A stretch of 64,000 nucleotides of DNA from Alterinioella nitratireducens (GTDB lineage: Bacteria; Pseudomonadota; Alphaproteobacteria; Rhodobacterales; Rhodobacteraceae): NCBI RefSeq assembly GCF_013155465.1, contig NZ_JABJVX010000001.1, forward strand, positions 186,001-250,000, in the 5' to 3' direction. The notes under the pieces were generated by a model that ran no database searches, was not told the DNA's origin, and saw nothing but the letters and a program-made list of their open reading frames with translations. Shown in pieces: positions 1 through 64,000 of this stretch (position 1 is its first letter; every line of letters starts with the position of its first letter). Made by a program: the position numbers and the translations under genes.

Positions 1-1
1 G

Positions 2-1192
2 GGCTATACCGGCCTCAACGCCGCGCTGGCGCTGGCCGAGGCAGGGCGCGACGTGGTGGTGCTGGAGGCCGAACAGCCGGGATGGGGGGCGTCGGGGCGC
101 AATGGCGGGTTCTGCTGTCTCGGCGGGGCCAAGGCGGGACCGGACAAGATCAGAGCGCTGGCCGGCGAGGATGGCGCGCGCGACTACGCCCGTGCCGAAC
201 GCGCGGCGGTGGATCATGTGGCGGGGCTGCTGGAGGCGCAAGGGATCGAGGCAGACACCCATTCGCAAGGCGAGACCTTGCTGGCGCACCGGGCGCGCGA
301 CGTGACCGGGTTGCACGAGGTGGCCGAGCGGATGCGGCATTGGCAGGGGGTGGAGTCGCGTTTCATCCCGAGGGATGCGCTGGCCGAGCATGGCCTTGCC
401 AGCCCCGAGTTCCACGGCGCGCTGACGACGCCGATCGGCTTCGCGCTCAACCCGATGTCATATATGCTTGGTCTGGCCCGGGCGGCGGTGCGCGCGGGCG
501 TGCGGCTCTTCGGGGCCTCCGCCCTCATCGCCCTGACCCATGACGGCGACTATGTCCTGCGCACCGAACGGGGCGAGCTGCGCGCCAGGCAGGTGATCTT
601 CGCCACCAACGGCTACAGCCGCGATGACCTGCCGGGCTGGTTCGCGGGCCGCTACCTGCCGGTGCAATCCAATATCCTTGTCACGCGCCCCCTGAGCGAT
701 GCGGAGCTGTCCGCGCAAGGCTGGACCAGTCCTCAGATGTGCTATGACACACGCCACCTGCTGCATTATTTCCGCCTGATGCCCGACAAGCGGATGCTCT
801 TCGGCCTGCGCGGGGCGATGCGCACGACGCAAGCCAGCCACGCCGCCACCCGCGCCACAGCGCGCGCCGATTTCGAGCGGATGTTCCCCGAATGGCGTCA
901 CGTCGAGACGCCGCATTTCTGGTCCGGCCTGCTTGCCCTCGCGCGCGACCTCATGCCCTTTGCCGGTCCCGTTCCGGGGATGGAGGGGGCCTATGCCGGG
1001 ATGTGCTACCACGGCAACGGGGTGGCGATGGGCAGCTATGCGGGGCGGCTGCGTGCGGCACAGATCACCGGCGACGGCCCTGCGACACCGGCGGCGATGC
1101 TGAGGCCGCTCAAACGCTTTGAACTCGGCCGCTTCCGGCGGCTGGTGCTGCCGGTCGCCTACCGGCTATACGGGCTACAGGATCGAGGATAG
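2..1192 (+). CDS. FAD-dependent oxidoreductase, DAO/PuuB-like (5' end outside window)
   Basis: The gene is cut by the left edge; the reading frame is open from base 2. The visible N-terminus GYTGLNAALALAEAGRDVVV is the later part of a Rossmann FAD-binding fold, followed by an acidic end of beta-2 and the motif GWGASGRNGGF, typical of the D-amino-acid oxidase / gamma-glutamylputrescine oxidase group. The C-terminal YAGMCYHGNGVAMGSYAGR segment is the conserved FAD-contacting end of this family. Such enzymes oxidise a secondary or primary amine with FAD. The stop lies 3 nt before the next gene, so the two are co-transcribed. Substrate is unknown; a polyamine-type amine fits the neighbours (amidotransferase, and the large decarboxylase operon nearby) but is inference. 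Confidence 0.8.
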   Translation, partial: GYTGLNAALALAEAGRDVVVLEAEQPGWGASGRNGGFCCLGGAKAGPDKIRALAGEDGARDYARAERAAVDHVAGLLEAQGIEADTHSQGETLLAHRARDVTGLHEVAERMRHWQGVESRFIPRDALAEHGLASPEFHGALTTPIGFALNPMSYMLGLARAAVRAGVRLFGASALIALTHDGDYVLRTERGELRARQVIFATNGYSRDDLPGWFAGRYLPVQSNILVTRPLSDAELSAQGWTSPQMCYDTRHLLHYFRLMPDKRMLFGLRGAMRTTQASHAATRATARADFERMFPEWRHVETPHFWSGLLALARDLMPFAGPVPGMEGAYAGMCYHGNGVAMGSYAGRLRAAQITGDGPATPAAMLRPLKRFELGRFRRLVLPVAYRLYGLQDRG

Positions 1193-1195
1193 ATC

Positions 1196-1912
1196 ATGGC
1201 AAAAACTCCCATCATCGGCGTTCTGGAAACCGGTCGCCCGCCCGAGGAACTGGCCGATTATGGCGACTACCCCGGAATGGTCGCCGATTGGCTTGGGCGT
1301 GACGGTGTGACCTATCGCAGTTACGCGGTGCTGAAGGGCGTGTTGCCCGACGCGCCGGAGGAGGCGGATCTCTGGGTGATCACGGGATCGAAATTCGGCG
1401 CTTACGAGGACCACGACTGGATCCCGCCGCTGGAGGAGTTCATCCGCGCCGCGCGCGATGCGGGCCGCCCCATGGTGGGCATCTGTTTCGGCCACCAGAT
1501 CATGGCGCAGGCGCTTGGCGGGGTGGTGCGCAAATCCTCGAAAGGGTGGGGGCTCGGCATCCATGATTACGGCCCGCTCAACTGGCCCGAGGCGCTCGGG
1601 GAAGAACCTGCGAAGCTGTCGCTGCAAGCCTACCACCAGGACCAAGTCGAGGTGGCACCTCCGGGGGCCGAGGCCATCGCCTCGACCGCCTTCTGCCCCT
1701 ATGGCGCGCTCTGGTATCCCGGCTTCGCCATCACCGTGCAGGGCCATCCCGAGTTCTCGAAACCCTACGCCTCGGCGCTTCTGGACGCGCGCAAGGGCAG
1801 CGTGCTGGACCCAGCCGAGGTGGAGGACGCGCAAGATACCATGACGCGTGCCGACACCCGTGCCGACCTCGCCCGCCTGATCCGCCGCGTGTTCCTGCCC
1901 GAGGCGGGCTGA
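1196..1912 (+). CDS. Class I glutamine amidotransferase-like protein (GMP synthase-type GATase)
   Basis: 238 residues. The nucleophile elbow GICFGHQIMAQALGG (Cys near residue 99) and the later GHPEF histidine/glutamate motif give the Cys-His-Glu triad of class I GATases. It is a stand-alone GATase domain without a synthetase partner. ATG lies 3 nt after the stop of the flavin oxidoreductase, implying one transcript. In Puu-type polyamine pathways a Cys hydrolase of a related fold removes the gamma-glutamyl group, so a role as a gamma-glutamyl amide hydrolase beside the oxidase is plausible; the closest resemblance, however, is to the GMP-synthase-like GATases, and the substrate is not determined by sequence. 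Confidence 0.8.
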   Translation: MAKTPIIGVLETGRPPEELADYGDYPGMVADWLGRDGVTYRSYAVLKGVLPDAPEEADLWVITGSKFGAYEDHDWIPPLEEFIRAARDAGRPMVGICFGHQIMAQALGGVVRKSSKGWGLGIHDYGPLNWPEALGEEPAKLSLQAYHQDQVEVAPPGAEAIASTAFCPYGALWYPGFAITVQGHPEFSKPYASALLDARKGSVLDPAEVEDAQDTMTRADTRADLARLIRRVFLPEAG

Positions 1913-2002
1913 TCCGATCCGGCAATTTGCCGGGATCGTCCAAATTGCAAGACACCACCGCCTGTGCCATTCCAGGACGCGACCCAACCGAAAGACGATG
2001 AC

Positions 2003-3211
2003 ATGACGCTGAAAGCCAAAGACGCCCCCGATCTGGGATCCTTCACCTGGGACGATCCGTTCCTCTTGGAGGCGCAACTGACCGAGGAAGAACGGATGCT
2101 GCGCGATGCGGCGGCGGAGTTCGCGCAATCCAAGCTGCAACCCCGCGTGATCGACGCCTATGCCAGGGAAACCGTCGCGCCCGAGATCTTCCCCGAGATG
2201 GGGCAGGCGGGCCTGCTTGGCGCGACCCTGCCCGAGGAATATGGCGGGCTTGGCGCGGGATATGTCACCTACGGGCTGATCGCGCGCGAGGTGGAGCGCG
2301 TGGACAGCGGCTATCGCTCGATGATGTCGGTGCAGTCTTCCCTCGTGATCTACCCGATCTATGCCTATGGGTCCGAGGAGCAGCGCCAGAAATACCTGCC
2401 GGGCCTGTGTGACGGCTCGCTGATCGGCTGTTTCGGGCTGACGGAACCCGATGCAGGCTCGGACCCCGGCGGCATGAAGACGCGGGCCGAGAAGACGGAA
2501 GGCGGCTATCGCCTGTCGGGCTCCAAGATGTGGATCTCCAACGCGCCGATTGCCGATGTCTTCGTGGTCTGGGCCAAGTCGGATGCGCATGACGGCAAGA
2601 TCCGGGGCTTCGTCCTGGAGAAGGGCCTGAAGGGCCTTTCCGCGCCCAAGATCGGTGGGAAGCAGAGCCTGCGCGCGAGCGTCACGGGTGAGATCGTGAT
2701 GGACGGGGTTGAGGTCGGGGAAGAGGCGCTGCTGCCCAATGTGGAGGGGCTGAAAGGCCCGTTCGGCTGCCTCAACCGGGCGCGCTACGGCATCGCATGG
2801 GGCGTGATGGGCGCGGCCGAGTTCTGCTGGCATGGCGCGCGGCAATACGGGCTGGACCGCAAGCAGTTCAGGAAACCGCTGGCACAGACGCAGCTTTTCC
2901 AGAAGAAGCTGGCCGACATGCAGACCGAGATCACGTTGGGGTTGCAGGCAGCGTTGCGGGTCGGGCGCCTCATGGATGAGGCGCGGGCCGCGCCCGAGAT
3001 GATCAGCCTGATCAAGCGCAACAATTGCGGCAAGGCACTGGAGATCGCGCGCATGGCCCGCGACATGCATGGCGGCAACGGGATCTCCGAGGAGTTCCAG
3101 GTGATCCGCCACATGATGAACCTTGAGACGGTGAACACCTACGAGGGCACGCATGACGTTCACGCGCTGATCCTGGGTCGGGCGCAGACGGGGTTGCAGG
3201 CGTTTTTTTAG
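2003..3211 (+). CDS. gcdH: Glutaryl-CoA dehydrogenase
   Basis: 402 residues with the ATG at 2003, which matches the family length of about 395; an upstream ATG-free extension to 1964 is possible but adds an unconserved tail. It oxidises and decarboxylates glutaryl-CoA to crotonyl-CoA using FAD, in lysine and tryptophan breakdown. Diagnostic segments are [20 protein letters not shown], the [18 protein letters not shown] core and the C-terminal [19 protein letters not shown] carrying the catalytic glutamate. It follows the amidotransferase by 90 nt. It would drain glutarate formed from cadaverine/5-aminovalerate, which suits the lysine-type decarboxylase encoded 4 kb away on the other strand. 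Paired hairpins follow the stop. Confidence 0.93.
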
Positions 3212-3216
3212 TGGGA

Positions 3217-3264
3217 TCGCCGCTGTCGCGGCGACCGAGGCGGGGGGGACGCTGTCCCCCCCGC
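3217..3264 (+). terminator. Tandem hairpin pair between converging gcdH and GMC genes
   Basis: Starting 6 nt after the gcdH stop there are two adjacent inverted repeats: a 7-bp stem with a TGTC loop (arms 3217-3223 and 3228-3234) and an 11-bp stem with a 3-nt loop (arms 3240-3250 and 3254-3264, GCGGGGGGGAC paired with GTCCCCCCCGC). There is no T-run, so classic intrinsic termination is uncertain; a bidirectional barrier or 3'-end stabiliser is also possible. Paired hairpins after stops recur elsewhere in the window. Confidence 0.6.
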
Positions 3265-3273
3265 ACCCCCCCT

Positions 3274-3297
3274 GGGATATTTTCAGAACAAAGAAGG
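3274..3297 (+). repeat. Recurring 3'-end motif, copy 1
   Basis: GGGATATTTTCAGAACAAAG followed by AAGG. It matches three other copies in the window (21313, 53631 reverse, 63544) in the pattern G-RTATTT-N5/6-ACAAAGAAG or a close variant. All copies lie downstream of a gene end and in that gene's sense orientation. Function unknown. Confidence 0.55.
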
Positions 3298-3308
3298 TGG
3301 GGGTGGGA

Positions 3309-4910
3309 TCAGTCGTCTGACCTGATCATTTCCGCCGCCTTCTCCGCGATCATTACCACAGGCGCGTTGGTATTGCCCGAGGTGATCGTCGGCATGATGG
3401 ACGCATCGACCACCCGCAGCCCTTCCATGCCGCGCACTCTTAGGTCCGGGTCCACAACCGCGCGGTCATCGGTGCCCATGCGTGCCGTCCCGACCGGGTG
3501 AAATATGGTCGTCCCGATTTGGCCCGCCGCCTCGACCAGTTCCGCATCCGTGGAAAACATCGCGCCGGGCCGCAGTTCCTCGGGCCGGTAGCGCGCCAGT
3601 GGCTCCTGCCCGACGATCTCGCGCGTCAGCCGGATCGCGCGCGCCGCGACCTGCCGGTCGGCCTCCGTCGAGAGGTAGTTCGGCGCAATCGCGGGGTGGT
3701 CCGAAGTCTCTGGCGAGGCCAGCCGCACGGTGCCGCGACTGGTCGGGCGCAGGTGGCAGACCGACGCCGTGAAGGCCGGGAACGGGTCCAGGTCGCCGCC
3801 GAAAGCCGCGAGGCTGAGCGGCTGGACATGGTATTCCAGGTCGGGCGTCTCGACCTCCGGCCCTGACCGGGCGAAGGCGCCAAGCTGCGACGGCGCCATC
3901 GACATCGGGCCGGAGCGCCTCAGCGCGTATTCCAGCGCGATCCCCGCCTTGCCGCGCCATGTGGAGGAGAGCTGGTTCAGCGTCACCACCCCCTCGACCC
4001 GGTAGGCGCAGCGCAGTTGCAGATGGTCTTGCAGGTTGGCCCCGAGATCGGGGATATCGCGGGCGACCTCTATCCCCATCTCCGCCAGATGCGCGCCGGG
4101 GCCGAGCCCCGAGAGCATCATCAGTTTCGGCGAGTTGATCGCGCCCGCCGACAGGATCACTTCGCGCCGCGCCGACGCCTGCGCGGGCTGGCCGTTTTTG
4201 CGGAACCGCACGCCCGTGGCGCGCGGGCCGTCGAGGATCAGCCGCTCGGCCTCGGCCCCGGTGATCACATTCAGGTTGCGCCGCCCCTTCGCGGGTTTCA
4301 GGAAGGCGCTGGCCAGCGACCAGCGCCAGCCGCGCCGCTGGTTGACCTGGAAATAGCCGACGCCCTCATTGTCGCCGGTGTTGAAATCCGAGGTCTTCGG
4401 AATGCCTGCCGCCTCGGCCGCATCGGCGAAGGCATCGAGGATCTCCCAGGACAGGCGTGGCTCCTCCACCCGCCAGTTCCCACCCGCGCCGTGGATCTCG
4501 CTTGCGCCCTGGAAATGGTCCTGCGACTTGCGGAAGAGGGGCAGCACATCCTCCCACCCCCAGCCCACATTGCCCATCTGCCGCCACAGGTCGTAGTCGC
4601 GCGCCTGTCCGCGCATGTAGATCATGCCGTTGATCGAGGAACAGCCGCCCAGAACCCGGCCACGCGGGTAGAGGATCGACCGCCCGCCAAGCCCCGGCTC
4701 GGCCTCTGTCCGGTACATCCAGTCGGTGCGCGGGTTGCCGATGCAATAGAGGTAGCCCACCGGGATCCTGGTCCAGATGTAATTGTCCTTGCCCCCCGCC
4801 TCCAGCAGCAGGACGCGGGTGGCGGGGTTCTCCGACAGGCGGTTGGCCAGCACGCACCCGGCCGAGCCCGCGCCGACGATGATGTAGTCGAATATGCCAT
4901 GGTCGATCAT
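3309..4910 (-). CDS. GMC-family FAD oxidoreductase (choline/alcohol dehydrogenase type)
   Basis: 533 residues. The N-terminal FAD Rossmann motif is [18 protein letters not shown] signature 1 is seen in [19 protein letters not shown], signature 2 in [16 protein letters not shown], and the C-terminal [12 protein letters not shown] plus [17 protein letters not shown] carries the catalytic His/Asn region. The family oxidises primary alcohols such as choline or long-chain alcohols to aldehydes, passing electrons to quinone or oxygen. It is the last gene of a minus-strand operon, 7 nt after the C45 amidohydrolase, so its substrate is probably an alcohol or amino-alcohol intermediate of that pathway; true choline dehydrogenase (betA) is less likely because no betaine aldehyde dehydrogenase adjoins it. 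Confidence 0.85.
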
Positions 4911-4917
4911 GCGGGCG

Positions 4918-5898
4918 TCACACCGCGTGTTCGGGCGTGATGATCTGCCGCGCGCCGTCCTGGAAATCCTTCAGGCTCAACTCCCACCGCGCCCTTGGCC
5001 AATGGACCTCCAGCGTCTGTTTCCGGGGCCGGTAGACCGCCGTGTAGAGCGTGCCGAAGCCCTGCGTGAAGGCCGTGGAATAGAGCGGGGGGCGCAGGAA
5101 CGCCTTGATGAATTTCTCCTGCGGTTCGACATGCAGGGTCAGGCGTTGCAGCAGGAAGCGCTCGCGTTCCACCGTGGCGGTAAAGCGCGCGTGGCTGGCC
5201 CACTCGACGCGTTCCTGGTGGTTGGTCGCGACCGCCGCGCCGGTGATCAGGGTGGCGCGGTCGGGGGCCATCAGCGCGGTCAGGTAGCGGCGTTGGGCAT
5301 CGACCACGGTGACGTTGTAGCTCATATGCGTGGGCACGCGGCGCAGGACCTCGCCCGCCTCCTTCGCGGTCTCGCAGGTCTGCAACACGTAGCGCAGGAT
5401 CAGCGGCACGCCGAACCCGTCGCCCACGACCCGGCGGCCGCCGAAGGTCAGCGACACGGCAAGCCCCGCATCGTTGATGCCATCGACCAGCCCCCAGAGC
5501 CCGTCACTTGTCCCCATCACGCGCCGCCCCTGCCAGGCTGTGTGCAGGATCAGGCTGTCGAAGGCGTGGGGGGAATAGTCGTAATTGCGCACCAGCATCG
5601 GTTCGGCGCCGGGCCAGATCGCCTGACTGCACCCAGACAGATAGGGTGGCGGGCAGTAGAAAGACAGGAAGCGCGCCGCGTGATCGGTGCCGCCCGCCAG
5701 CTCGCAGAGCCGGTCATAAAGCGGCATCATCTCCGGCATATGCGCCTTGAGGGCCTTGACGCTGTCCCAGTATCCGGGGCGCGCCTCGGCCCCTTCCCGG
5801 ACCCACCAGCGATGGTAGTCGGGCCAGTATTCGTGAAACAACCCGGCCCAGATGGGGCCGGGTTCGCGTTCCGATATGGCGCGCCAGTTGAGTTGCAT
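4918..5898 (-). CDS. C45-family Ntn hydrolase (acyl-CoA:6-APA acyltransferase / N-acyl-amine hydrolase-like)
   Basis: 326 residues from the ATG at 5898; longer starts would run into the upstream ATP-grasp gene. A Cys in YLSGCSQ (about residue 90), followed by LVRNYDYS, matches the autocatalytic cleavage site and oxyanion environment of family C45, whose mature beta subunit begins with that Cys. Characterised relatives make or hydrolyse amide bonds (penicillin acyltransferase, beta-alanyl-dopamine/carcinine hydrolase). It sits 13 nt after the ATP-grasp gene and 7 nt before the GMC gene. The likely reaction is cleavage of an amide made by the neighbouring ligase, by analogy with ligate-oxidise-hydrolyse pathways; this is inference. 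No signal peptide is visible. Confidence 0.72.
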
Positions 5899-5911
5899 GC
5901 CTTGCCGGGGA

Positions 5912-7372
5912 CTACATGATCTTGAAAGCCGGGTCCGCCAGCGCAGGCCCCGCCTCGGCCACCGGCAGCGGGCGGCCATCGACACCCTGCTTGATGCCGT
6001 GAATCCAGCGCTTGGCCCGTTCGGTCAGCTTGAAGCCCTGCGTCATCGACCGCCCGCGCGTCACGACGATGCCGATATCGGCCCCCTCGTAGCGGTAATC
6101 GCCCGGTTGCAGGATGCGCAGGAAAAACGCCTCGTTCTCGCTTTCGACGGCGCGGCGGTGGTAGTCGAACCGGTCGAAACTGATGCTGCCGTCCTCGTTC
6201 ATCTTGTAGATTCCGGTCTCGGGCACCTGAGTGGCGATGTCGACAGTGTCGTCGGTGTGCTTGATCACCATCTGGCTCCAGCTGTCGATCATGTTCGGAT
6301 CGGCCCAACGCTGGTTCAATTCCTCCACGTCGAGGTTGAATTTCTTCTTCGAGAACTCCAGCAGGTGAAACAGGAAAAGCGGCGCATCGGCATGGGCGAA
6401 GGCCGCGTGATTGGTCATCGAGGACGCGCCGGTGATGCGCGGGTTCAATTCGCCAAGCCAGATGTCGTTGGTCTTCTTGTCGATCAGGAAATCCAGCTCG
6501 AAATAGCCGCGATAGCCTTCCTTGCGCAGTTGTTCACCGAATTTGAAGGTCAGCTCGCGCGCCTTCTGACGGACCTTGGGCGGGAAGGCGGTCGAGAAAA
6601 TCTCGTTGCCGCACCAGCCGCCGCGATAGGGGGTCAGCTCCTTGAAGCCGACAAGCTCGGTCATCAGCGGGCCGACGATGGTGCCTTCCTTGGTGGCGCA
6701 GGCCTCGATCGCCGAGCCGCGGCAGTCGATCCGCTTCATGATCTTGATCTCGCCCTCGCCGACGATCTCATGCGCGTGGCGGCGGAAATCGGCCTCGGAC
6801 TTGATGAAGAAGGTGGTGTGGCCGCTGTCGCCGAAGGCCGATTGCAGCACCAGGTCATGACCGATCCCGGCCTTTTCGCAGGTCTTCCTGAGGTCCTCGT
6901 AATCCTTGACCTCGGCCAGCACGTTGGGCACCGAGGGCACGCCCGCCTTGTTACCGATGCGCACGGTCTCGATCTTGTTGTCCATCGACTGGCGCAGCTT
7001 GGCCTTGGGAAACCACACATCCGCGCCCAGTTCCTTTGACAGGCGCTCGGTCTCCTCGTCGAACATCAGGAAGACGAATTTCGGCTTGCCGCCGCGCCGC
7101 TTGATCAGGTCGATGACCTCCTTGTGCTGCAACAGGTAGTTGTTGATATCCTCGATCGACTGGAATTCGGCATGGGGCTGTTCCGAGGGGCAGAACACGT
7201 TGGGATGCTTGCCGCCATAGCAGTCGATATAGCAGATATACTTGAAGTTCTTGCACCACTCATCTAACCCCAACAGGTTGAAATTGGTCGCCGAGATGAA
7301 GTAGATCGGATCCTCGTTGCGGTGAAAGTGGCGCCGGATCTCTGACATGTTGTTCAGGCTGGCTTTGGCCAT
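5912..7372 (-). CDS. ATP-grasp ligase (often labelled biotin carboxylase-like)
   Basis: 486 residues. A good Shine-Dalgarno, GGGAGA, lies 9 nt before the ATG. The ATP-grasp core covers roughly residues 130-340; GYFELDFLID and WLGELNPRITGASSMTNHAA hold the acidic Mg/ATP ligands and catalytic Asn/Arg. There is no biotin-carrier domain, and the sequence does not follow true biotin carboxylase closely. ATP-grasp enzymes activate a carboxylate as acyl phosphate for attack by an amine or thiol. Position 20 nt after a PLP decarboxylase and 13 nt before an amide hydrolase points to an amine as nucleophile. Local base composition is somewhat less GC-rich than its neighbours, with several AAG/TTC-rich stretches. 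Substrates unknown. Confidence 0.75.
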   Translation of the reverse strand: MAKASLNNMSEIRRHFHRNEDPIYFISATNFNLLGLDEWCKNFKYICYIDCYGGKHPNVFCPSEQPHAEFQSIEDINNYLLQHKEVIDLIKRRGGKPKFVFLMFDEETERLSKELGADVWFPKAKLRQSMDNKIETVRIGNKAGVPSVPNVLAEVKDYEDLRKTCEKAGIGHDLVLQSAFGDSGHTTFFIKSEADFRRHAHEIVGEGEIKIMKRIDCRGSAIEACATKEGTIVGPLMTELVGFKELTPYRGGWCGNEIFSTAFPPKVRQKARELTFKFGEQLRKEGYRGYFELDFLIDKKTNDIWLGELNPRITGASSMTNHAAFAHADAPLFLFHLLEFSKKKFNLDVEELNQRWADPNMIDSWSQMVIKHTDDTVDIATQVPETGIYKMNEDGSISFDRFDYHRRAVESENEAFFLRILQPGDYRYEGADIGIVVTRGRSMTQGFKLTERAKRWIHGIKQGVDGRPLPVAEAGPALADPAFKIM

Positions 7373-7392
7373 GATATTTCTCCCTCTTGGTC

Positions 7393-10146
7393 CTATTTGT
7401 GACGCGCGTCGTTCAGCTTCAGACGCGCCGCATTGGTCCTGGCCTGCTGTTTCAGGGCCTTCTGGGTGAACACGCGCAGCCCCAGATCGTCGCGGTAGCC
7501 GTGGATCTCGCTGACATCCAGCGCGCGCATGAAGGACAGGATTTCCTTGCTGACCACCTGTCCCGGCACCAGGATCGGAAAGCCGGGCGGGTAGGGGATG
7601 ATGAACGAGGCCGAAACGACATCATCGCCGCTTTCCATTGCCTCCTTGATCGAGCCGTCCAGTTCCAGGTAATCGCAATTCTTCTCGTCATAACTGAGGA
7701 AGAAGGCCGATCTTATGTCGCCTTCGCTGGTCACCTGGTCGGTGCGGAAGGCATCGTGGAAGCGGCTGAAATCGGGCAGCGGCGGCAGGTCGTGCATGAG
7801 GTTCGAGACGCGCTTTTCAAAGCCGCGTTTCTCCATCATCGACGCATCGTCCAGAAGCTCGTCCAGTTCCTTGGCGATCTCGACCAGCACCTCGATCAGG
7901 TAGGCCACCGATGAGCGCGTGGTGCCGATATTGGTCATGAACAACACGGTATTGCGCGAGGTCTTGTTGATCTGGATGCCGTATTTATCCATCAGGATAT
8001 CGGTCTTGAACGTATCGCCGTCCCAACCGGTCCCGCCGACGGCCAGCGTCACGCGGGTGGCATCGAGGACAAACTCGTCCTTTTCCCAGCAATCCCAGAT
8101 ATCGGTCCAGCCCTGTTCGGGGTCATAATAGCTGGTGACACCGCTTTCGCGGTAGGCTTCGGGGATCATGTCGCCCGCCGCCAGAACCTTGAAGTATTTC
8201 TTCAGCAGCGGATGGGTCGAGATGGCCCGGCGCATCGCCATCGCGGCCTCGACCTGGCGCTGGACGAATTCGAAACCTTCAAGCTCCACTTGCCGTCGGC
8301 CCACGTCGAGACTGGCGATGATCTGGTAATTGGGCGAGGTCGAGGTATGGGTCATGTAGGCCTCGTGGAAACTCGCCTCCACCTCGCCCTTGAAGTCCTG
8401 GTCGTTGACATGGATCATCGAGCCTTGGCGCAGCGAAGTCAGTGTCTTGTGGGTCGATTGCGTCGCATAGACCCGGACCCGTGCCCCCGGCGGCGGCAGA
8501 AGCCGCGTCGAAAGCAGCGCCTCCTCGTCGGCATCCTTCAACTCTTCCTGCTGCGCCGCGTAGGCGGCGGCGTGGTCCTCGGTGCGCAGCCGTTCGCGCA
8601 GGGTATTGGCCGCGTTCATCGCGGTGCGCTGCCGGTAGGTCGGACCGAAGCGCGCGAAGGCGAACCAGGCCTCGTCCCAGAGAAAGACGAGGTCGGGCTT
8701 GATCGCGAGGCATTCCTCCATCATCCGTTCGACATTGTAGACGATGCCGTCGAAGGTGCAGTTGGTCAGGAGCAGCATCCGCACCCGGTCCAGCTTGCCC
8801 GCCGCCTTCAATTGCAACAGCTGATGCTTGATCTCGCGCAGCGGCACCGCGCCATACATCGAGTATTCATTGAGCGGATAGCTGTCGAGATAGACCACCT
8901 GCGCGCCCGCCAGCACCATGCCGTAATGGTGCGACTTGTGGCAATCGCGGTCGACCAGCACGATGTCGCCGGGACGCACCAGCGCCTGCACCACGATCTT
9001 GTTGCAGGTCGAGGTGCCGTTGGTGGCGAAATAGGTCTGTTTCGACCCAAATGCCCGGCTGGCCAGTTCCTGCGCTTCCTTGATGGGGCCGTGCGGCTCC
9101 AGCAGGCTGTCGAGCCCGCCGCTGGTGGCCGAGGTCTCCGCCAGGAAGATGTTGGGGCCATAGAAGGCGCCCATGTCCTGGATCCAGTGGCTGCGGCTGA
9201 TCGACTTGCCGCGGCTGATCGGCATGGCGTGAAACACGCCGGTCGGCTGCTTGGAATATTCGACAAGCGCGGTGAAGAACGGCGTCTTGTTGCGGGCCTG
9301 AACGCCGCGCAGGATGTTCAGGTGCAGTTCCAGGAAATCCTCCTGGTTGTAGAACACCCGCCGGCAGATACCGAGGTCCAGCCCCGCGATATCCTCGACC
9401 GACCGATCGGTGACCAGGTAGGCGTCAAGCTCGGGGCGCACCCTGGCGATGAGGCGGCACAGCTCGGGCCCGTAATCCTCGGGGCTGAGCGCCTCGATCA
9501 TGTTGATCCCGCCCGCCCGGTTCAGGTAGCGGGTCAGGATGGACAGTTCGATCTTGGATTCCATGATCAGACCGGGGCGGACCACGATGGCCTGGATGTT
9601 GTGGTTGAACAGAACCCCGATCAGGGCGTCCTGCAAACTGGGCACGACGACCGTTTCGTAGTGAAACGGGTCTTCCATGCGGCGCATCCGGGCAAAGTTG
9701 CTTTTCAGCCAGCGTTCCTGATGCTCGTTGACATCATCGACGATCATCACCTCGAAATAGGGCTTGGCCAGCGCGCGCGCCTCCAGCGACTGGATCGCCT
9801 CATCCTCGTGATCGTCGGTCTCCGTGCCACGTTCCAGCGGCACATGGCGGCGGCGATAGGCCCCGGTGGCCAGCCCGCGTGCCACGCGCTGGATGGCGTA
9901 GGCGGCGTCCTGGTAGTTCTGATGCTCGAATTGCCGCCGGATGTGGTCGAAGGCCTGCACACCGGGAAAGGCCCAGTAGGCCTCGATCGGGGCGAGCGAG
10001 TCGAAGAGCGTGTTGATCTTCTTGATCTGTGCCTCGGAGCCCTTGGCCTTGCCCGCGCGCGTGAGGGCCACCGAGGCCTCCCGCAGGGCGCTCCACCGAT
10101 CCGATCTCAGTTGGATGGCGGAATAGTAGTCACTCATCGACTGCAT
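7393..10146 (-). CDS. Large Orn/Lys/Arg decarboxylase (fold-type I PLP enzyme)
   Basis: 917 residues from the ATG at 10146; the next in-frame ATG at 10137 is also possible. The core resembles bacterial basic amino acid decarboxylases: a receiver-like wing domain at about 125-260, then the PLP domain with FATNGTSTCNKIVVQALV, LVDRDCHKSHHYG, FLWDEAWFAFARF and the Schiff-base lysine in ATQSTHKTL (about residue 567). Usual family length is about 710-760, so it carries an extra N-terminal helical region of about 120 residues and an insert before the lysine. It should form agmatine, cadaverine or putrescine, but substrate cannot be read from sequence. Downstream genes encode an amide ligase and amide hydrolase, and the upstream gene a nitrilase, so it probably supplies the amine for a dedicated pathway. 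Confidence 0.85.
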   Translation of the reverse strand: MQSMSDYYSAIQLRSDRWSALREASVALTRAGKAKGSEAQIKKINTLFDSLAPIEAYWAFPGVQAFDHIRRQFEHQNYQDAAYAIQRVARGLATGAYRRRHVPLERGTETDDHEDEAIQSLEARALAKPYFEVMIVDDVNEHQERWLKSNFARMRRMEDPFHYETVVVPSLQDALIGVLFNHNIQAIVVRPGLIMESKIELSILTRYLNRAGGINMIEALSPEDYGPELCRLIARVRPELDAYLVTDRSVEDIAGLDLGICRRVFYNQEDFLELHLNILRGVQARNKTPFFTALVEYSKQPTGVFHAMPISRGKSISRSHWIQDMGAFYGPNIFLAETSATSGGLDSLLEPHGPIKEAQELASRAFGSKQTYFATNGTSTCNKIVVQALVRPGDIVLVDRDCHKSHHYGMVLAGAQVVYLDSYPLNEYSMYGAVPLREIKHQLLQLKAAGKLDRVRMLLLTNCTFDGIVYNVERMMEECLAIKPDLVFLWDEAWFAFARFGPTYRQRTAMNAANTLRERLRTEDHAAAYAAQQEELKDADEEALLSTRLLPPPGARVRVYATQSTHKTLTSLRQGSMIHVNDQDFKGEVEASFHEAYMTHTSTSPNYQIIASLDVGRRQVELEGFEFVQRQVEAAMAMRRAISTHPLLKKYFKVLAAGDMIPEAYRESGVTSYYDPEQGWTDIWDCWEKDEFVLDATRVTLAVGGTGWDGDTFKTDILMDKYGIQINKTSRNTVLFMTNIGTTRSSVAYLIEVLVEIAKELDELLDDASMMEKRGFEKRVSNLMHDLPPLPDFSRFHDAFRTDQVTSEGDIRSAFFLSYDEKNCDYLELDGSIKEAMESGDDVVSASFIIPYPPGFPILVPGQVVSKEILSFMRALDVSEIHGYRDDLGLRVFTQKALKQQARTNAARLKLNDARHK

Positions 10147-10214
10147 GTCTTGGCCTCGCTGTTTTGCAACGGACGAGGCTCCCATAGTGACAACTTGCAG
10201 CGTCAGGTCAACAG

Positions 10215-11189
10215 CTAGCCCTGTTTGACGGGATCGAACAGTTCCTGATGGTCGTTGGGATGACTGCGCCGCGCATAGGGCTCAATCGGCTTGGCCGAGG
10301 TGCCGCCCTCATCCAGCAAGATGCCCGCGCGCGAGCCCTGGCGGGGGGTTTCCAGCGGTCCCAACCGGTGCAGGTAGGCGTCGGTTCCGCTGCTGCGGTC
10401 ATAGACCGGGAAATCGGTCGAGCGGTCGCGGAAGCTTTTCAGAACCTGGCCCAGGCCCTTCATGCCGGTTTCGCGCTGACGGCGCACCTGGTTGAGGTCC
10501 AGCTCCAGCGGGAACATGTCCTCCTGGCCTGCGGACTGGTGCAGCACCGTGGCCGACGGGTCGATGACGCAGGAGCGCCCGACGCCGCCCGCGCCCAACC
10601 CGTTCACATCGACCACGTAGCACTGGAACTGCGCCGCCGTGGCGCGCGCGATGGCCAGCTCCGCGTCGCGGTCGGTGGTGCCGGTCAGGACCGGGTGCAG
10701 CAGAACCTCGACGCCCTGGCTGGTCAGTTGCCGCGTGGTTTCGGGGAACCAGATGTCATAGCAGATCGACAGGCCGAACCGGCCCACATCCGTAACATCG
10801 AAGACGCAGAACCCGGTGCCCGCCTCGACGCCCGCCTCGTAGGGGCGGAAAGGAAACATCTTGCGGTAGGTGGCGACGGTCTCGCCCTGCGGGTTCAGCA
10901 CGGTCGAGGTGTTGTAGACAAGCCCTTCGTCGGTGCGCTCGAACATCGAGCCGGGGATGAGCCAGATATTGTGCTTGATCGCGGCCTCGCGGAAGCGGTC
11001 GATGGCATCGTTGTGCAGGGGCAGGGCCGTCCGCGTCAGGGGGCCGAACGGGGCCAGTTCGCTGAACAGCACCATCTGCGTCCAGGGAAAGCGCGCCATG
11101 AGGACGTCGAGGCGATGGATCATGCCGTCGACATTGGGTTGCAATGCATTGACATACATCTGCACACCGGCAACTGCGAATGGCGTCAT
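10215..11189 (-). CDS. Carbon-nitrogen hydrolase (nitrilase superfamily, amidase-like)
   Basis: 324 residues. The nitrilase-superfamily triad is visible as Glu44 (FSELAPF), Lys110 (TYRKMFPF) and Cys143 (SICYDIWFPE). Members hydrolyse amides, N-carbamoyl amines or nitriles. It is first in the minus-strand operon, 68 nt ahead of the decarboxylase. N-carbamoylputrescine amidase is one possibility if the decarboxylase makes agmatine, but the C-terminus from about 270 is unlike that enzyme and no agmatine deiminase is present, so the call stays at superfamily level. The 355-bp region upstream holds the presumed operon promoter. Confidence 0.82.
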   Translation of the reverse strand: MTPFAVAGVQMYVNALQPNVDGMIHRLDVLMARFPWTQMVLFSELAPFGPLTRTALPLHNDAIDRFREAAIKHNIWLIPGSMFERTDEGLVYNTSTVLNPQGETVATYRKMFPFRPYEAGVEAGTGFCVFDVTDVGRFGLSICYDIWFPETTRQLTSQGVEVLLHPVLTGTTDRDAELAIARATAAQFQCYVVDVNGLGAGGVGRSCVIDPSATVLHQSAGQEDMFPLELDLNQVRRQRETGMKGLGQVLKSFRDRSTDFPVYDRSSGTDAYLHRLGPLETPRQGSRAGILLDEGGTSAKPIEPYARRSHPNDHQELFDPVKQG

Positions 11190-11398
11190 TTCGGGAGGTC
11201 TCCGCGAGTGGTCAGAAAATCGAGGCGCAGACTAGCCGCATTTGGCCACGATGGCCAACGGGGGCTGTCCGACGCCCGAGGATCACGGCACATAAGGCCA
11301 GATCGGGGCGGCTGCAATCGCAAAGCAGCGGCGGCGGCGCGTCAGCACGAAAAGGTGAGGGATGCTGTCGTGTTCTTGCAACGATTGCGGGGTTGAGG

Positions 11399-11442
11399 GC
11401 GGCCCGTCGACGGGCCGCGGATGCGCTCGGTCGACCGAGCGC
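11399..11442. repeat. Paired 20-bp palindromes, locus A (20-4-20)
   Basis: Two perfect 20-bp palindromes, GCGGCCCGTCGACGGGCCGC at 11399-11418 and GCGCTCGGTCGACCGAGCGC at 11423-11442, are separated by GGAT. Both centre on GTCGAC. They lie 101 nt beyond the 3' end of tRNA-Leu in the 355-bp gap between the nitrilase and the tRNA. The rest of the gap (11190-11543) shows no credible gene; apparent reading frames there run through the tRNA. Possible terminator or 3'-processing element. Confidence 0.7.
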
Positions 11443-11543
11443 CCGTGCCAGGCCCCTCCGTTTCCGGCGCAGCCAAAGGCGCGACGGCGCCTCGGTCGGT
11501 CAGGCCGCCCCCTCGGAGGCGCCGCGCGCCGTGAGGCAAGACG

Positions 11544-11630
11544 TGGTGCGGGCGGCGGGACTCGAACCCGCACGGGGGCAACCCCCTTCAGATTTTAAGT
11601 CTGATATGTCTACCATTCCATCACGCCCGC
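11544..11630 (-). tRNA. tRNA-Leu (UAA)
   Basis: 87 nt including encoded CCA. The acceptor stem pairs GCGGGCG at the 5' end (11630) with CGCCCGC, followed by ACCA. The anticodon arm is TCAGA-CTTAAAA-TCTGA, giving anticodon TAA. A long variable arm is present (class II tRNA) and the T arm carries GGGTTCGAGTCCC. It lies 52 nt downstream of metG on the same strand. Confidence 0.97.
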
Positions 11631-11682
11631 AAGCGCCCCGACGCTACCCCGCGCAGCCCGCGCTGAACAAGGGCAAAGCCCG

Positions 11683-13395
11683 TCAGCCGCGCTGGCCCGC
11701 GAATTTTTCCTGCCAGCCCTCGCGCGCCTCGTCGGTGATCTTGGCGAAGAGCACGTCGGGCACCGTGAAGCCGTGTCCCGCAGGCAGCGCCGCCAGCGCC
11801 TCGCCGACCGTGTCGGGCCAGTCCGCGCCTGCCGCCCCCATCGCCTCCAGCATCGCCGCCGACGCGTCCGGGATGAAAGGCTCGGACAACACCGCATAAA
11901 GCCGGATCAGGTTCAGCGACAGCCGCACGATGGCCGCCGCGCGGTCGGGATCCTCCTTGTAGGCGGCCCAGGGGGCGGCGGCTTGCAGGTATTCGTTGCC
12001 CGCCACCCAGATCGCGCGCAGCTCGGCGGCGGATTTGCGGACCTCCATCGCCTCCATATGGGCCTGGTAGGCATCGACGCGGCCCTGCAACTCGGCCACC
12101 AGCGCGACCTCGGCATCGCCGTATTCGCCGCCCTCGGGCACCACCTCGCCGAACTTGGAGCGGCAGAACTTGGTCACGCGGCTGACGAAATTGCCAAGCA
12201 CATCGGCCAGATCCTTGTTCACGCTGGCCTGGAAGTTTTCCCAGGTGAACTCGCTGTCGCTGCTCTCGGGCGCATGGGACAAGAGCCACCAGCGCCAGTA
12301 ATCGGCGGGCAGGATCTCCAGCGCCTGGTCCATGAAGACGCCGCGGCCCTGGGAGGTCGAGAACTGGCCCCCGTCATAATTGAGGTAATTGAACGACTTG
12401 ATGTAATCGACCAGCTTCCAGGGCTCGCCCGAGCCCATGATCGTGGCGGGAAAGCTCAGCGTGTGGAAGGGCACGTTGTCCTTGCCCATGAACTGGACGT
12501 AACGGACATCCTCGGCGCCCTTGTCCTCGCGCCACCAGCGTTCCCAGTCGTCGCCTTTGCCCGCATCGACCCATTCGGCGGCGCAGGCGATATATTCGAT
12601 GGGGGCGTCGAACCAGACATAGAAGACCTTGCCCTCCATCCCCGGCCACTCCGCCTCGCCCTTCTTGACGGGAATGCCCCAGTCGAGGTCGCGGGTGATA
12701 CCCCGGTCGCGCAGCCCGTCGCCATCGTTGAGCCATTTCCTGGCGATCGAGGTGGTCAGGATCGGCCAGTCGGTCTTGCTGTCGATCCAGTCGTTCAATT
12801 GCCCGCGCATTTCGGACTGGCGCAGGTAGAGGTGCTTGGTCTCGCGCACTTCCAGGTCGGTGGAGCCCGAGATCGCGCTGCGCGGGTCGATCAGGTCGGT
12901 GGGGTCCAACTGCTTGGTGCAGTTCTCGCATTGATCGCCGCGCGCGCGGTCATAGCCGCAATTCGGGCAGGTGCCCTCGATATAGCGATCCGGCAGGAAG
13001 CGTTTGTCGGCATGGGAATAGACCTGTTCCTCGCTCACCTCGCGGATCAGCCCGGCCTCGGCCAGGCGCCCCGCGAAATGCTGCGTCAGCTTGTGGTTCT
13101 GCGGGCTGGAGGAGCGGCCGAAATGGTCGAAGCTCAGCCGGAACCCGTCGGACAGATCCTTCTGCACCTGCCACATCTCGGCGCAATATTCCGCGACCGG
13201 TTTCCCGGCCTTGGCGGCGGCAAGTTCGGCGGGGGTGCCGTGTTCATCGGTGGCGCAGAGAAACAGCACTTCGTGGCCGCGCTGGCGCATGTAGCGTGCG
13301 AAAAGGTCGGCGGGCAGTTGGCTGCCGACCAGGTTGCCCAGATGCTTGATCCCGTTGATGTAGGGGATCGCCGAGGTGATGAGGATACGTGCCAT
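11683..13395 (-). CDS. metG: Methionyl-tRNA synthetase
   Basis: 570 residues with the ATG at 13395 ([21 protein letters not shown]); upstream in-frame codons encode an unconserved tail. It charges tRNA-Met with methionine in the cytoplasm. The HIGH signature appears as HLGN, the KMSKS loop as [10 protein letters not shown], and a zinc knuckle as [17 protein letters not shown]. No C-terminal EMAPII dimerisation domain is seen, so it is the short alphaproteobacterial form. The gene is followed by tRNA-Leu on the same strand. Confidence 0.97.
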
Positions 13396-13485
13396 CTTGT
13401 GCGGGTGCCCGTCTTCTTGTTGCGCCGCCCCCCTCGTAGCGGATCGGCAGGGCAAGGACTAGGGGGCGCGGGCAGGCGGCAAGAA

Positions 13486-13511
13486 GGGGGCCGGTGTCGC
13501 CACCGGCCCCC
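13486..13511 (-). terminator. Strong hairpin downstream of PRC-barrel gene
   Basis: Perfect 11-bp stem GGGGGCCGGTG / CACCGGCCCCC with a TCGC loop. It lies 27 nt after the PRC-barrel stop on the minus strand and before metG. The minus-strand continuation (CTTCTTGCC) has only a weak T-run, so a terminator or attenuating hairpin is likely. Confidence 0.65.
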
Positions 13512-13537
13512 CTCGGGTGCTTCAGTATGGGAAGAGC

Positions 13538-14413
13538 TTAGCCTTCGTATTCGGGCTGCTGTTCAAGCGCCTCCTGCGTCGAGTCGATATAGACGCGCAG
13601 GGTGCCGTCCTCGTCCGAGCGCACGATCTGCAACTCGTCCAGGGTCACGGCGATGCGGTGCTCGCCCAGGCCCAGGAAGCCGCCGATATCCAGCACGGCG
13701 CGTTCGATCTGGCCATCCTCCGAAACGATCAGCGAATGGATCTCGCCGACATCTTCGTCGTCGGACCCGTAGACGCTGGTGCCGGTCAAGTCTTCCGCCG
13801 TCAACTCGTCGCGCGGCGCTTCGGTAAAGCCCTCGCGCTCGGCCATGGGCCGCGTCAGCATCGGACGGTTCTCGGTCATCGGCACGGTCTCTTCTTCCGT
13901 GGCGTCGGGCATCGCTTCCTCGTCCGACTCGGCCATGTCGGTGTCGTCGGACTGGTCTTCTTCGGCCATATCAAGCGCGTCGCCGGCAAATTCGTATTCC
14001 GGCGAATCCTGGACACCCGCGGCGCTGGCGTTCACCACGAGGAAGAAGTCGTCGCCTTCGCCGTCTTCCGCGACAAAGCGGATCTGGTCCATGGAGACGG
14101 CGGCGTCACGCTCGCCCATGCCCAGGAAACCGCCGACGCCGATGATCACGGCCTCGACGTCGCCGTCGCGGGTCAGCACAATCTCGTTGATTTCGCCGAT
14201 ATCGTCCCATTCGGTCTCGCCGCCCTCGGCGACGCTCATGCCGTCTTCAATCGACTCCTCGGTGGCATAGACGCGCATCCCGATAAGTTCGGAGGCGTTG
14301 AGGTTGCGTTCGGCATCAAAAGTCAGGTCCGAGAACGCGCCGGTATGGGCTGCGCCATAGGCGCTGGTGCCCATGACAAGGGCGGTCGCGGTCGTAAGCA
14401 AGAAGCGTTTCAT
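13538..14413 (-). CDS. Exported protein with two PRC-barrel domains
   Basis: 291 residues. The N-terminal MKRFLLTTATALVMGTSAYG is a signal peptide ending near AYGAA. Two PRC-barrel-like units are visible, at about 30-110 (LIGMRVYATEE ... VEAVIIGVGGFLGMGERDAAV) and 185-275 (LTGTSVYGSDDEDVG ... IERAVLDIGGFLGLGEHRIAV). The acidic linker at about 125-165 is rich in Asp/Glu/Ser. PRC-barrels are small beta-barrels in photosynthetic reaction centre H subunits, RimM and many stress-related exported proteins; the precise role here is unknown. It stands alone, with its own terminator-like hairpin. Overall composition is strongly acidic. Confidence 0.82.
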   Translation of the reverse strand: MKRFLLTTATALVMGTSAYGAAHTGAFSDLTFDAERNLNASELIGMRVYATEESIEDGMSVAEGGETEWDDIGEINEIVLTRDGDVEAVIIGVGGFLGMGERDAAVSMDQIRFVAEDGEGDDFFLVVNASAAGVQDSPEYEFAGDALDMAEEDQSDDTDMAESDEEAMPDATEEETVPMTENRPMLTRPMAEREGFTEAPRDELTAEDLTGTSVYGSDDEDVGEIHSLIVSEDGQIERAVLDIGGFLGLGEHRIAVTLDELQIVRSDEDGTLRVYIDSTQEALEQQPEYEG

Positions 14414-14566
14414 GTCTTGTCCTTTCGTTACTCATCAAGCTCGCTGATGCTTGGACAACTCAACGAATGGGCGATGCGTTCCCGGCAGGGTCGCAAGAAT
14501 ATTTTTCCGAAGTGATGGAACAAAATCCGGCTTTGCGTAACGCCTGACAGGAACAGGCAAACCGCC

Positions 14567-15778
14567 TCATTTCATGCGGAAAATGCGCCCGACACTGAAG
14601 CTGGTGCGCGGGATCCAGACATAGCGCGTGCGGGTTCCCGAGGTGCCCCGGCGGCGCATCCGGATCAGCCCGAACACAACCAGCACAAGATGCGCGACCG
14701 AGATGAAGACGAAAAGCGCGCCGGGCCCAAAGAGGGTGATCAGGTTCGAGGTCAGAAGCGGCGCGACAATCGCCCCGAGCGCGAAGAAGAACATCAGCGC
14801 GGCAGAAAGCTCCACCCGCTCGTGATCCTCGGCCCAGTCATGCGCATGGGCCGCCGAGACCGAATAGATCGGCATCGTCACCAGCCCGAAGGTGAAGGCC
14901 GCCAGCATCACCGCCGTGGTGCCCATATCCGATGTCGTGATGGTCACGATACAGGCGGGCAGGGCAGCCAGCGACAGCCAGATCAGTATCCATCGGCGGT
15001 CATAGCGATCCGCCAGCCAGCCCACCGGGACCTGCGCCAGCGCGCCGCCAAGGACGAAGGCGGCCAGGAAGAACGCGATCTGTTCGGGGCGCAGGCCAAC
15101 CTCGGCCCCGTAGAGCGGCCCGACCATGCGGAAGGACGCCGAGGAGACAGCGGCCACCATCACGCCCGCAACCGCCAAGGGCGACCGCCTCCAGGCCAGA
15201 CCGGGGCGCAGGCGCGGCGCCGAGGGCGTCTCGGGCTCGGTCGTCTTGGTCAGCGTCAGCGGCAGCAGCGCGGCGCAGCTCAGGATCGCGAGCAGATTGT
15301 AGGAAACGTAATGGGCGGGCTCCAGGATGCCGATGAAAAGCTGCGCGACCAGCGATCCGATCATGTCCACCATCCGGTAGCTGCCCATCATCCGCCCGCG
15401 CGTCTCGTTCGTGACCTTGGCCTGCAACCAGGCCTCGGCCACGGTGTAGCAGCCCGCCACCGACAGCCCCGAGGCGACCCGCATCAAGGCCCAGGCCGTG
15501 GCATCCACGATCAGCATATGCGCCAAGAGGCCAATGGCCCCCGCAGCCGTGAAGGCGGCGAAGGCGCGGCTGTGGCCGACCGTGCCCATCAGGCGCGGCG
15601 CGAACCAGCAGCCGATGAAGAAGCCGAGGAAATGGGCCGAGCCGAGCAGGCCGATCTGGCTGTTGGAAAACCCAAGCTGCGCGCCGGAGAGAACATCCAG
15701 CGGGCCGACCCCGCCGGTCGAGATCTGGAGAAGGAAGATCGACAGGAACAGGGCGGCGAAGGAAACGAGAAGGCGCAT
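14567..15778 (-). CDS. MFS transporter
   Basis: 403 residues from the ATG at 15778; the reading frame continues upstream but only as an Arg/Pro-rich tail without membrane character. About 12 hydrophobic helices are visible, with the cytoplasmic loop 2-3 motif as RLMGTVGHSRAFA and the loop 8-9 equivalent GWLADRYDRRWIL. It belongs to the drug/metabolite or sugar-type major facilitator permeases (YcaD-like layout). It is divergent from the aldo/keto reductase gene with 211 bp between starts. Substrate unknown. Confidence 0.85.
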   Translation of the reverse strand: MRLLVSFAALFLSIFLLQISTGGVGPLDVLSGAQLGFSNSQIGLLGSAHFLGFFIGCWFAPRLMGTVGHSRAFAAFTAAGAIGLLAHMLIVDATAWALMRVASGLSVAGCYTVAEAWLQAKVTNETRGRMMGSYRMVDMIGSLVAQLFIGILEPAHYVSYNLLAILSCAALLPLTLTKTTEPETPSAPRLRPGLAWRRSPLAVAGVMVAAVSSASFRMVGPLYGAEVGLRPEQIAFFLAAFVLGGALAQVPVGWLADRYDRRWILIWLSLAALPACIVTITTSDMGTTAVMLAAFTFGLVTMPIYSVSAAHAHDWAEDHERVELSAALMFFFALGAIVAPLLTSNLITLFGPGALFVFISVAHLVLVVFGLIRMRRRGTSGTRTRYVWIPRTSFSVGRIFRMK

Positions 15779-15989
15779 CGGGGTCCGTGCGAGAGGGGGC
15801 TTTCGCACCAAGCTGACCGGGCCGGGCGGGCGGGGCTTGTGCGATTGCGACGGATACTGCGTCGGATTCGGGTCGGGGCACAATGGAAGACGGGCCCTTT
15901 CACGGGGCAATCGGTGCCGGGGCCCATCTGCTTGCACCTGCCGCGAACCGCCCTAGGGTGTGGCGCACCTGCCCGGATAAGGAAAAGAC

Positions 15990-17036
15990 ATGCGCCGCGT
16001 TGCCCTTGGATCGACCAATGAAACCGTTTCGGAACTGTGCCTCGGCACCATGACCTGGGGCACCCAGACCCCGGCAGAGGATGCGTTCCGCCAGATCGAC
16101 CGCTGCCTTGAGGCCGGGATCACCATCATCGACAGCGCCGAGATGTACCCGGTCAACCCGGTCAGGCCCGAGACCTGCGGCCGCAGCGAGGAGATCATCG
16201 GCCAATGGAACGCGGCCAACCCCTCGCGGCGCGGGGCCTATCAGCTCGCCACCAAGATATCCGGCTATAACGAACGCTTCATGCGCCCCGGTGAGCCGAT
16301 CAGCGCCAGAACCTTCCGCGCCGCCTTCGAGGGCTCTCTGAAACGCTGCCAGACCGATCACATCGACATCTACCAGTTGCACTGGCCCAACCGCGGCTCA
16401 TACCATTTCCGTCAGAACTGGAGCTATGACCCGTCCACGCAGGACAAGGCGCAGACGCTCGATCACATGGCCGAGGTGCTGGAGGAAGCGGGCAAGCTGG
16501 TGCAAGAGGGCAAGCTGCGCCATTTCGCGCTGTCGAACGAATCCACCTGGGGCACCGCGCAATGGCTGCGGCTCTCCGAGGATCGCAACCTGCCGCGCGT
16601 GCAAACTGTGCAGAACGAATACTCGCTGCTCTGCCGCGCCTATGACACCGACATGGCGGAAATGGCGGTGAACGAGCGCGTGACGCTTCTGGCCTTCTCG
16701 CCGCTGGCCTGCGGGATGCTGACCGGGAAATACCAGGGCGGCGACGTGCCCGAGGGCTCGCGCCGGTCGCTGGTGCCGGAGCTTGGCGGGCGCTGGTCCG
16801 ACCGGGTGGGGCCCGCGATCGACGCCTATCTGGGGATTGCCGAGACGCACGGGCTTGACCCTGTGGCCATGTCGCTGGCCTGGATCCAGACCCGGCCTTT
16901 CCCGGTCTCGACCATCTTCGGCGCGACAACCGAGGCGCAACTTGACCGCATCCTGCCCTCGGTCGACCTGAGCCTCAGCCAGGAGGTGCTGGACGACATC
17001 GCCGCCGCGCACCGCGCCCATCCCATGCCCTACTGA
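15990..17036 (+). CDS. Aldo/keto reductase (Tas-like)
   Basis: 348 residues. The (beta/alpha)8 AKR pattern is complete: catalytic Asp/Tyr in IIDSAEMYPVN, Lys in LATKISGY, His in IYQLHWP, and the NADPH-binding end PVSTIFGATTEAQLDRIL. The insertion after the first strand (NPVRPETCGRSEEIIGQW) is typical of the Tas subgroup. An AAGGA-type ribosome site lies just upstream (near 15978). It reduces aldehydes or ketones with NADPH; the substrate is unknown. Its last 7 bases overlap the 3' end of the convergent GlxA regulator gene, a contact that need not imply function. Confidence 0.9.
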   Translation: MRRVALGSTNETVSELCLGTMTWGTQTPAEDAFRQIDRCLEAGITIIDSAEMYPVNPVRPETCGRSEEIIGQWNAANPSRRGAYQLATKISGYNERFMRPGEPISARTFRAAFEGSLKRCQTDHIDIYQLHWPNRGSYHFRQNWSYDPSTQDKAQTLDHMAEVLEEAGKLVQEGKLRHFALSNESTWGTAQWLRLSEDRNLPRVQTVQNEYSLLCRAYDTDMAEMAVNERVTLLAFSPLACGMLTGKYQGGDVPEGSRRSLVPELGGRWSDRVGPAIDAYLGIAETHGLDPVAMSLAWIQTRPFPVSTIFGATTEAQLDRILPSVDLSLSQEVLDDIAAAHRAHPMPY

Positions 17037-17995
17037 CGCTCTGCCCGCAGGGCCGAGATCGACTGCCCATGCGCCCGCCGAAAGGCGCGGGCCAGTGTCG
17101 AGGGGCCGGAAAACCCCGTGCGCAGCGCGATCTCTTGCACGGATAGCCCGGTATCCAGCGCCAGCCTGCGCGCCTCGCTGAGGCGCAGCCGCAGGAAGAA
17201 CGTGCCGGGGGCGGTGTCCAGATGCTGGCGGAACAGCATCTCCAGCCGCCGCGCCGACAGCCCTTGTGCGCGGGCGATGGCGGCGATGCTGGGCGGTTCC
17301 TCCATCTCGGCCTCCATCAGCGCGATGGCGCGGGCCACGGGGGGCGCGAGGCTGGCAAGACGCGCCTGAGAAACCAGGCGCTGCGGGCTCGGCCGGTCCT
17401 CGGGGTCATAAAGCAGCGCGTTGGCGACCTGACCGGCAAGCTCCGCCCCGTGATGCTTGCGGATCAGGTGCAGCATCAGGTCGAGGCAGGGCGCGGCCCC
17501 GCCCGTGGTCAGCGCGGGGCCGTCGATGACAAAGCGGTCGCGGCTCGGGGTGAGGTCTGGAAAGGCGGCGGCGAACGCCTCCAGGTCTTCCCAATGCGTG
17601 GTCGCGTGGCGGCCATTGAGCAGCCCCGCCCGCGCCAGCACCCAGGGCCCGCCATCGACACCGCAATAGGTGATGCCGCGCGCGCGCAACTGCCGCAGCC
17701 AGGCGCGCAGGGCAGGGGTGGCATGGGCGTCCAGGCGGAAGCCCGCGACCAGGATCAGCAGGTCCATATCGGCATGCAGCGGCAGCGGGTCGGATTGCAG
17801 CGTGATACCGGTGGTCAGCGTCACGTCCCCCCCTTGCGGGCTGAGCACCTGCCAGTCATAGAGGGCCTTGCCCGCCCGCCGGTTCGCGGCCCGGAACGGG
17901 TCCAACGCGGCGGCCAGCGACATCAGGTTGCTGTCGGGCAGGAGCAGCAACCCGATGCGGAAGGGCTTTTTCTCAAGGCTTGCGGAATCGGTCAT
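17030..17995 (-). CDS. GlxA-type AraC regulator (CdhR-like, carnitine locus)
   Basis: 321 residues. The N-terminal DJ-1/PfpI-like domain spans about 10-185 and lacks the catalytic Cys (GVDGGPWVLARAGLLNG). The C-terminal AraC domain at about 215-318 has two HTH units, IAAIARAQGLSARRLEMLFR and SVQEIALRTGFSGPSTLARA. Characterised members of this class include CdhR and GbdR, which sense carnitine or glycine betaine and activate catabolic genes. It is divergent from the BKACE-SDR-LcdH operon with 78 bp between starts, so it most likely activates that operon. The assignment as a carnitine regulator rests on position. Confidence 0.85.
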   Translation of the reverse strand: MTDSASLEKKPFRIGLLLLPDSNLMSLAAALDPFRAANRRAGKALYDWQVLSPQGGDVTLTTGITLQSDPLPLHADMDLLILVAGFRLDAHATPALRAWLRQLRARGITYCGVDGGPWVLARAGLLNGRHATTHWEDLEAFAAAFPDLTPSRDRFVIDGPALTTGGAAPCLDLMLHLIRKHHGAELAGQVANALLYDPEDRPSPQRLVSQARLASLAPPVARAIALMEAEMEEPPSIAAIARAQGLSARRLEMLFRQHLDTAPGTFFLRLRLSEARRLALDTGLSVQEIALRTGFSGPSTLARAFRRAHGQSISALRAERQ

Positions 17996-18073
17996 GTCCG
18001 TTTCGTATATCGCAAGGCGAAGGGCTGCAATCTGGCCTTTGATGGGCGCGACTCATCACGAAGGAGACCGCCC

Positions 18074-18985
18074 ATGCCCATGACCCCCACGCGCGACGTA
18101 TTCATCACCTGCGCCATCACCGGATCGGGCGGCACCCAGGACCGGTCTCCGCATGTGCCGCGCAGCCCCGAGGAGATCGCGAATAGCGCCATCGCCGCCG
18201 CGCGCGCCGGGGCCGCCATCGTCCATTGCCATGTGCGCGACCCCGAAACCGGCGTGCCGAGCCGCGACCCGAAGCTCTACCGCGAGGTCACAGACCGCAT
18301 CCGCGCCGCCGATATCGACATGGTCTTGAACCTGACGGCGGGCATGGGCGGCGACCTGGTGCTTGGCGGCGTGGAGCAGCCGCTGCCCACGGGTGACGGC
18401 ACCGATATGGTGGGGGCGTCGGAACGCCTCGCGCATGTCCTCGAATGCCGCCCCGAGATCTGCACGCTCGATTGCGGCACGATGAATTTCGCCGAGGCCG
18501 ATTACGTCATGGTCAACACGCCCGGCATGCTGCGCGCCATGGGCAAGATGATCACCGAGGCGGGCGTGCGCCCCGAGATCGAGGCCTTCGACACCGGCCA
18601 CCTGTGGTTCGCCAAGCAACTGGTCGAGGAGGGCGTGCTGGACGCCCCCGCGCTGGTGCAGCTTTGCATGGGCGTGCCCTGGGGGGCACCCGATGACCTC
18701 AATACGCTGATGGCGATGGTCAACAATGTGCCGGATGACTGGACCTTCTCGGCCTTCGCACTGGGACGCAACCAGATGAACATGGTCGCGGCCTCGGTTC
18801 TGGCGGGCGGCCATGTGCGCGTCGGGCTGGAGGATAACCTGTGGCTGGAAAAGGGCGTGTTGGCGACGAATGAACAACTGGTGGACCGCGCGCGCGGCAT
18901 CGTCGAGCGCATGGGCGCGCGGGTCGTCGGCCCGGACCAGGTGCGCAAGCGGCTTGGCCTGGTGAAGCGGGATCCGGTCGGATGA
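18074..18985 (+). CDS. BKACE (beta-keto acid cleavage enzyme), probable dehydrocarnitine cleavage
   Basis: 303 residues; AAGGAG precedes the ATG at 18074 by about 8 nt. Family hallmarks are FITCAITGSGGT, AGAAIVHCHVRDPETG (metal-binding HxH), the glutamate in IEAFDTGHLW and the C-terminal GGHVRVGLEDNLWLEKG. BKACE enzymes condense a beta-keto acid with acetyl-CoA to give acetoacetate and a new CoA thioester. Next to L-carnitine dehydrogenase, the substrate should be 3-dehydrocarnitine and the products acetoacetate plus betainyl-CoA. Its stop overlaps the start of the SDR gene (ATGA), so translation is coupled. Confidence 0.92.
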   Translation: MPMTPTRDVFITCAITGSGGTQDRSPHVPRSPEEIANSAIAAARAGAAIVHCHVRDPETGVPSRDPKLYREVTDRIRAADIDMVLNLTAGMGGDLVLGGVEQPLPTGDGTDMVGASERLAHVLECRPEICTLDCGTMNFAEADYVMVNTPGMLRAMGKMITEAGVRPEIEAFDTGHLWFAKQLVEEGVLDAPALVQLCMGVPWGAPDDLNTLMAMVNNVPDDWTFSAFALGRNQMNMVAASVLAGGHVRVGLEDNLWLEKGVLATNEQLVDRARGIVERMGARVVGPDQVRKRLGLVKRDPVG

Positions 18986-19758
18986 AGGGGCTGTCCGGCG
19001 CCCGTGTATTGATCACGGCGGGCGCGGCGGGGATCGGCCGGGTGATGGCCGAGCGGTTCCAGGCGGAAGGTGCGCGGGTCGCGGTCTGCGATGTGGACGC
19101 GGGCGCCGTGGCGGATATGCAGGCCGCCAACCCCGGCATCCTGGCCCGCGTCGCCGATGTGACGGAGGAGGGCGCGGTCGATGCGTTCTTCGACGAGGTG
19201 CTGGCCGCGTTTGGCGGGCTCGACGTGGTGGCCGCGAATGCCGGGATCGGCGGGCCTGCGGGCGCGATCGAGGATCTGACGCTTGGCGGGTGGAAAGACA
19301 CGCTTGCCGTCAATCTCGACGGGGCCTTCCTGACCTGCCGCCGCGCGGCCCCGGTTCTGAAGGCGCAGGGGGCGGGGCTGCTTCTGCTGACCTCATCGAC
19401 CGCCGGTCTCTTCGGTTATCCCTACCGCGCGCCTTACGCAGTGGCGAAATGGGGTATCATCGGGCTGATGAAGACGCTGGCGATGGAACTGGGCCCCTCC
19501 GGCGTAAGGGTCAATGCGCTCTGCCCCGGTGCGGTCAGCGGGCCCCGCATGGACCGGGTGGTCGCCAACGAGGCCAGGGCGCGCGGTGTCGGCGAGGACG
19601 AGATCCGGCAGCTCTACGTCAAGGGCGTGTCGATGAAGACCTGGGTGGAGGCCGATGACATCGCCGATATGGCGCTGTGCCTGGCCTCCGACATGGGGCG
19701 CAGGGTGTCAGGCCAGGCGATGGCCGTGGACGGGCATACGGAAACGATTGGAGATTAG
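18982..19758 (+). CDS. Short-chain dehydrogenase/reductase in carnitine operon
   Basis: 258 residues. The classical SDR pattern is seen: ITAGAAGIGRVMAERF cofactor motif, NAG in VVAANAGIG, catalytic Ser in LLTSSTAG and YxxxK in YAVAKWG. The Asp after beta-2 (AVCDVDAG) favours NAD. It overlaps BKACE by 4 nt and ends 1 nt before the LcdH ATG, so it is inside the carnitine operon. Candidate roles are D-carnitine dehydrogenase or a 3-hydroxybutyrate-type step on the acetoacetate product; neither is proven by sequence. Confidence 0.87.
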   Translation: MKGLSGARVLITAGAAGIGRVMAERFQAEGARVAVCDVDAGAVADMQAANPGILARVADVTEEGAVDAFFDEVLAAFGGLDVVAANAGIGGPAGAIEDLTLGGWKDTLAVNLDGAFLTCRRAAPVLKAQGAGLLLLTSSTAGLFGYPYRAPYAVAKWGIIGLMKTLAMELGPSGVRVNALCPGAVSGPRMDRVVANEARARGVGEDEIRQLYVKGVSMKTWVEADDIADMALCLASDMGRRVSGQAMAVDGHTETIGD

Positions 19759-19759
19759 G

Positions 19760-21205
19760 ATGGCACGGGTTGCGGCAATCTTGGGCGGTGGCGTCATCGG
19801 CGGCGGATGGGCGGCGCGGTTCCTTCTCATGGGGTGGGATGTGCGGGTGTTTGACCCGGCGCCCACGGCGCAAGAGTCGCTTAGCGCCATGTTGGAGCGC
19901 GCCCGCGCGGCGCTGCCCGCGCTCTATGACGTGGCGCTGCCCGGGGAGGGGCGGTTGAGCTTCCATCCCACGATCAGCGAGGCCGTGGCGGGGGCGGAAT
20001 GGATCCAGGAAAGCGTGCCGGAACGGCTGGAGTTGAAGCGCAAGCTCTACAGCCAGGTGCAGGCGGTCTGCGACGCGAACGCGGTAATCGGCTCCTCCAC
20101 CTCGGGCTTCACCCCGTCCGAATTGCAGGGCTGCGCCACGCGGCCCGGGCAGATCGTCGTCACGCACCCGTTCAACCCGGTCTACCTGTTGCCGCTGGTG
20201 GAACTTGTCGGCTCTGGGAAGACCGATCCGGTCCTTCTGGACAAGGCGGAAGACGTGCTGCGCAGCGTCGGCATGTTCCCCTTGCGCGTGCGCGCCGAGA
20301 TCCCCGCCCATATCGCCGACCGGTTTCTTGAAGCCGTCTGGCGCGAGGCGCTGTGGCTGGTCAAGGATGGCGTGGCCACGACCGAGGAGATCGACGACGC
20401 GATCCGCATGGGGTTCGGCCTCAGGTGGGGGCAGATGGGCCTCTTCGAGACCTACCGCGTGGCGGGCGGCCCGGCGGGGATGCGGCATTTCATCGAGCAA
20501 TTCGGCCCGACGCTGACATGGCCCTGGACCAGGCTGATGGATGTGCCGGAGCTGACCGAGGAGTTGATCGACAGGATCGCCGACCAATCCGACGCGCAGT
20601 CGGGGCATCTGAGCATCGCCGAGCTGGAGACCTTGCGCGATGGCAACCTGATCGGCATGATGCGCAGCCTCAAGGCACGCCGCGCCGCCGTGGGGGCGGT
20701 GCTGGCTGCGCATGAGGCGACGATCACGCCCGAGGCCCCGGACCTGATGGTGCCGATGCAGACGCTGGACCGTTTGGTGCCGACCGATTGGGTCGATTAC
20801 AACAACCACATGAACGAGGCGCGCTACCTGACCGCGATTTCCGAAGCCTGCGACCGGTTCCTGCTATGGGTCGGGGTGACGCCGGACTATATCGCCTCGG
20901 GCGGCAGCTGGTTCACGGTGGAAAACCACATCCGGCATCTGGGCGAGGTTCGGATCGGCGCGCGTATCCGGGCGGTGACGCAGGTGCTGGACGCGGCGGG
21001 CAAGCGGCTGCGCCTGTTCCATTCGCTTTATTGCGGCGACGATCTGGTGGCGACGGGCGAGCAGATGCTCTTGCATGTGAGCCTGGAGACCCGCCGCGCC
21101 GCGCCGCCGCCGCCGGAGATGGCCGATCTGATCGCGCGCATTGCCGCGGCGCATGAGGCATTCGGTCAGCCCGAGGGCGCGGGCGCGGCGATCGGCGCGC
21201 GGTAG
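19760..21205 (+). CDS. lcdH: L-carnitine 3-dehydrogenase fused to betainyl-CoA thioesterase
   Basis: 481 residues. Residues 1-310 are a 3-hydroxyacyl-CoA dehydrogenase-like domain (AAILGGGVIGGGWAARFLL, VIGSSTSGFTPSEL, VVTHPFNPVYLLPLVELVGS). Residues 325-481 are a hotdog thioesterase (PTDWVDYNNHMNEARYL, catalytic Asp/His). This two-domain layout is known for L-carnitine dehydrogenases. It oxidises L-carnitine to 3-dehydrocarnitine with NAD and then hydrolyses betainyl-CoA, made by BKACE, to glycine betaine. ATG at 19760 with GGAGATTAGG upstream. The stop codon's last base is the first base of a 20-bp palindrome. Confidence 0.92.
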   Translation: MARVAAILGGGVIGGGWAARFLLMGWDVRVFDPAPTAQESLSAMLERARAALPALYDVALPGEGRLSFHPTISEAVAGAEWIQESVPERLELKRKLYSQVQAVCDANAVIGSSTSGFTPSELQGCATRPGQIVVTHPFNPVYLLPLVELVGSGKTDPVLLDKAEDVLRSVGMFPLRVRAEIPAHIADRFLEAVWREALWLVKDGVATTEEIDDAIRMGFGLRWGQMGLFETYRVAGGPAGMRHFIEQFGPTLTWPWTRLMDVPELTEELIDRIADQSDAQSGHLSIAELETLRDGNLIGMMRSLKARRAAVGAVLAAHEATITPEAPDLMVPMQTLDRLVPTDWVDYNNHMNEARYLTAISEACDRFLLWVGVTPDYIASGGSWFTVENHIRHLGEVRIGARIRAVTQVLDAAGKRLRLFHSLYCGDDLVATGEQMLLHVSLETRRAAPPPPEMADLIARIAAAHEAFGQPEGAGAAIGAR

Positions 21206-21248
21206 CGCTCGGTCGACCGAGCGCGGATGCGGCCCGCCGACGGGCCGC
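21205..21248. repeat. Paired 20-bp palindromes, locus B (20-4-20)
   Basis: GCGCTCGGTCGACCGAGCGC at 21205-21224 (identical to the second palindrome of locus A) is followed by the same GGAT spacer and GCGGCCCGCCGACGGGCCGC at 21229-21248, which has one mismatch. Palindrome order is swapped relative to locus A while the spacer keeps its orientation. It directly abuts the lcdH stop codon and lies between convergent genes. Confidence 0.7.
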
Positions 21249-21312
21249 GTGGCCCCCGGGGCTGGCGGTGGCGAGACGGATCGGATGGTGCACATGGTGC
21301 AGGTGTCGTGCC

Positions 21313-21339
21313 GGTGAGTATTTGGTCCAAGAAGATGGG
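21313..21339 (+). repeat. Recurring 3'-end motif, copy 2
   Basis: GGTGAGTATTTGGTCCAAGA followed by AGATGGG. A variant of the motif at 3274, 53631 and 63544; it lies 108 nt after the lcdH stop in sense orientation and ends just before the convergent regulator gene. Confidence 0.5.
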
Positions 21340-21340
21340 A

Positions 21341-22198
21341 TCAGGGGATCTCGGCCCGCAAGGTTGCCAGGAAATCGGGGATGTCGCGGGCCGACAAGCT
21401 GGCCCCGCGCACCAGACCGTCGAAATTGCGGGTCACGGCCTGCACCCGGTCGCGGTCGCGGAAGGCGACGTAGTAGCGGCCGAGATAGATCGCCGCCATC
21501 TTGGGGCCGAAGACGGTGATCGGCGCGGAGTAGATCCGGCGCGCATCATAGAGCACCAGCCGCAGCGTCGGGTAGAGCTGGTCATAGACCTGGTGCAGCC
21601 AGTCGATCTGTTCGCGGCGGGCGGCAGGCGCGAGCCCTTCGAAATAGCCCGATCCCCTGGCGAAGGTGGTCAGGCGGTGCAGCGGCAAAGCGATTTCGTA
21701 ATCGCAATCGGTGCTGCGCATCCAGTCATAGCGCGCACTGGCCGCGGCGATGGCCTGGCCCGCCGACTTGCCGGTCGCATCGCCATATTCCCATTCCATC
21801 ACCGCATGCGTCTTGAGCATGTCGGGCAGGGTCGCGGGGACGTGGCGGATCTTGTAGCCCGCCGCCTCGCGGTGCCAGTCGAAGATGCGGTCGTCGCCGG
21901 TGCCGGCGCGCTCGGCATCGGCCATTGTCGTCGCCAGCAGGCTGCCGGTGCGTTCGGCCCTGTCGGAGAGGCCGAGGAGCCAGTCCGCCGAGACCTCCAG
22001 TGCCTGCGCACAGCCCGCGACGAGGTGGCCGCCGGGCATCCGCGCATCCTCGGAGGTCAGCAATTGCGTCACGGTCGAACGGTCGACCCCGGTGGCGCGC
22101 GCCAGCCCGGCGCGGCTGACCCCCGCCATCTGCAACGCGCTGGCGAGGCGGGTGCGGAAGAGGGTGGCGCGGTCCGATTTGCTGATAATTTCATACAT
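21341..22198 (-). CDS. XRE-family HTH regulator with unknown C-terminal domain
   Basis: 285 residues. The HTH at about 15-70 includes SRAGLARATGVDRSTVTQLL, a Cro/C1-type recognition unit. The remaining 200 residues contain conserved-looking segments (DWHREAAGYKIRHVPATLPDM, YRxxW-like ARYDWMRSTDCDYEIALPLHR) that I cannot name; they may sense a ligand. It is divergent from the desaturase gene with 141 bp between starts, so control of membrane-lipid desaturation plus autoregulation is the simplest hypothesis. A 7-bp inverted repeat covers its start codon. Confidence 0.78.
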   Translation of the reverse strand: MYEIISKSDRATLFRTRLASALQMAGVSRAGLARATGVDRSTVTQLLTSEDARMPGGHLVAGCAQALEVSADWLLGLSDRAERTGSLLATTMADAERAGTGDDRIFDWHREAAGYKIRHVPATLPDMLKTHAVMEWEYGDATGKSAGQAIAAASARYDWMRSTDCDYEIALPLHRLTTFARGSGYFEGLAPAARREQIDWLHQVYDQLYPTLRLVLYDARRIYSAPITVFGPKMAAIYLGRYYVAFRDRDRVQAVTRNFDGLVRGASLSARDIPDFLATLRAEIP

Positions 22199-22213
22199 TG
22201 TTTGATATTATCA
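22183..22213. promoter_or_regulatory. Candidate operator at XRE regulator start
   Basis: Inverted repeat TGATAAT-N17-ATTATCA (arms 22183-22189 and 22207-22213) spans the regulator ATG in an unusually AT-rich patch shared with the divergent desaturase promoter region. Consistent with an autoregulatory operator; not proven. Confidence 0.35.
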
Positions 22214-22339
22214 CCAAAGTTGGCGAATTGAAGAGTAAATTCGGACTGCCCGATACCCGTTCCGGTTGTTAGGTAGAGGGCAGCACGGGGCCGGGACAGC
22301 CTCGCTGCATCATTGAAATTGTTGAAGGAACGGGTGCCG

Positions 22340-23224
22340 ATGCGTGTCGAATGGCCGACTCTGGGATTGATTGCTTGTGGATACCTTGCCTGGGGGCTGG
22401 CGCTGTTCTGGTTGCCGGACGTCTGGCTGCCACTGGCCATCGCGGGGGCGGTCCTGGCGATCACGCTGCATTCGTCGCTGCAACATGAGGTGCTGCATGG
22501 CCATCCCTTTCCGGGGCGCCGTGCCTTGGGCGAGGCGCTGGTCTATCCGTCTCTGAACCTCGTCATCCCCTATGCGCGGTTTCGCGACACGCATCTGGCA
22601 CATCACTTCGACAGCAACCTGACCGATCCCTATGACGACCCCGAAAGCAACTACCAGGATCCGCGCGTCTGGCGGCGCTTGCCGCGTGTGGTGCAAGCGG
22701 TGCTGCGGATCAACAACACGCTGCTGGGGCGGATCGTGATCGGGCCGGCGCTTGGCCAGATCACCTTCATGGCGGGCGATCTGAGGGCAATCCTGCGCGG
22801 CGACCGGCTGGTGTTGCGCGCCTGGCTCGGGCAGGGGGTCGTCACCGGGGCGATCCTGGGGCTGGTCGCGGTCTCGCCCATGCCGATCTGGGCCTATCTG
22901 CTGGCGGCATATCTGGGGCTTGGCGTGCTGAAGATCCGCACCTTCCTGGAGCATCAGGCGCATGAACTGGTGCGCGGGCGCACGGTGGTGGTCGAGGATC
23001 GCGGGCCGCTGGCCTTCCTCTTCCTCAACAACAATTTCCACATTGTCCATCACATGCACCCCAAGATGCCGTGGTATCGCCTGCCGGGGCTCTATTTCGC
23101 CAATCGCGAGAAATACCTGACCCGCAATGGCGGCTATCGCTATGCCAGCTACGCCGAGATCTTCCGTCGCCATCTGATCCGCGCCAAGGACACCGTGCCG
23201 CATCCGCTGCGCCCGCAGGATTGA
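22340..23224 (+). CDS. Fatty acid desaturase family protein
   Basis: 294 residues from the ATG at 22340, preceded by GAAGGAA about 10 nt upstream; a TTG at 22313 would add 9 residues. It is a membrane di-iron enzyme with the histidine boxes HEVLHGH, RDTHLAHH and NFHIVHHMHP and about four hydrophobic helices. It introduces double bonds, or hydroxylates, in lipid acyl chains or similar substrates. The third box and overall length suit the acyl-lipid desaturase/hydroxylase family, not an acyl-CoA type. It is divergent from the XRE regulator, which probably controls it. Confidence 0.85.
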   Translation: MRVEWPTLGLIACGYLAWGLALFWLPDVWLPLAIAGAVLAITLHSSLQHEVLHGHPFPGRRALGEALVYPSLNLVIPYARFRDTHLAHHFDSNLTDPYDDPESNYQDPRVWRRLPRVVQAVLRINNTLLGRIVIGPALGQITFMAGDLRAILRGDRLVLRAWLGQGVVTGAILGLVAVSPMPIWAYLLAAYLGLGVLKIRTFLEHQAHELVRGRTVVVEDRGPLAFLFLNNNFHIVHHMHPKMPWYRLPGLYFANREKYLTRNGGYRYASYAEIFRRHLIRAKDTVPHPLRPQD

Positions 23225-23254
23225 CGCCCACGTCATTCGGCGCGATGTAGCGCC

Positions 23255-24169
23255 ATGCCCGTCTGGATCGTCGCCTCAATCTTTGCCGCCTTCATGCAGA
23301 ACCTGCGGTTTCTGCTGCAGCGGCATCTGAAGGTCACGACACTCTCGACGGGCGGCGCGACATGGGCGCGGTTCCTTTATTCGGCGCCGCTGGTGGCGGT
23401 TCTGGTGCTGGTCTATGCGGGGGCCAGCGGGCAGGGCTGGCCCGGCACAAATGCGCGGTTCTGGGGTTTCGTGGTGACCGGCGGGCTGGCACAGATGCTG
23501 GCCACCGCCTGTGTCGTGGCGCTGTTTGCGCGGCGCAACTTCACCGTCGGCATCACGCTGAAGAAAACCGAGGTGATCCTGACCGCCGGGTTCGGGCTGC
23601 TGATCCTGGGCGAGGCGGTCTCAGCCCCCGTCCTGGTGGCCATCGTCGTGGGGTTCGTGGGTGTGCTGCTGCTGTCGGACCCACCCAAGGGCGCGGTGCC
23701 GCTGCGCTGGCGGGCCCGGATCTTCAACGCGGCCTCGGGCTATGGCCTCGCCTCGGGCGTCCTCTTCGGTATCTCCGCCGTGGGCTATCGCGGCGCATCG
23801 CTGGCGCTGGAGGCAGGCGACGTGATGCTGCGGGCAAGCTTCACGCTGTCGGCGGCGACGGCGGTGCAGACGCTGATCCTCGGGCTCTGGCTGTTCCTGC
23901 GTGAGCGCGAGGAGATCGGCAAGGTCGTCGCGTCCTGGCGTGTCTCGGCATTGGTGGGGCTCACCTCGATGGCGGGCTCGCTCGGCTGGTTCATCGCCTT
24001 CACGCTGCAAACCGCGGCGCTGGTCAAGGCGGTGGGGCAGGTGGAACTGGTCTTTACCTTCCTCTTCTCGATCTTCTGGCTCAAGGAAAGATCGTCGGGC
24101 AAGGAGATCGCGGGCATCGCCCTGATCCTCGTCAGCCTGGGGATCATCATCGCGGGGACGCTGCTGTGA
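23255..24169 (+). CDS. EamA/DMT-family permease
   Basis: 304 residues with ten predicted membrane helices in two five-helix halves (repeat boundary near residue 150), as in the drug/metabolite transporter superfamily. Segments such as FTVGITLKKTEVILTAGFGL and VKAVGQVELVFTFLFSIFWL are the paired conserved helices. It is presumably an inner-membrane exporter or exchanger of a small metabolite. Its stop overlaps the GTG start of the next gene, so both permeases are translated from one message. Confidence 0.87.
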   Translation: MPVWIVASIFAAFMQNLRFLLQRHLKVTTLSTGGATWARFLYSAPLVAVLVLVYAGASGQGWPGTNARFWGFVVTGGLAQMLATACVVALFARRNFTVGITLKKTEVILTAGFGLLILGEAVSAPVLVAIVVGFVGVLLLSDPPKGAVPLRWRARIFNAASGYGLASGVLFGISAVGYRGASLALEAGDVMLRASFTLSAATAVQTLILGLWLFLREREEIGKVVASWRVSALVGLTSMAGSLGWFIAFTLQTAALVKAVGQVELVFTFLFSIFWLKERSSGKEIAGIALILVSLGIIIAGTLL

Positions 24170-25095
24170 ATATCCTGATCTCCATCGCGCCGGTCTTCGT
24201 GCTGATCTGTCTTGGCTATGCCTTGCGGCGGGGCGGAATTCCGTCGACGGAATTCTGGAACCTAAACGACCGGCTGGTCTATTTCCTGCTGATGCCGGCG
24301 CTGTTCTTCGTCCGCGTCTCCACCGCCGACCTGAGCGGAGGAGGCCTCGGCTGGATGGCGGCGGTGCTTTATGCCGGGTTCTTCACGGCGCTGGCCTTCG
24401 GGGTGCTGTCGGGGCGATTGATGCGCATGGATGGCCCTGCGGGCAGTTCTGTCATGCAGGGGGCGGGCCGCTTCAACACCTTCATCGCGCTGGCCGTGGC
24501 CGAGGCGCTTTACGGGACGCAAGGGTTGCAGATCGCGGTGCTGGCGGCCTCGCTTCTGGTTCCGGTGGTGAACCTGAGCGTGGTCAGCCTGTTCGCCGTC
24601 ATGGTGCCGCAAGACGGCGCGCGGCCCGTGGTCTCGGCGCTGAAGGGGCTGGCGACGAACCCGCTGATCCTGTCGATCCTGGCGGGGCTTGCGTGGAACA
24701 TCGCGGGTTTCGGCGAATTGCCGGTGCTGCATGAAAGCCTCACCATACTGGGCGCGGCGGCGCTGCCGATCATGCTGCTTTGCGTCGGCGCGAACCTGAA
24801 ACTGCGCGGGCTGACGGCGGAGGCGGGTCCGATCCTGGCCTCGGGGATCGGCAAGCTCTTGCTGTTCCCGGCGGTGGTGGCGGGGCTGGCGCTGGCGATG
24901 GGTCTCACGCCGATGCAGGCGCAGGTGGCGCTGATCTACGGCGCGCTGCCGACGGGGGTGGCGGCCTATACGCTGGCGCGTCAACTGGGGGGCGATGCGC
25001 CGCTGATGGCGGCGATGATCACGGTGCAGACGCTGGTGTCGTTCCTGACCATGCCGCTGTGGATCGCGTTGGGCGAGGCGCTGTTCCTGCGCTAA
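24166..25095 (+). CDS. AEC-family (auxin efflux carrier-like) transporter
   Basis: 309 residues starting at a GTG inside the GTGA overlap with the EamA gene. About ten hydrophobic helices are present, with the family features PVFVLICLGYALRRGG at the N-terminus, a break NPLILSILAGLAWN mid-protein, and the final GALPTGVAAYTLARQLGGD. Bacterial AEC proteins transport malate, malonate and similar organic acids. Substrate unknown. Back-to-back palindromes follow its stop. Confidence 0.87.
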   Translation: MNILISIAPVFVLICLGYALRRGGIPSTEFWNLNDRLVYFLLMPALFFVRVSTADLSGGGLGWMAAVLYAGFFTALAFGVLSGRLMRMDGPAGSSVMQGAGRFNTFIALAVAEALYGTQGLQIAVLAASLLVPVVNLSVVSLFAVMVPQDGARPVVSALKGLATNPLILSILAGLAWNIAGFGELPVLHESLTILGAAALPIMLLCVGANLKLRGLTAEAGPILASGIGKLLLFPAVVAGLALAMGLTPMQAQVALIYGALPTGVAAYTLARQLGGDAPLMAAMITVQTLVSFLTMPLWIALGEALFLR

Positions 25096-25097
25096 GC

Positions 25098-25141
25098 CGA
25101 GGCTTTTCGAAAAGCCTCGTGAGCGATTTCGAAATCGCTCA
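25098..25141. repeat. Back-to-back palindromes, locus D
   Basis: Two 22-bp perfect palindromes touch each other: 25098-25119 (core GAGGCTTTTCGAAAAGCCTC) and 25120-25141 (core GAGCGATTTCGAAATCGCTC), both centred on TTCGAA. They fill the 43-bp gap between the convergent AEC and Nudix genes and include the Nudix stop codon. The T-rich/A-rich stem interiors make a bidirectional terminator plausible. Confidence 0.68.
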
Positions 25142-25831
25142 GAGCCGCTCGAACCGGCTGATCTCGCCCGTGTTGTTGAAGAACGGCACGCCGGGTTGCG
25201 CCTCGCCTTTCAGGATCGCGCCGATCTCGGCCAGCACGACCTCGGTGATGAAGGGCATGTCAAAGCCGCGCGCCTCGTCCAGTGGCACCCATTGCAGGTG
25301 GCTCAACTCATCCTCGGCGCTGGAGAAATCGTCCGGGTCATTTGCCAGCCGCTCCGCATCGGCCATGAAAAACCGCGCATCGAAGCGGCGCGGGCGGCCC
25401 GGCGGCGTGATCGCGCGAAAGACGAACCGGAGCGCGTCGCCATCGGGCAGGTGGCCGGTGGCGAGATACCCGCGCCAGCCCTGCGGGGCCGCGATGGTTT
25501 CCGCACGCGGATCAGGCGCGCCCAGAAGCAGCCCGGTCTCCTCCCACAGCTCGCGCGTGGCGGCGGCCAGAAGGGCGGCGGCGGGCAGGTCGGATTGATT
25601 GGCAAGCCGGGTGGCGCAGTCGGGCGTCGGGGCGCAAGCCAGCGGGATCCGGGCATCGACCGCATCGACCGCGCCGCCGGGGAAGACGAACTTGGACGGC
25701 ATGAAGGCCGCCGCCTTGCCGCGCTGCCCCATCAGCACGCGCGGGCGGGTTCCCGCGTCGCGCAGCATGATGATCGTCGCGGCGTTGCGAATGGCGCTCT
25801 TGTCTAGAATCCGTGCATCCTCTTGGCCCAT
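25139..25831 (-). CDS. Nudix hydrolase
   Basis: 230 residues. The core Nudix element ATRELWEETGLLLG is intact; the glycine normally about seven residues before it is not in standard context because of an insert rich in Cys/Ala (about residues 55-85). Early strands read ATIIMLRDAG and KFVFPGGAVD. It hydrolyses a nucleoside diphosphate linked to another moiety; the substrate (CoA, NADH, nucleotide) cannot be told. Its start at 25831 overlaps the 3' end of the DUF983 gene by 28 nt, so they form one operon. The stop sits in palindrome locus D. Confidence 0.85.
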   Translation of the reverse strand: MGQEDARILDKSAIRNAATIIMLRDAGTRPRVLMGQRGKAAAFMPSKFVFPGGAVDAVDARIPLACAPTPDCATRLANQSDLPAAALLAAATRELWEETGLLLGAPDPRAETIAAPQGWRGYLATGHLPDGDALRFVFRAITPPGRPRRFDARFFMADAERLANDPDDFSSAEDELSHLQWVPLDEARGFDMPFITEVVLAEIGAILKGEAQPGVPFFNNTGEISRFERL

Positions 25832-26184
25832 TGCACCCCCACGAACGCGCCTTTCAACCGGGGCAACATGTAAAGCGCCAGCAGGACCGAGCCAAGCGAG
25901 AACACGGTCACCATGACCCAGGGGCCGGGGCGATAGGCGATATAGACATGCAGCATCGCGGCCAGCATGACATGGCCGGTGACAAGGATCGCGACATAGG
26001 CCGGACCGTCATCGACGCGGGCATGGCTGATATCCTCGCCGCAATGGGGACAGGTGGCGTGCAGTTTCAGGTAGCTGCGCAGGATGCGCCCCTCGCCGCA
26101 GTTTGGGCAACGCTTGCGCCAGCCGCGCCGGACGGCGGGCCAGAAGGGCCGCTCGGCGGCGATCGGGGTCGAGGCGGGGTGCAT
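25804..26184 (-). CDS. DUF983 family membrane protein
   Basis: 126 residues from the ATG at 26184 (an earlier ATG at 26235 would add 17 Pro-rich residues). Two CxxC pairs, CPNCGEGRI and CPHCGED, suggest a zinc ribbon, followed by two membrane helices (VAILVTGHVMLAAMLHVYIA and WVMVTVFSLGSVLLALYML). This is the arrangement of DUF983, widespread in alphaproteobacteria and of unknown function, sometimes near oxidase genes. It is co-transcribed with the Nudix hydrolase. Confidence 0.85.
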   Translation of the reverse strand: MHPASTPIAAERPFWPAVRRGWRKRCPNCGEGRILRSYLKLHATCPHCGEDISHARVDDGPAYVAILVTGHVMLAAMLHVYIAYRPGPWVMVTVFSLGSVLLALYMLPRLKGAFVGVQWAKRMHGF

Positions 26185-26330
26185 GGGCGGCGGTCCTGCG
26201 TGTCGGGGCGGGGTGCCCCTCGGGATATAGGGCATTGCGGCCCCGGAACGAAATTACTTTGCATGATTTGCGACGGAATGTCCTGCGAGGCCCGTGGAAC
26301 CCTCAGACAATCAAGATAAGGAGTTCTGAA

Positions 26331-26822
26331 ATGTCGATGAAAACCGCCCTGTTGCTTGGCCTGCTGATCCCCGTCGGATTTGCCGCCACCCTGCCCGCCA
26401 ACGCCATGGGCCCCGGCGGGCAGGGCCGCCCCGCCTTCTCGGACCTGGATGCGAACGGCGATGGCAGCCTGACCCTGGAGGAGCTGCAATCGGCGCATGA
26501 GACGCGGATGGCCGAGGCCGATACCGATGGCGACGGCGCGCTCAGCCGGGATGAGTTGATCGCCCGCGCCACGGATCGCGCCGCCCAGATGATCGACCGC
26601 CAGATGGCCCGGTTCGACGACAACGAGGACGGGATGCTTAGCGCCAATGAGCTGGACGACATGCGCCCGCGCGGCGGCGATCCCGAACGCATGTTCTCGC
26701 GGATCGACGCCGATGGGGATGGCGTGGTCAGCGAAGCCGAGTTCGAGGAAGTCGCGCAAGGCATGGGCCGCCGTCACGGGCAGGGCCAGCAACGCGGTTG
26801 GGGGCACCGGTCGAACGGATAA
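26331..26822 (+). CDS. Exported EF-hand calcium-binding protein
   Basis: 163 residues; AAGGAG lies 8 nt before the ATG at 26331. A signal peptide occupies the first 23 residues (LLGLLIPVGFAATLPANA). Four EF-hand loops follow: DLDANGDGSLTLEE, EADTDGDGALSRDE, RFDDNEDGMLSANE and RIDADGDGVVSEAE, all with standard Asp/Asn/Gly/Glu calcium ligands. The C-terminus is basic and Gly/Gln/His-rich (RRHGQGQQRGWGHRSNG). It is probably a periplasmic calcium sensor or buffer. It precedes the ECF sigma/sensor genes by 180 bp; a shared envelope-stress role is inferred. Confidence 0.88.
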   Translation: MSMKTALLLGLLIPVGFAATLPANAMGPGGQGRPAFSDLDANGDGSLTLEELQSAHETRMAEADTDGDGALSRDELIARATDRAAQMIDRQMARFDDNEDGMLSANELDDMRPRGGDPERMFSRIDADGDGVVSEAEFEEVAQGMGRRHGQGQQRGWGHRSNG

Positions 26823-26891
26823 CCCCCCTTGCACGGGGCGGCGCCATGGCCCCCGCGCGCCGCCCCGTGCAGCCGGGCCGCTGATGGCGAC

Positions 26892-26988
26892 AGCACTTTG
26901 CGTTCTATCTGCTCCAGACAGTATCGAAAGGCGCGTTCGACCGCAGGCAGAGGCAGCGTCTTTCGATTCAAATCAAACGCAAAGTGCT
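26892..26988. repeat. 97-bp inverted-repeat element upstream of the sigma factor
   Basis: Outer 13-bp perfect arms AGCACTTTGCGTT (26892-26904) and AACGCAAAGTGCT (26976-26988) enclose a second pair, TCGAAAG (26924-26930) and CTTTCGA (26960-26966). The unit ends 9 nt before the sigma-factor ribosome site. It could be a MITE-like repeat or a leader hairpin. No transposase or clear target duplication is seen. Confidence 0.5.
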
Positions 26989-27001
26989 TTAGAACAGGAG
27001 A

Positions 27002-27586
27002 ATGGAGCCCTTGGATGCCCAGTTGGACGAGCTGCAGGATGACGCGCTGATGCTGCTCTTCGCACAAGGCGAGGCCGGGGCCGCGCGGATCCTGACCGCC
27101 CGTCTTCTGCCGCGCGTCCTGAACCATGCGGCGCGGGTCCTGGGCAATCGGACGGATGCCGAGGATGTCGCGCAGGAGGCGATGCTGCGGCTCTGGCGCG
27201 CGGCGGGCGACTGGCAGGCGGGCGGGGCCAAGGTCTCGACCTGGCTCTACCGGGTGACGGCGAACCTGGCCATTGACCGGCTGCGCCGCACGGGCCGCGC
27301 CGTGGGGCTGGACGACACGGATGAGCCGGCGGATGAGGATGCGCTGGCCGCCGATGACCGGTTGATCCGGGCCGACCGGATGGCGGCCCTTGATGCAGCA
27401 CTGGCCCGCCTGCCCGAGAGGCAGCGACAGGCCGTGGTGCTGCGCCATATTGAAGGGGTCTCGAACCCCGAGATTGCCGAGGTGCTGGAGATCAGCGTCG
27501 AGGCCGTTGAAAGCCTGACCGCGCGCGGCAAACGTGCGCTCGCGGCGGCACTGGCAGGGCAGAAGGAGGCCTTGGGTTATGGGTGA
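27002..27586 (+). CDS. ECF-type RNA polymerase sigma factor
   Basis: 194 residues; CAGGAG sits just upstream of the ATG. Region 2 (residues about 25-95) includes NRTDAEDVAQEAMLRLWRAA and WLYRVTANLAIDRLRR; region 4 (about 125-180) includes LPERQRQAVVLRHIEGVSN and the HTH NPEIAEVLEISVEAVESLTA. It directs RNA polymerase to stress-type promoters. Its end overlaps the next small gene (ATG inside the last codons), followed by a metal-sensor-like protein, so this is a sigma/anti-sigma/sensor module. Confidence 0.92.
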   Translation: MEPLDAQLDELQDDALMLLFAQGEAGAARILTARLLPRVLNHAARVLGNRTDAEDVAQEAMLRLWRAAGDWQAGGAKVSTWLYRVTANLAIDRLRRTGRAVGLDDTDEPADEDALAADDRLIRADRMAALDAALARLPERQRQAVVLRHIEGVSNPEIAEVLEISVEAVESLTARGKRALAAALAGQKEALGYG

Positions 27587-27932
27587 CAAACGCGATGATC
27601 TTGACGATCTGCTGGCCTCTGCCCGCGATGCCGAGGCCCCCTCGGATGCGCTGATCGCGCGGGTGCTGGCCGATGCCGCCACCGTGCAGGAGGATTTGCA
27701 GGCCCCGGCCCCCGCTTCCCGGCGCGGGTGGGGCGCGTGGCTGTCGGGGATCGGCGGCTGGCGCGGTGCGGGCGGCCTGGTTGCGGCCACCGCGACCGGG
27801 CTGATGGTCGGGGTTTATGCGCCTGATAGCGTCGATGCGCTTCTGGACGGAGCCCTGACCGATTACGGCGTGATCGCAAGCGATGAGCTCGTGTCCGGAT
27901 GGGGCGCGCTTCTGGACCTGGAGGATGGCTGA
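27579..27932 (+). CDS. Small membrane protein, putative anti-sigma factor
   Basis: 117 residues; AGAAGGAGG precedes the ATG at 27579, which overlaps the sigma gene by 8 nt. The acidic N-terminal half (DKRDDLDDLLASARDAEAPS) is cytoplasmic-looking, followed by a single hydrophobic segment at about 60-80 (GGLVAATATGLMVGVYAP). No zinc motif is present. Position directly after an ECF sigma gene and the one-helix topology suggest a membrane-tethered anti-sigma factor, but sequence similarity alone would leave it hypothetical. Confidence 0.7.
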   Translation: MGDKRDDLDDLLASARDAEAPSDALIARVLADAATVQEDLQAPAPASRRGWGAWLSGIGGWRGAGGLVAATATGLMVGVYAPDSVDALLDGALTDYGVIASDELVSGWGALLDLEDG

Positions 27933-27935
27933 GAC

Positions 27936-28436
27936 ATGAATACGCCTGAGACACAGCCCCGCCCGCCCCGCACCCCGCGCGGTGTCAAGATCGTGCTGGC
28001 GATGAGCCTCGCGATCAACCTGCTGATTGCGGGGGCCGTGGGCGGCGCGTTCCTGGGCGGGCGGCCCGAGGGCGGTATGCGCGACCGGGCCGAGGCCGCG
28101 CGCATCCTGGGGCTCGGCCCGCTGGCCACCGCGCTGGATCGGCGCGACCGGGCTGCCGTGATCTCCGCCGCCGGGGCCGACCGCGCCGCGATGCGGGCCG
28201 AACGCCAGCGTCTTGTCGAGGCCGCCCGCGACTTTGCCGAGGCGGTGCGCGCCGATCCGTTCGACCGCGCCGAGGCCGAGGCCGCGCTGGAGCGTCAGCG
28301 CGCCATCGTCTCCGGGCTTCAGGATCGCGGCTACGGCGCATTGCTGGATTATCTTGAAACCATGCCCGCCGAGGACCGCGCGGCATTCGCCGACAGCCTG
28401 CAACACATGCTGGCGCGTCAGGGCCGGGGGCGCTGA
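27936..28436 (+). CDS. Periplasmic heavy-metal-sensor-like (CnrX/Spy type) protein
   Basis: 166 residues; starts 4 nt after the previous stop. A membrane anchor at about 18-42 (VKIVLAMSLAINLLIAGAVGGAFLGG) is followed by a helical, Arg/Ala/Glu-rich periplasmic part, with segments RAAMRAERQRLVEAARDFAEA and LERQRAIVSGLQDRGYGALL as in the metal-resistance/CpxP-like four-helix fold. It has no obvious Cys; few His residues are available, so direct metal binding is doubtful. With the sigma and putative anti-sigma genes it makes a three-gene signalling unit, probably for envelope or metal stress. Confidence 0.78.
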   Translation: MNTPETQPRPPRTPRGVKIVLAMSLAINLLIAGAVGGAFLGGRPEGGMRDRAEAARILGLGPLATALDRRDRAAVISAAGADRAAMRAERQRLVEAARDFAEAVRADPFDRAEAEAALERQRAIVSGLQDRGYGALLDYLETMPAEDRAAFADSLQHMLARQGRGR

Positions 28437-28490
28437 ACCGGGGGCGGGGCATGTCCTGCGCCTATCGCCTCCTCGCTCGGGGCGGGCGCG

Positions 28491-28552
28491 CCAAGAGGTT
28501 CACGCTTACGTGATCTCTTGGCCCGAGCGCCTTTATGGCAAGGCGCTCGGGC
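28491..28552 (+). terminator. Tandem hairpin pair after metal-sensor gene
   Basis: First hairpin 28491-28521 has arms CCAAGAG and CTCTTGG with further pairing inside (TCACG/CGTGA). The second, 28521-28552, has perfect 13-bp arms GCCCGAGCGCCTT / AAGGCGCTCGGGC with a TATGGC loop. They lie 55 nt beyond the stop and 111 nt before the next start. Terminator or 3'-stabiliser; no T-run. Confidence 0.6.
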
Positions 28553-28662
28553 ACCTGCCGGGTTATCCGCGCACAAAAATTTCCGGTTCTCTTGGAACAT
28601 CTCCGGATGGGGCGTCGTTGTGCCGCCATACGAAGGCGAACGAGAGAGAAAGGATTTCTATC

Positions 28663-29343
28663 ATGCGTAAGCAACTTCTATCCGCCACACTGATGAGCTC
28701 GCTCATTTTCGGCGGCGCAGCGCTGGCCGAAGAAACCCTGGGTACCATCGTGTCCATCGACCCGGCTGGCAACGCCGTGACCCTCAATGACGGCAACGAG
28801 TATGTCTTTGCCGATTCCGCAAGCGACAATGATGGCGGCCCCTTGCTGGCGGGCTATTCCGTCGGTGACATGGTCATGGTCAACTGGACCATGCAGGGCG
28901 ACCGCCGCGTTGCACGCTCCATCGGTGGCAGCGCCGCCGTCAGTGAAATGGGTGTGATCGCAGACATCGACACCGCGGGCCGGACCGTGACATTGGCCGA
29001 TGGCCGGATGTTCAGCTTCCCCGACCGCGACGGTGCCGAGGCACCCGACATCTCCGGCTTCACCGTCGGCGACTCGGTCGAAATCACCGCCGCGATGGAA
29101 GGCGACGGAATGGTCGGCCTGTCGATTGCATCCGCTGTCTCCACGCAAGTGACCGGCACGGTGGCCGCGATGGACGAGGGCGAGTTCTCGGTGACGCTGG
29201 ATGATGGCAACACCTACGTCTTCCCGACCGAGATGAATGATCGCCTGCGGAACTTCGCGGTTGGCGACATGGTGACCATCACCGCGGTCGAGACAGGCAC
29301 CGACATGATGATGCAGGGCCTGTCGATCGCACCGGCAAGCTGA
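28663..29343 (+). CDS. Exported protein with three DUF1344-like repeats
   Basis: 226 residues with a ribosome site (GAAAGGA) upstream. A signal peptide covers residues 1-22 (LMSSLIFGGAALAEE). Three tandem units of about 65 residues follow, each with a beta pattern of the form G-x-I-x-x-I-D-x-x-G-x-x-V-T-L-x-D-G-x-x-(Y/F)-x-F-P: LGTIVSIDPAGNAVTLNDGN, MGVIADIDTAGRTVTLADGR and TGTVAAMDEGEFSVTLDDGN. DUF1344 proteins are normally a single unit, so this is an expanded version. Function unknown; probably a periplasmic beta-barrel. A true T-run terminator follows. Confidence 0.82.
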   Translation: MRKQLLSATLMSSLIFGGAALAEETLGTIVSIDPAGNAVTLNDGNEYVFADSASDNDGGPLLAGYSVGDMVMVNWTMQGDRRVARSIGGSAAVSEMGVIADIDTAGRTVTLADGRMFSFPDRDGAEAPDISGFTVGDSVEITAAMEGDGMVGLSIASAVSTQVTGTVAAMDEGEFSVTLDDGNTYVFPTEMNDRLRNFAVGDMVTITAVETGTDMMMQGLSIAPAS

Positions 29344-29370
29344 CCGGCGGGATCGTTGAAGACATTGGGA

Positions 29371-29398
29371 AGGGGCGCGGCTTTCGCGCCCCTTTTTT
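29371..29398 (+). terminator. Rho-independent terminator
   Basis: Perfect 9-bp stem AGGGGCGCG / CGCGCCCCT with a GCTTT loop, followed by TTTTT. It lies 28 nt after the stop of the triple-repeat protein. This is the clearest intrinsic terminator in the window. Confidence 0.92.
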
Positions 29399-29417
29399 CC
29401 TGTCTGCCGTGGCGGGG

Positions 29418-30791
29418 TCAGGCCGCCGAGGCCGAGGCTGACACCGTCACCAGGTTGCGGCCCTCCGATTTCGAATCGTAGAGCGCCCGGTCGGCCCGCG
29501 CGATCAGCGCGTCGGCCTGGTCCTGTCCGGGCTGGCCAAGCGCGATGCCGACGCTGACCGTCACATTGATCGGTTGGGCAATGCCGGGCAGCGAGATCGG
29601 CTGCCCGCCGATGGCCCGGCGCAAACGCTCGGCGCAATGCAGGGCGTGGTCGGGATCGGTGTCGGGCATGGCGACGAGGAATTCCTCGCCCCCCAGGCGG
29701 GCCACCAGATCCTGGCCGCGCAATTGGCTGCGCAGGCGCTTGGCGATGGTGGCCAGCACCCGGTCGCCGGCGGCATGGCCGAATTGGTCATTGACCAGCT
29801 TGAAGTGATCCAGGTCCAGCATCATCACCGCCAGGCCCTGTCCGGGCGCGGCCAGCAGGCGGCCAAGCTGGTTCAGCGCGTAGCGCCGGTTGTGCAGCCC
29901 GGTCAGGCTGTCGGTCACGGCCAGTTCCAGCCCGGCCTCGACCGTGGCGCGCAGCCGGTCGGATTGCCGCTTGCGCCGAAGTTGCGTCTTGATGCGCACC
30001 GACAGTTCCGCCGGGTCGAACGGATCGTAGAGGATGTCGCCCGCGCCCAGGTCCAGCGCCACCGCGCCGCGTTCGATATCGCCCTTGGGCAGGATCATCA
30101 CCACCGCCGAATGGCGCGAGGCGGGGCGCGAACGCAAATCGGACAGCAGCCGCAACCCTTCGTTGCGCGTGCCCAGGTCGGCCGAGATCACGAAGACATC
30201 CGGCACCGCCTCCATCCCCGTGCCCGACAGCGCCTGTTCGCGCGGCAAGACCTGCAAGGCGGCGGTGCCCTGCGCCTCCAGCGCGCGTTTCCAGGTGACG
30301 CCGGTGGCGGCATCGGGGGCGACCAGCGCGACCTTGCCCGCGGGCGAGAACCCGGCGGCAGGTTCCGCAAAGCCGAAGCCAGCGCAGCTTTCCTCACGCA
30401 GGCGCAGCTCGCGCTGAATCTCATGCGCGCGCAGGAGCGACCGCACCCGCGCCAGCAGCGTGACCTCATCGACCGGCTTGGTCAGGTAATCATCCGCGCC
30501 GCGTTGCAGCCCTTGCATCTTGCTGTCCTGGTCGGCCAGCGCGGTGATCAGGATGACGGGAATATCGGCGGTGGCGGGATCGGCCTTGAGTTGTTCGCAG
30601 ACCGCAACGCCGCTCATGTCGGGCATCAGCACATCCAGCAAGATCAGGTCCGGCTGCTCGGATTTCGCGATGCGCAGCGCCGCCGCCCCGCAATCGGCCT
30701 GCAACACTGAATAGCAGGCCGCCGCGAGCTTGACCTTCATGACGATGCGATTGGTGGCAACGTCGTCCACAACGAGAATGCGCCCTGTCAT
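29418..30791 (-). CDS. pleD: PleD-like diguanylate cyclase response regulator
   Basis: 457 residues: receiver domain 1 (about 1-120, phospho-acceptor Asp53 in LILLDVLMPDMSG, Lys in YLTKPVD), a degenerate receiver 2 (about 155-275), and a GGDEF domain (about 290-450) with active GGEEF in VARLGGEEFLVAMPD. The RGQD just before it is an RxxD product-inhibition site. It makes cyclic di-GMP upon phosphorylation and controls the motile-to-sessile switch. It is divergent from a DUF3572 gene, a common alphaproteobacterial pairing. The kinase is not in the window. Confidence 0.93.
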   Translation of the reverse strand: MTGRILVVDDVATNRIVMKVKLAAACYSVLQADCGAAALRIAKSEQPDLILLDVLMPDMSGVAVCEQLKADPATADIPVILITALADQDSKMQGLQRGADDYLTKPVDEVTLLARVRSLLRAHEIQRELRLREESCAGFGFAEPAAGFSPAGKVALVAPDAATGVTWKRALEAQGTAALQVLPREQALSGTGMEAVPDVFVISADLGTRNEGLRLLSDLRSRPASRHSAVVMILPKGDIERGAVALDLGAGDILYDPFDPAELSVRIKTQLRRKRQSDRLRATVEAGLELAVTDSLTGLHNRRYALNQLGRLLAAPGQGLAVMMLDLDHFKLVNDQFGHAAGDRVLATIAKRLRSQLRGQDLVARLGGEEFLVAMPDTDPDHALHCAERLRRAIGGQPISLPGIAQPINVTVSVGIALGQPGQDQADALIARADRALYDSKSEGRNLVTVSASASAA

Positions 30792-30884
30792 CGAATGCTC
30801 CGCCGCTGGTTTATCTCTGGGCTTTGTTCATCCATGCTCCCGAAAGGTTAATAAAGCCTTTAACGCAGAGATGAGGACAGTCAC

Positions 30885-31163
30885 ATGAACGTGGTTCGCG
30901 CCGAGGAAACAGCCCTGAACGCGATGGCCTGGCTGGTTGGCAATGACGAGTTGCTGCCGGTCTTCCTGGGCGCCACCGGGGCCAGTCTGGCAGACCTGCG
31001 GGCGCAGGCGGGCGAGACCGCCATGCAGCTGTCTTTGCTGGATTTTCTGATGATGGACGATGCCTGGGTCATGGCCTGCTGCGATGCCTTGGGCCTGCCC
31101 TACGAGACCTTGCTGGAGGCCCGCCAATCGCTGCCCGGCGGGGCCGAGACAAGCTGGACCTGA
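30885..31163 (+). CDS. DUF3572 family protein
   Basis: 92 residues. The sequence features ETALNAMAWLVGNDELLPVF, GASLADLRAQ and LLDFLMMDDAWVMACCDALG, which fit DUF3572, a small helical alphaproteobacterial family. No membrane segment or known catalytic motif. It is divergent from pleD with 93 bp between starts. Function unknown. Confidence 0.82.
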   Translation: MNVVRAEETALNAMAWLVGNDELLPVFLGATGASLADLRAQAGETAMQLSLLDFLMMDDAWVMACCDALGLPYETLLEARQSLPGGAETSWT

Positions 31164-31302
31164 GCAGTTGGCGGTTCTTCGCCGATCAACAATGATTGAT
31201 GAATTATGCCGCATTTGATGAAATTCCGGGCGACATGATCCGCGGGATGACAGCCCCCGCCGACCCGTGCCACTCTGCGGTCAATAACAGGAGGCGAGGC
31301 AG

Positions 31303-32040
31303 ATGATCACGGGCATCCTTTTCGACAAGGACGGCACGCTTTACGATTTCGAGCGCAGCTGGTCCGGTTTCGCGGGCGCGATGTTGCTGGATCTGGCCGA
31401 GGGCGACGCGACCCGTGCGCGCAGCCTCGGACAACGGATCGGCTTCGACACCGAAGACTCGCGCTTTGCCCCCGACAGCTGCGTCATCGCGGGCACCGAT
31501 GACGACATCTGCGCCGCGCTGCTGCCCGGCCTTCCCGGCATGACGGACCACGAGCTGCGCCCGCGTCTGGCCCGCGCCGCCGCCGCCGCGCCGATGGTCG
31601 AGGCGGTGCCGCTGCGCGCCCTGTTGGCCCGGTTGCAGGCGATGGGGCTGAAACTGGGCGTCGCCACCAACGACACCGAAGGCTCCGCGCGCGCGCATCT
31701 GACCGCCACGGGCATCCTCGACCTGTTCGATTCGGTCGTGGGTTTCGACAGCGGCCATGGCGCGAAACCCGGCCCCGGCATGTGCCGCGCCTTCGCCGAG
31801 CGCTTCGGCCTTGTCCCCGGCGAGGTCCTGATGATCGGCGACAGCCTGCATGACCTGCACGCGGGCCGCGCGGCGGGTATGGTCGTGGTGGCCGTTCTGA
31901 CCGGCATGGCGGACGACGCGGTGCTGGCCCCCCATGCCGACCTGGTGATCCCCGATATCGGCGTGCTGCCGGGGTTGCTGGCGCGGGGCGCGATCCCCTC
32001 CAGGACGGAAATGGAAGGCGAAGCGCCGCAAACAGGCTGA
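31303..32040 (+). CDS. HAD-family hydrolase (phosphoglycolate phosphatase-like)
   Basis: 245 residues; GGAGGCGAGG upstream of the ATG. HAD motif I is FDKDGTLYDFE, motif II the Thr/Asn in GVATNDTEG, motif III Lys in HGAKPGPG, and motif IV GDSLHDLHAGRAAG. A helical cap sits between motifs I and II (subclass I). It dephosphorylates a small metabolite; the Gph-like layout makes phosphoglycolate or a pyrimidine/sugar phosphate candidate substrates. Monocistronic. Confidence 0.9.
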   Translation: MITGILFDKDGTLYDFERSWSGFAGAMLLDLAEGDATRARSLGQRIGFDTEDSRFAPDSCVIAGTDDDICAALLPGLPGMTDHELRPRLARAAAAAPMVEAVPLRALLARLQAMGLKLGVATNDTEGSARAHLTATGILDLFDSVVGFDSGHGAKPGPGMCRAFAERFGLVPGEVLMIGDSLHDLHAGRAAGMVVVAVLTGMADDAVLAPHADLVIPDIGVLPGLLARGAIPSRTEMEGEAPQTG

Positions 32041-32116
32041 AAATCCGTCGCTAAGGGCAAACTTCCGGGACGTCTCCACCGGCACAGTCGGGGCATGTCA
32101 CACCGGGAGACCCGCC

Positions 32117-33712
32117 ATGCCTGATGCCACCTCGGTCGCCGCCGCGGCCGCCGAAACCGCCGCCGCCGCCCCCCGCCGCCGCCGCGCGGGCGGGCGCAGA
32201 GGCAACGCCGAGCGGGCGGGCACCGCCGTTGTCGACCAGATGCCCTGGCGCGTGCCCGTCAACCCCGACCGCCCCACCGAACCGCTGCCCCCCGAGGGCG
32301 TCGAGGCCATCCACAAGGGCGCCATGCGCATCCTGTCGGAGATCGGGATCGAGTTTCTCAACGAGGAGGCGCGCGACCACCTCGCCCGCGCGGGTTGCAA
32401 GGTCAGCGGCACCAACGTGCGCATGGACGAGTCCTTCGTGATGGAGATGATCGCGAAGGCCCCGAGCGAATTTACCATCACCCCGCGCAACCCCGACCGC
32501 CAGATCACCATCGGCGGCAAGCATATGGTGTTCGGCAATGTCTCCTCGCCGCCCAATGCCTGGGATCTGGATCGCGGCAAGCGCACCGGCGATTTCGAGA
32601 CCTACAAGGAATTCCTCAAGCTGACGCAGTATTTCAACTGCATCCATTTCGCGGGCGGCTACGCGCCGGAACCGACCGATATTCACGCCTCGGTGCGCCA
32701 TCTCGATTGCCTTTATGAAAAGCTGACGCTGACCGACAAGGTGGCGCATGCCTATTCCCTGGGCCGCGAACGGGTCGAAGATGTGATGGAGATGGTGCGC
32801 ATCGCGGGCGGTCTGACGCGCGAGCAGTTCGAGGCCACCCCGCGCATGTATACCAACATCAACTCGGTCTCGCCGTTGCAGCATGATTTCCCGATGCTGG
32901 AGGGCGCGATGATCCTGGCCCGCGCGCGGCAAGGCGTGGTGGTGACACCCTTCACGCTGGCCGGTGCCATGGCCCCGGTGACGATGTCGGGCGCGGTGAC
33001 GCTCAGCCTGGCCGAGGGGCTGGCCGCCCTGGCGCTGTTGCAATTCATCTCGCCGGGCTGCCCCGTTGCGATCGGCACCTTCACCTCGAATGTCGACATG
33101 AAATCGGGCGCGCCCGCCTTCGGCACCCCGGAATACATGCGCGCCACCCAGATGACTGGCCAGATGGCGCGGTTCTACGGGGTGCCGATGCGCGCCAGCG
33201 GCGTCTGCGCGGCCAATGTGCCCGACGGGCAGGCGATGTGGGAGACCTGCAATTCGCTCTGGTCGGCGGTGCAGGCGGGCGGCAACATGATCTACCATGC
33301 GGCGGGCTGGCTGGAGGGCGGGCTGATCGCCTCGCCTGAGAAATTCGTCATGGATTGCGAAGTCTTGCAGATGATCCAGCGCTATTTCGACCCTGTCCTG
33401 TGGTCCACCGGCGAGGATGACCTGGCCTTTGACGCCATCCGCGCGGTCGGCCCCGGCGGGCACTTCTTCGGCGTGCAGCACACGCAGGAGCGCTACCAGC
33501 ACGCCTTCTACGCCCCGATTGCCAGCGACTGGAGCAATTTCGAGGCCTGGGAACTGGCGGGCGGCGAATGGAGCGCGCAGCGCGCGAACCGCCTCTACAA
33601 GGCCATCCTGGCAGAGTTTGAGCCCCCTCCGATGGAGGACGCGATCCGCGAGGAACTGGCCGATTTCGTCGCAAGGCGCAAATCCGAAGGCGGTGCCCCG
33701 ACCGATTTCTGA
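32117..33712 (+). CDS. MttB-superfamily (trimethylamine methyltransferase-like) protein, non-pyrrolysine
   Basis: 531 residues. After an Ala/Arg-rich N-terminal tail of about 35 residues (RRRRAGGRRGN) comes the TIM-barrel of the MttB superfamily: IHKGAMRILSEIGIEFLNEEA, FTLAGAMAPVTMSGAVTLSLA and GVCAANVPDGQAMWE. There is no in-frame amber codon, so it belongs to the large non-pyrrolysine group whose studied members demethylate quaternary amines such as glycine betaine, carnitine, proline betaine or gamma-butyrobetaine. No corrinoid protein or activator gene adjoins it. The presence of carnitine/betaine genes in the same window fits a quaternary-amine substrate, but this is inference. Confidence 0.87.
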   Translation: MPDATSVAAAAAETAAAAPRRRRAGGRRGNAERAGTAVVDQMPWRVPVNPDRPTEPLPPEGVEAIHKGAMRILSEIGIEFLNEEARDHLARAGCKVSGTNVRMDESFVMEMIAKAPSEFTITPRNPDRQITIGGKHMVFGNVSSPPNAWDLDRGKRTGDFETYKEFLKLTQYFNCIHFAGGYAPEPTDIHASVRHLDCLYEKLTLTDKVAHAYSLGRERVEDVMEMVRIAGGLTREQFEATPRMYTNINSVSPLQHDFPMLEGAMILARARQGVVVTPFTLAGAMAPVTMSGAVTLSLAEGLAALALLQFISPGCPVAIGTFTSNVDMKSGAPAFGTPEYMRATQMTGQMARFYGVPMRASGVCAANVPDGQAMWETCNSLWSAVQAGGNMIYHAAGWLEGGLIASPEKFVMDCEVLQMIQRYFDPVLWSTGEDDLAFDAIRAVGPGGHFFGVQHTQERYQHAFYAPIASDWSNFEAWELAGGEWSAQRANRLYKAILAEFEPPPMEDAIREELADFVARRKSEGGAPTDF

Positions 33713-33782
33713 CCCGCCGCTCACGGTTTCTTAACCCGCGCCGCGCTATGAGATTGGCGACATAAGACGCGGGAGCCCTTGA

Positions 33783-34370
33783 ATGCATGGTCTGGTGAAT
33801 CGCGCCTTGCAGGGGTTTCTGACCGATACCTATGGCAAGGACACGTGGGAGGAGGTGCGCAGCCAGGCGGCGCTGCCCTTTGACGGGTTCGAATCCATGC
33901 TGCATTACGATGACCGCCTGACCGAACAGACCGTCAGCGCGGCGGCGGCGGTTCTGCACAAGGACGCGATCTCGCTGCTGGAGGATATCGGCACCTACCT
34001 GGTGACCCATCCCAATCTGGAGCCGCTGCGCCGGTTGCTGCGGTTTGGCGGCGATACCTTCTACGATTTCCTGCAATCGCTGGACGATCTGGCCGGGCGG
34101 GCCAGCCTCGCGGTGCCTGATCTGGTGCTGCCGGATCTGCATATCTGCCACCTGCACCGCAATTCCTTCGTGCTGGAGGTGAAATGGCCGGTTCCCGGAA
34201 TCAGCGCCGTCTTTCTCGGCGCGCTCCGGGCGCTGGCGGATGATTACGGCGCGCTGGCAATCCTGGAGTTTGACGGCGCGGGCGGCGGGATCGAGCGGAT
34301 ACGGATCGAACTGCTGGATACGGCCCATGCCTCGGGGCGGCATTTCTCGCTTGGGGCGACGGCGACATGA
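33783..34370 (+). CDS. H-NOX (heme NO-binding) domain protein, noncanonical heme pocket
   Basis: 195 residues, the length of a stand-alone H-NOX domain. The start MHGLVNRALQGFLTDTYG and helix TFYDFLQSLDDLAGRASLAVP fit the H-NOX fold. The usual proximal histidine helix (D-x-V/I-H) reads DDLAGRA, so no His is at that place, and a YxSxR motif is not evident (VLEVKWPVPG instead). H-NOX proteins sense nitric oxide through heme and usually act on a cognate signalling enzyme. The next gene, overlapping by 4 nt, is a diguanylate cyclase, the standard partner. Whether this protein binds heme cannot be told from sequence. Confidence 0.8.
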   Translation: MHGLVNRALQGFLTDTYGKDTWEEVRSQAALPFDGFESMLHYDDRLTEQTVSAAAAVLHKDAISLLEDIGTYLVTHPNLEPLRRLLRFGGDTFYDFLQSLDDLAGRASLAVPDLVLPDLHICHLHRNSFVLEVKWPVPGISAVFLGALRALADDYGALAILEFDGAGGGIERIRIELLDTAHASGRHFSLGATAT

Positions 34371-35392
34371 GGAAACCGCCGGATTTCGCGCTGGAGGGGG
34401 GTGCCCTCGATGCCCTGATGCCGATGCATCTGTGGTTCGGGGCCGATGAGCGGGTGATCCGCGTCGGCCCGACACTTGCCAAGATCGCGGGCGAGGAACA
34501 GCTTGTCGGCCAGCGCCTCTTTGACATCATCGACCTGCGCCGACCGCAGGCCGCGCAGACGGTGGAGGGGGTGCTGGCGCTGGCCGGGATGCGCCTGCGC
34601 CTGGCGCTTTTCCGCCGTGCCGACCTGCCGTTTCGCGGCGTCGTGGTGCCGATGCCGGGCGGGCAGGGCGGTTTCATCAACCTCTCGCTCGGCGTTTCAT
34701 TCGCGCAGGCCGTGGCCGATTGCGACCTGACGCTGAACGATTTCTCGCCCTGCGACCAGACCGTCGACCTGCTCTACCTGGCCGAGGCCAATGCCGTCAT
34801 TGCCCAGGAATCGCGCAATCTGACCGCGCGGCTGCAACGGGCCCGCGAAAGCGCCGAGGAACAGGCCCTGACCGACGCCCTGACCGGGTTGCACAACCGC
34901 CGCGCCATGGATGCGACGTTGCGCCAACTGGCCGGTGACCCGGTGGCGCGGTTCGGGCTGATGCATCTCGACCTCGATTTCTTCAAGGAGGTCAATGACA
35001 CGCTCGGCCATGCAGCCGGCGACCATGTGCTAACCCATGTCGCGGACATCCTGCGCGCCGAGATCCGCACCGGCGACATCGTGGCGCGCGTCGGCGGCGA
35101 TGAATTCGTGCTGCTCTTCCGCGATTGCGACGACGCTGAGCTTTTGCAATCCATCGCCGACCGGCTGATCCGGCGGCTGGAGGAACCGACCCTCTTCGAC
35201 GGTCAGCAATGCCGCATCTCGGCCAGCGCCGGGTCGGTCCTGGCCTCGCGCTACGAGGTGCCCGACCCCGACCGGATGCTGAACGATGCCGATATCGCGC
35301 TCTATACCTCGAAGCATCGCGGCCGCGCGCAGCACACCTATTTCGACGATGAATTGCTGGCCCCCGTGACCGGCACCGTCCGGCCCAACTGA
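34367..35392 (+). CDS. H-NOX-associated diguanylate cyclase
   Basis: 341 residues; its ATG overlaps the H-NOX stop (ATGA). The N-terminal 140 residues form a PAS-like domain (LWFGADERVIRVGPTLAKIAG, LVGQRLFDIIDLRRP) as in H-NOX-associated sensor domains, followed by a short coiled coil (NLTARLQRARESAEEQALT). The GGDEF domain at about 165-330 has GGDEF in VARVGGDEFVLLF and an RxxD inhibition site (RTGD). It makes cyclic di-GMP, probably under control of the H-NOX protein. Its last 55 nt overlap the convergent GlxA regulator gene. Confidence 0.92.
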   Translation: MRKPPDFALEGGALDALMPMHLWFGADERVIRVGPTLAKIAGEEQLVGQRLFDIIDLRRPQAAQTVEGVLALAGMRLRLALFRRADLPFRGVVVPMPGGQGGFINLSLGVSFAQAVADCDLTLNDFSPCDQTVDLLYLAEANAVIAQESRNLTARLQRARESAEEQALTDALTGLHNRRAMDATLRQLAGDPVARFGLMHLDLDFFKEVNDTLGHAAGDHVLTHVADILRAEIRTGDIVARVGGDEFVLLFRDCDDAELLQSIADRLIRRLEEPTLFDGQQCRISASAGSVLASRYEVPDPDRMLNDADIALYTSKHRGRAQHTYFDDELLAPVTGTVRPN

Positions 35393-36315
35393 CGCGCGGC
35401 GCGGGTCTGGCGCGGGGTCTCCCCGAATTCGCGCAGATAGGCGCGGGTCATGGCGCTGGCATCGGCATAGCCCGCGCGCAGGGCGATCTCGGCCACACTG
35501 ATGCGGCTTTCGCCCGCCAACCGTCGCGCCGCCAGCAGCCGCAACCGCTGATAGGCGCGGCGCGGGGGCACGCCCATCCTTGCCTGAAACCGCGTCTCCA
35601 GCTTGCGTTGCGTGCAGCCAAGCGCGCGGGCCAGGGCGGGGATGGCAAGCGGATGCTCCAGATTGCGCCGCATCAGCGCCAGGGCGGCATCGACCAGGCC
35701 CGCCCGCATGCCGGAACGCGGGGGCGCATCGCTCTGCATGAAAAGCGCTGCGATCTCGGCACAAAGCGCAGGGCCATGGGCGCGCCCGATCATCTCCTGC
35801 ACCAGGTCGAAAGCCGACATCGCGCCGCCGCAGCTGGCCCGGTCGCGGTCGATGACAAAGCGCGAGCTGTCGGCATCAAGCTGCGGAAACGTCTCGGAAA
35901 AGGCGTCAAACTCGTCCTGGTGGATCGTGGCGCGATAGCCGTCCAGAAGGTTTGAGGCCGCCATCAGCCAACTGCCCGTGTCCAGCCCCGCCACCATGTC
36001 GAATCGTCCCGCCGCCGCGCGCAAACCCCGGCTCAGGTCGGGGGTCAGAAGGGCGCGAAACCCATAGCTTGGCAGCACCATGAGGCAGGCGCCGCCGGGA
36101 TGATCGGCCAGCCGCATCTCGGGCAGAACCGGCATCCCCCCCGATGACGTGATCGGGCGGCCATCCGGCGTCAGGAACCGCCACGCGTAAAGCCTCCGGC
36201 GCGACAGGGTGTTGGCCGCGCGCAGGGGCTCAACCGCGTTGGCCAGGCAATGGTTCGAGAACCGCTCGAACAGCAGCACGCCGATTTGCGCGGGGGATTT
36301 CTGCGAACTCTGCAT
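35338..36315 (-). CDS. GlxA-type AraC regulator beside CaiD operon
   Basis: 325 residues. A DJ-1/PfpI-like ligand domain covers about 10-190 (IGVLLFERFSNHCLANAVEP; AGLDTGSWLMAASNLLDG, no nucleophilic Cys). The AraC domain covers about 220-310 with HTHs AIPALARALGCTQRKLETRF and SVAEIALRAGYADASAMTRA. It is divergent from the ACAD-CoA ligase-CaiD operon with 79 bp between starts, so it is the likely activator in response to a quaternary amine. Its 3' end overlaps the diguanylate cyclase gene by 55 nt, tail to tail. Confidence 0.87.
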   Translation of the reverse strand: MQSSQKSPAQIGVLLFERFSNHCLANAVEPLRAANTLSRRRLYAWRFLTPDGRPITSSGGMPVLPEMRLADHPGGACLMVLPSYGFRALLTPDLSRGLRAAAGRFDMVAGLDTGSWLMAASNLLDGYRATIHQDEFDAFSETFPQLDADSSRFVIDRDRASCGGAMSAFDLVQEMIGRAHGPALCAEIAALFMQSDAPPRSGMRAGLVDAALALMRRNLEHPLAIPALARALGCTQRKLETRFQARMGVPPRRAYQRLRLLAARRLAGESRISVAEIALRAGYADASAMTRAYLREFGETPRQTRAARQLGRTVPVTGASNSSSK

Positions 36316-36394
36316 GAAAGGCAGCTAATCCTGCATGACGCCTCCGCGCAAGCGGCCTCAGGCTGTCCCTGACACCAGAACGGGGATCCGCGCC

Positions 36395-37555
36395 ATGAAT
36401 TTTGGACTGAGTGATGAACAGGAGATGATCGTCTCGACGGTGCGCAGCTTTGTCGAGAACGAGATCTACCCGCATGAGGCCGAGGTGGAGCGCACCGGCG
36501 AGGTGCCGCCGGAGCTGGCAGACCGCCTCAAGCAGAAGGTGATCGAGCTCGGCTTCTACGCCTGCAACTTCCCCGAGGACGTCGGCGGCGCGGGGCTCGG
36601 CCATGTCGATTTCACCCTGGTGGAACGCGAGCTTGGCCGCGGCTCGATGGCGCTGACGCATTTCTTCGGGCGGCCGCAGAACATCCTGATGGCCTGCGAG
36701 GGCGAGCAGCGCGAGCGCTACCTCTTGCCCGCCGTCCGGGGCGAGAGAATGGACGCGCTGGCGATGACCGAACCGGGCGCGGGATCGGACGTGCGCGGCA
36801 TGACATGCAGCGCCGTGCGTGACGGCGGCGACTGGGTGCTGAACGGCACCAAGCATTTTATCTCGGGCGCGAATCACGCCGATTTCGTCATCGTTTTCGT
36901 CGCGACCGGCGAGGATCAGACCCCGCGCGGCCCCAAGAAACGCATCACCACTTTCCTGGTCGATCGCGGCACGCCGGGCTTCACCATCCGCGACGGCTAC
37001 CGCTCGGTCAGCCATCGCGGTTACAAGAACATGATCCTGGAGTTTGACGATTGCCGCCTGCCCGATGCCCAGGTCCTGGGCGAGGTCGATGGCGGCTTTG
37101 CGGTGATGAACGACTGGCTTTACGCCACCCGGATCACGGTCGCGACCAACAGCGTCGGGCGCGCGCGGCGGGTCTTCGATTATGCGCTGAATTATGCCGC
37201 CGAACGCAAGCAATTCGGCCAGCCCATCGGCAGGTTCCAGGGCGTCAGTTTCCAGTTGGCCGACATGATCACCGAGATCGACGCCGCCGATTACCTGACG
37301 CTGGCCGCCGCCTGGCGGCTGGATCAGGGCCTGCCCGCGAATCGCGAGATCGCGTCGGCCAAGCTCTACGCCACGGAAATGCTGGCCCGTGTCACCGATG
37401 CCACCCTGCAAATCTATGGCGGAATGGGGCTGATGGACGATTTCCCCATCGAACGGTTCTGGCGCGATGCACGCGTGGAACGGATCTGGGACGGCACCAG
37501 CGAGATCCAGCGCCATATCATCAGCCGCGATCTTCTGAGGCCGCTCGGTGCGTGA
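36395..37555 (+). CDS. Acyl-CoA dehydrogenase (probable gamma-butyrobetainyl-CoA dehydrogenase / crotonobetainyl-CoA reductase)
   Basis: 386 residues from the ATG at 36395. ACAD signatures: MTEPGAGSDVRGM, the FAD region HFISGANHADFVIVFVAT, RKQFGQPIGRFQ and the C-terminal IYGGMGLMDDFPIERFWRDAR and RIWDGTSEIQRHI. It is first in an operon with an ADP-forming CoA ligase and CaiD, so the substrate is most likely gamma-butyrobetainyl-CoA or crotonobetainyl-CoA; direction of catalysis is open. The call to ACAD is secure, the substrate is contextual. The GTG start of the next gene lies 8 nt inside its end. Confidence 0.87.
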   Translation: MNFGLSDEQEMIVSTVRSFVENEIYPHEAEVERTGEVPPELADRLKQKVIELGFYACNFPEDVGGAGLGHVDFTLVERELGRGSMALTHFFGRPQNILMACEGEQRERYLLPAVRGERMDALAMTEPGAGSDVRGMTCSAVRDGGDWVLNGTKHFISGANHADFVIVFVATGEDQTPRGPKKRITTFLVDRGTPGFTIRDGYRSVSHRGYKNMILEFDDCRLPDAQVLGEVDGGFAVMNDWLYATRITVATNSVGRARRVFDYALNYAAERKQFGQPIGRFQGVSFQLADMITEIDAADYLTLAAAWRLDQGLPANREIASAKLYATEMLARVTDATLQIYGGMGLMDDFPIERFWRDARVERIWDGTSEIQRHIISRDLLRPLGA

Positions 37556-39578
37556 CATATCCCGGCTTTTCCGCCCCCGCTCCATCGCAGTGATCGGCGG
37601 CGGCGCGTGGTGCGACAGCGTCGTGCGCCGCTGCCGCGAGATGGGCTTCGACGGGCCGATCTGGCCGGTCCATCCGACCAAGGATGAGGTCGGCGGGCAG
37701 CCCACGGTTCCCCGGTTGGAGGATCTGCCCGCCCCCCCCGACGCCTGTTTCATCGGCGTCAACCGGCAGGCCACCGTCGCGGCGGCGCGCATCCTGTCGG
37801 GCATGGGCGCGGGCGGCGCGGTCTGTTTCGCCTCCGGGTTTTCCGAGGCGCGGCAGGAGCTGACGGATGGCGCCGACCTGCAGGATGCGCTGCTGGAGGC
37901 GGCGGGCGAGATGCCGATCCTGGGGCCGAATTGCTACGGCTTCATCAATTATCTCGACGGCGCGCTGCTCTGGCCCGATCAGCATGGCGGCGAGCGGGTC
38001 GAGACCGGCATCGCGATCGTGACGCAAAGCTCCAATATCGCGCTCAACCTGACGATGCAGACGCGCGGCCTGCCGATCGCCTATGTGGTGACAGTGGGCA
38101 ACCAGGCGCAGGTCGGGCTGGCAGGGATCGGCGAGGCGTTGCTGTCGGATCCGCGCGTCACGGCACTTGGCCTGCATATCGAGGGGATCGGCGATCTGCG
38201 CGCCTTCGAGGCGCTGGCGGCGACGGCGCGCGGGCTTGGCAAGCGGATCGTGGCGCTGAAATCCGGGGCCTCGGAACAGGCGCGCGCGGCGGCGGTGTCG
38301 CATACGGCCTCGCTGACGGGCAGCGATGCGGGCGGGCGGGCGTTCCTGGCGCGGTTGGGGATCGGGCAGGTCGCTTCGCTGACCGGGATGCTGGAGGCGT
38401 TGAAACTGCTGCATGTGGCGGGGCCGCTCAGGTCCAATCGCATCGCGTCGCTGTCCTGTTCGGGTGGCGAGGCGAGCCTGATGGCCGATAGCGCGGTGGG
38501 GCGTGGGGTGGAATTTCCGCCCCTGTCGGAGGCGCAGAAAACCGGCCTGCGCGCGGCCCTCGGCCCCAAGGTCGCGCTGGCCAACCCGTTGGATTACCAC
38601 ACCTATATCTGGGGCGATGAGGCGGCGCAAACGGTGGCCTTCACCGCCATGATGGACCCGTCGCTGGCGCTTGGCTGCCTGGTGCTGGACTTTCCCAGAC
38701 CTGACAAGTGCAGCTATGACGACTGGCTGGCCACCTGCCGCGCGGTGAAGGCGGCGGGCGATGCGTCGGGCGTGCCCATGGCGCTGGTCTCGACCCTGCC
38801 GGAAACCCTGCCTGAGGCGATCTGCAAGCAGATGGTGGCGCAGGGCGTGGCGCCGCTTTGCGGGCTGACGGATGCGCTGACGGCGATCGAAATTGCCGGG
38901 CAGGAATTGCCGCAACCCGCAGCGCCCGTTTTCCTGCCGCAGCCCGTCACCCGTCCTGTCCTGCGGACCGAGGCCGAGGCGAAGGCGGCGCTCGCTAAGC
39001 ATGGGCTGCGCGTGCCCGCAACGGGCCGCGCGCGCACGGCCAAGGATGCGGCCAGTATCGCCGCGCGGATCGGGTTTCCCGTGGTGCTCAAGGGCGAGGG
39101 CATCGCCCACAAGACCGAAAGCGGCGCGGTCAAGATTGGCCTGACCCATCCTGACGCCGTGGCCGAGGCCGCGCGGGAGATGGCCGCGCCCTCCTACCTG
39201 GTCGAGGAGATGATTACCGGCACCCTGGCCGAATTGCTGATCGGTGTGGTTCTGGACCCCGCACATGGCTATGTTCTGACGCTGGCGGCGGGCGGCGTCT
39301 GGACCGAATTGATGAATGACAGCATCAGCCTGCTGCTGCCGGTGGAGGGGCCGGAGATCGAGATGGCCCTGGATCAGCTTGGATGCGCCCCGTTACTGAA
39401 AGGTTACCGGGGCGCGCCGCCCGTCGATCTGCAAGCGGTGGTCAAGGCGGTGCTGGCGGTGCAGGATTACGTCATGACACGCGGCGCCCGCGTCGAGGAG
39501 ATTGAAATCAACCCCCTGATCTGCACTGCGGACACGGCCATTGCCGTCGATGCGCTGATCCGGGGAGAGGAGGACTAG
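37548..39578 (+). CDS. ADP-forming acyl-CoA synthetase, fused alpha and beta parts
   Basis: 676 residues from a GTG start overlapping the ACAD gene. The N-terminal CoA-binding domain (FRPRSIAVIGGGAW), two succinyl-CoA-ligase-like domains with the phospho-histidine in VSHTASLTGSD, and a C-terminal ATP-grasp domain (about 460-676; FPVVLKGEGIAHKTESGAVK, EIEINPLICT) are all in one chain. It makes acyl-CoA from acid, CoA and ATP with release of ADP and phosphate. In this operon it replaces CaiC or CaiB and should activate gamma-butyrobetaine, crotonobetaine or carnitine. Confidence 0.88.
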   Translation: MRDISRLFRPRSIAVIGGGAWCDSVVRRCREMGFDGPIWPVHPTKDEVGGQPTVPRLEDLPAPPDACFIGVNRQATVAAARILSGMGAGGAVCFASGFSEARQELTDGADLQDALLEAAGEMPILGPNCYGFINYLDGALLWPDQHGGERVETGIAIVTQSSNIALNLTMQTRGLPIAYVVTVGNQAQVGLAGIGEALLSDPRVTALGLHIEGIGDLRAFEALAATARGLGKRIVALKSGASEQARAAAVSHTASLTGSDAGGRAFLARLGIGQVASLTGMLEALKLLHVAGPLRSNRIASLSCSGGEASLMADSAVGRGVEFPPLSEAQKTGLRAALGPKVALANPLDYHTYIWGDEAAQTVAFTAMMDPSLALGCLVLDFPRPDKCSYDDWLATCRAVKAAGDASGVPMALVSTLPETLPEAICKQMVAQGVAPLCGLTDALTAIEIAGQELPQPAAPVFLPQPVTRPVLRTEAEAKAALAKHGLRVPATGRARTAKDAASIAARIGFPVVLKGEGIAHKTESGAVKIGLTHPDAVAEAAREMAAPSYLVEEMITGTLAELLIGVVLDPAHGYVLTLAAGGVWTELMNDSISLLLPVEGPEIEMALDQLGCAPLLKGYRGAPPVDLQAVVKAVLAVQDYVMTRGARVEEIEINPLICTADTAIAVDALIRGEED

Positions 39579-40364
39579 ATGACGGAAAACCCGATAAAAA
39601 CAGAGCGTCGCGGCCATGTGCTCGAGGTCACGCTGGACCGGCCCAAGGCCAATGCGATCGACCTGAAGACCAGCGTGATCATGGGTGATGTCTTCACCGA
39701 GTTCCGCGACGATCCCGACCTGCGCGTTGCCATCATCACCGGCGCGGGCGAGAAGTTTTTCTGCCCCGGATGGGACTTGAAGGCGGCGGCGGATGGCGAT
39801 GCGGTCGATGGCGATTACGGCAAGGGCGGCTTTGGCGGCTTGCAGGAATTGCGCGGGCTGAACAAGCCGGTGATCGCGGCGGTGAACGGGATCTGCTGTG
39901 GCGGCGGGCTGGAGTTGGCCCTGTCGGCCGACATCATCCTGGCCGCCGATCACGCGCAATTCGCGCTGCCCGAGATCCGGTCCGGCACCGTCGCGGATGC
40001 CGCAAGCGTCAAGCTGCCCAAGCGCATTCCCTATCACATCGCGATGGAGATGCTGTTCACGGGGCGCTGGATCGACGCCGAGGAGGCGCATCGCTGGGGC
40101 CTGATCAACCACATTCACCCCGGCGCGGAGCTGCTTGAAAAGGCACGGGAAATGTCCGATCTGCTGGCTTCGGGTCCGCCACTTGTCTACGCCGCCATAA
40201 AGGAGATCGTGCGCGAGGCCGAGGACATGAAATTCCAGGACGCGATGAACCGGATCACGCGCAGCCAGTTCGAGACGGTCGAAAGGCTCTACCGTTCCGA
40301 AGATCAGGCGGAAGGCGCGCGGGCCTTCGCCGAGAAACGCGATCCGGTCTGGAAGGGGCGCTGA
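39579..40364 (+). CDS. caiD: Crotonobetainyl-CoA hydratase (carnitinyl-CoA dehydratase)
   Basis: 261 residues, the length of E. coli CaiD. ATG follows the previous stop directly, with GGGAGAGGA upstream. Crotonase features are VTLDRPKANAIDLKTS, VAIITGAGEKFFCPGWDLKA and the glutamate region ALPEIRSGTV. The N-terminal third and the C-terminal AFAEKRDPVWKGR are nearly identical to enterobacterial CaiD as I recall it. It interconverts crotonobetainyl-CoA and L-carnitinyl-CoA. Product carnitine can be passed to the lcdH/BKACE operon at 18-21 kb. Confidence 0.92.
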   Translation: MTENPIKTERRGHVLEVTLDRPKANAIDLKTSVIMGDVFTEFRDDPDLRVAIITGAGEKFFCPGWDLKAAADGDAVDGDYGKGGFGGLQELRGLNKPVIAAVNGICCGGGLELALSADIILAADHAQFALPEIRSGTVADAASVKLPKRIPYHIAMEMLFTGRWIDAEEAHRWGLINHIHPGAELLEKAREMSDLLASGPPLVYAAIKEIVREAEDMKFQDAMNRITRSQFETVERLYRSEDQAEGARAFAEKRDPVWKGR

Positions 40365-40367
40365 GCG

Positions 40368-41027
40368 TCAGATGCCGCAGATCTCGCGGATTGTCTCGGC
40401 ATCCTCGGGATAGCCGAGGCGTTCGGCCATGGTCAGGGTCTGGGTGATGACCCCCACCGGCACATCGGTCAGCATCTCGAGGCTGAAGGCGTCAAAGCGG
40501 ATCTTGGGGCGGGCATGGGTGTGGATCTCAGCGGCGCGCTTCAGGGGCTGGCCGACGAAATCCGACAGCGCCGCGTCATCCTCGGGGCGGTCGATGCGGA
40601 AGATGACGCCCGGGTTGTGGTTCAGCGCCAGCGCGAACCAGCGGGTGTAGCTTTCCAGTGCCAGGGCGACGGGATTATCCACATATTGCAGATACTTGCC
40701 GCTTTTCGTCAGCAGGATCCGGTTGCGATACTTGATCGAGCGGGGGCGCCGGTTTTCCGGCACGATCGAGGGGATTGCCGCCAAGGGTGAGCGCGCGGCG
40801 CAGAAGATGCGTTTGAATGGCGCCAGCGGCCCGAGCCCGTGGCCCCAGGGCACTTTCTCACGCTCGCCAAGCAGCGTCCAGGAGACCAGCCCGTCGGCCC
40901 CCTTGCGTTCATGCCCGACATCGAGGCCGCAAGTCCGGATCAGGTTGGTGCTGAAAAGCGTGCCGCATCTCGGGTGCCCCAGACCCACGATATAGCTGTC
41001 CGGATCGACCTCAGCTTGAACGCCCAT
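40368..41027 (-). CDS. Sulfotransferase-like P-loop protein, function unknown
   Basis: 219 residues from the ATG at 41027, with AAGGGG upstream; longer in-frame starts add an Arg/Pro-rich tail without conservation. SYIVGLGHPRCGTLFSTNLI near the N-terminus resembles the PAPS-binding 5'-phosphosulfate loop of sulfotransferases, and RIFCAARSPLAAIPSIV could be the 3'-phosphate loop (Arg-Ser). The protein is shorter than typical sulfotransferases. It is convergent with caiD (3 nt between stops) and stands alone. Function should be left open. Confidence 0.6.
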   Translation of the reverse strand: MGVQAEVDPDSYIVGLGHPRCGTLFSTNLIRTCGLDVGHERKGADGLVSWTLLGEREKVPWGHGLGPLAPFKRIFCAARSPLAAIPSIVPENRRPRSIKYRNRILLTKSGKYLQYVDNPVALALESYTRWFALALNHNPGVIFRIDRPEDDAALSDFVGQPLKRAAEIHTHARPKIRFDAFSLEMLTDVPVGVITQTLTMAERLGYPEDAETIREICGI

Positions 41028-41103
41028 GACATGCCCCTTGCCTGTTTTTTGCAGATCATCCCCATTCAGGCCCGATCTGTCCACGCCGGATTTCCCCCCC
41101 GGC

Positions 41104-44100
41104 TCAGGCGGCGGGGGGGACCGCTTGCAGGCTTTGCACGCCGATATCGCCCTCGCGCGCGGCACGGATGGCCAGTGCCGCGGAATGTGACCCGGCCGCC
41201 GTGGTAAAATAGGGGATCTTGTCATAGAGCGCGACCGAGCGGATTTCGCGGCTGTCTTCAACGGCTTGCGCGCCTTCGGTCGTGTTCAGGACCATCGCGA
41301 TGCGGTTGTCCTTCAGCATGTCGACGATATCGGGGCGGCCCTCATAGACCTTGTTTACCGTGTCGCAGGTCAGTCCGTGAGACTTGAGCCAGGCCGCCGA
41401 GCCGCGCGTGGCCACCAGGTCGAACCCCAGATCCGTCAGGATCTGCGCCGCCTCCAGCATCTGCGCGGTCTTGTCGGCATCCTTGATCGAGATGAAGACC
41501 AGGCCGCTTTGCGGCAGGACCGTGCCCGCCCCCATCTGCGCCTTGAGGAAGGCGCGGGGGAAGGACACGTCCCACCCCATCACCTCGCCGGTGGAACGCA
41601 TTTCGGGCCCCAGGATCGTATCGACACCGGGGAAGCGGGCGAAGGGCAGCACCGCTTCCTTGACGCTGAACCACGGCATCGCGGGGTCGGCCAGCGTCAT
41701 CGGGTCGGCCATGGGCAGGGTGCCGGGCTTGGCGTCCGAGGGATAGCTGCCGCGATGGGTGAAATTGGTCAGGGGCTCGCCCGCCATCAGCCGCGCGGCG
41801 ATGGAGGCGATCGCGGAGTCCGTCGCCTTGGCGACAAAGGGCACGGTGCGCGAGGCGCGGGGGTTGACCTCGATCAGGTAGACCTCACCGTCCTTGACCG
41901 CGAATTGCACGTTCATCAGCCCGACCACCTTGAGGCCCCGGGCCAGCGCCACCGTCTGCTTGTTCAATTCCTCGATGATTTCAGGGCTGAGCGAATGCGG
42001 CGGCAGGCAACAGGCGCTGTCCCCGGAATGCACGCCCGCCTCCTCGATATGCTGCATGATGCCCGCGACATGGACGTTTTCGCCATCGCAGAGCGCATCG
42101 ACATCGACCTCGACGGCCCCGTCCAGGTAGCTGTCCAGCAGCACCGGGCTGTCGCCCGAAACCACCACGGCCTCGGCGATGTAGCGTTCCAGGTGGGCGG
42201 TGTCGCGCACGATCTCCATCGCGCGGCCGCCAAGCACGTAGGAGGGCCGGATGACCAGCGGATAGCCCAGGTTTTCCGCCGCCTCGCGCGCCGCCGCGTC
42301 GCTGGAGGCGATGGCGTTGACGGGCTGTTTCAGGCCAAGGCGGTTCACCAGGTCCTGGAACCGCTCACGGTCCTCGGCCAGGTCGATGGCGTCGGGCGTG
42401 GTGCCGAGGATCGGGATGCCCGCCTCCTCCAGCGCGTTGGCCAGCTTCAGGGGCGTCTGGCCGCCGAACTGGACGATGACGCCGTGCAGGGTGCCGCTTT
42501 GCAGCTCGACCCGCAGGATCTCCATGACATGTTCGAAGGTCAGCGGCTCGAAATAGAGGCGGTCCGAGGTGTCGTAATCGGTGCTCACCGTCTCGGGGTT
42601 GCAGTTGATCATGATCGTCTCGTAGCCCGCGTCGGTCAGGGCGAAACAGGCATGACAGCAGCAATAGTCAAATTCGATGCCCTGGCCGATCCGGTTCGGT
42701 CCACCGCCCAAAATCACGACTTTTCTGGCTTCTGTGGGGCGCGCTTCACATTCCGCTTCACCCATGACGCTGTGTTCATATGTTGAATACATGTAAGGCG
42801 TCTGCGCTTCGAACTCCGCCGCGCAGGTGTCGATGCGCTTGAACTGCGCGACGACGCCCTGGGCGATGCGCGCATTGCGGATATCGGATTCCTTCGCGTC
42901 GGTCAGACGGGCCAGGCGCGCATCGGTGAAGCCCATCATCTTGAGCGCGCGCAGCCCGTCAGCATCCTGTGGCAAGCCATTGAGGCGGATGTTGTTTTCA
43001 GTCTCGACGATCTCGCGGATACGAGCCAGGAACCACGGGTCGAACGAGGTGATGGCGTGGATCTCGTCATCCGAGAGCCCCTCGCGCATGGCCTGCGCGA
43101 TGACACGGATGCGGTCCGGCGTCTGGTCGGACAGCGCCTTGAAAATCGCGGCCTTGTCGGGGGCGCCCGGAATGGCGATCTCGTCGAAGCCGGTCAGGCC
43201 CGTCTCCATGCTGGCCAGCGCCTTTTGCAGGCTCTCGTGGATCGTGCGCCCGATGGCCATGGCCTCGCCCACCGATTTCATCGCCGTGGTCAGGTTGGGC
43301 TGGCTGCCCGGAAACTTCTCGAAGGCGAAACGCGGGATCTTGGTCACGACATAGTCGATGGTCGGCTCGAAGCTGGCCGGTGTCACCTTGGTGATGTCAT
43401 TGTCCAGCTCATCCAGCGTGTAGCCCACGGCCAGTTTCGCGGCGATCTTGGCGATGGGAAAGCCCGTGGCCTTGGAGGCCAGCGCCGAGGAGCGGCTGAC
43501 GCGCGGGTTCATCTCGATCACGACCATGCGGCCATCATCGGGGTTCACCGCCCATTGCACGTTGGAGCCGCCGGTTTCCACCCCGATCTCGCGCAGCACG
43601 TTGATGCTATGCGTGCGCATGATCTGGTACTCCTTGTCGGTCAGCGTCAGGGCCGGGGCGACGGTGATGGAATCGCCTGTGTGCACGCCCATCGGGTCGA
43701 CGTTTTCGATGGAACAGACGATGATGGCGTTGTCGGCGCTGTCGCGCACGACCTCCATCTCGAACTCCTTCCAGCCCAGAAGGCTTTCGTCGATCAGGAT
43801 CTGCCCGACCGGCGAGGCATCCATGCCCGAGCGGCAGTAATGGATATAATCCTCGCGGTTATAGGCGACACCGCCGCCGGTGCCGCCAAGCGTGTAGGCG
43901 GGGCGGATGATGGCGGGCAGGCCGATCTCCTCCAGCGCCTCCAGCGCGATGGCGACGCCGGCCTGAAGGTCGGGCTTGCCGCTCTCTTTTTTCGGGGCGG
44001 TGACGATGGTGGCCTTTGGGTTCTCGATCCCCAACCGGTCCATCGCCTCGCGGAACAGCTTGCGATCCTCGGCCATTTCGATGGCCTCGCGCTTGGCCCC

Positions 44101-44448
44101 GATCATCTCGACGCCGAATTTTTCAAGCACGCCCATTTCCTCCAGCGCGAGGCTGGTGTTGAGGCCCGTCTGCCCGCCCATGGTCGGCAAGAGGGCGTCG
44201 GGGCGTTCCTTCTCGATGATCTTGGCCACGATCTCGGGCGTGATCGGCTCGATATAGGTGGCGTCGGCCAGGCCAGGATCGGTCATGATCGTGGCGGGGT
44301 TGGAGTTGACCAGGATCACCCGGTAACCTTCTTCGCGCAGGGCCTTGCAGGCTTGCGCGCCGGAATAGTCGAACTCGCAGGCCTGCCCGATGACGATGGG
44401 CCCCGCGCCGATGATCATGATGGAGTTGATATCGGTTCTTTTCGGCAT
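41104..44448 (-). CDS. carB: Carbamoyl-phosphate synthase large subunit
   Basis: 1114 residues. Two ATP-grasp halves are visible: [21 protein letters not shown] and [14 protein letters not shown]-type starts, [11 protein letters not shown] and the second half [17 protein letters not shown], with an MGS-like allosteric domain at the C-terminus (about 960-1100, [15 protein letters not shown]). It makes carbamoyl phosphate from glutamine-derived ammonia, bicarbonate and two ATP for arginine and pyrimidine synthesis. The small subunit carA is not in the window. Monocistronic here. Confidence 0.97.
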
Positions 44449-44575
44449 TTTGGCACCCCGGTGGCAGACAGGTGGACGCGCGAGCGGCCCGCGCGCAAAT
44501 TGTTCTGCGTTTTAGGCATATCGCGCCGGGGCGCAAGGGGGCGGGGGCAGGTTTTGCGGAAATACCCGCGCGGGG

Positions 44576-45799
44576 TCACGCCATATAGTCGCGCGTCAGC
44601 GGCACCGCCTGCTTGTCGCGGGCCAATTGCACCTGGAAGACGCATTGCCGCCCGTGCCGGAATGCCATCTCGCTGGCGGCAAGGTAATAGCGCCACATGC
44701 GCACGAAGCGCTCGTCATAGAGCATCAGCGCCGCGTCCGATTTGGCCTCGAACCGCTCCAGCCAGTGGCGCAGGGTCTCGGCGTAATGCAGCCGCCAGAC
44801 CTCGATATCGGTCTGAAAGAGCCCCGCCGCCTCGAACGCGCGCGACATTTCCGACAGCGCGGGGACATAGCCGCCCGGAAAGATGTATTTCGTGATCCAG
44901 GGGCTGGTGGTGCCGGGCGGGGCCGCGCGCCCGATGGTGTGGATCAGGGCCACGCCATCCTCGGTCAACCGGTCGCGCACGGTGTCGAAATAGGTCCGGT
45001 AATGCGGCACGCCGACATGTTCGAACATGCCGACCGAGACGATGCGGTCGAACTGCCCGGTCACGTCGCGGTAATCGCGCAGCTCGAATTTCACCTTGTC
45101 CGACAGCCCCTCGGCCTCGGCGCGCTTGGTGGCCCAGGCATGTTGCTCGGTCGAGAGGGTGACGCCCAGAACCTCGGCCCCGTGATCGCGCGCGAGGCTG
45201 AGCGCCAGCCCGCCCCACCCGCAGCCGATCTCGAACACGCGCATTCCGGGCTCCAGCAGCAATTTTCTGGCGATATGCGCCTTCTTGGCGGCCTGCGCTT
45301 CCTCCAGGCTCATCTCGGGCTGCCGGAAATAGGCGCAGGAATATTGCCGGTCTTCGTCGAGGAAGAGATCGTAGAGCGTCGCCGACAGGTCATAATGATG
45401 CGCCACGTTCTGCCGCGCGCGATGGGCCGGGTTCCACTGGTCGAAGCGGCGTCGTGCCCGCCTCGCGGCCTGCGACGACCTGCGCCACCACAGATGACCC
45501 GAACGTTCCACGTTCACGGTCAGGAAGGTCAGAAACCCGCGCAGGTCGTCATCGCCTATGGTCAGGCGGCCATCCATATAGCCCTCGCCCAGGGCCATAT
45601 CGGTGGTCAGCACCAGCTTGCGGGGCAGGTCGGGGTCGTGAAACCGCAGCGACACCGACGGGCCGTCGGCGCCCGAATAGGTCCGGGTCGTGCCATCCGC
45701 AAGCTGCACGTCAACGCGGCCCACGCGCACGAAGCCGCGCATAATGTGATCGAAGAGGCGCTCCCACATCGCCCGCACTCCCTCGGAAATCCCCGACAT
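44576..45799 (-). CDS. cfa: Cyclopropane-fatty-acyl-phospholipid synthase family methyltransferase
   Basis: 407 residues. The SAM site is FEIGCGWGGLALSLA; further family marks are NVAHHYDLSATLYDLFLDED, YSCAYFRQPEMSLEEAQAAK, SVGMFEHVGVPHY and KYIFPGGYVPALSE. It transfers a methylene from SAM to cis double bonds of phospholipids at the inner membrane. Some alphaproteobacterial relatives make other methylated fatty acids, so exact product is not certain. It is divergent from aspS with 167 bp between starts. Confidence 0.9.
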   Translation of the reverse strand: MSGISEGVRAMWERLFDHIMRGFVRVGRVDVQLADGTTRTYSGADGPSVSLRFHDPDLPRKLVLTTDMALGEGYMDGRLTIGDDDLRGFLTFLTVNVERSGHLWWRRSSQAARRARRRFDQWNPAHRARQNVAHHYDLSATLYDLFLDEDRQYSCAYFRQPEMSLEEAQAAKKAHIARKLLLEPGMRVFEIGCGWGGLALSLARDHGAEVLGVTLSTEQHAWATKRAEAEGLSDKVKFELRDYRDVTGQFDRIVSVGMFEHVGVPHYRTYFDTVRDRLTEDGVALIHTIGRAAPPGTTSPWITKYIFPGGYVPALSEMSRAFEAAGLFQTDIEVWRLHYAETLRHWLERFEAKSDAALMLYDERFVRMWRYYLAASEMAFRHGRQCVFQVQLARDKQAVPLTRDYMA

Positions 45800-45966
45800 A
45801 TTCCATCGCTTACGCGACCGAGATTGCCGTTTCGCGCGGCGAATTCAAGCCCTTGGCGACCTGGCGCACGCAACCGTACCTTTCGCGCCGATGACGCGGC
45901 TTGACTTCCCGCGCCTGAGACGGTGTATCCGCACGGGTGATTATCCAGCCCCGAAGGGACTTAAAC

Positions 45967-47973
45967 ATGCACAGCTTTCGCAGCCATACATGCGCCGATC
46001 TGACCAAAGCCGATGTCGGTGAACCCGTGCGCCTGTCGGGATGGGTCCACCGGGTGCGCGACCATGGCGGGGTGCTGTTCATCGACCTGCGCGACCATTA
46101 CGGCATCACGCAAGTTATCGCCGATGGTGACAGCCCGGTCTTTTCGCAGCTGGAGAAAGTGCGCTCGGAATGGTGCATCCGCATCGACGGCACCGTGCTG
46201 GAACGTGACGCGTCGCTGGTCAACCCGAACCTGCCGACCGGCGAGATCGAGGTTTTCGTGCGTGACCTGGAGGTTCTGGGCGCGGCCGGTGAATTGCCGC
46301 TGATGGTGTTCGGTGATCAGGACTACCCGGAAGAAACGCGCCTGCGCTACCGCTTTCTCGATCTGCGGCGCGAGAAGATGCAGAAGAACATGAAACTGCG
46401 CTCGGATGTCGTCCGCTCGATCCGGCAACGCATGTGGGACGCCGATTTCAACGAGTTCCAGACCCCCATCATCACCGCATCCTCGCCCGAAGGCGCGCGC
46501 GATTTCCTGGTGCCAAGCCGCCTGCATCCGGGCAAGTTCTACGCCCTGCCGCAGGCCCCGCAGCAGTTCAAGCAGCTTCTGATGGTCTCGGGCTTCGACA
46601 AGTATTTCCAGATCGCGCCGTGTTTCCGCGACGAAGACCCGCGCGCCGACCGCTCGCCCACCGATTTCTACCAGCTCGACATGGAGATGAGTTTCGTCAC
46701 GCAGGAGGATGTGTTCGCGACCATCCAGCCGGTGATCCAGGGGATTTTCGAGGAATTCGGCGAGGGGCATTCGGTCGACAAGGTCTGGCCGCAGATTTCC
46801 TATCGGGATGCCGCGCTCTGGTATGGCACCGACAAGCCCGACCTGCGCAATCCGATCAAGATGCAGGTGGTCAGTGACCATTTCCGCGGCTCGGGCTTCG
46901 CCATCTTCGCCAAGCTGTTGGAGCAAGACGGCACAGAGGTGCGCGCCATCCCCGCGCCGGGGGGCGGCAGCCGCAAGTTCTGCGACCGCATGAACAAGTT
47001 CGCGCAGGAGGAAGGGCTGCCCGGCATGGGCTATATCTTCTGGCGTGAACGACCGAAGACTGACTTGCAAAAGAACGACGCCGAGGATGAAGATGCAGAA
47101 CTGGACCTCATGTCTATGCTGCAAGCATGGGAAATCCGAGAAAAAGACGGAGGCGAAGCGCTTCGAAACGCTCTTAAGAGGCGCGAGCGTGAAGACGGTG
47201 ATCTAAACGAGGTTCGTGATCGGATTGAAACGCATTGGCAAGGCGGCGAAAGCGCTCAGGCCGAATTTCTGTTGAACGCATATTTCGGTCCATTTGAAGC
47301 CGCAGGCCCCTTGGCCAAGAATATCGGCCCCGAACGCACCGAAGCGATCCGCACGCAGCTTGGCCTTGGCGTCGGCGACGCGGCGTTCTTCCTGGCGGGC
47401 AAGCCGTCCCAGTTCGAGCTTGTCGCAGGCCGTGCCCGCACTGTCATTGGCAACGAGCTGAAACTGACCGAAGAAAACCGCTTCGCCTTCGCCTGGATCG
47501 TCGATTTCCCGCTCTACGAGAAGGACGAGGACACCGGCAGGATCGACTTCAGCCATAACCCGTTCTCGATGCCGCAAGGCGGGATGGCGGCACTGGAAGG
47601 TGATCCGCTGGAGGCGCTCGGCTACCAGTATGATCTGGCCTGCAACGGGTATGAACTGGTCTCGGGCGCGATCCGGAACCACAAGCCCGAGATCATGTTC
47701 AAGGCGTTCGAACTGGCCGGCTACGGCGAGGCGGAGGTGCGCAAGCGTTTCGGCGGCATGGTCAACGCCTTCACCTTCGGCGCGCCGCCGCATGGTGGAT
47801 GTGCGGCAGGGATCGACCGGATCGTGATGCTCCTGGCCGATGAGGCCAATATCCGCGAGGTCATCCTCTTCCCGATGAACCAGCGCGCCGAGGATCTGAT
47901 GATGGACGCCCCGTCCGAGCCTGCATCCGGGCAACTGATGGAACTGGGCCTGCGCGTCATTCCGCAGGACTGA
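45967..47973 (+). CDS. aspS: Aspartyl-tRNA synthetase with an in-frame insert
   Basis: 668 residues from the ATG at 45967; usual bacterial length is about 590. The N-terminal OB-fold ([15 protein letters not shown]), class II motif 2 ([19 protein letters not shown]) and motif 3 ([14 protein letters not shown]) are normal. Between FWRE (residue 361) and the conserved [18 protein letters not shown] in the GAD domain lies about 80 extra residues, highly charged and lower in GC. Without them the protein would have normal length. It charges tRNA-Asp; in alphaproteobacteria often also tRNA-Asn. The essential function suggests the insert is tolerated. Confidence 0.95.
47050..47292 (+). other. Lower-GC in-frame insert within aspS
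   Basis: About 243 bp (81 codons). Three hand-counted 60-base blocks inside it (47101-47280) are 32, 31 and 33 G+C, about 53 percent, clearly below the surrounding gene. The encoded peptide is acidic then helical and basic: [47 protein letters not shown]. It contains short perfect palindromes GAAGCGCTTC and CTCTTAAGAG. No splice-site residues for an intein and no clear target duplication are seen. Confidence 0.7.
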
Positions 47974-47979
47974 CCGAGG

Positions 47980-48005
47980 GGGCGGCGGATTGCTGCTCGC
48001 CGCCC
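47980..48005 (+). terminator. Hairpin after aspS
   Basis: 8-bp stem GGGCGGCG (47980-47987) / CGCCGCCC (47998-48005), 6 nt after the aspS stop, followed by TCATCTTG. Weak T-run; probable terminator. Confidence 0.6.
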
Positions 48006-48081
48006 TCATCTTGATCTATCGCGCCTCTGATGGGTAAGGTATGGTTGCGCTCAGACCGACTTGACCGGATGTTTTTGCCCG

Positions 48082-49431
48082 ATGTCCTTCCACGCACAAA
48101 TTCGCTTCGGCACCGGGCTTTCGCCCGCCCATCCGCCTGCCTCGCGTGACGAGATGCTGGCCCGTCTGGCCGGTCCCGACCAGATCGCCGCCGCCTTTCC
48201 GCAGGAAGGGTATGCGGCGCGCGCAGAACGTGCGCTGGAATTTGTCGCTGCCCGCCGCGACCTCACGCAGGGCGAGGCCGAGGCTGCGCTGTCCGAACGC
48301 CTGTCGCGCGAAATGCGCGAGGACAATTTTCGCCAGATGGCGCTGACGCTTGCGCGTGGCGTGGCCAGCCCGGATGGCCTTCGCGAACGCCTGACCTGGT
48401 TCTGGGCCGATCATTTCACCACCGTGCGCCGCAGCGCCGCGATGCGGGGCGCCATCACCGGCTATGTCGAGGACGCCATTCGCCCCCATGTCGCGGGCCG
48501 GTTCGGCGACATGCTGGCATCGGCTGTCCTGCATCCCGCGATGGTGCTCTACCTTGATCAGGATCGCTCGGTCGGACCCAATTCGCCTGCCGGATTGCGG
48601 ACCGGGCTCAGCCTGAACGAGAACCTGGCGCGCGAGGTGCTGGAACTGCACACGCTCGGCGTCGATGCGGGCTACAGCCAGCGCGACGTGCGCGAAATGG
48701 CCGAGTTGCTGACCGGTATCGGCATCCGCCAGAGGCGGGAGCTGATCTTTCGCCCCGGCCATGCCGAACCGGGCGCTGAAACGGTCTTCGGCGCGACCTA
48801 TGGCGGGGCGCGTTCGGCCGATCTCTCCGAGATCCGGGCGGCCCTGCACGATCTTGCCCTGCGCCCCGAAACCGCGCGCCATATTTGCGGCAAGCTGGCC
48901 GACTATTTCATCTCCGACACGCCCGATCCCGGCCTGATAGACACCATGGCGGCGGCCTGGGACGATACCGGCGGCGCCTTCTTGCCGGTCCTGGACACGA
49001 TGCTGTCACATCCCGCCGCCTGGGCGGATGTGCCGGGGCGGGTCAAGCGCCCGTTTCATTTCATCACCTCGGCGCTGCGCGCCCTCGGAACTCCGCCAGA
49101 CCAGATCGCCAATGCTTCGCGTCAGAGGGTCAACACGCGGCTGAACCTGCCGCTCATTGCCATGGGCCAGCGCTGGCAGGGGGCGGCGGGTCCGGATGGC
49201 TATTTCGACGATGACCGCGAGTGGATCCGGCCCCAGACGCTGGCCGCTCGGATCGGGTGGGCGATGCTGACGGCGAGCGAGATGCCGCGGCCGCCCGATC
49301 CGCGCGATTTCGTCGTGACCGCGCTTGGCGACACGGCCAGCCCCGATCTGCGTCGCGCCGCCGCCCGCGCCGAAACCCGCGCCGAGGGGGTTGGCATCGT
49401 GCTGGCCGCGCCCGAGTTCCAGAGGAGCTGA
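48082..49431 (+). CDS. DUF1800 family protein
   Basis: 449 residues from the ATG at 48082; a TTG at 48061 would add 7 residues. The family pattern is seen in RLTWFWADHFTTVRR, LASAVLHPAMVLYLDQ, SLNENLAREVLELHTLGVDAGYSQ-type core (residues about 180-205) and RHICGKLADYFISDTPDP. DUF1800 proteins are nearly always paired with DUF1501 proteins, as here, with 1 nt between the two genes. No signal peptide is evident. Function unknown. Confidence 0.9.
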   Translation: MSFHAQIRFGTGLSPAHPPASRDEMLARLAGPDQIAAAFPQEGYAARAERALEFVAARRDLTQGEAEAALSERLSREMREDNFRQMALTLARGVASPDGLRERLTWFWADHFTTVRRSAAMRGAITGYVEDAIRPHVAGRFGDMLASAVLHPAMVLYLDQDRSVGPNSPAGLRTGLSLNENLAREVLELHTLGVDAGYSQRDVREMAELLTGIGIRQRRELIFRPGHAEPGAETVFGATYGGARSADLSEIRAALHDLALRPETARHICGKLADYFISDTPDPGLIDTMAAAWDDTGGAFLPVLDTMLSHPAAWADVPGRVKRPFHFITSALRALGTPPDQIANASRQRVNTRLNLPLIAMGQRWQGAAGPDGYFDDDREWIRPQTLAARIGWAMLTASEMPRPPDPRDFVVTALGDTASPDLRRAAARAETRAEGVGIVLAAPEFQRS

Positions 49432-49432
49432 C

Positions 49433-50641
49433 ATGCCCGCAATCACCCGCCGCCAGATGCTTGCGCTTGGATGCTCGGCCGCCGCCAGCCCGCTGATCAC
49501 ACCCGTGGCCTTCGCCTCGTTGCCCACCGATCACCGGCTGGTCGTCATCATCTTGCGCGGCGCGATGGACGGGCTGGACGTGGTGCAGCCCTATGGCGAC
49601 CCGGCGCTGGCGAGGCTTCGCCCCGGCTTCGATATCGGGCCCGATGCAGGCGCGCGCGACCTTGACGGGTTCTTCGCGCTGCATCCCGGTCTGCGCGATC
49701 TCTGGCCGCTTTGGCAGGCCGGTGAGCTTGGTTTTGCCCACGCTGTTTCAACGCCCTACCGCAACGCGCGCAGCCATTTCGACGGTCAGGATCTTCTGGA
49801 GGCGGGGACCGGGCCGGGCGCGGATGCGCGTGATGGCTGGCTCAACCGGCTGGTGCAGACCATTCCCGGTGCGACGCGGGAAACCGCGCTGGCCGTAGGC
49901 CGGGACGAGGCGCTGATCCTGCGTGGGTCCGCGCCCACCTCGGACTGGTCGCCCGCCGCGCGCCTGCTGCTGTCGCCCGCGACCTCGGACCTGCTGGCCG
50001 CCGTCTACCATGACGATCCGCTGTTCCAGGCAACTTTCGATGAGGCGCAATTCCTGTCCGGTCTGCTCCACGGCGACTTCTCCGAAGCGGAGGGCGACGG
50101 GATGATGGCGGGGATGCAGGACGCGATGGCAGGCGCGGGCCAGGCCGAAGCTGTCAACGTGATTGCCGATTTCGCCGCCGAACGGCTGCGCGCCGAGGCG
50201 CGGATCGCCAGTTTTTCGATCGGCGGTTGGGACACGCATCGCAGCCAGCAAGGCGGGCTGACCCGCGCGCTCGGCCATCTGTCGACCGCGATCTTGCGGC
50301 TGCGCGCGGGGCTTGGGCCGGATTGGAGCCAGACCACCGTTCTGGCAATGACAGAGTTCGGCCGCACGGCGGCTGAGAACGGCAGCGGCGGCACCGATCA
50401 CGGCACCGGCAGCGCGTTGATCATGGCGGGCGGCGCCGTGCGCGGGGGCATGGTGTTGGGCGATTGGCCGGGGCTGGAGGAGGCCGCGCTCTTCGATCGG
50501 CGCGACCTGATGCCGACCCGCGATATCCGCGCCTATGCCGGGTGGGCCATGGCGGGGCTTTTCGGCACCGACCGCGGCGCATTGGAAGGCCAGGTGTTTC
50601 CCGGGCTCGACCTGGGCGCCGATCCCGGGTTGCTGCGATAG
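49433..50641 (+). CDS. DUF1501 family protein, Tat-exported
   Basis: 402 residues; AGAGGAG lies just before the ATG at 49433. The N-terminus MPAITRRQMLALGCSAAAS holds a twin-arginine signal, so it is likely exported folded. The core is sulfatase/phosphatase-like: LVVIILRGAMDGLDVVQPYG, NARSHFDGQDLLEAG, SIGGWDTHRSQQGG and VLAMTEFGRTAAENGSGGTDH, conserved in DUF1501. It follows the DUF1800 gene within one transcript. The pair's biochemical role is unknown. Confidence 0.9.
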   Translation: MPAITRRQMLALGCSAAASPLITPVAFASLPTDHRLVVIILRGAMDGLDVVQPYGDPALARLRPGFDIGPDAGARDLDGFFALHPGLRDLWPLWQAGELGFAHAVSTPYRNARSHFDGQDLLEAGTGPGADARDGWLNRLVQTIPGATRETALAVGRDEALILRGSAPTSDWSPAARLLLSPATSDLLAAVYHDDPLFQATFDEAQFLSGLLHGDFSEAEGDGMMAGMQDAMAGAGQAEAVNVIADFAAERLRAEARIASFSIGGWDTHRSQQGGLTRALGHLSTAILRLRAGLGPDWSQTTVLAMTEFGRTAAENGSGGTDHGTGSALIMAGGAVRGGMVLGDWPGLEEAALFDRRDLMPTRDIRAYAGWAMAGLFGTDRGALEGQVFPGLDLGADPGLLR

Positions 50642-50655
50642 GTCACGGGGGCCGA

Positions 50656-51381
50656 TCAGACCGCCGCCATGCCCGCCATCCGGGAGGCCAGCTGCGCCTT
50701 GAGCCGCGCCCGTTCGCCCTGCTTCAACGTTCCCGGCAGCGCGGTCGCGGTTTCCGCCAGCAACGTGTCATGCGCCGAGCGGGCCAGCCCAAGCAGGAAC
50801 CGGCGCAGATACCCCATCGGCGGCGCGTCCCGGTCCAGCAGCGCGATGGCATGGGCCAGGTCTTCGCGCAGCGCCAGACGGTCAGGCTCCAGCACCGTCG
50901 CATCCAGCGGGCGCGGCCCTTGCGGGCGCATATCCTCGGGCAGGTGACGCAGGATCTCGGACTGGAAGGCGGCCAGCGTGTCGACCGGCTTGGGCAGGAA
51001 CCCGTCCGCCCCGGCCTCAAGCGCCGTCCTGGCCGCCGCTTCCCGCTCCGCGCCCGAAGTGGCCAGCACGACCGGCACCCGGTGCGCGGCGCGGTTCATT
51101 TCGCGGATCAGCGACAGGCCCGAGCCGTCCGGCAGCCCCAGATCGACCACCGCGACCGAAGGCCGGTAGGTTCTCAGGTGCCGATGGGCCGAGGCCAGGC
51201 AGTCGGCCCGCCGGATGCGCGCGCCCGAGCGCAGGCACAACAGGCGCAGCGCCTCGGATGCGAAGCGGCTGTCTTCCACCGCCAGGATGGTCAGCCCCTG
51301 CAAGGGCCGCGCGGGCGTCGGTTTCGGATGAAAGAACGGCAGGTCAGTATCCGTTCTGGACGTATCGGTTTCCATAATCAT
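50656..51381 (-). CDS. Single-receiver response regulator
   Basis: 241 residues from the ATG at 51381, with GGGGGG just upstream; an ATG two codons later is also possible. The receiver domain at about 28-150 has the acidic pair VEDS, phospho-acceptor Asp in AVVDLGLPDGSG, the Ser/Thr in LATSGAE and Lys in FLPKPVD. The C-terminal 90 residues are helical (LREDLAHAIALLDRD, LARSAHDTLLAETATAL) without a DNA-binding motif. It is convergent with the DUF1501 gene. The cognate kinase and output are unknown. Confidence 0.85.
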   Translation of the reverse strand: MIMETDTSRTDTDLPFFHPKPTPARPLQGLTILAVEDSRFASEALRLLCLRSGARIRRADCLASAHRHLRTYRPSVAVVDLGLPDGSGLSLIREMNRAAHRVPVVLATSGAEREAAARTALEAGADGFLPKPVDTLAAFQSEILRHLPEDMRPQGPRPLDATVLEPDRLALREDLAHAIALLDRDAPPMGYLRRFLLGLARSAHDTLLAETATALPGTLKQGERARLKAQLASRMAGMAAV

Positions 51382-51521
51382 AGCCCCCCAAAGGCGATTC
51401 TGGGGATGATTAAACAGTCTCAAGGTTGACAGATCGTAAATGTCGCCGCGGCGACGCGCCGCTTGTCTTTTCGCGGCCGCAGCGCCATATCCGGGACCAG
51501 ACCAGCAAGGAAGGAAATCGG

Positions 51522-51926
51522 ATGATCGGACGGCTCAACCACGTCGCCATCGCGGTGCCCGATCTGGAGGCGGCAACCGCCCAGTATCGCGACACGTTGG
51601 GGGCAATAGTGAACCCGCCCCAGGATGAGCCCGACCACGGCGTCACCGTCGTCTTCATCGAGCTTCCCAACACCAAGATCGAGCTTCTGCACCCCCTGGG
51701 CGAGGGCAGCCCGATCGCGGGTTTCCTGGAGAAGAACCCCTCGGGCGGCATCCATCACATCTGCTACGAGGTCGAGGATATCCTGTCCGCCCGCGACCGG
51801 CTGCAATCCTCGGGCGCACGTGTCCTTGGCACCGGCGAGCCCAGGATCGGCGCGCATGGCAAGCCGGTGCTGTTCCTGCATCCCAAGGATTTCACCGGCA
51901 CGCTGGTCGAATTGGAGCAGGTGTGA
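51522..51926 (+). CDS. mce: Methylmalonyl-CoA epimerase
   Basis: 134 residues; AAGGAAGGAA precedes the ATG at 51522. It is a VOC-fold metal enzyme: first metal His in LNHVAIAVPDLE, second in GGIHHICYEVEDI, and Glu in TLVELEQV at the C-terminus. It interconverts (S)- and (R)-methylmalonyl-CoA in propionyl-CoA breakdown. Its stop overlaps the start of the DUF1467 gene (TGATG), the usual alphaproteobacterial arrangement. Confidence 0.95.
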   Translation: MIGRLNHVAIAVPDLEAATAQYRDTLGAIVNPPQDEPDHGVTVVFIELPNTKIELLHPLGEGSPIAGFLEKNPSGGIHHICYEVEDILSARDRLQSSGARVLGTGEPRIGAHGKPVLFLHPKDFTGTLVELEQV

Positions 51927-52204
51927 TGTCGATCTTTTCCGCCATCGCGCTTCTGGCCGTGATCTGGTTCATGACGCTTTTCGTGATCCTGCCGCTGAAC
52001 CTGACCACCCAGGACGAGGCCGGATCGCGGGTGCGCGGCACCATGGGCTCCAGCCCGGTAGAGCCTCGCCTCAAGCGCAAGTTCATTCTCACATCAATCG
52101 TGGCACTGGTGCTGTGGCTGGTGATTGTCGGCGTGATCCTGAAGGGCTGGATCACGGTGGATGATTTCGACCTCTTCCGCCGTTTCGGCGGTCCGGGCGG
52201 CTAA
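51926..52204 (+). CDS. DUF1467 family membrane protein
   Basis: 92 residues. Two hydrophobic helices (FSAIALLAVIWFMTLFVILP and LTSIVALVLWLVIVGVIL) flank the loop NLTTQDEAGSRVRGTMGSSP. This matches DUF1467, commonly the partner of mce in this order. Translation is coupled to mce. Function unknown; its last 4 nt overlap the convergent EI24 gene. Confidence 0.9.
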   Translation: MSIFSAIALLAVIWFMTLFVILPLNLTTQDEAGSRVRGTMGSSPVEPRLKRKFILTSIVALVLWLVIVGVILKGWITVDDFDLFRRFGGPGG

Positions 52205-52890
52205 TTCCGGTTCAGCCGGTGATAGAGATGCGTGAAGGTGGCGGCCCCCAGGATCGGCACCAGAAGGTTGATCACCGGGATCGTCAGCGGCACCGCCATC
52301 AGCACACCCGCGGCGAAGATCTGCACCTGGTGACGCTTGCGAAAGCGGCGGGCCTCAGTGGGCTCCATCCGCCGCAACGCCACAAGTTGTGCGTATTCGC
52401 GGCCCAGGAGAATGCCGTTCACGCCCCAGAAGATCAGCGGCGCAAGCGGGGCCAGGAAGATATAGGCGATCAGCGCGACGAGGTTGACGGCGACCAGCAG
52501 CCCGAGAAACCGCGCCGAGTCCACCAGCCCCTCGGCCAGCCCCTGGTGGCGCGCGGGCGGCAGGGTGGGGTAATGCCGATCCTCCACCGCATCGGCGATC
52601 CGGTCGAGGAAAATGCCGGTGAAGGCCGAGGCGACCGGGATCATCAGGAAGATCGAGGCGAGCAGCATCACCGGCACGGCGGCCCACCCCGCGGCGGTGC
52701 CAATGCCGCCGATCTCGCCGATCCAGGGCAGGGTGAGGGTCTCGGGCACCAGCCAGCCGATCAGCAGCGCGACCAGCCAGTAGATCCCGACAAGCAGCGC
52801 CACGGTCAGCGCCAGCCCGGTCAGGAGGACAGAGGCAAAGCGCGGGTCGGGCAATTGCCGCAGCGCGCGCAGGAAATCGGTCAGGATCAT
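52201..52890 (-). CDS. EI24/CysZ-like membrane protein
   Basis: 229 residues with about six hydrophobic segments, e.g. FASVLLTGLALTVALLVGIY, PVMLLASIFLMIPVASAF and LLVAVNLVALIAYIFLAPLA. The conserved FWGVNGILLGREYAQLVALR and the RRFRKRH loop are typical of the EI24 family, which includes CysZ sulfate transporters. Sulfate transport is possible but unproved. Its ATG overlaps the nitroreductase stop by 4 nt (ATGA), so the two are co-translated. Confidence 0.82.
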   Translation of the reverse strand: MILTDFLRALRQLPDPRFASVLLTGLALTVALLVGIYWLVALLIGWLVPETLTLPWIGEIGGIGTAAGWAAVPVMLLASIFLMIPVASAFTGIFLDRIADAVEDRHYPTLPPARHQGLAEGLVDSARFLGLLVAVNLVALIAYIFLAPLAPLIFWGVNGILLGREYAQLVALRRMEPTEARRFRKRHQVQIFAAGVLMAVPLTIPVINLLVPILGAATFTHLYHRLNRN

Positions 52891-53480
52891 TCCGTCACCC
52901 AGGTGGTGATGCGGTCGAGGTCGGGGCGCGGGCGTTCCGGGGGCAGGGCGGTTTCCGTGCCCAGGTGGATGAAGCCCGCGACGAATTCATGCTCCTCCAG
53001 CGTCAGGCCCTGGCTCAGGAACCCCCGGTCCATCGCCATCCAGCCGGTCAGCCAGTTGGCGCCCCATCCGCTGGCCAGCGCCGCATTGACCAGCGCCAGG
53101 CAGACCGCGCCGACAGAGAGGATTTGCTCGACCTCCGGCACCTTTTCGGCCTCGACCGGAGACGCGATGACCGCAACGACCAGATGCGCATCGGCAAAGC
53201 TGCGGCGCGATTTCTCGACCTTTTCAGCATCCAACCCGGCCTCGGCCCCCCGCGTCGCGGTCAGCTCTGCCAGCCGCGTGCAGGCCGCCCGCTCCAGCAC
53301 GATAAAGCGCCAAGGTTCCAGCTTGCCGTGATCGGGGCTGCGGGCGGCAGCACGGAGCAGCGTCTCGACCGTCTCCCGATCCGGCACCGGCCCGGTCAGT
53401 GTCTTGGCGGGGCGCGAGCGGCGGGTCAGCAGGAACTCCATCACCTCGGGGCGCGGCGTCAGGGGGGCAATGTCGGTCAT
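52887..53480 (-). CDS. Nitroreductase family protein (YdjA-like)
   Basis: 197 residues. FMN-binding features are EFLLTRRSRPAKTL, AARSPDHGKLEPWRFIVLER and GWGANWLTGWM, as in the short YdjA-type nitroreductases, which are homodimeric FMN oxidoreductases using NAD(P)H. The substrate is not known. It precedes the EI24 gene in an operon of two. It lies on the same strand as topA, 310 bp downstream of it. Confidence 0.88.
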   Translation of the reverse strand: MTDIAPLTPRPEVMEFLLTRRSRPAKTLTGPVPDRETVETLLRAAARSPDHGKLEPWRFIVLERAACTRLAELTATRGAEAGLDAEKVEKSRRSFADAHLVVAVIASPVEAEKVPEVEQILSVGAVCLALVNAALASGWGANWLTGWMAMDRGFLSQGLTLEEHEFVAGFIHLGTETALPPERPRPDLDRITTWVTE

Positions 53481-53630
53481 CTCGATCCTCGTGCGGCGTG
53501 TCTACAAGGCCATGTCGGACACGGGCGCGGAAAGATCAAGATGGGCGGGGCTGGTCTCGCCTGTCTTGGAGATTTATTTGCCATCTGACATTCTCGCGAA
53601 AAAGGACCGAACTCCGGCCGACTTTACTTT

Positions 53631-53654
53631 CATTTTGCTGAAAATACCTCGGGG
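53631..53654 (-). repeat. Recurring 3'-end motif, copy 4 (reverse)
   Basis: On the minus strand it reads CCCCGAGGTATTTTCAGCAA followed by AATG, a variant of the motif at 3274. It lies 137 nt beyond the topA stop in topA's sense orientation, in the 310-bp topA-nitroreductase gap. Confidence 0.5.
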
Positions 53655-53664
53655 TCGTCATTGC

Positions 53665-53713
53665 TGCGCCATTGGTCCGAGCGAGTTGCCAGTGGTTGCG
53701 CCATTGGTTCGAG
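53665..53713. repeat. 17-bp direct repeat downstream of topA
   Basis: TGCGCCATTGGTCCGAG (53665-53681) and TGCGCCATTGGTTCGAG (53697-53713), one mismatch, 32-bp period. A loose inverted repeat (CCAGTGG ... CCACTGG) overlaps it. No gene is supported between 53481 and 53790; apart from these repeats and copy 4 of the 3'-end motif I see nothing there. Confidence 0.5.
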
Positions 53714-53790
53714 AACCCACTGGCGACGGCGACGGGCAGAGCCCCGGCGGATCGGATTGCGAAGCAATTCGACACCGCCCGTGAGAAAAG

Positions 53791-56409
53791 CTACGACGCC
53801 TTCTTCTTGCGCGCCGTCTTCGTCTTGCCGCCCTTGGCCGCGCGTTCCTTGATCAGTTGCACGGCCATCTCCATCGTGACATCCGCGGGCTCCGTGCCCT
53901 TCGGGATCGTCGCGTTGACCTTCTCCCATTTCACATACGGCCCATAGCGCCCATCCATCACGTTGACGGGGCCACCTTTCTCGGGATGGTCGCCCAACTC
54001 CTTCAACGGCTTTGCCGCCGCCCGTCCGCCGCCGCGCTTGGCGGCTTTCTCGGCAATAAGCTCCACCGCGCGGTTCATGCCGACGGTAAAGACCTCCTCG
54101 ACCTCGGGCAGGTTGGCGTAGATGCGGCCATGCTTGACGAAAGGCCCGTAGCGTCCGATGCCCGCCTCGACCGGCTCGCCATCCTCGGGGTGCGGGCCGA
54201 TCTGGCGCGGCAGGGACAGCAGCGTCAGCGCCTTTTCCAGGTCCATATCCTCGGGCCGCCAGCCTTTCGGAAGCGAGGCGCGGGGCGGTTTCTTGTTCTC
54301 TTCCGTCGCCTCGCCACGCTGCACGTATGGCCCGAACCGGCCCGAGCGCAGGGTGATCACATCCTCACCATCCTCGCCCAACACCTTGTCGCCGGTCAGG
54401 TTTTCCGGATCGCCGCCGATGGGCCGGGTGTAACGGCATTCCGGGTAGTTGCCGCAGCCCACGAAGCCGCCGGTTCTCGAGGTCTTGAGATGCAGCTTGC
54501 CGGTGCCGCAAAGCGGGCAGATGCGCGGGTCCGAGCCGTCCTCGCGCGGGGGGTAGAGTTGCGGCGCGAGCGCTGCGTCCAGCTTGTCCAGGACTTCGGT
54601 GATCCGCAGCTCGGATGTCTCTGAAATCGCGGCGGAAAAGTCGCGCCAGAACTGGGCCAGCACCTGCTTGTAATCGCGATCCCCGGCGGAGACATCGTCA
54701 AGCTCCTCCTCCAGGTTGGCGGTGAATTCATAGCCCACGTATTTGCGGAAGAAATTCAGCAGGAAGATGGTGACGATCCGCCCCTTATCCTCTGGAATCA
54801 ACCGGTTCTTGTCCTTGGTCACATATTCGCGGTCCTGGATCGTGGTCACGATCGAGGCATAGGTCGAGGGTCGCCCGATACCCAACTCCTCCATCCGCTT
54901 GACCAGTGTCGCCTCGGTGTAGCGCGGCGGCGGCTGGGTGTGGTGCTGGAGCCCGAGGACTGCGCCGGATGTGCTGAGGATCGCGACCTCATTGACCCGC
55001 GCGCCTTCCGATTTCGTGGCAGGGTTGTCCGCTTTTTCTGACAGTTTTGTCCATTCCGCCTCCAGCGCGCCCGCAACCGGCTTCAACGCGTCGCCCTCGT
55101 CGATCTGGGGCAGGCGGGCGCTGTCTTCGCCCTCGTCATCGTCGCGGCCTTCCTCGTAGACCTTCAGGAAGCCGTCGAAATTGATCACCTGGCCGGTGGC
55201 GCGCAGGGCGACCTCGCCGCTGTCATCGGCGATATCGACGGTGGTGCGTTCCAGCCGGACCGATTCCATCTGGCTGGCGATGGTACGTTTCCAGATCAGT
55301 TCATAGAGCTTGCGCTGGTCCGGCTCGCTCAGCTTGATCTTGTCGAGTGTCAGCGACATGTCGGTCGGGCGCACGCATTCATGCGCCTCCTGCGCGTTCT
55401 TGGCCTTGTTCTTGTAGAGGCGCGGCTTGTCCGGCACGTAATTGGCGCCGTAAAGCGTGCCGATCGTGTCGCGCGCGGCACTCACCGCCTCGGGCGCCAT
55501 GTCGATGCCGTCGGTCCGCATATAGGTGATGTGACCCGCCTCATAGAGCCGCTGCGCGGTGCTCATGGTCTGGCGCGCGCCGAAACCGAATTTGCGACTC
55601 GCCTCCTGTTGCAGGGTCGAGGTCATGAAGGGCGCGGAGGGGTTGCGGGTGCCGGGTTTGGCCTCGACCCGCACGGCGCTGAGCGCGCGCGAGGCGACCG
55701 CCTTGACCGCCAGACCGGCAGCGGCGGCGGTTTCCAGGTCGAAACGATCCAGCTTCTTGCCGCCAAGCGTGGTCAGCCGCGCCTCGAAGCGTTTCCCGCG
55801 CGGGGTTTCCAGCACCGCCTTGACGGACCAGTATTCGCGCGGGTTGAAGGCCTCGATCTCCATCTCGCGTTCGACGATCAGGCGCAGGCAGACCGATTGC
55901 ACCCGGCCCGCCGATTTCGCCCCCGGCAGCTTGCGCCAGAGGACCGGAGAGAGATTGAAACCGACGAGGTAATCCAGCGCGCGGCGGGCCAGGTAGGCCT
56001 CGACCAGTGGCGCATCGACCTCGCGCGGGTTCTTCATCGCCTCGGTCACGGCGGATTTGGTGATCGCGTTGAAGACGACGCGGGAAACCGGCGTGTCCTT
56101 CCTGATCGCCTTCCTTTTGCGCAGCGCCTCTTCCAGGTGCCAGCTGATCGCCTCGCCCTCGCGGTCGGGGTCGGTGGCGAGGATCAGGTTGTTGTCGTCC
56201 TTCAGCGCATCGGCGATGGCCTTGACGTGCTTGCGGCTGTCGGCACCGACCTCCCATTTCATCTCGAACCCGTTCTCGGTGTCGACCGATCCGTCCTTGG
56301 GGGGCAGGTCGCGCACATGGCCGTAGGAGGCGAGCACCGTGTAGTCGGAGCCGAGATATTTGTTGATTGTCTTGGCTTTGGCAGGGGATTCGACGACGAC
56401 GACGGGCAT
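53791..56409 (-). CDS. topA: DNA topoisomerase I
   Basis: 872 residues. The Toprim domain opens the protein (VVVESPAKAKTINKYLG; DPDREGEAISWHLEE), the active-site Tyr is in GHITYMRTDGIDM, and RPSTYASIVTTIQDREYV is the conserved type IA segment. A C4 zinc ribbon (CPLCGTGKL ... CGNYPEC) is followed by repeated topoisomerase C-terminal domains with G-R-Y-G-P-(Y/F)-V-K cores and a basic tail KTKTARKKKAS. It relaxes negative supercoils. It is downstream of dprA on the same strand, a common alphaproteobacterial order. Confidence 0.97.
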   Translation of the reverse strand: MPVVVVESPAKAKTINKYLGSDYTVLASYGHVRDLPPKDGSVDTENGFEMKWEVGADSRKHVKAIADALKDDNNLILATDPDREGEAISWHLEEALRKRKAIRKDTPVSRVVFNAITKSAVTEAMKNPREVDAPLVEAYLARRALDYLVGFNLSPVLWRKLPGAKSAGRVQSVCLRLIVEREMEIEAFNPREYWSVKAVLETPRGKRFEARLTTLGGKKLDRFDLETAAAAGLAVKAVASRALSAVRVEAKPGTRNPSAPFMTSTLQQEASRKFGFGARQTMSTAQRLYEAGHITYMRTDGIDMAPEAVSAARDTIGTLYGANYVPDKPRLYKNKAKNAQEAHECVRPTDMSLTLDKIKLSEPDQRKLYELIWKRTIASQMESVRLERTTVDIADDSGEVALRATGQVINFDGFLKVYEEGRDDDEGEDSARLPQIDEGDALKPVAGALEAEWTKLSEKADNPATKSEGARVNEVAILSTSGAVLGLQHHTQPPPRYTEATLVKRMEELGIGRPSTYASIVTTIQDREYVTKDKNRLIPEDKGRIVTIFLLNFFRKYVGYEFTANLEEELDDVSAGDRDYKQVLAQFWRDFSAAISETSELRITEVLDKLDAALAPQLYPPREDGSDPRICPLCGTGKLHLKTSRTGGFVGCGNYPECRYTRPIGGDPENLTGDKVLGEDGEDVITLRSGRFGPYVQRGEATEENKKPPRASLPKGWRPEDMDLEKALTLLSLPRQIGPHPEDGEPVEAGIGRYGPFVKHGRIYANLPEVEEVFTVGMNRAVELIAEKAAKRGGGRAAAKPLKELGDHPEKGGPVNVMDGRYGPYVKWEKVNATIPKGTEPADVTMEMAVQLIKERAAKGGKTKTARKKKAS

Positions 56410-56545
56410 TCATGAACCTTCAGATAACGGCGCTTGGGTGGCGGGCGAACATGTGGTGCCTCACCCGCGCTTGTCAATGCGTGATCGGAAAAAGGGGACC
56501 GAGGTGGCGGGAATGGGCGAGGAGGGCCGCAGGCCCGAGGAGCGG

Positions 56546-57718
56546 CTAACCGCGCGGTGCGCCGATCGAGATCAGCCCGCCGGGTTGGCGGGTGATCTCT
56601 CCGTCCAGTTCCAGCGCGGCCAGCATCGGCGCAGCCTCGCCCGTGCTGACGCCCAGGTCGCGCAACAGCTGATCCTCCGAGACCGGAGCGGGGCCAAGCT
56701 GACCCAGGATCTGGCGGTGCAGCGCGGCGTGGTCGCGCCAGGGGCGCTGGGGTTGCGGCGGAGGGGCGGGCGGCTCCTGCACCTGCATCCGGGCCTGTTG
56801 CGGCGCGGGGGGGCCAAGCGCCTCGATCACGTCCTCGGCGCCGCGCACCAGCGTCGCGCCGTCGCGCAGCAGCAGGTTGCAGCCCGAGGCGCGGGTATCC
56901 ATCGGGTGGCCCGGCACCGCCAGCACCTCGCGCCCCTGGTCGAGCGCGTTCTTCGCCGTGATCAGGCTGCCGGAGCGCGCCGCCGCCTCCACCACCACGA
57001 CGCCGAGGGCAAGGCCTGAGACGATGCGGTTGCGGCGCGGGAAATGGCGCGCCTGCGCCTCCATCCCGAAGGCCTGTTCGGAGAGGCGCAGGCCGGATTT
57101 GGCGATATCCGCCGCCAGGTCGGTGTTCTCGGCGGGGTAGACCACGTCGAGCCCGCCCGCCTGCACCGCGATGGTGCCGGTCTTCAGCGCCGCCTTATGC
57201 GCCAGCGTGTCGATGCCGCGCGCGAGGCCCGAGACGATGACATAGCCCGCCGCGGCCAGGTCAGCGGCCAGCCGCGTCGCCATCCGCGCCCCGAGCGACG
57301 AGGCGTTGCGGGTGCCGACCATCGCGATCATCGGGCGGGTCAGCAGATCGGTGTCGCCAAGCGCCCAGAGGACGGGCGGCGCATCGGTGAGGTCGCAAAG
57401 TGCTGCGGGATAGGTCGGATCGCCCAGGCTGAGCATCCGGGCGCCTGCGCGTCTGGCCGCGCGAACCTCGGCCAGTGCGACACCCTCGGGACAGGCGGTG
57501 TAGCTGTCGACACCGGCGGCCTGCGCGATGTCGGGCAGAGCATCGAGCGCGGCAGTTGCGTTGCCATGCTCTGCCATCAGGCGGCGATAGGTGGCGGGGC
57601 CGACGCGGCGCGATCTGATCAGGCGCAGACGTGCCAGCCGTTCCGCGCCGTCGCCTGCGGGGCGGGCGGTATAGGCGACGGCTGCCTCGTCGAATCCGGG
57701 TGCATCATCCTCGAACAT
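56546..57718 (-). CDS. dprA: DNA-processing protein DprA
   Basis: 390 residues. The Rossmann-like core has VGTRNASSLGARMATRLAADL, VSGLARGIDTLAHKAAL and FPRRNRIVSGLALGVVVVEA, the family signatures. N-terminal SAM-like and C-terminal winged-helix-like regions (LGVSTGEAAPMLAALELDG) flank it. It binds incoming single-stranded DNA and loads RecA during natural transformation. It precedes topA by 136 bp. Other competence genes are not in the window. Confidence 0.95.
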   Translation of the reverse strand: MFEDDAPGFDEAAVAYTARPAGDGAERLARLRLIRSRRVGPATYRRLMAEHGNATAALDALPDIAQAAGVDSYTACPEGVALAEVRAARRAGARMLSLGDPTYPAALCDLTDAPPVLWALGDTDLLTRPMIAMVGTRNASSLGARMATRLAADLAAAGYVIVSGLARGIDTLAHKAALKTGTIAVQAGGLDVVYPAENTDLAADIAKSGLRLSEQAFGMEAQARHFPRRNRIVSGLALGVVVVEAAARSGSLITAKNALDQGREVLAVPGHPMDTRASGCNLLLRDGATLVRGAEDVIEALGPPAPQQARMQVQEPPAPPPQPQRPWRDHAALHRQILGQLGPAPVSEDQLLRDLGVSTGEAAPMLAALELDGEITRQPGGLISIGAPRG

Positions 57719-57767
57719 GGCCCCGACGCTAGGGTGCCACTGGTTAACAGCGCGTTTACGGGCAGGA

Positions 57768-58250
57768 TTACTGTGAAAGGCGCTTGGTGAAGCGGCGCAC
57801 GGGCAGGGGGAAGGGGCCGTCGGAAGTGTCCAGCATGACCTCGATCACGCCCTCCTCACGCCAGCCCTGGCGCGCATAGAACCGCGCGGCGGCATGGTTG
57901 CCCAACCCGCAATCAAGCCGCGCGATGGGCGTACCGCCCGCTGCCAGCCGCGCCTCGGCATCGGCCATCAGCGCCGCCGCCAGCCCGGTGCCGCGTGCGG
58001 ATGGCGCGACGTAGAGCTGATTGATCTCGTCCGGTTTCAACGCCACGAAACCAAGCGGCGCGCCGTCGGGGCCGCCCACGTGCAGGCCCGCGTCAAAGCC
58101 GATCAGGCGGCGGGTGAAATCGTCGCGCGTGCGCAGCGCGGTCAGGGCGGCGGGCACGTCGGCGGCATGGGCCTCGTGCCAGCCCTGGTACCAGATCTCG
58201 GTGAGGGCGGGGATGTCTGCGGGTGTGGCGGGGCGGATGGGATGGGTCAT
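57768..58250 (-). CDS. GNAT-family N-acetyltransferase
   Basis: 160 residues from the ATG at 58250; a TTG at 58262 could add 4 residues. The acetyl-CoA site Q/RxxGxG/A reads ARGTGLAAALMADAEARL, preceded by INQLYVAPSARG and followed by NHAAARFYARQGWREEG, the standard GNAT ending. The substrate is not determinable. It lies between dprA and tldD, separated from tldD by palindrome locus C. Confidence 0.9.
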   Translation of the reverse strand: MTHPIRPATPADIPALTEIWYQGWHEAHAADVPAALTALRTRDDFTRRLIGFDAGLHVGGPDGAPLGFVALKPDEINQLYVAPSARGTGLAAALMADAEARLAAGGTPIARLDCGLGNHAAARFYARQGWREEGVIEVMLDTSDGPFPLPVRRFTKRLSQ

Positions 58251-58302
58251 GGGGCGAGACAACAGGATGTGGCGCGGTCTGGCCAGAGGTCCTGGCGGGG
58301 CT

Positions 58303-58346
58303 GCCGGGCGTCGACGCCCGGCCCGTGCGGCGCGTCGACGCGCCGC
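58303..58346. repeat. Paired 20-bp palindromes, locus C (20-4-20)
   Basis: GCCGGGCGTCGACGCCCGGC at 58303-58322 and GCGGCGCGTCGACGCGCCGC at 58327-58346, separated by CCGT. Both perfect and centred on GTCGAC. The sequences differ from loci A and B but the 20-4-20 geometry is identical. The unit ends 1 nt from the tldD stop codon. Confidence 0.72.
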
Positions 58347-58347
58347 C

Positions 58348-59772
58348 TCACGCCGCAGACCCGCCCACCGTCAGCCCGCCGATCAGCAGGGTCGGCTGGC
58401 CCACGCCCACCGGCACCCATTGACCGGCCTTGCCGCAAGTGCCCATGCCGGGATCGAGCGCCATGTCATTACCGATCGCGCGGATTTTCTGAAGGGCGGT
58501 CGCACCGTCGCCGATTAGCGTCGCACCCTTGACCGGGGCACCGATCTTGCCGTCCTGCACCCGGTAGGCCTCGGTGCAGGAGAACACGAACTTGCCATTG
58601 GTGATATCGACCTGGCCGCCGCCGAAGCCCACGGCATAGATGCCGTCCTTGACCTCGGAGACAATATCGCCGGGCGTGGCCGCGCCGCCCAACATGTAGG
58701 TGTTGGTCATGCGCGGCATGGGTGCGTGGGCGTGGCTTTCGCGGCGGCCATTGCCGGTGGCGGGCACCCCCATCAGGCGGGCGTTCTGGCGGTCCTGCAT
58801 GAAGCCCACCAGCACGCCATCCTCGATCAGCGTGGTCCTGGAGGACGGCGTGCCCTCGTCATCGACCGAGAGCGAGCCGCGCCGGTCGGGGATGGTGCCG
58901 TCATCCAGCACGGTGACGCCCTTGGCCGCGACCTGTTTGCCCATCAGACCGGCGAAGGCGCTGGTTCCCTTGCGGTTGAAATCGCCCTCCAGCCCGTGGC
59001 CCACGGCCTCGTGCAGCAAGATGCCGGGCCAGCCGGGGCCAAGCGCCACGTCCATGATGCCCGCGGGCGCGGCGACCGCGCCCAGATTGACCAATGCGAT
59101 GCGCAGCGCCTCGCGCGCCAGCGCCTGCCAGCTTTCCGCCTGCAACCAGTCGCCAAGCTCGATCCTGCCGCCACCGCCCGCGTTGCCGCTTTCGCGGCGG
59201 CCGTTCTCCTCGACGATGACCGAGACATTGGCCCGCACCATGGGGCGCGCATCGCTGACGTGCAGGCCATCGGGGCGCAGGATCTCCACCTCCTGGTGGC
59301 TGGCGGCAAGGCTGGCCGAGACCTGGACCACGCGGCGGTCAAGCGCACGGGCGAAGGCGTCGACCTCGCGCAGGATATCCAGCTTGGCGGCAAAGCCCGC
59401 GCCTGCCATCGGGTCGGTATCGGTATAGAGGCGGTGATTCGTCGCCGCGGGCCCCGCCGCCCAGGTGCCGCCGCCATCGCCCACCGCCAGGCGCGCGGTT
59501 TCGACGGCGCGGCGCAGGGCGGCCTCGGAGATCTCGGTGGCATGGGCATAGCCCGCCACCTCGCCGCGCACCGCGCGCAGCCCGAAGCCTTCGGAGGCGT
59601 CGTAACTGGCTGTTTTCACGCGGCCATCGTCGAAGAGCAGCATTTCGGCACGCCTGCGTTCGAGGAACAGTTCGCCGTCATCGGCCCCGTCGGTGGCCTC
59701 GCGCAGGAGCGCCAGACTGGCATCGAGGTCCAACTGGGTCTGGAAAGGGCGGAAGGCGGGGCTATCTGACAT
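58348..59772 (-). CDS. tldD: Metalloprotease TldD
   Basis: 474 residues. The TldD zinc motif HEAVGHGLEGDFNRKGTSAF and nearby glycine-rich segments GWPGILLHE and RMTNTYMLGG are present. With TldE/PmbA it forms a protease that unfolds and cleaves peptide substrates such as antitoxins and modified peptides. No pmbA is in the window. It is divergent from ctaC with 174 bp between starts; that association of tldD with the oxidase cluster is frequent in alphaproteobacteria. Palindrome locus C abuts its stop. Confidence 0.95.
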   Translation of the reverse strand: MSDSPAFRPFQTQLDLDASLALLREATDGADDGELFLERRRAEMLLFDDGRVKTASYDASEGFGLRAVRGEVAGYAHATEISEAALRRAVETARLAVGDGGGTWAAGPAATNHRLYTDTDPMAGAGFAAKLDILREVDAFARALDRRVVQVSASLAASHQEVEILRPDGLHVSDARPMVRANVSVIVEENGRRESGNAGGGGRIELGDWLQAESWQALAREALRIALVNLGAVAAPAGIMDVALGPGWPGILLHEAVGHGLEGDFNRKGTSAFAGLMGKQVAAKGVTVLDDGTIPDRRGSLSVDDEGTPSSRTTLIEDGVLVGFMQDRQNARLMGVPATGNGRRESHAHAPMPRMTNTYMLGGAATPGDIVSEVKDGIYAVGFGGGQVDITNGKFVFSCTEAYRVQDGKIGAPVKGATLIGDGATALQKIRAIGNDMALDPGMGTCGKAGQWVPVGVGQPTLLIGGLTVGGSAA

Positions 59773-59946
59773 CTTAACTTGACCTCGGATGGGTGTCTGA
59801 AATGATCTGGATCAACAAAAGCGGGGGTGAGACATTTTTCACCACTGCCTTGCCTTGAACCCCTCTATATGGTTCATCACGACGAACACGCAACGGGGCC
59901 GGTTTGGGCCAAGGGGGCGTTCCCGCCAAGGACAGGACGAAAGCGA

Positions 59947-60840
59947 ATGGATCTTTTCAACAAAATGAACGGCGCTGTTGCCGCAGTGACTGCCACTCTT
60001 GCCACTCTTGCCACTGGTGCCGCCGTCGCGCAGACCGCGCCCGAGGGGCTTGAAATCATCGGCGCGCCCGAAGTCGGCGGCACCGGCTTTCAGCCCGCCG
60101 CCACCAACCTGGCCGAGCAGATCCAATTCCTCGACAACCTGCTTCTGTGGATCAGCGCCATCATCGTGGTCTTTGTCTGCGGCCTGCTGGCCTGGGTCAT
60201 CCTGCGCCACAACGCGCGGTCGAACCCGACCCCCGCCAGCTTCAGCCACAACACGCCGATCGAGGTCACCTGGACGCTCGTGCCGCTGGCCATCCTGGTC
60301 TTCATCGGGGCGTTTTCGCTGCCCGTCCTGTTCAACCAGCAGGAGATCCCCGAGGGCGACGTGGTCATCAAGGCGACCGGCAACCAGTGGAACTGGAGCT
60401 ACGAATACCCCGGCACCGACATCGAGTTTTCCAGCTTCATGCTGCAACGCGACGAGCTTGAGGAGTATGGCTACAGCCAGGATGAATACCGCCTGGCCAC
60501 CGACACCGCCGTGGTGGTGCCGACGGGCCAGGACATCGTTGTGCAGGTGACCGCATCGGACGTGATCCATTCCTGGACCATCCCCGCCTTCGGCGTGAAA
60601 CAGGACGGCGTTCCGGGCCGCCTGGCTGAACTGTGGTTCAACGTCGAGCCGGGCATGGAAGGCATCTATTTCGGGCAATGTTCCGAGCTTTGCGGGCTGG
60701 ACCATGCCTTCATGCCGATCACCGTCATGGCTGTCACGCCCGAAGAATACGAGGCCTGGCTGGGCACCGGCGGCACTGATTTCGCCGGGCTGATGAACGG
60801 CACCATCCTGGGCGATATCGAACTGGCCGCCGCCGAATGA
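59947..60840 (+). CDS. ctaC: Cytochrome c oxidase subunit II
   Basis: 297 residues from the ATG at 59947. A signal peptide (AVTATLATLATGAAVAQ) is followed by two membrane helices and a periplasmic cupredoxin domain. The CuA ligands are in GQCSELCGLDHAFMPI, with the earlier His in ASDVIHSWTIPAFGVK and the electron-entry Trp in GNQWNWSYEYP. It accepts electrons from cytochrome c in aa3 oxidase. A stem-loop separates it from ctaB, as in clusters where subunit II is needed in excess. Confidence 0.97.
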   Translation: MDLFNKMNGAVAAVTATLATLATGAAVAQTAPEGLEIIGAPEVGGTGFQPAATNLAEQIQFLDNLLLWISAIIVVFVCGLLAWVILRHNARSNPTPASFSHNTPIEVTWTLVPLAILVFIGAFSLPVLFNQQEIPEGDVVIKATGNQWNWSYEYPGTDIEFSSFMLQRDELEEYGYSQDEYRLATDTAVVVPTGQDIVVQVTASDVIHSWTIPAFGVKQDGVPGRLAELWFNVEPGMEGIYFGQCSELCGLDHAFMPITVMAVTPEEYEAWLGTGGTDFAGLMNGTILGDIELAAAE

Positions 60841-60845
60841 CCGCC

Positions 60846-60872
60846 GGTCCGGGGGGCCTTGTTCCCCGGACC
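60846..60872 (+). other. Intercistronic stem-loop between ctaC and ctaB
   Basis: Perfect 9-bp arms GGTCCGGGG and CCCCGGACC with a 9-nt loop, 5 nt after the ctaC stop. No T-run. It may stabilise the ctaC message or reduce read-through into the assembly genes. Confidence 0.6.
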
Positions 60873-60906
60873 TGATCCGCCCACCCCCGCGAAGGACGCC
60901 CCGCGC

Positions 60907-61845
60907 ATGAGCGACGCTACCGCAAATACAAGCACGCAGGACCAGGAGGCGCAGTTCGGCGACTATGTCGCGCTGCTCAAGCCCCGGGTCATGTCGCTGG
61001 TGGTGTTCACGGCCTTTGTCGGCCTGATGGTCGCCCCCGTCGGCGTGCCGGCCGTGGTGGGCTTTGCCGCGATCCTGTTCATCGCGCTGGGCGGCGGCGC
61101 CTCGGGGGCGCTGAACATGTGGTATGATGCCGATATCGACCGGGTGATGAAGCGGACGCAATCGCGGCCCATCCCCTCGGGCAAGGTTGCCCCCGGCGAG
61201 GCGCTGAGCCTCGGGTTGTGGCTGTCGGCGCTGTCGGTGGCGATGCTGGGGCTGGCCGCCAACTGGTTCGCGGCCGGGTTCCTGGCCTTCACGATCTTCT
61301 TCTACGCCGTCATCTACACCATGTGGCTGAAGCGCTGGACGCCGCAGAATATCGTCATCGGCGGCGCCGCCGGTGCGTTTCCCCCGATGATCGGATGGGC
61401 CGTGGCGACGGGGGGCGTGGCGATCGAGTCGGTGCTGATGTTCGCGCTGATTTTCATGTGGACGCCGCCGCATTTCTGGGCCTTGGCGCTGTTCATGAAA
61501 TCCGATTACGACAAGGCCCATGTGCCGATGCTGACCGTCACCCATGGCCGCCCCTACACGCGCCGGATGATCCTGATCTATACGGCCCTGCTGGTCCCGG
61601 TGGCGCTTGGGCTTGGCCTGACCTCGATTGGCGGGCCGCTCTACATGGCGGCGGCATTGGTGCTGAACGCGCTTTTCGTGCGGGGCGCGTGGCGGGTCTG
61701 GCGGCGCGACGAGGACGCCGCCCGCGCCGACGCCTACGGGGCCGAGCGGCGGCTCTTCCGCTTTTCGCTGCTCTATCTGTTCCTTCATTTCGGCGCGCTG
61801 CTGGCGCAGTCTGGCCTTCGCACCCTCGATATGGGAGGTTGGTAA
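60907..61845 (+). CDS. ctaB: Heme o synthase (protoheme IX farnesyltransferase)
   Basis: 312 residues from the ATG at 60907. UbiA-family prenyltransferase with about nine helices; the Asp-rich motif is NMWYDADIDRVMKRTQSRPI and the second conserved loop YTMWLKRWTPQNIVIGGAAGA. It adds a farnesyl group to heme b, giving heme o, precursor of heme a for the oxidase. It lies between ctaC and coxF in the oxidase operon. Confidence 0.96.
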   Translation: MSDATANTSTQDQEAQFGDYVALLKPRVMSLVVFTAFVGLMVAPVGVPAVVGFAAILFIALGGGASGALNMWYDADIDRVMKRTQSRPIPSGKVAPGEALSLGLWLSALSVAMLGLAANWFAAGFLAFTIFFYAVIYTMWLKRWTPQNIVIGGAAGAFPPMIGWAVATGGVAIESVLMFALIFMWTPPHFWALALFMKSDYDKAHVPMLTVTHGRPYTRRMILIYTALLVPVALGLGLTSIGGPLYMAAALVLNALFVRGAWRVWRRDEDAARADAYGAERRLFRFSLLYLFLHFGALLAQSGLRTLDMGGW

Positions 61846-61846
61846 T

Positions 61847-62035
61847 ATGCCGATCACCGAGACCCACGAGATCCACCAGCGCCGCTTTGGCCGCAACCTC
61901 GGCGTGGCGCTGTGCCTGCTGGGGTTTGTCGGGCTGGTCTTCTTCCTGACCATCTCGAAGCTCAGAAATGGTGGTACCCTGGAGGGCTTCGACCATGCCG
62001 TGCGCCCATCGCTGACCGTGGAGGACACCGAATGA
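61847..62035 (+). CDS. coxF: Small oxidase-cluster membrane protein (CoxF-like)
   Basis: 62 residues, 1 nt after ctaB. One hydrophobic helix (LGVALCLLGFVGLVFFLTIS) follows a basic N-terminus (HEIHQRRFGRN). Small one-helix proteins occupy this position between ctaB and ctaG in Rhodobacteraceae and Paracoccus and are called CoxF or assembly subunits. The ctaG start overlaps its stop (ATGA). Specific role unknown. Confidence 0.75.
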   Translation: MPITETHEIHQRRFGRNLGVALCLLGFVGLVFFLTISKLRNGGTLEGFDHAVRPSLTVEDTE

Positions 62036-62604
62036 GCGCGCGCGGCGGCAATGCCAGGACGGTCTGGTCCCTTCTGGGGGTGGTCTTCGTCATGGGCGGG
62101 TTGGGGTTTGCCTCGGTCCCCCTTTATGACCTCTTCTGCCGTGTGACGGGGTATGGCGGGACAACGTCCACCTCCGATACCGCCAGCGAGGAAATTCTCG
62201 ACCGGACCATGCTGGTGCGCTTCGACGCGTCGCTGGCCGAGGGGATGGCCTGGGAGTTCGAGCCCCCCGACGAACCGATGGAGATCCGCATCGGCGAAAC
62301 CGGCATGGCCTTCTTTACCGCCACCAACCCGACCGACCGCACCATCGCGGGCACCGCCAGCTATAACGTGACGCCCTTCACCGCGGGGCTCTATTTCTCC
62401 AAGATCGCCTGTTTCTGCTTTACCGAGCAGGTTCTGGAACCCGGCGAAAGCGTCGAGATGCCGGTGACATTCTTTATCGACCCGGACATCGTGGATGACC
62501 CCGAGGCCAGCCGGATCCAGGCCATAACCCTGTCCTACACCTTCCACGTGTTGGACCTGCCCGATGACAATGACCTTGCCGCGCTAGACGGCACCAGTGA
62601 ATAG
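62032..62604 (+). CDS. ctaG: Cytochrome c oxidase assembly protein CtaG (Cox11)
   Basis: 190 residues. One N-terminal helix ([20 protein letters not shown]) anchors a periplasmic domain. [16 protein letters not shown] and the copper site [10 protein letters not shown] plus FFIDPDI are the Cox11 signatures. It delivers copper to CuB of subunit I. The start is set by the ATGA overlap with coxF. Confidence 0.96.
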
Positions 62605-62626
62605 ACCACCCAGAGGACCACGCACC

Positions 62627-63469
62627 ATGGCCCATGCCAAGAACCACGATTATCATATCCTGCCGCCATCGGTTTACCCGTTCCTCGGGGCGACCGCGGC
62701 CTTCCTGATGCTGTTCGGGGCCGTTGCCTGGATCTCGGGCGGGTTCACCACCTTCTTTGGCTCGGTCGAGCTGCCGGGCGGGCCCTGGCTGTTCCTGATC
62801 GGGTTTGTCGGCGTGCTTTACGTCATGTTCGGCTGGTGGCAGGACATGGTCGCCGAGGGCAATGGCGGTGTCGATCACACGCCCGTGGTGCGCATCGGGC
62901 TGCGCTATGGCTTCATCCTGTTCATCATCTCGGAGATCATGTTCTTCGTGGCCTGGTTCTGGGCGTTCTTCAAACAGGCGCTCTACCCGATGAACGAGTT
63001 TCCGGGCTCCAGCTACGAGATCCCGGACATCCATGCCGTCGATGCCTTCAACCTGCCGCTGATGAATACGCTGGTGCTGCTACTGTCGGGCTGTGCGATC
63101 ACCTGGGCGCACCATGCGCTGGTGCATGAGAACAACCGTCGCGACCTGATCGCGGGGCTGGCCATCGGAATCATCCTGGGCGTGTTCTTTACCGGCCTTC
63201 AGGCCTATGAATACTGGGAGCTTCTGACGTATGAAGGCTGGTCCTTCGGCGGCGACATCTTCTATGGAGCCTTCTTCATGGCGACGGGCTTTCACGGCGC
63301 GCATGTGATCATCGGCACGATCTTCCTGACCGTGTGCCTGTTCCGCGCCATCCGGGGCGATTTCACGCCGCAGCAACATGCGGGCTTCGAGGCTGCTGCA
63401 TGGTATTGGCACTTCGTCGACGTGGTCTGGCTGTTCCTGTTCTTCGCAGTCTATATCTGGGGGCAGTAG
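62627..63469 (+). CDS. ctaE: Cytochrome c oxidase subunit III
   Basis: 280 residues from the ATG at 62627; an in-frame extension would overlap ctaG. Seven membrane helices are visible. The family segments are [20 protein letters not shown] (with the carboxylate residue), [20 protein letters not shown] and [19 protein letters not shown]. It stabilises the aa3 core and its proton pathway. Subunit I is not in the cluster, as is usual in this group. Confidence 0.97.
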
Positions 63470-63528
63470 GACCAGGGCCTGACGCCGTTCGTGCCTGGCC
63501 TTGCATGACCTGTCCCCGGCCTGTCTGT

Positions 63529-63569
63529 CCGGAAGCCTCCGGCGGGGATATTTGCGGAACAAAGAAAGG
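63529..63569 (+). repeat. Small hairpin plus recurring 3'-end motif, copy 3
   Basis: CCGGAAGCCTCCGG (5-bp stem, 63529-63542) leads directly into GGGGATATTTGCGGAACAAA, then GAAAGG (63544-63569). The motif is the closest match to copy 1 at 3274. It lies 60-100 nt after the ctaE stop in sense orientation. Confidence 0.55.
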
Positions 63570-63666
63570 AAGGGAGCGCCTTCCTTTTCGGGGGCGCGCG
63601 TTAACCTTAATGCGGGATGAAGGGCTGGCTTTGCGGTTGGCCCTTTTCTCTTTCGGGTAGGGGATC

Positions 63667-64000
63667 ATGTCGAAGCGTATTGTCATGGCACTGCTGTTCG
63701 GGCTGGTGGGCGCGGGCGTGTTGATCGCGCTCGGGGTCTGGCAGGTCGAGCGGCTGGCCTGGAAAGAGGCCGTGCTGGCCGAGATCGCGGCGGGGATCGC
63801 CGCCGAGCCGGTGGCATTGCCGGTGGCGCCCGAGGACGCGCGCGACCGGTATCTGCCGGTGGCCGTCACCGGCCGGGTGCTGGAGGGCGAGATCGTGGTG
63901 CTGGCCTCGCTGCGCCAGGCGGGGCCGGTCTATCGCATCATCCGCGCCTTCGAGACCGCCGAGGGGCGGCGGGTTCTGGTCGATCTCGGCTTCGTGCATC
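63667..64000 (+). CDS. SURF1 family protein (3' end outside window)
   Basis: Only the first 111 residues are visible and the frame is open to the window end. An N-terminal helix (IVMALLFGLVGAGVLIALGV) is followed by WQVERLAWKEAVLAEI, YLPVAVTGRVL and the VYRIIRAFETAEGRRVLVDLG segment, as in SURF1. It is an assembly factor for cytochrome c oxidase, helping heme a insertion into subunit I. It follows ctaE by 197 bp, in the standard cluster order. Confidence 0.92.
   Translation, partial: MSKRIVMALLFGLVGAGVLIALGVWQVERLAWKEAVLAEIAAGIAAEPVALPVAPEDARDRYLPVAVTGRVLEGEIVVLASLRQAGPVYRIIRAFETAEGRRVLVDLGFVH

Follow-up and report, generated by a model that had tools for sequence, protein, structure and literature searches.

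In the gamma-glutamyl-putrescine (Puu) pathway, an amine is capped by a glutamine-synthetase-like ligase (PuuA), processed at its other end by PuuB and uncapped by a class I amidotransferase (PuuD), which releases an omega-amino acid. The arginine, ornithine and GABA chemistry considered here occurs in the CATCH-N network, through which bacteroids catabolize arginine towards GABA and succinate and for which the AruI-like IlvB1 of S. meliloti is reported to have higher activity on 5-amino-oxopentanoate; the text available for this network contains no ATP-grasp or C45 step (PMC7268258). Ectoine degradation, encoded by the doeABX–doeCD cluster, makes and uses 2,4-diaminobutyrate (PMC3187862, available text), and the rhizopine mos genes, which are controlled by NifA, travel with moc genes (PMC10107442, available text). 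We compared these systems with a locus in a 64,000-nucleotide stretch of the Alterinioella nitratireducens genome (the window), which contains the following genes:

10215–11189, minus strand: nitrilase-superfamily carbon–nitrogen hydrolase, 324 aa, first gene of the cassette (PF00795)
7393–10146, minus strand: long fold-type I PLP decarboxylase of the Orn/Lys/Arg superfamily, Rv2531c-like clade, 917 aa (PF01276)
5912–7372, minus strand: ATP-grasp protein, predicted carboxylate–amine ligase, 486 aa (NCBIfam PRK06524)
4918–5898, minus strand: C45 autoproteolytic Ntn hydrolase/acyltransferase, 326 aa (PF03417, NCBIfam C45)
3309–4910, minus strand: GMC oxidoreductase, co-directional, outside the conserved cassette, 533 aa (GMC_oxred_N/C)

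The coordinates of these five open reading frames and the gaps between them, which from the nitrilase to the GMC gene measure 68, 20, 13 and 7 nt with the starts given, reproduce those of the original prediction. All Pfam scores lie above cut-off (PF00795, 106 bits; PF01276, 258; PF03417, 111; GMC_oxred_N/C, 170/137), and an upstream ATG at 10185 would lengthen the decarboxylase to 930 aa. A class I amidotransferase gene at 1196–1912 is on the opposite strand and is not conserved beside the cassette in relatives. We also dropped a lysine/glutarate link through a neighboring glutaryl-CoA-dehydrogenase-like gene, which is likewise not conserved there.

Our leading reading, held tentatively and at somewhat less than an even chance, is that the cassette encodes a catabolic route that would acyl-cap, process and uncap diamino acids to yield an omega-amino acid such as GABA. 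Candidate substrates are the diamino acids ornithine (also when derived from arginine), lysine and 2,4-diaminobutyrate, or the corresponding amines. At the expense of ATP, the ATP-grasp enzyme would attach a small carboxylic acid to the amine at the far end, and this cap would prevent cyclization once the other end has become an aldehyde. The long PLP decarboxylase would strip CO2 from the amino-acid end, and that end would become a carboxylate through a class III aminotransferase plus an aldehyde dehydrogenase, whose genes may lie next to the cassette or at another site; the C45 enzyme would then remove the cap and free the omega-amino acid, with the nitrilase as an accessory amide hydrolase. 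We infer the substrates, the cap, the sequence in which the enzymes act and the direction in which the C45 enzyme works; what we observed are the gene set, its conservation, the predicted folds, the conserved residues and the genomic contexts. Such a route shares with Puu the capping of an amine, the processing of its other end and the release of an omega-amino acid. We nevertheless reject strict membership in Puu, because two defining enzymes differ: the ligase is an ATP-grasp protein (PRK06524) rather than a PuuA-type one, and the candidate for release is a C45 protein (PF03417) rather than a PuuD-type amidotransferase. An aminotransferase would take the place of PuuB. If true, this would be a second, independently assembled answer to amino-aldehyde cyclization and an unseen path for arginine and ornithine carbon and nitrogen.

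Sequence comparison marks the nitrilase, decarboxylase, ligase and C45 genes as a conserved four-gene cassette, found in marine roseobacters, ectoine degraders, Cupriavidus and legume symbionts. Among 80 contigs from relatives, the long decarboxylase gene is present in all and the nitrilase gene in 75, and the gene order is preserved; at 61 other loci the counts are 53 and 46, respectively, and no nitrilase gene was seen next to the rhizobial copies or to some of the distant ones. When we scored a sample of 398 genomes, drawn like our other samples within one phylum, the ligase (at least 510 bits), C45 protein (at least 446 bits) and long decarboxylase (at least 1,242 bits) occurred in the identical 11 genomes, which span six family handles. 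Six further decarboxylase homologs in this sample belong to genomes without a strong ligase or C45 match. Across loci, the pairwise distances of each cassette gene follow those of the others (Pearson 0.82–0.95 over 24–36 loci, L118 excluded), although these values still contain the kinship of the loci. The shared genomes, the kept gene order and the correlated distances support the capping route; distant C45 matches (176–302 bits) in 3 of the 398 genomes, which lack the ligase, count against it. At the level of titles and the starts of abstracts, we found no description of the cassette in the open-license PMC literature, and the available text of PMC3538637 and PMC6815383 does not mention its genes.

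The fifth gene behaves differently. A GMC match occurs in 1 of the 80 relatives' contigs and at none of the 61 other loci, and the single case (L058; 42% identity) lies on the opposite strand about 2.6 kb past the C45 gene and is not adjacent to it. We therefore reject the GMC gene as a cassette member. The original prediction had expected all five families to co-occur, with the GMC enzyme as oxidant; four of them do travel together, and the GMC enzyme drops out both as a member and as the oxidant. On these sequence counts, such a five-gene pathway is largely refuted as a general design, and even with the 7-nt spacing of the C45 and GMC genes in its favor we consider it very improbable. Local recruitment of the GMC gene in the window species is possible.

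The ATP-grasp protein has no Pfam match and is named by its match to the NCBIfam 'biotin carboxylase' profile PRK06524 (760 bits, cut-off 684). Its AlphaFold model (pLDDT 88) shares the fold of biotin carboxylases (Foldseek E 3.8e-19), PurK and PylC, with Z scores of up to 23.8 for carboxylases (rmsd 3.8, 391 residues aligned). The motif E308-L-N310-P-R312-I-T-G-A, in contrast, departs from the aligned carboxylase motif E-M-N-T-R-I-Q: T314-G315-A316 replace the Gln that follows E-x-N-x-R, and G315 is invariant in 27 aligned sequences. We take this Gln, together with a Glu that presumably follows the I-Q motif, to be catalytic in carboxylases. Because the Gln is absent, the protein is probably not a biotin carboxylase, and we reject that annotation on the motif. 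The fold similarity of the model to PylC (Z 22.2, rmsd 4.7, 322 residues aligned; identity low, at 9%) counts for the capping route, and the rank of PylC, 47 among closely tied fold matches, most of them carboxylases, counts against it. The central enzyme of a set that recurs across diverse bacteria thus carries a name at odds with its motif, and a function assigned here would cover several families and correct database annotations.

These carboxylase matches, the nearest in both sequence and fold, are also what speaks for a plainer scheme, in which a basic amino acid is decarboxylated and the product deamidated or hydrolyzed, the ATP-grasp protein being a guanidine or amine carboxylase rather than a ligase. 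The nitrilase would suit this scheme through its distant match to the N-carbamoylputrescine amidase profile (68 bits, cut-off 410). The motif difference speaks against it, as does the cassette's lack of a gene for a biotin carrier or carboxyltransferase, and we regard it as improbable.

Both predicted amide-processing enzymes retain their expected catalytic residues. The C45 protein fits the autoproteolytic family by profile (NCBIfam C45_proenzyme, 183 bits, cut-off 85) and by a Cys at the putative cleavage site; Cys90, the predicted nucleophile after Gly89, is invariant in 29 of 29 aligned sequences. A search of PDB sequences for its relatives gave weak matches only, and the closest solved fold to its model (pLDDT 92) is isopenicillin N acyltransferase (2x1c; Z 29.6, rmsd 3.2, 302 residues aligned), albeit at a low 12% identity. 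In the nitrilase, the predicted Glu-Lys-Cys triad (E44, K110 and C143) held up, being invariant in 20 of 20 aligned sequences. The presence of both hydrolases weakens the capping route, because two amide hydrolases exceed a single uncapping step.

The decarboxylase is assigned to the Orn/Lys/Arg superfamily by PF01276 and by the position of K567, which we take to be the PLP lysine; K567 and D491, presumably also catalytic, are invariant in 25 of 25 aligned sequences. The VEKTG/VEKSG motif of CadA, AdiA and LdcF becomes INKTS in both the window protein and Rv2531c, and the acidic residue corresponding to LdcI Glu526, which we assume to take part in substrate binding, is replaced by N727, again invariant in 25 of 25. 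One of three papers (PMC7866039, PMC7806604 or PMC4832331) describes an acidic patch along the channel of the active site, with no residue number in the available text. The original prediction was right about the enzyme's length but not in calling it unusual: the mycobacterial Rv2531c-type structures 9n0n/9n0o are near-full-length homologs (E ~4e-250), of an enzyme whose activity is given as not known in the available text of PMC12910592. M. tuberculosis lacking the distant decarboxylase homolog is reported to grow on arginine unimpaired (PMC4569260, available text), which weakens the capping route.

The genomic neighborhoods outside rhizobia point towards amine catabolism. Across 91 loci, mostly from Rhodobacterales, a class III aminotransferase cluster is present at 42 (a count from loose clustering at 35% identity that may merge PRK07483-type and gabT-type proteins), a TAXI receptor and a TRAP permease at 41 each, and a PuuR-like regulator cluster at 21. 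Against the route, the one PuuR-like representative scanned scored 153 bits where the PuuR profile requires 211, and the best protein of the window's genome reached 39 bits; because the control genomes, E. coli included, also stayed below the cut-off, this absence is a weak one. At L197, gabT directly precedes the nitrilase gene; in Roseobacter ponti it lies upstream at a distance of about 2.7 kb. These recurrent neighbors support the capping route, and the aminotransferase, not the GMC enzyme, is the recurrent candidate for converting amine to aldehyde; 27 of the 91 loci, including the window, have none of the counted neighbors, which counts against the route. In the window's genome, genes for TAXI, TRAP permease, Usp and aminotransferase are consecutive and co-directional on another contig (C41), which favors the route. 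The Puu-like logic originally proposed is consistent with the contexts of other copies (PuuR-like regulator, aminotransferase or gabT, aldehyde dehydrogenase and arginine-to-GABA enzymes); its GMC oxidant is not supported.

Three further settings support a catabolic role in capping and uncapping. Shinella-type clusters have the ligase, C45 and nitrilase genes but lack the long decarboxylase, and carry instead a racemase, a D-amino-acid dehydrogenase, an AruI-type keto-acid decarboxylase, an aldehyde dehydrogenase and an agmatinase. This set may be an alternative way from the amino-acid end to the aldehyde that retains ligase and C45, so the swap for arginine-to-GABA enzymes favors the route. 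In family f51, 24 of 25 loci hold the cassette between ectoine-degradation genes, a placement that argues for the route because those genes handle 2,4-diaminobutyrate; profiles identified DoeA, DoeB and EutB in L124 alone, the genes at the other loci were named by similarity to L124, and the names doeC and doeD follow from gene order. Ectoine degradation does not require the cassette, which counts against the route: Halomonas elongata carries out this pathway, and in the available text its doeX and doeC are adjacent, with none of the four genes between them (PMC3187862). Finally, both Cupriavidus copies adjoin genes for MocR-type regulators, a group associated with the use of GABA and ectoine (PMC5320631, available text), which again favors the route.

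The rhizobial copies bring in the main rival, that decarboxylase, ligase and C45 protein synthesize a small amide metabolite, rhizopine-like in nodules. The decarboxylase would make an amine, the ATP-grasp enzyme would add an acid and the C45 protein would act as acyltransferase or amide processor; free-living kin would import the nodule product by an ABC system and cleave it with an amidase and a beta-lactamase-family hydrolase. Genes for an ABC importer, an amidase, an RpiR regulator and a beta-lactamase-family hydrolase do follow the rhizobial genes, and the small amide metabolite named as an alternative in the original prediction gains weight from the NifA/sigma-54-type promoters described below. 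By sequence, the rhizobial cassettes resemble mos/moc in this predicted type of control and in the neighboring importer and hydrolases, whereas the enzymes are unrelated and the mos/moc compound is an inosamine rather than the presumed amide. The resemblance to nodule operons weakens the capping route, because it suits biosynthesis too, yet a nodule promoter is no proof of synthesis, because bacteroids also break down arginine (PMC7268258, available text). Some rhizobial copies, moreover, are decayed, and non-rhizobial cassettes belong to catabolic clusters that also encode regulators and importers. We judge amide synthesis possible but unlikely. Slightly less probable is its specific form, in which the rhizobial trio, placed behind nifH-type promoters, makes a new amide-class rhizopine in bacteroids, kin feed on the amide and the marine cassette is a free-living relative of the same chemistry; if true, the nodule amide could be tested directly as a new currency of symbiosis.

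The promoter evidence consists of position and paired motifs. The rhizobial decarboxylase, ligase and C45 genes lie behind NifA/sigma-54-type promoters, as predicted from sequence, with one duplicated nifH promoter among them. At 6 of 9 rhizobial loci, which are mutually related rather than independent (L116 and L209 are near-identical), a NifA-type upstream activating sequence (UAS) and a sigma-54-type site, the former 102–106 bp ahead of the latter, precede the decarboxylase gene. Pairs at that spacing number zero in 2.54 Mb comprising the window and the other loci tested (L112–L115 left out), and 40 shuffles of the nine rhizobial loci gave a mean of 0.05 and a maximum of 1. Whole-locus counts of the sigma-54 motif alone were equaled in 66, 17, 8 and 3 of 100 shuffles (L117, L116, L118 and L119, respectively) and so prove little. 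The remaining loci, L117, L119 and L210, have a sigma-54-type site at the decarboxylase gene without a correctly spaced UAS, which speaks against amide synthesis. Two observations speak for it: in L117, 202 nt around the start of the decarboxylase gene are 88% identical to the upstream region of nifH on the same plasmid, and two short matches to the start of NifH (13/13 and 10/12 residues) precede the decarboxylase gene in L116.

The original prediction placed a nitrilase, a long Orn/Lys/Arg-type PLP decarboxylase, an ATP-grasp ligase, a C45 Ntn hydrolase and a GMC oxidoreductase in one closely spaced run, and the ORFs of the window bear out both positions and spacing. The families named are backed by Pfam and NCBIfam profiles, the ATP-grasp protein by NCBIfam only: it has no Pfam match and exceeds the NCBIfam cut-off for PRK06524, named 'biotin carboxylase'. 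Among the best 80 of 232 contigs retrieved with the ligase (Rhodobacterales, four placed only as Alphaproteobacteria), the decarboxylase is found in all 80, C45 in 79 (the exception, L047, breaks off at the end of its contig) and the nitrilase in 75. In L027, L040, L066 and L073 the contig is truncated within the decarboxylase gene, which leaves L059 as the sole nitrilase-less contig with upstream sequence available (7.2 kb). A second set of 61 further loci, some of them near-duplicates and one (L208) a fragment from S. medicae, holds the ligase and C45 in 60 (C45 cut in L206), the decarboxylase in 53 and the nitrilase in 46. GMC matches number one in the 80 contigs (L058, opposite strand, ~2.6 kb past the C45 gene) and none in the 61 loci. 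The proposed co-occurrence therefore holds for nitrilase, decarboxylase, ligase and C45 and fails for GMC; the conserved unit is four genes, and the GMC gene of the window is probably a local recruitment. The cassette is flanked by the following features:

Window 53–3211, plus strand: DAO-family oxidase, class I glutamine amidotransferase and glutaryl-CoA-dehydrogenase-like acyl-CoA dehydrogenase, convergent neighbours
Window 11544–11630, minus strand: tRNA-Leu(taa), just upstream of the cassette

The convergent genes are reminiscent of lysine catabolism and are not conserved beside the cassette elsewhere; the match of the oxidase to pipecolate oxidase is weak.

In a single sample of 398 genomes spread evenly over the phylum, the ligase occurs at 510 bits or more in 11, 8 of which exceed the family cut-off, and the next match scores 51 bits. 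C45 (at least 446 bits) and the long decarboxylase (at least 1242 bits) are present in these same 11 genomes. Second C45 copies occur in two of them (386 and 377 bits), C45 in three other genomes (302, 232 and 176 bits) and a more distant long decarboxylase (1131–1147 bits) in six beyond the 11. The 11 cover six families (f1, f21, f40, f47, f51 and f55) and, because ancestry is shared, do not represent 11 independent events. The ligase is unevenly distributed: 40 of the 151 f51 genomes have it, against 6 of 247 in f10 and 5/145 and 3/119 in two orders. It also appears in 32 of 72,556 plasmid records, 24 with coverage of at least 80%. C45 paralogues unlinked to the cassette (43–47% identity) lie at ~8033–8950 of locus L213 and ~7992–8948 of L214; these genomes hold the cassette too, and the 17 kb fetched around each paralogue contains no ligase match.

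Neighbour clustering covered 91 mostly Rhodobacterales loci (the 80 contigs, 10 others and the window). It found a class III aminotransferase at 42, a TAXI receptor and a fused TRAP permease at 41 each, a universal stress protein at 28 and a PuuR-like regulator at 21; 27 loci, some on short contigs and the window included, lack all seven of the neighbour families counted. In the window's genome, another contig carries TAXI, TRAP permease, universal stress protein and a PRK07483-type aminotransferase (761 bits, cut-off 485) consecutively. Of the 25 loci fetched from family f51, 24 have the cassette, ordered nitrilase–ligase–C45–decarboxylase, with a doeX-like regulator on one side and a doeC-like dehydrogenase on the other; in two of them additional sequence of several kb also intervenes. 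Locus L124 exceeds the cut-offs for DoeA (670 bits), DoeB (491) and EutB (466). The ectoine degradation cluster of H. elongata differs, running from doeX to doeC without an intervening gene (PMC3187862). Four Shinella-type plasmid loci, two apparently from one plasmid, lack the long decarboxylase; they carry an amino-acid permease, agmatinase, AruI-type decarboxylase, aldehyde dehydrogenase, D-amino-acid dehydrogenase, RidA and a racemase with an arginase domain, the nitrilase lying some kb off on the opposite strand. The gene at L113:15782–17569, annotated as alanine racemase, is such a fusion of racemase and arginase-family domains. Both Cupriavidus loci have MocR-type regulators, which govern GABA and ectoine use in other systems (PMC5320631); one has a sodium-dicarboxylate symporter, the other an ABC importer. 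Loci L120, L189, L198 and the window hold four-gene sets with none of these neighbour types.

Across contexts, the pair kept throughout is the ligase and C45, and the variable part is the route from the amino-acid end to an aldehyde. That route would run through a PLP decarboxylase together with an aminotransferase, or through a racemase, a dehydrogenase and a keto-acid decarboxylase. This constancy beside a varying route speaks for both enzymes working at the opposite end: the ligase would cap the far end of a diamino compound and C45 would release the cap. We put forward cap, process and release tentatively, at somewhat below an even chance. It agrees with the arginine/ornithine contexts (Shinella, rhizobia), the diaminobutyrate context (f51), the PuuR-like and gabT neighbours and the MocR-type regulators. 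Such logic is familiar from the gamma-glutamylputrescine (Puu) pathway, which shares it with the proposed route and differs in enzyme set.

Alignment of the decarboxylase shows the PLP lysine region of the superfamily kept and Asn727 in place of the Glu of the VEKTG/VEKSG motif in CadA, AdiA and the Francisella enzyme. That Glu (LdcI Glu526) presumably sits in the substrate pocket. A mycobacterial homologue also has Asn there, so Asn727 marks the clade, not the cassette. The predicted ligase model (pLDDT 88) matches biotin carboxylases in fold, with PylC at rank 47 (Z 22.2, rmsd 4.7, 322 aligned); the E-x-N-x-R motif is kept and the carboxylase residues after it are absent. The C45 model (pLDDT 92) aligns over 302 residues with the precursor of isopenicillin N acyltransferase (Z 29.6, rmsd 3.2). 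Neither the C45 cysteine nor the nitrilase triad varies among the sequences aligned.

In R. leguminosarum and S. meliloti, decarboxylase, ligase and C45 stand together at nine plasmid loci that lack the nitrilase. The sequence fetched for L117, L206 and L210 also includes nif or fix genes. In the eight loci annotated, an ABC importer follows the trio in L116–L119, L207, L210 and L211. Where the fetched sequence extends far enough, the importer is accompanied by an amidase (none annotated in L210), a beta-lactamase-family hydrolase and an RpiR regulator; in L206 these last three genes precede the trio by some 9 kb. Decay is visible in short decarboxylases (L117, L118), a frame break and a C45 ending at an insertion sequence (L206), and ligase fragments in S. 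medicae.

A sigma-54-type site lies upstream of the decarboxylase in all eight rhizobial loci scanned, and six of the nine have a TGT-N10-ACA element 102–106 bp before it; we take these motifs to be nodule-type (NifA/sigma-54) promoter elements. The L117 nifH gene has the same pair, spaced 101 bp. The pair is absent from 2.54 Mb of other loci plus the window, and 40 shuffles of all nine loci gave a mean of 0.05 and a maximum of 1 per shuffle. L117 also contains a 202-nt segment that matches the region upstream of its own nifH at 88% identity, and in L116 two short segments match the start of NifH. Because of these promoters, a serious rival is that the same parts make an amide that is retained or exported, a reading we rate as less likely than cap and release. 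A search of open-licence PMC papers found no description of the enzyme set, its spread or its nodule-type promoters; the cap-process-release logic is already known.

In R. leguminosarum CB782, a second, divergent ligase copy (L210:16613–17581, 44% identity) directly follows the first. A RiPP cluster with a radical SAM epimerase and a methyltransferase adjoins the cassette in L118, L119 and L207, with a Nif11-type leader annotated in L118 and L119. On the minus strand of L206, L207 and L211, the same UAS/sigma-54 pair stands upstream of a divergent Glu/Leu/Phe/Val dehydrogenase, on its strand, a motif that hints at a larger nodule regulon.
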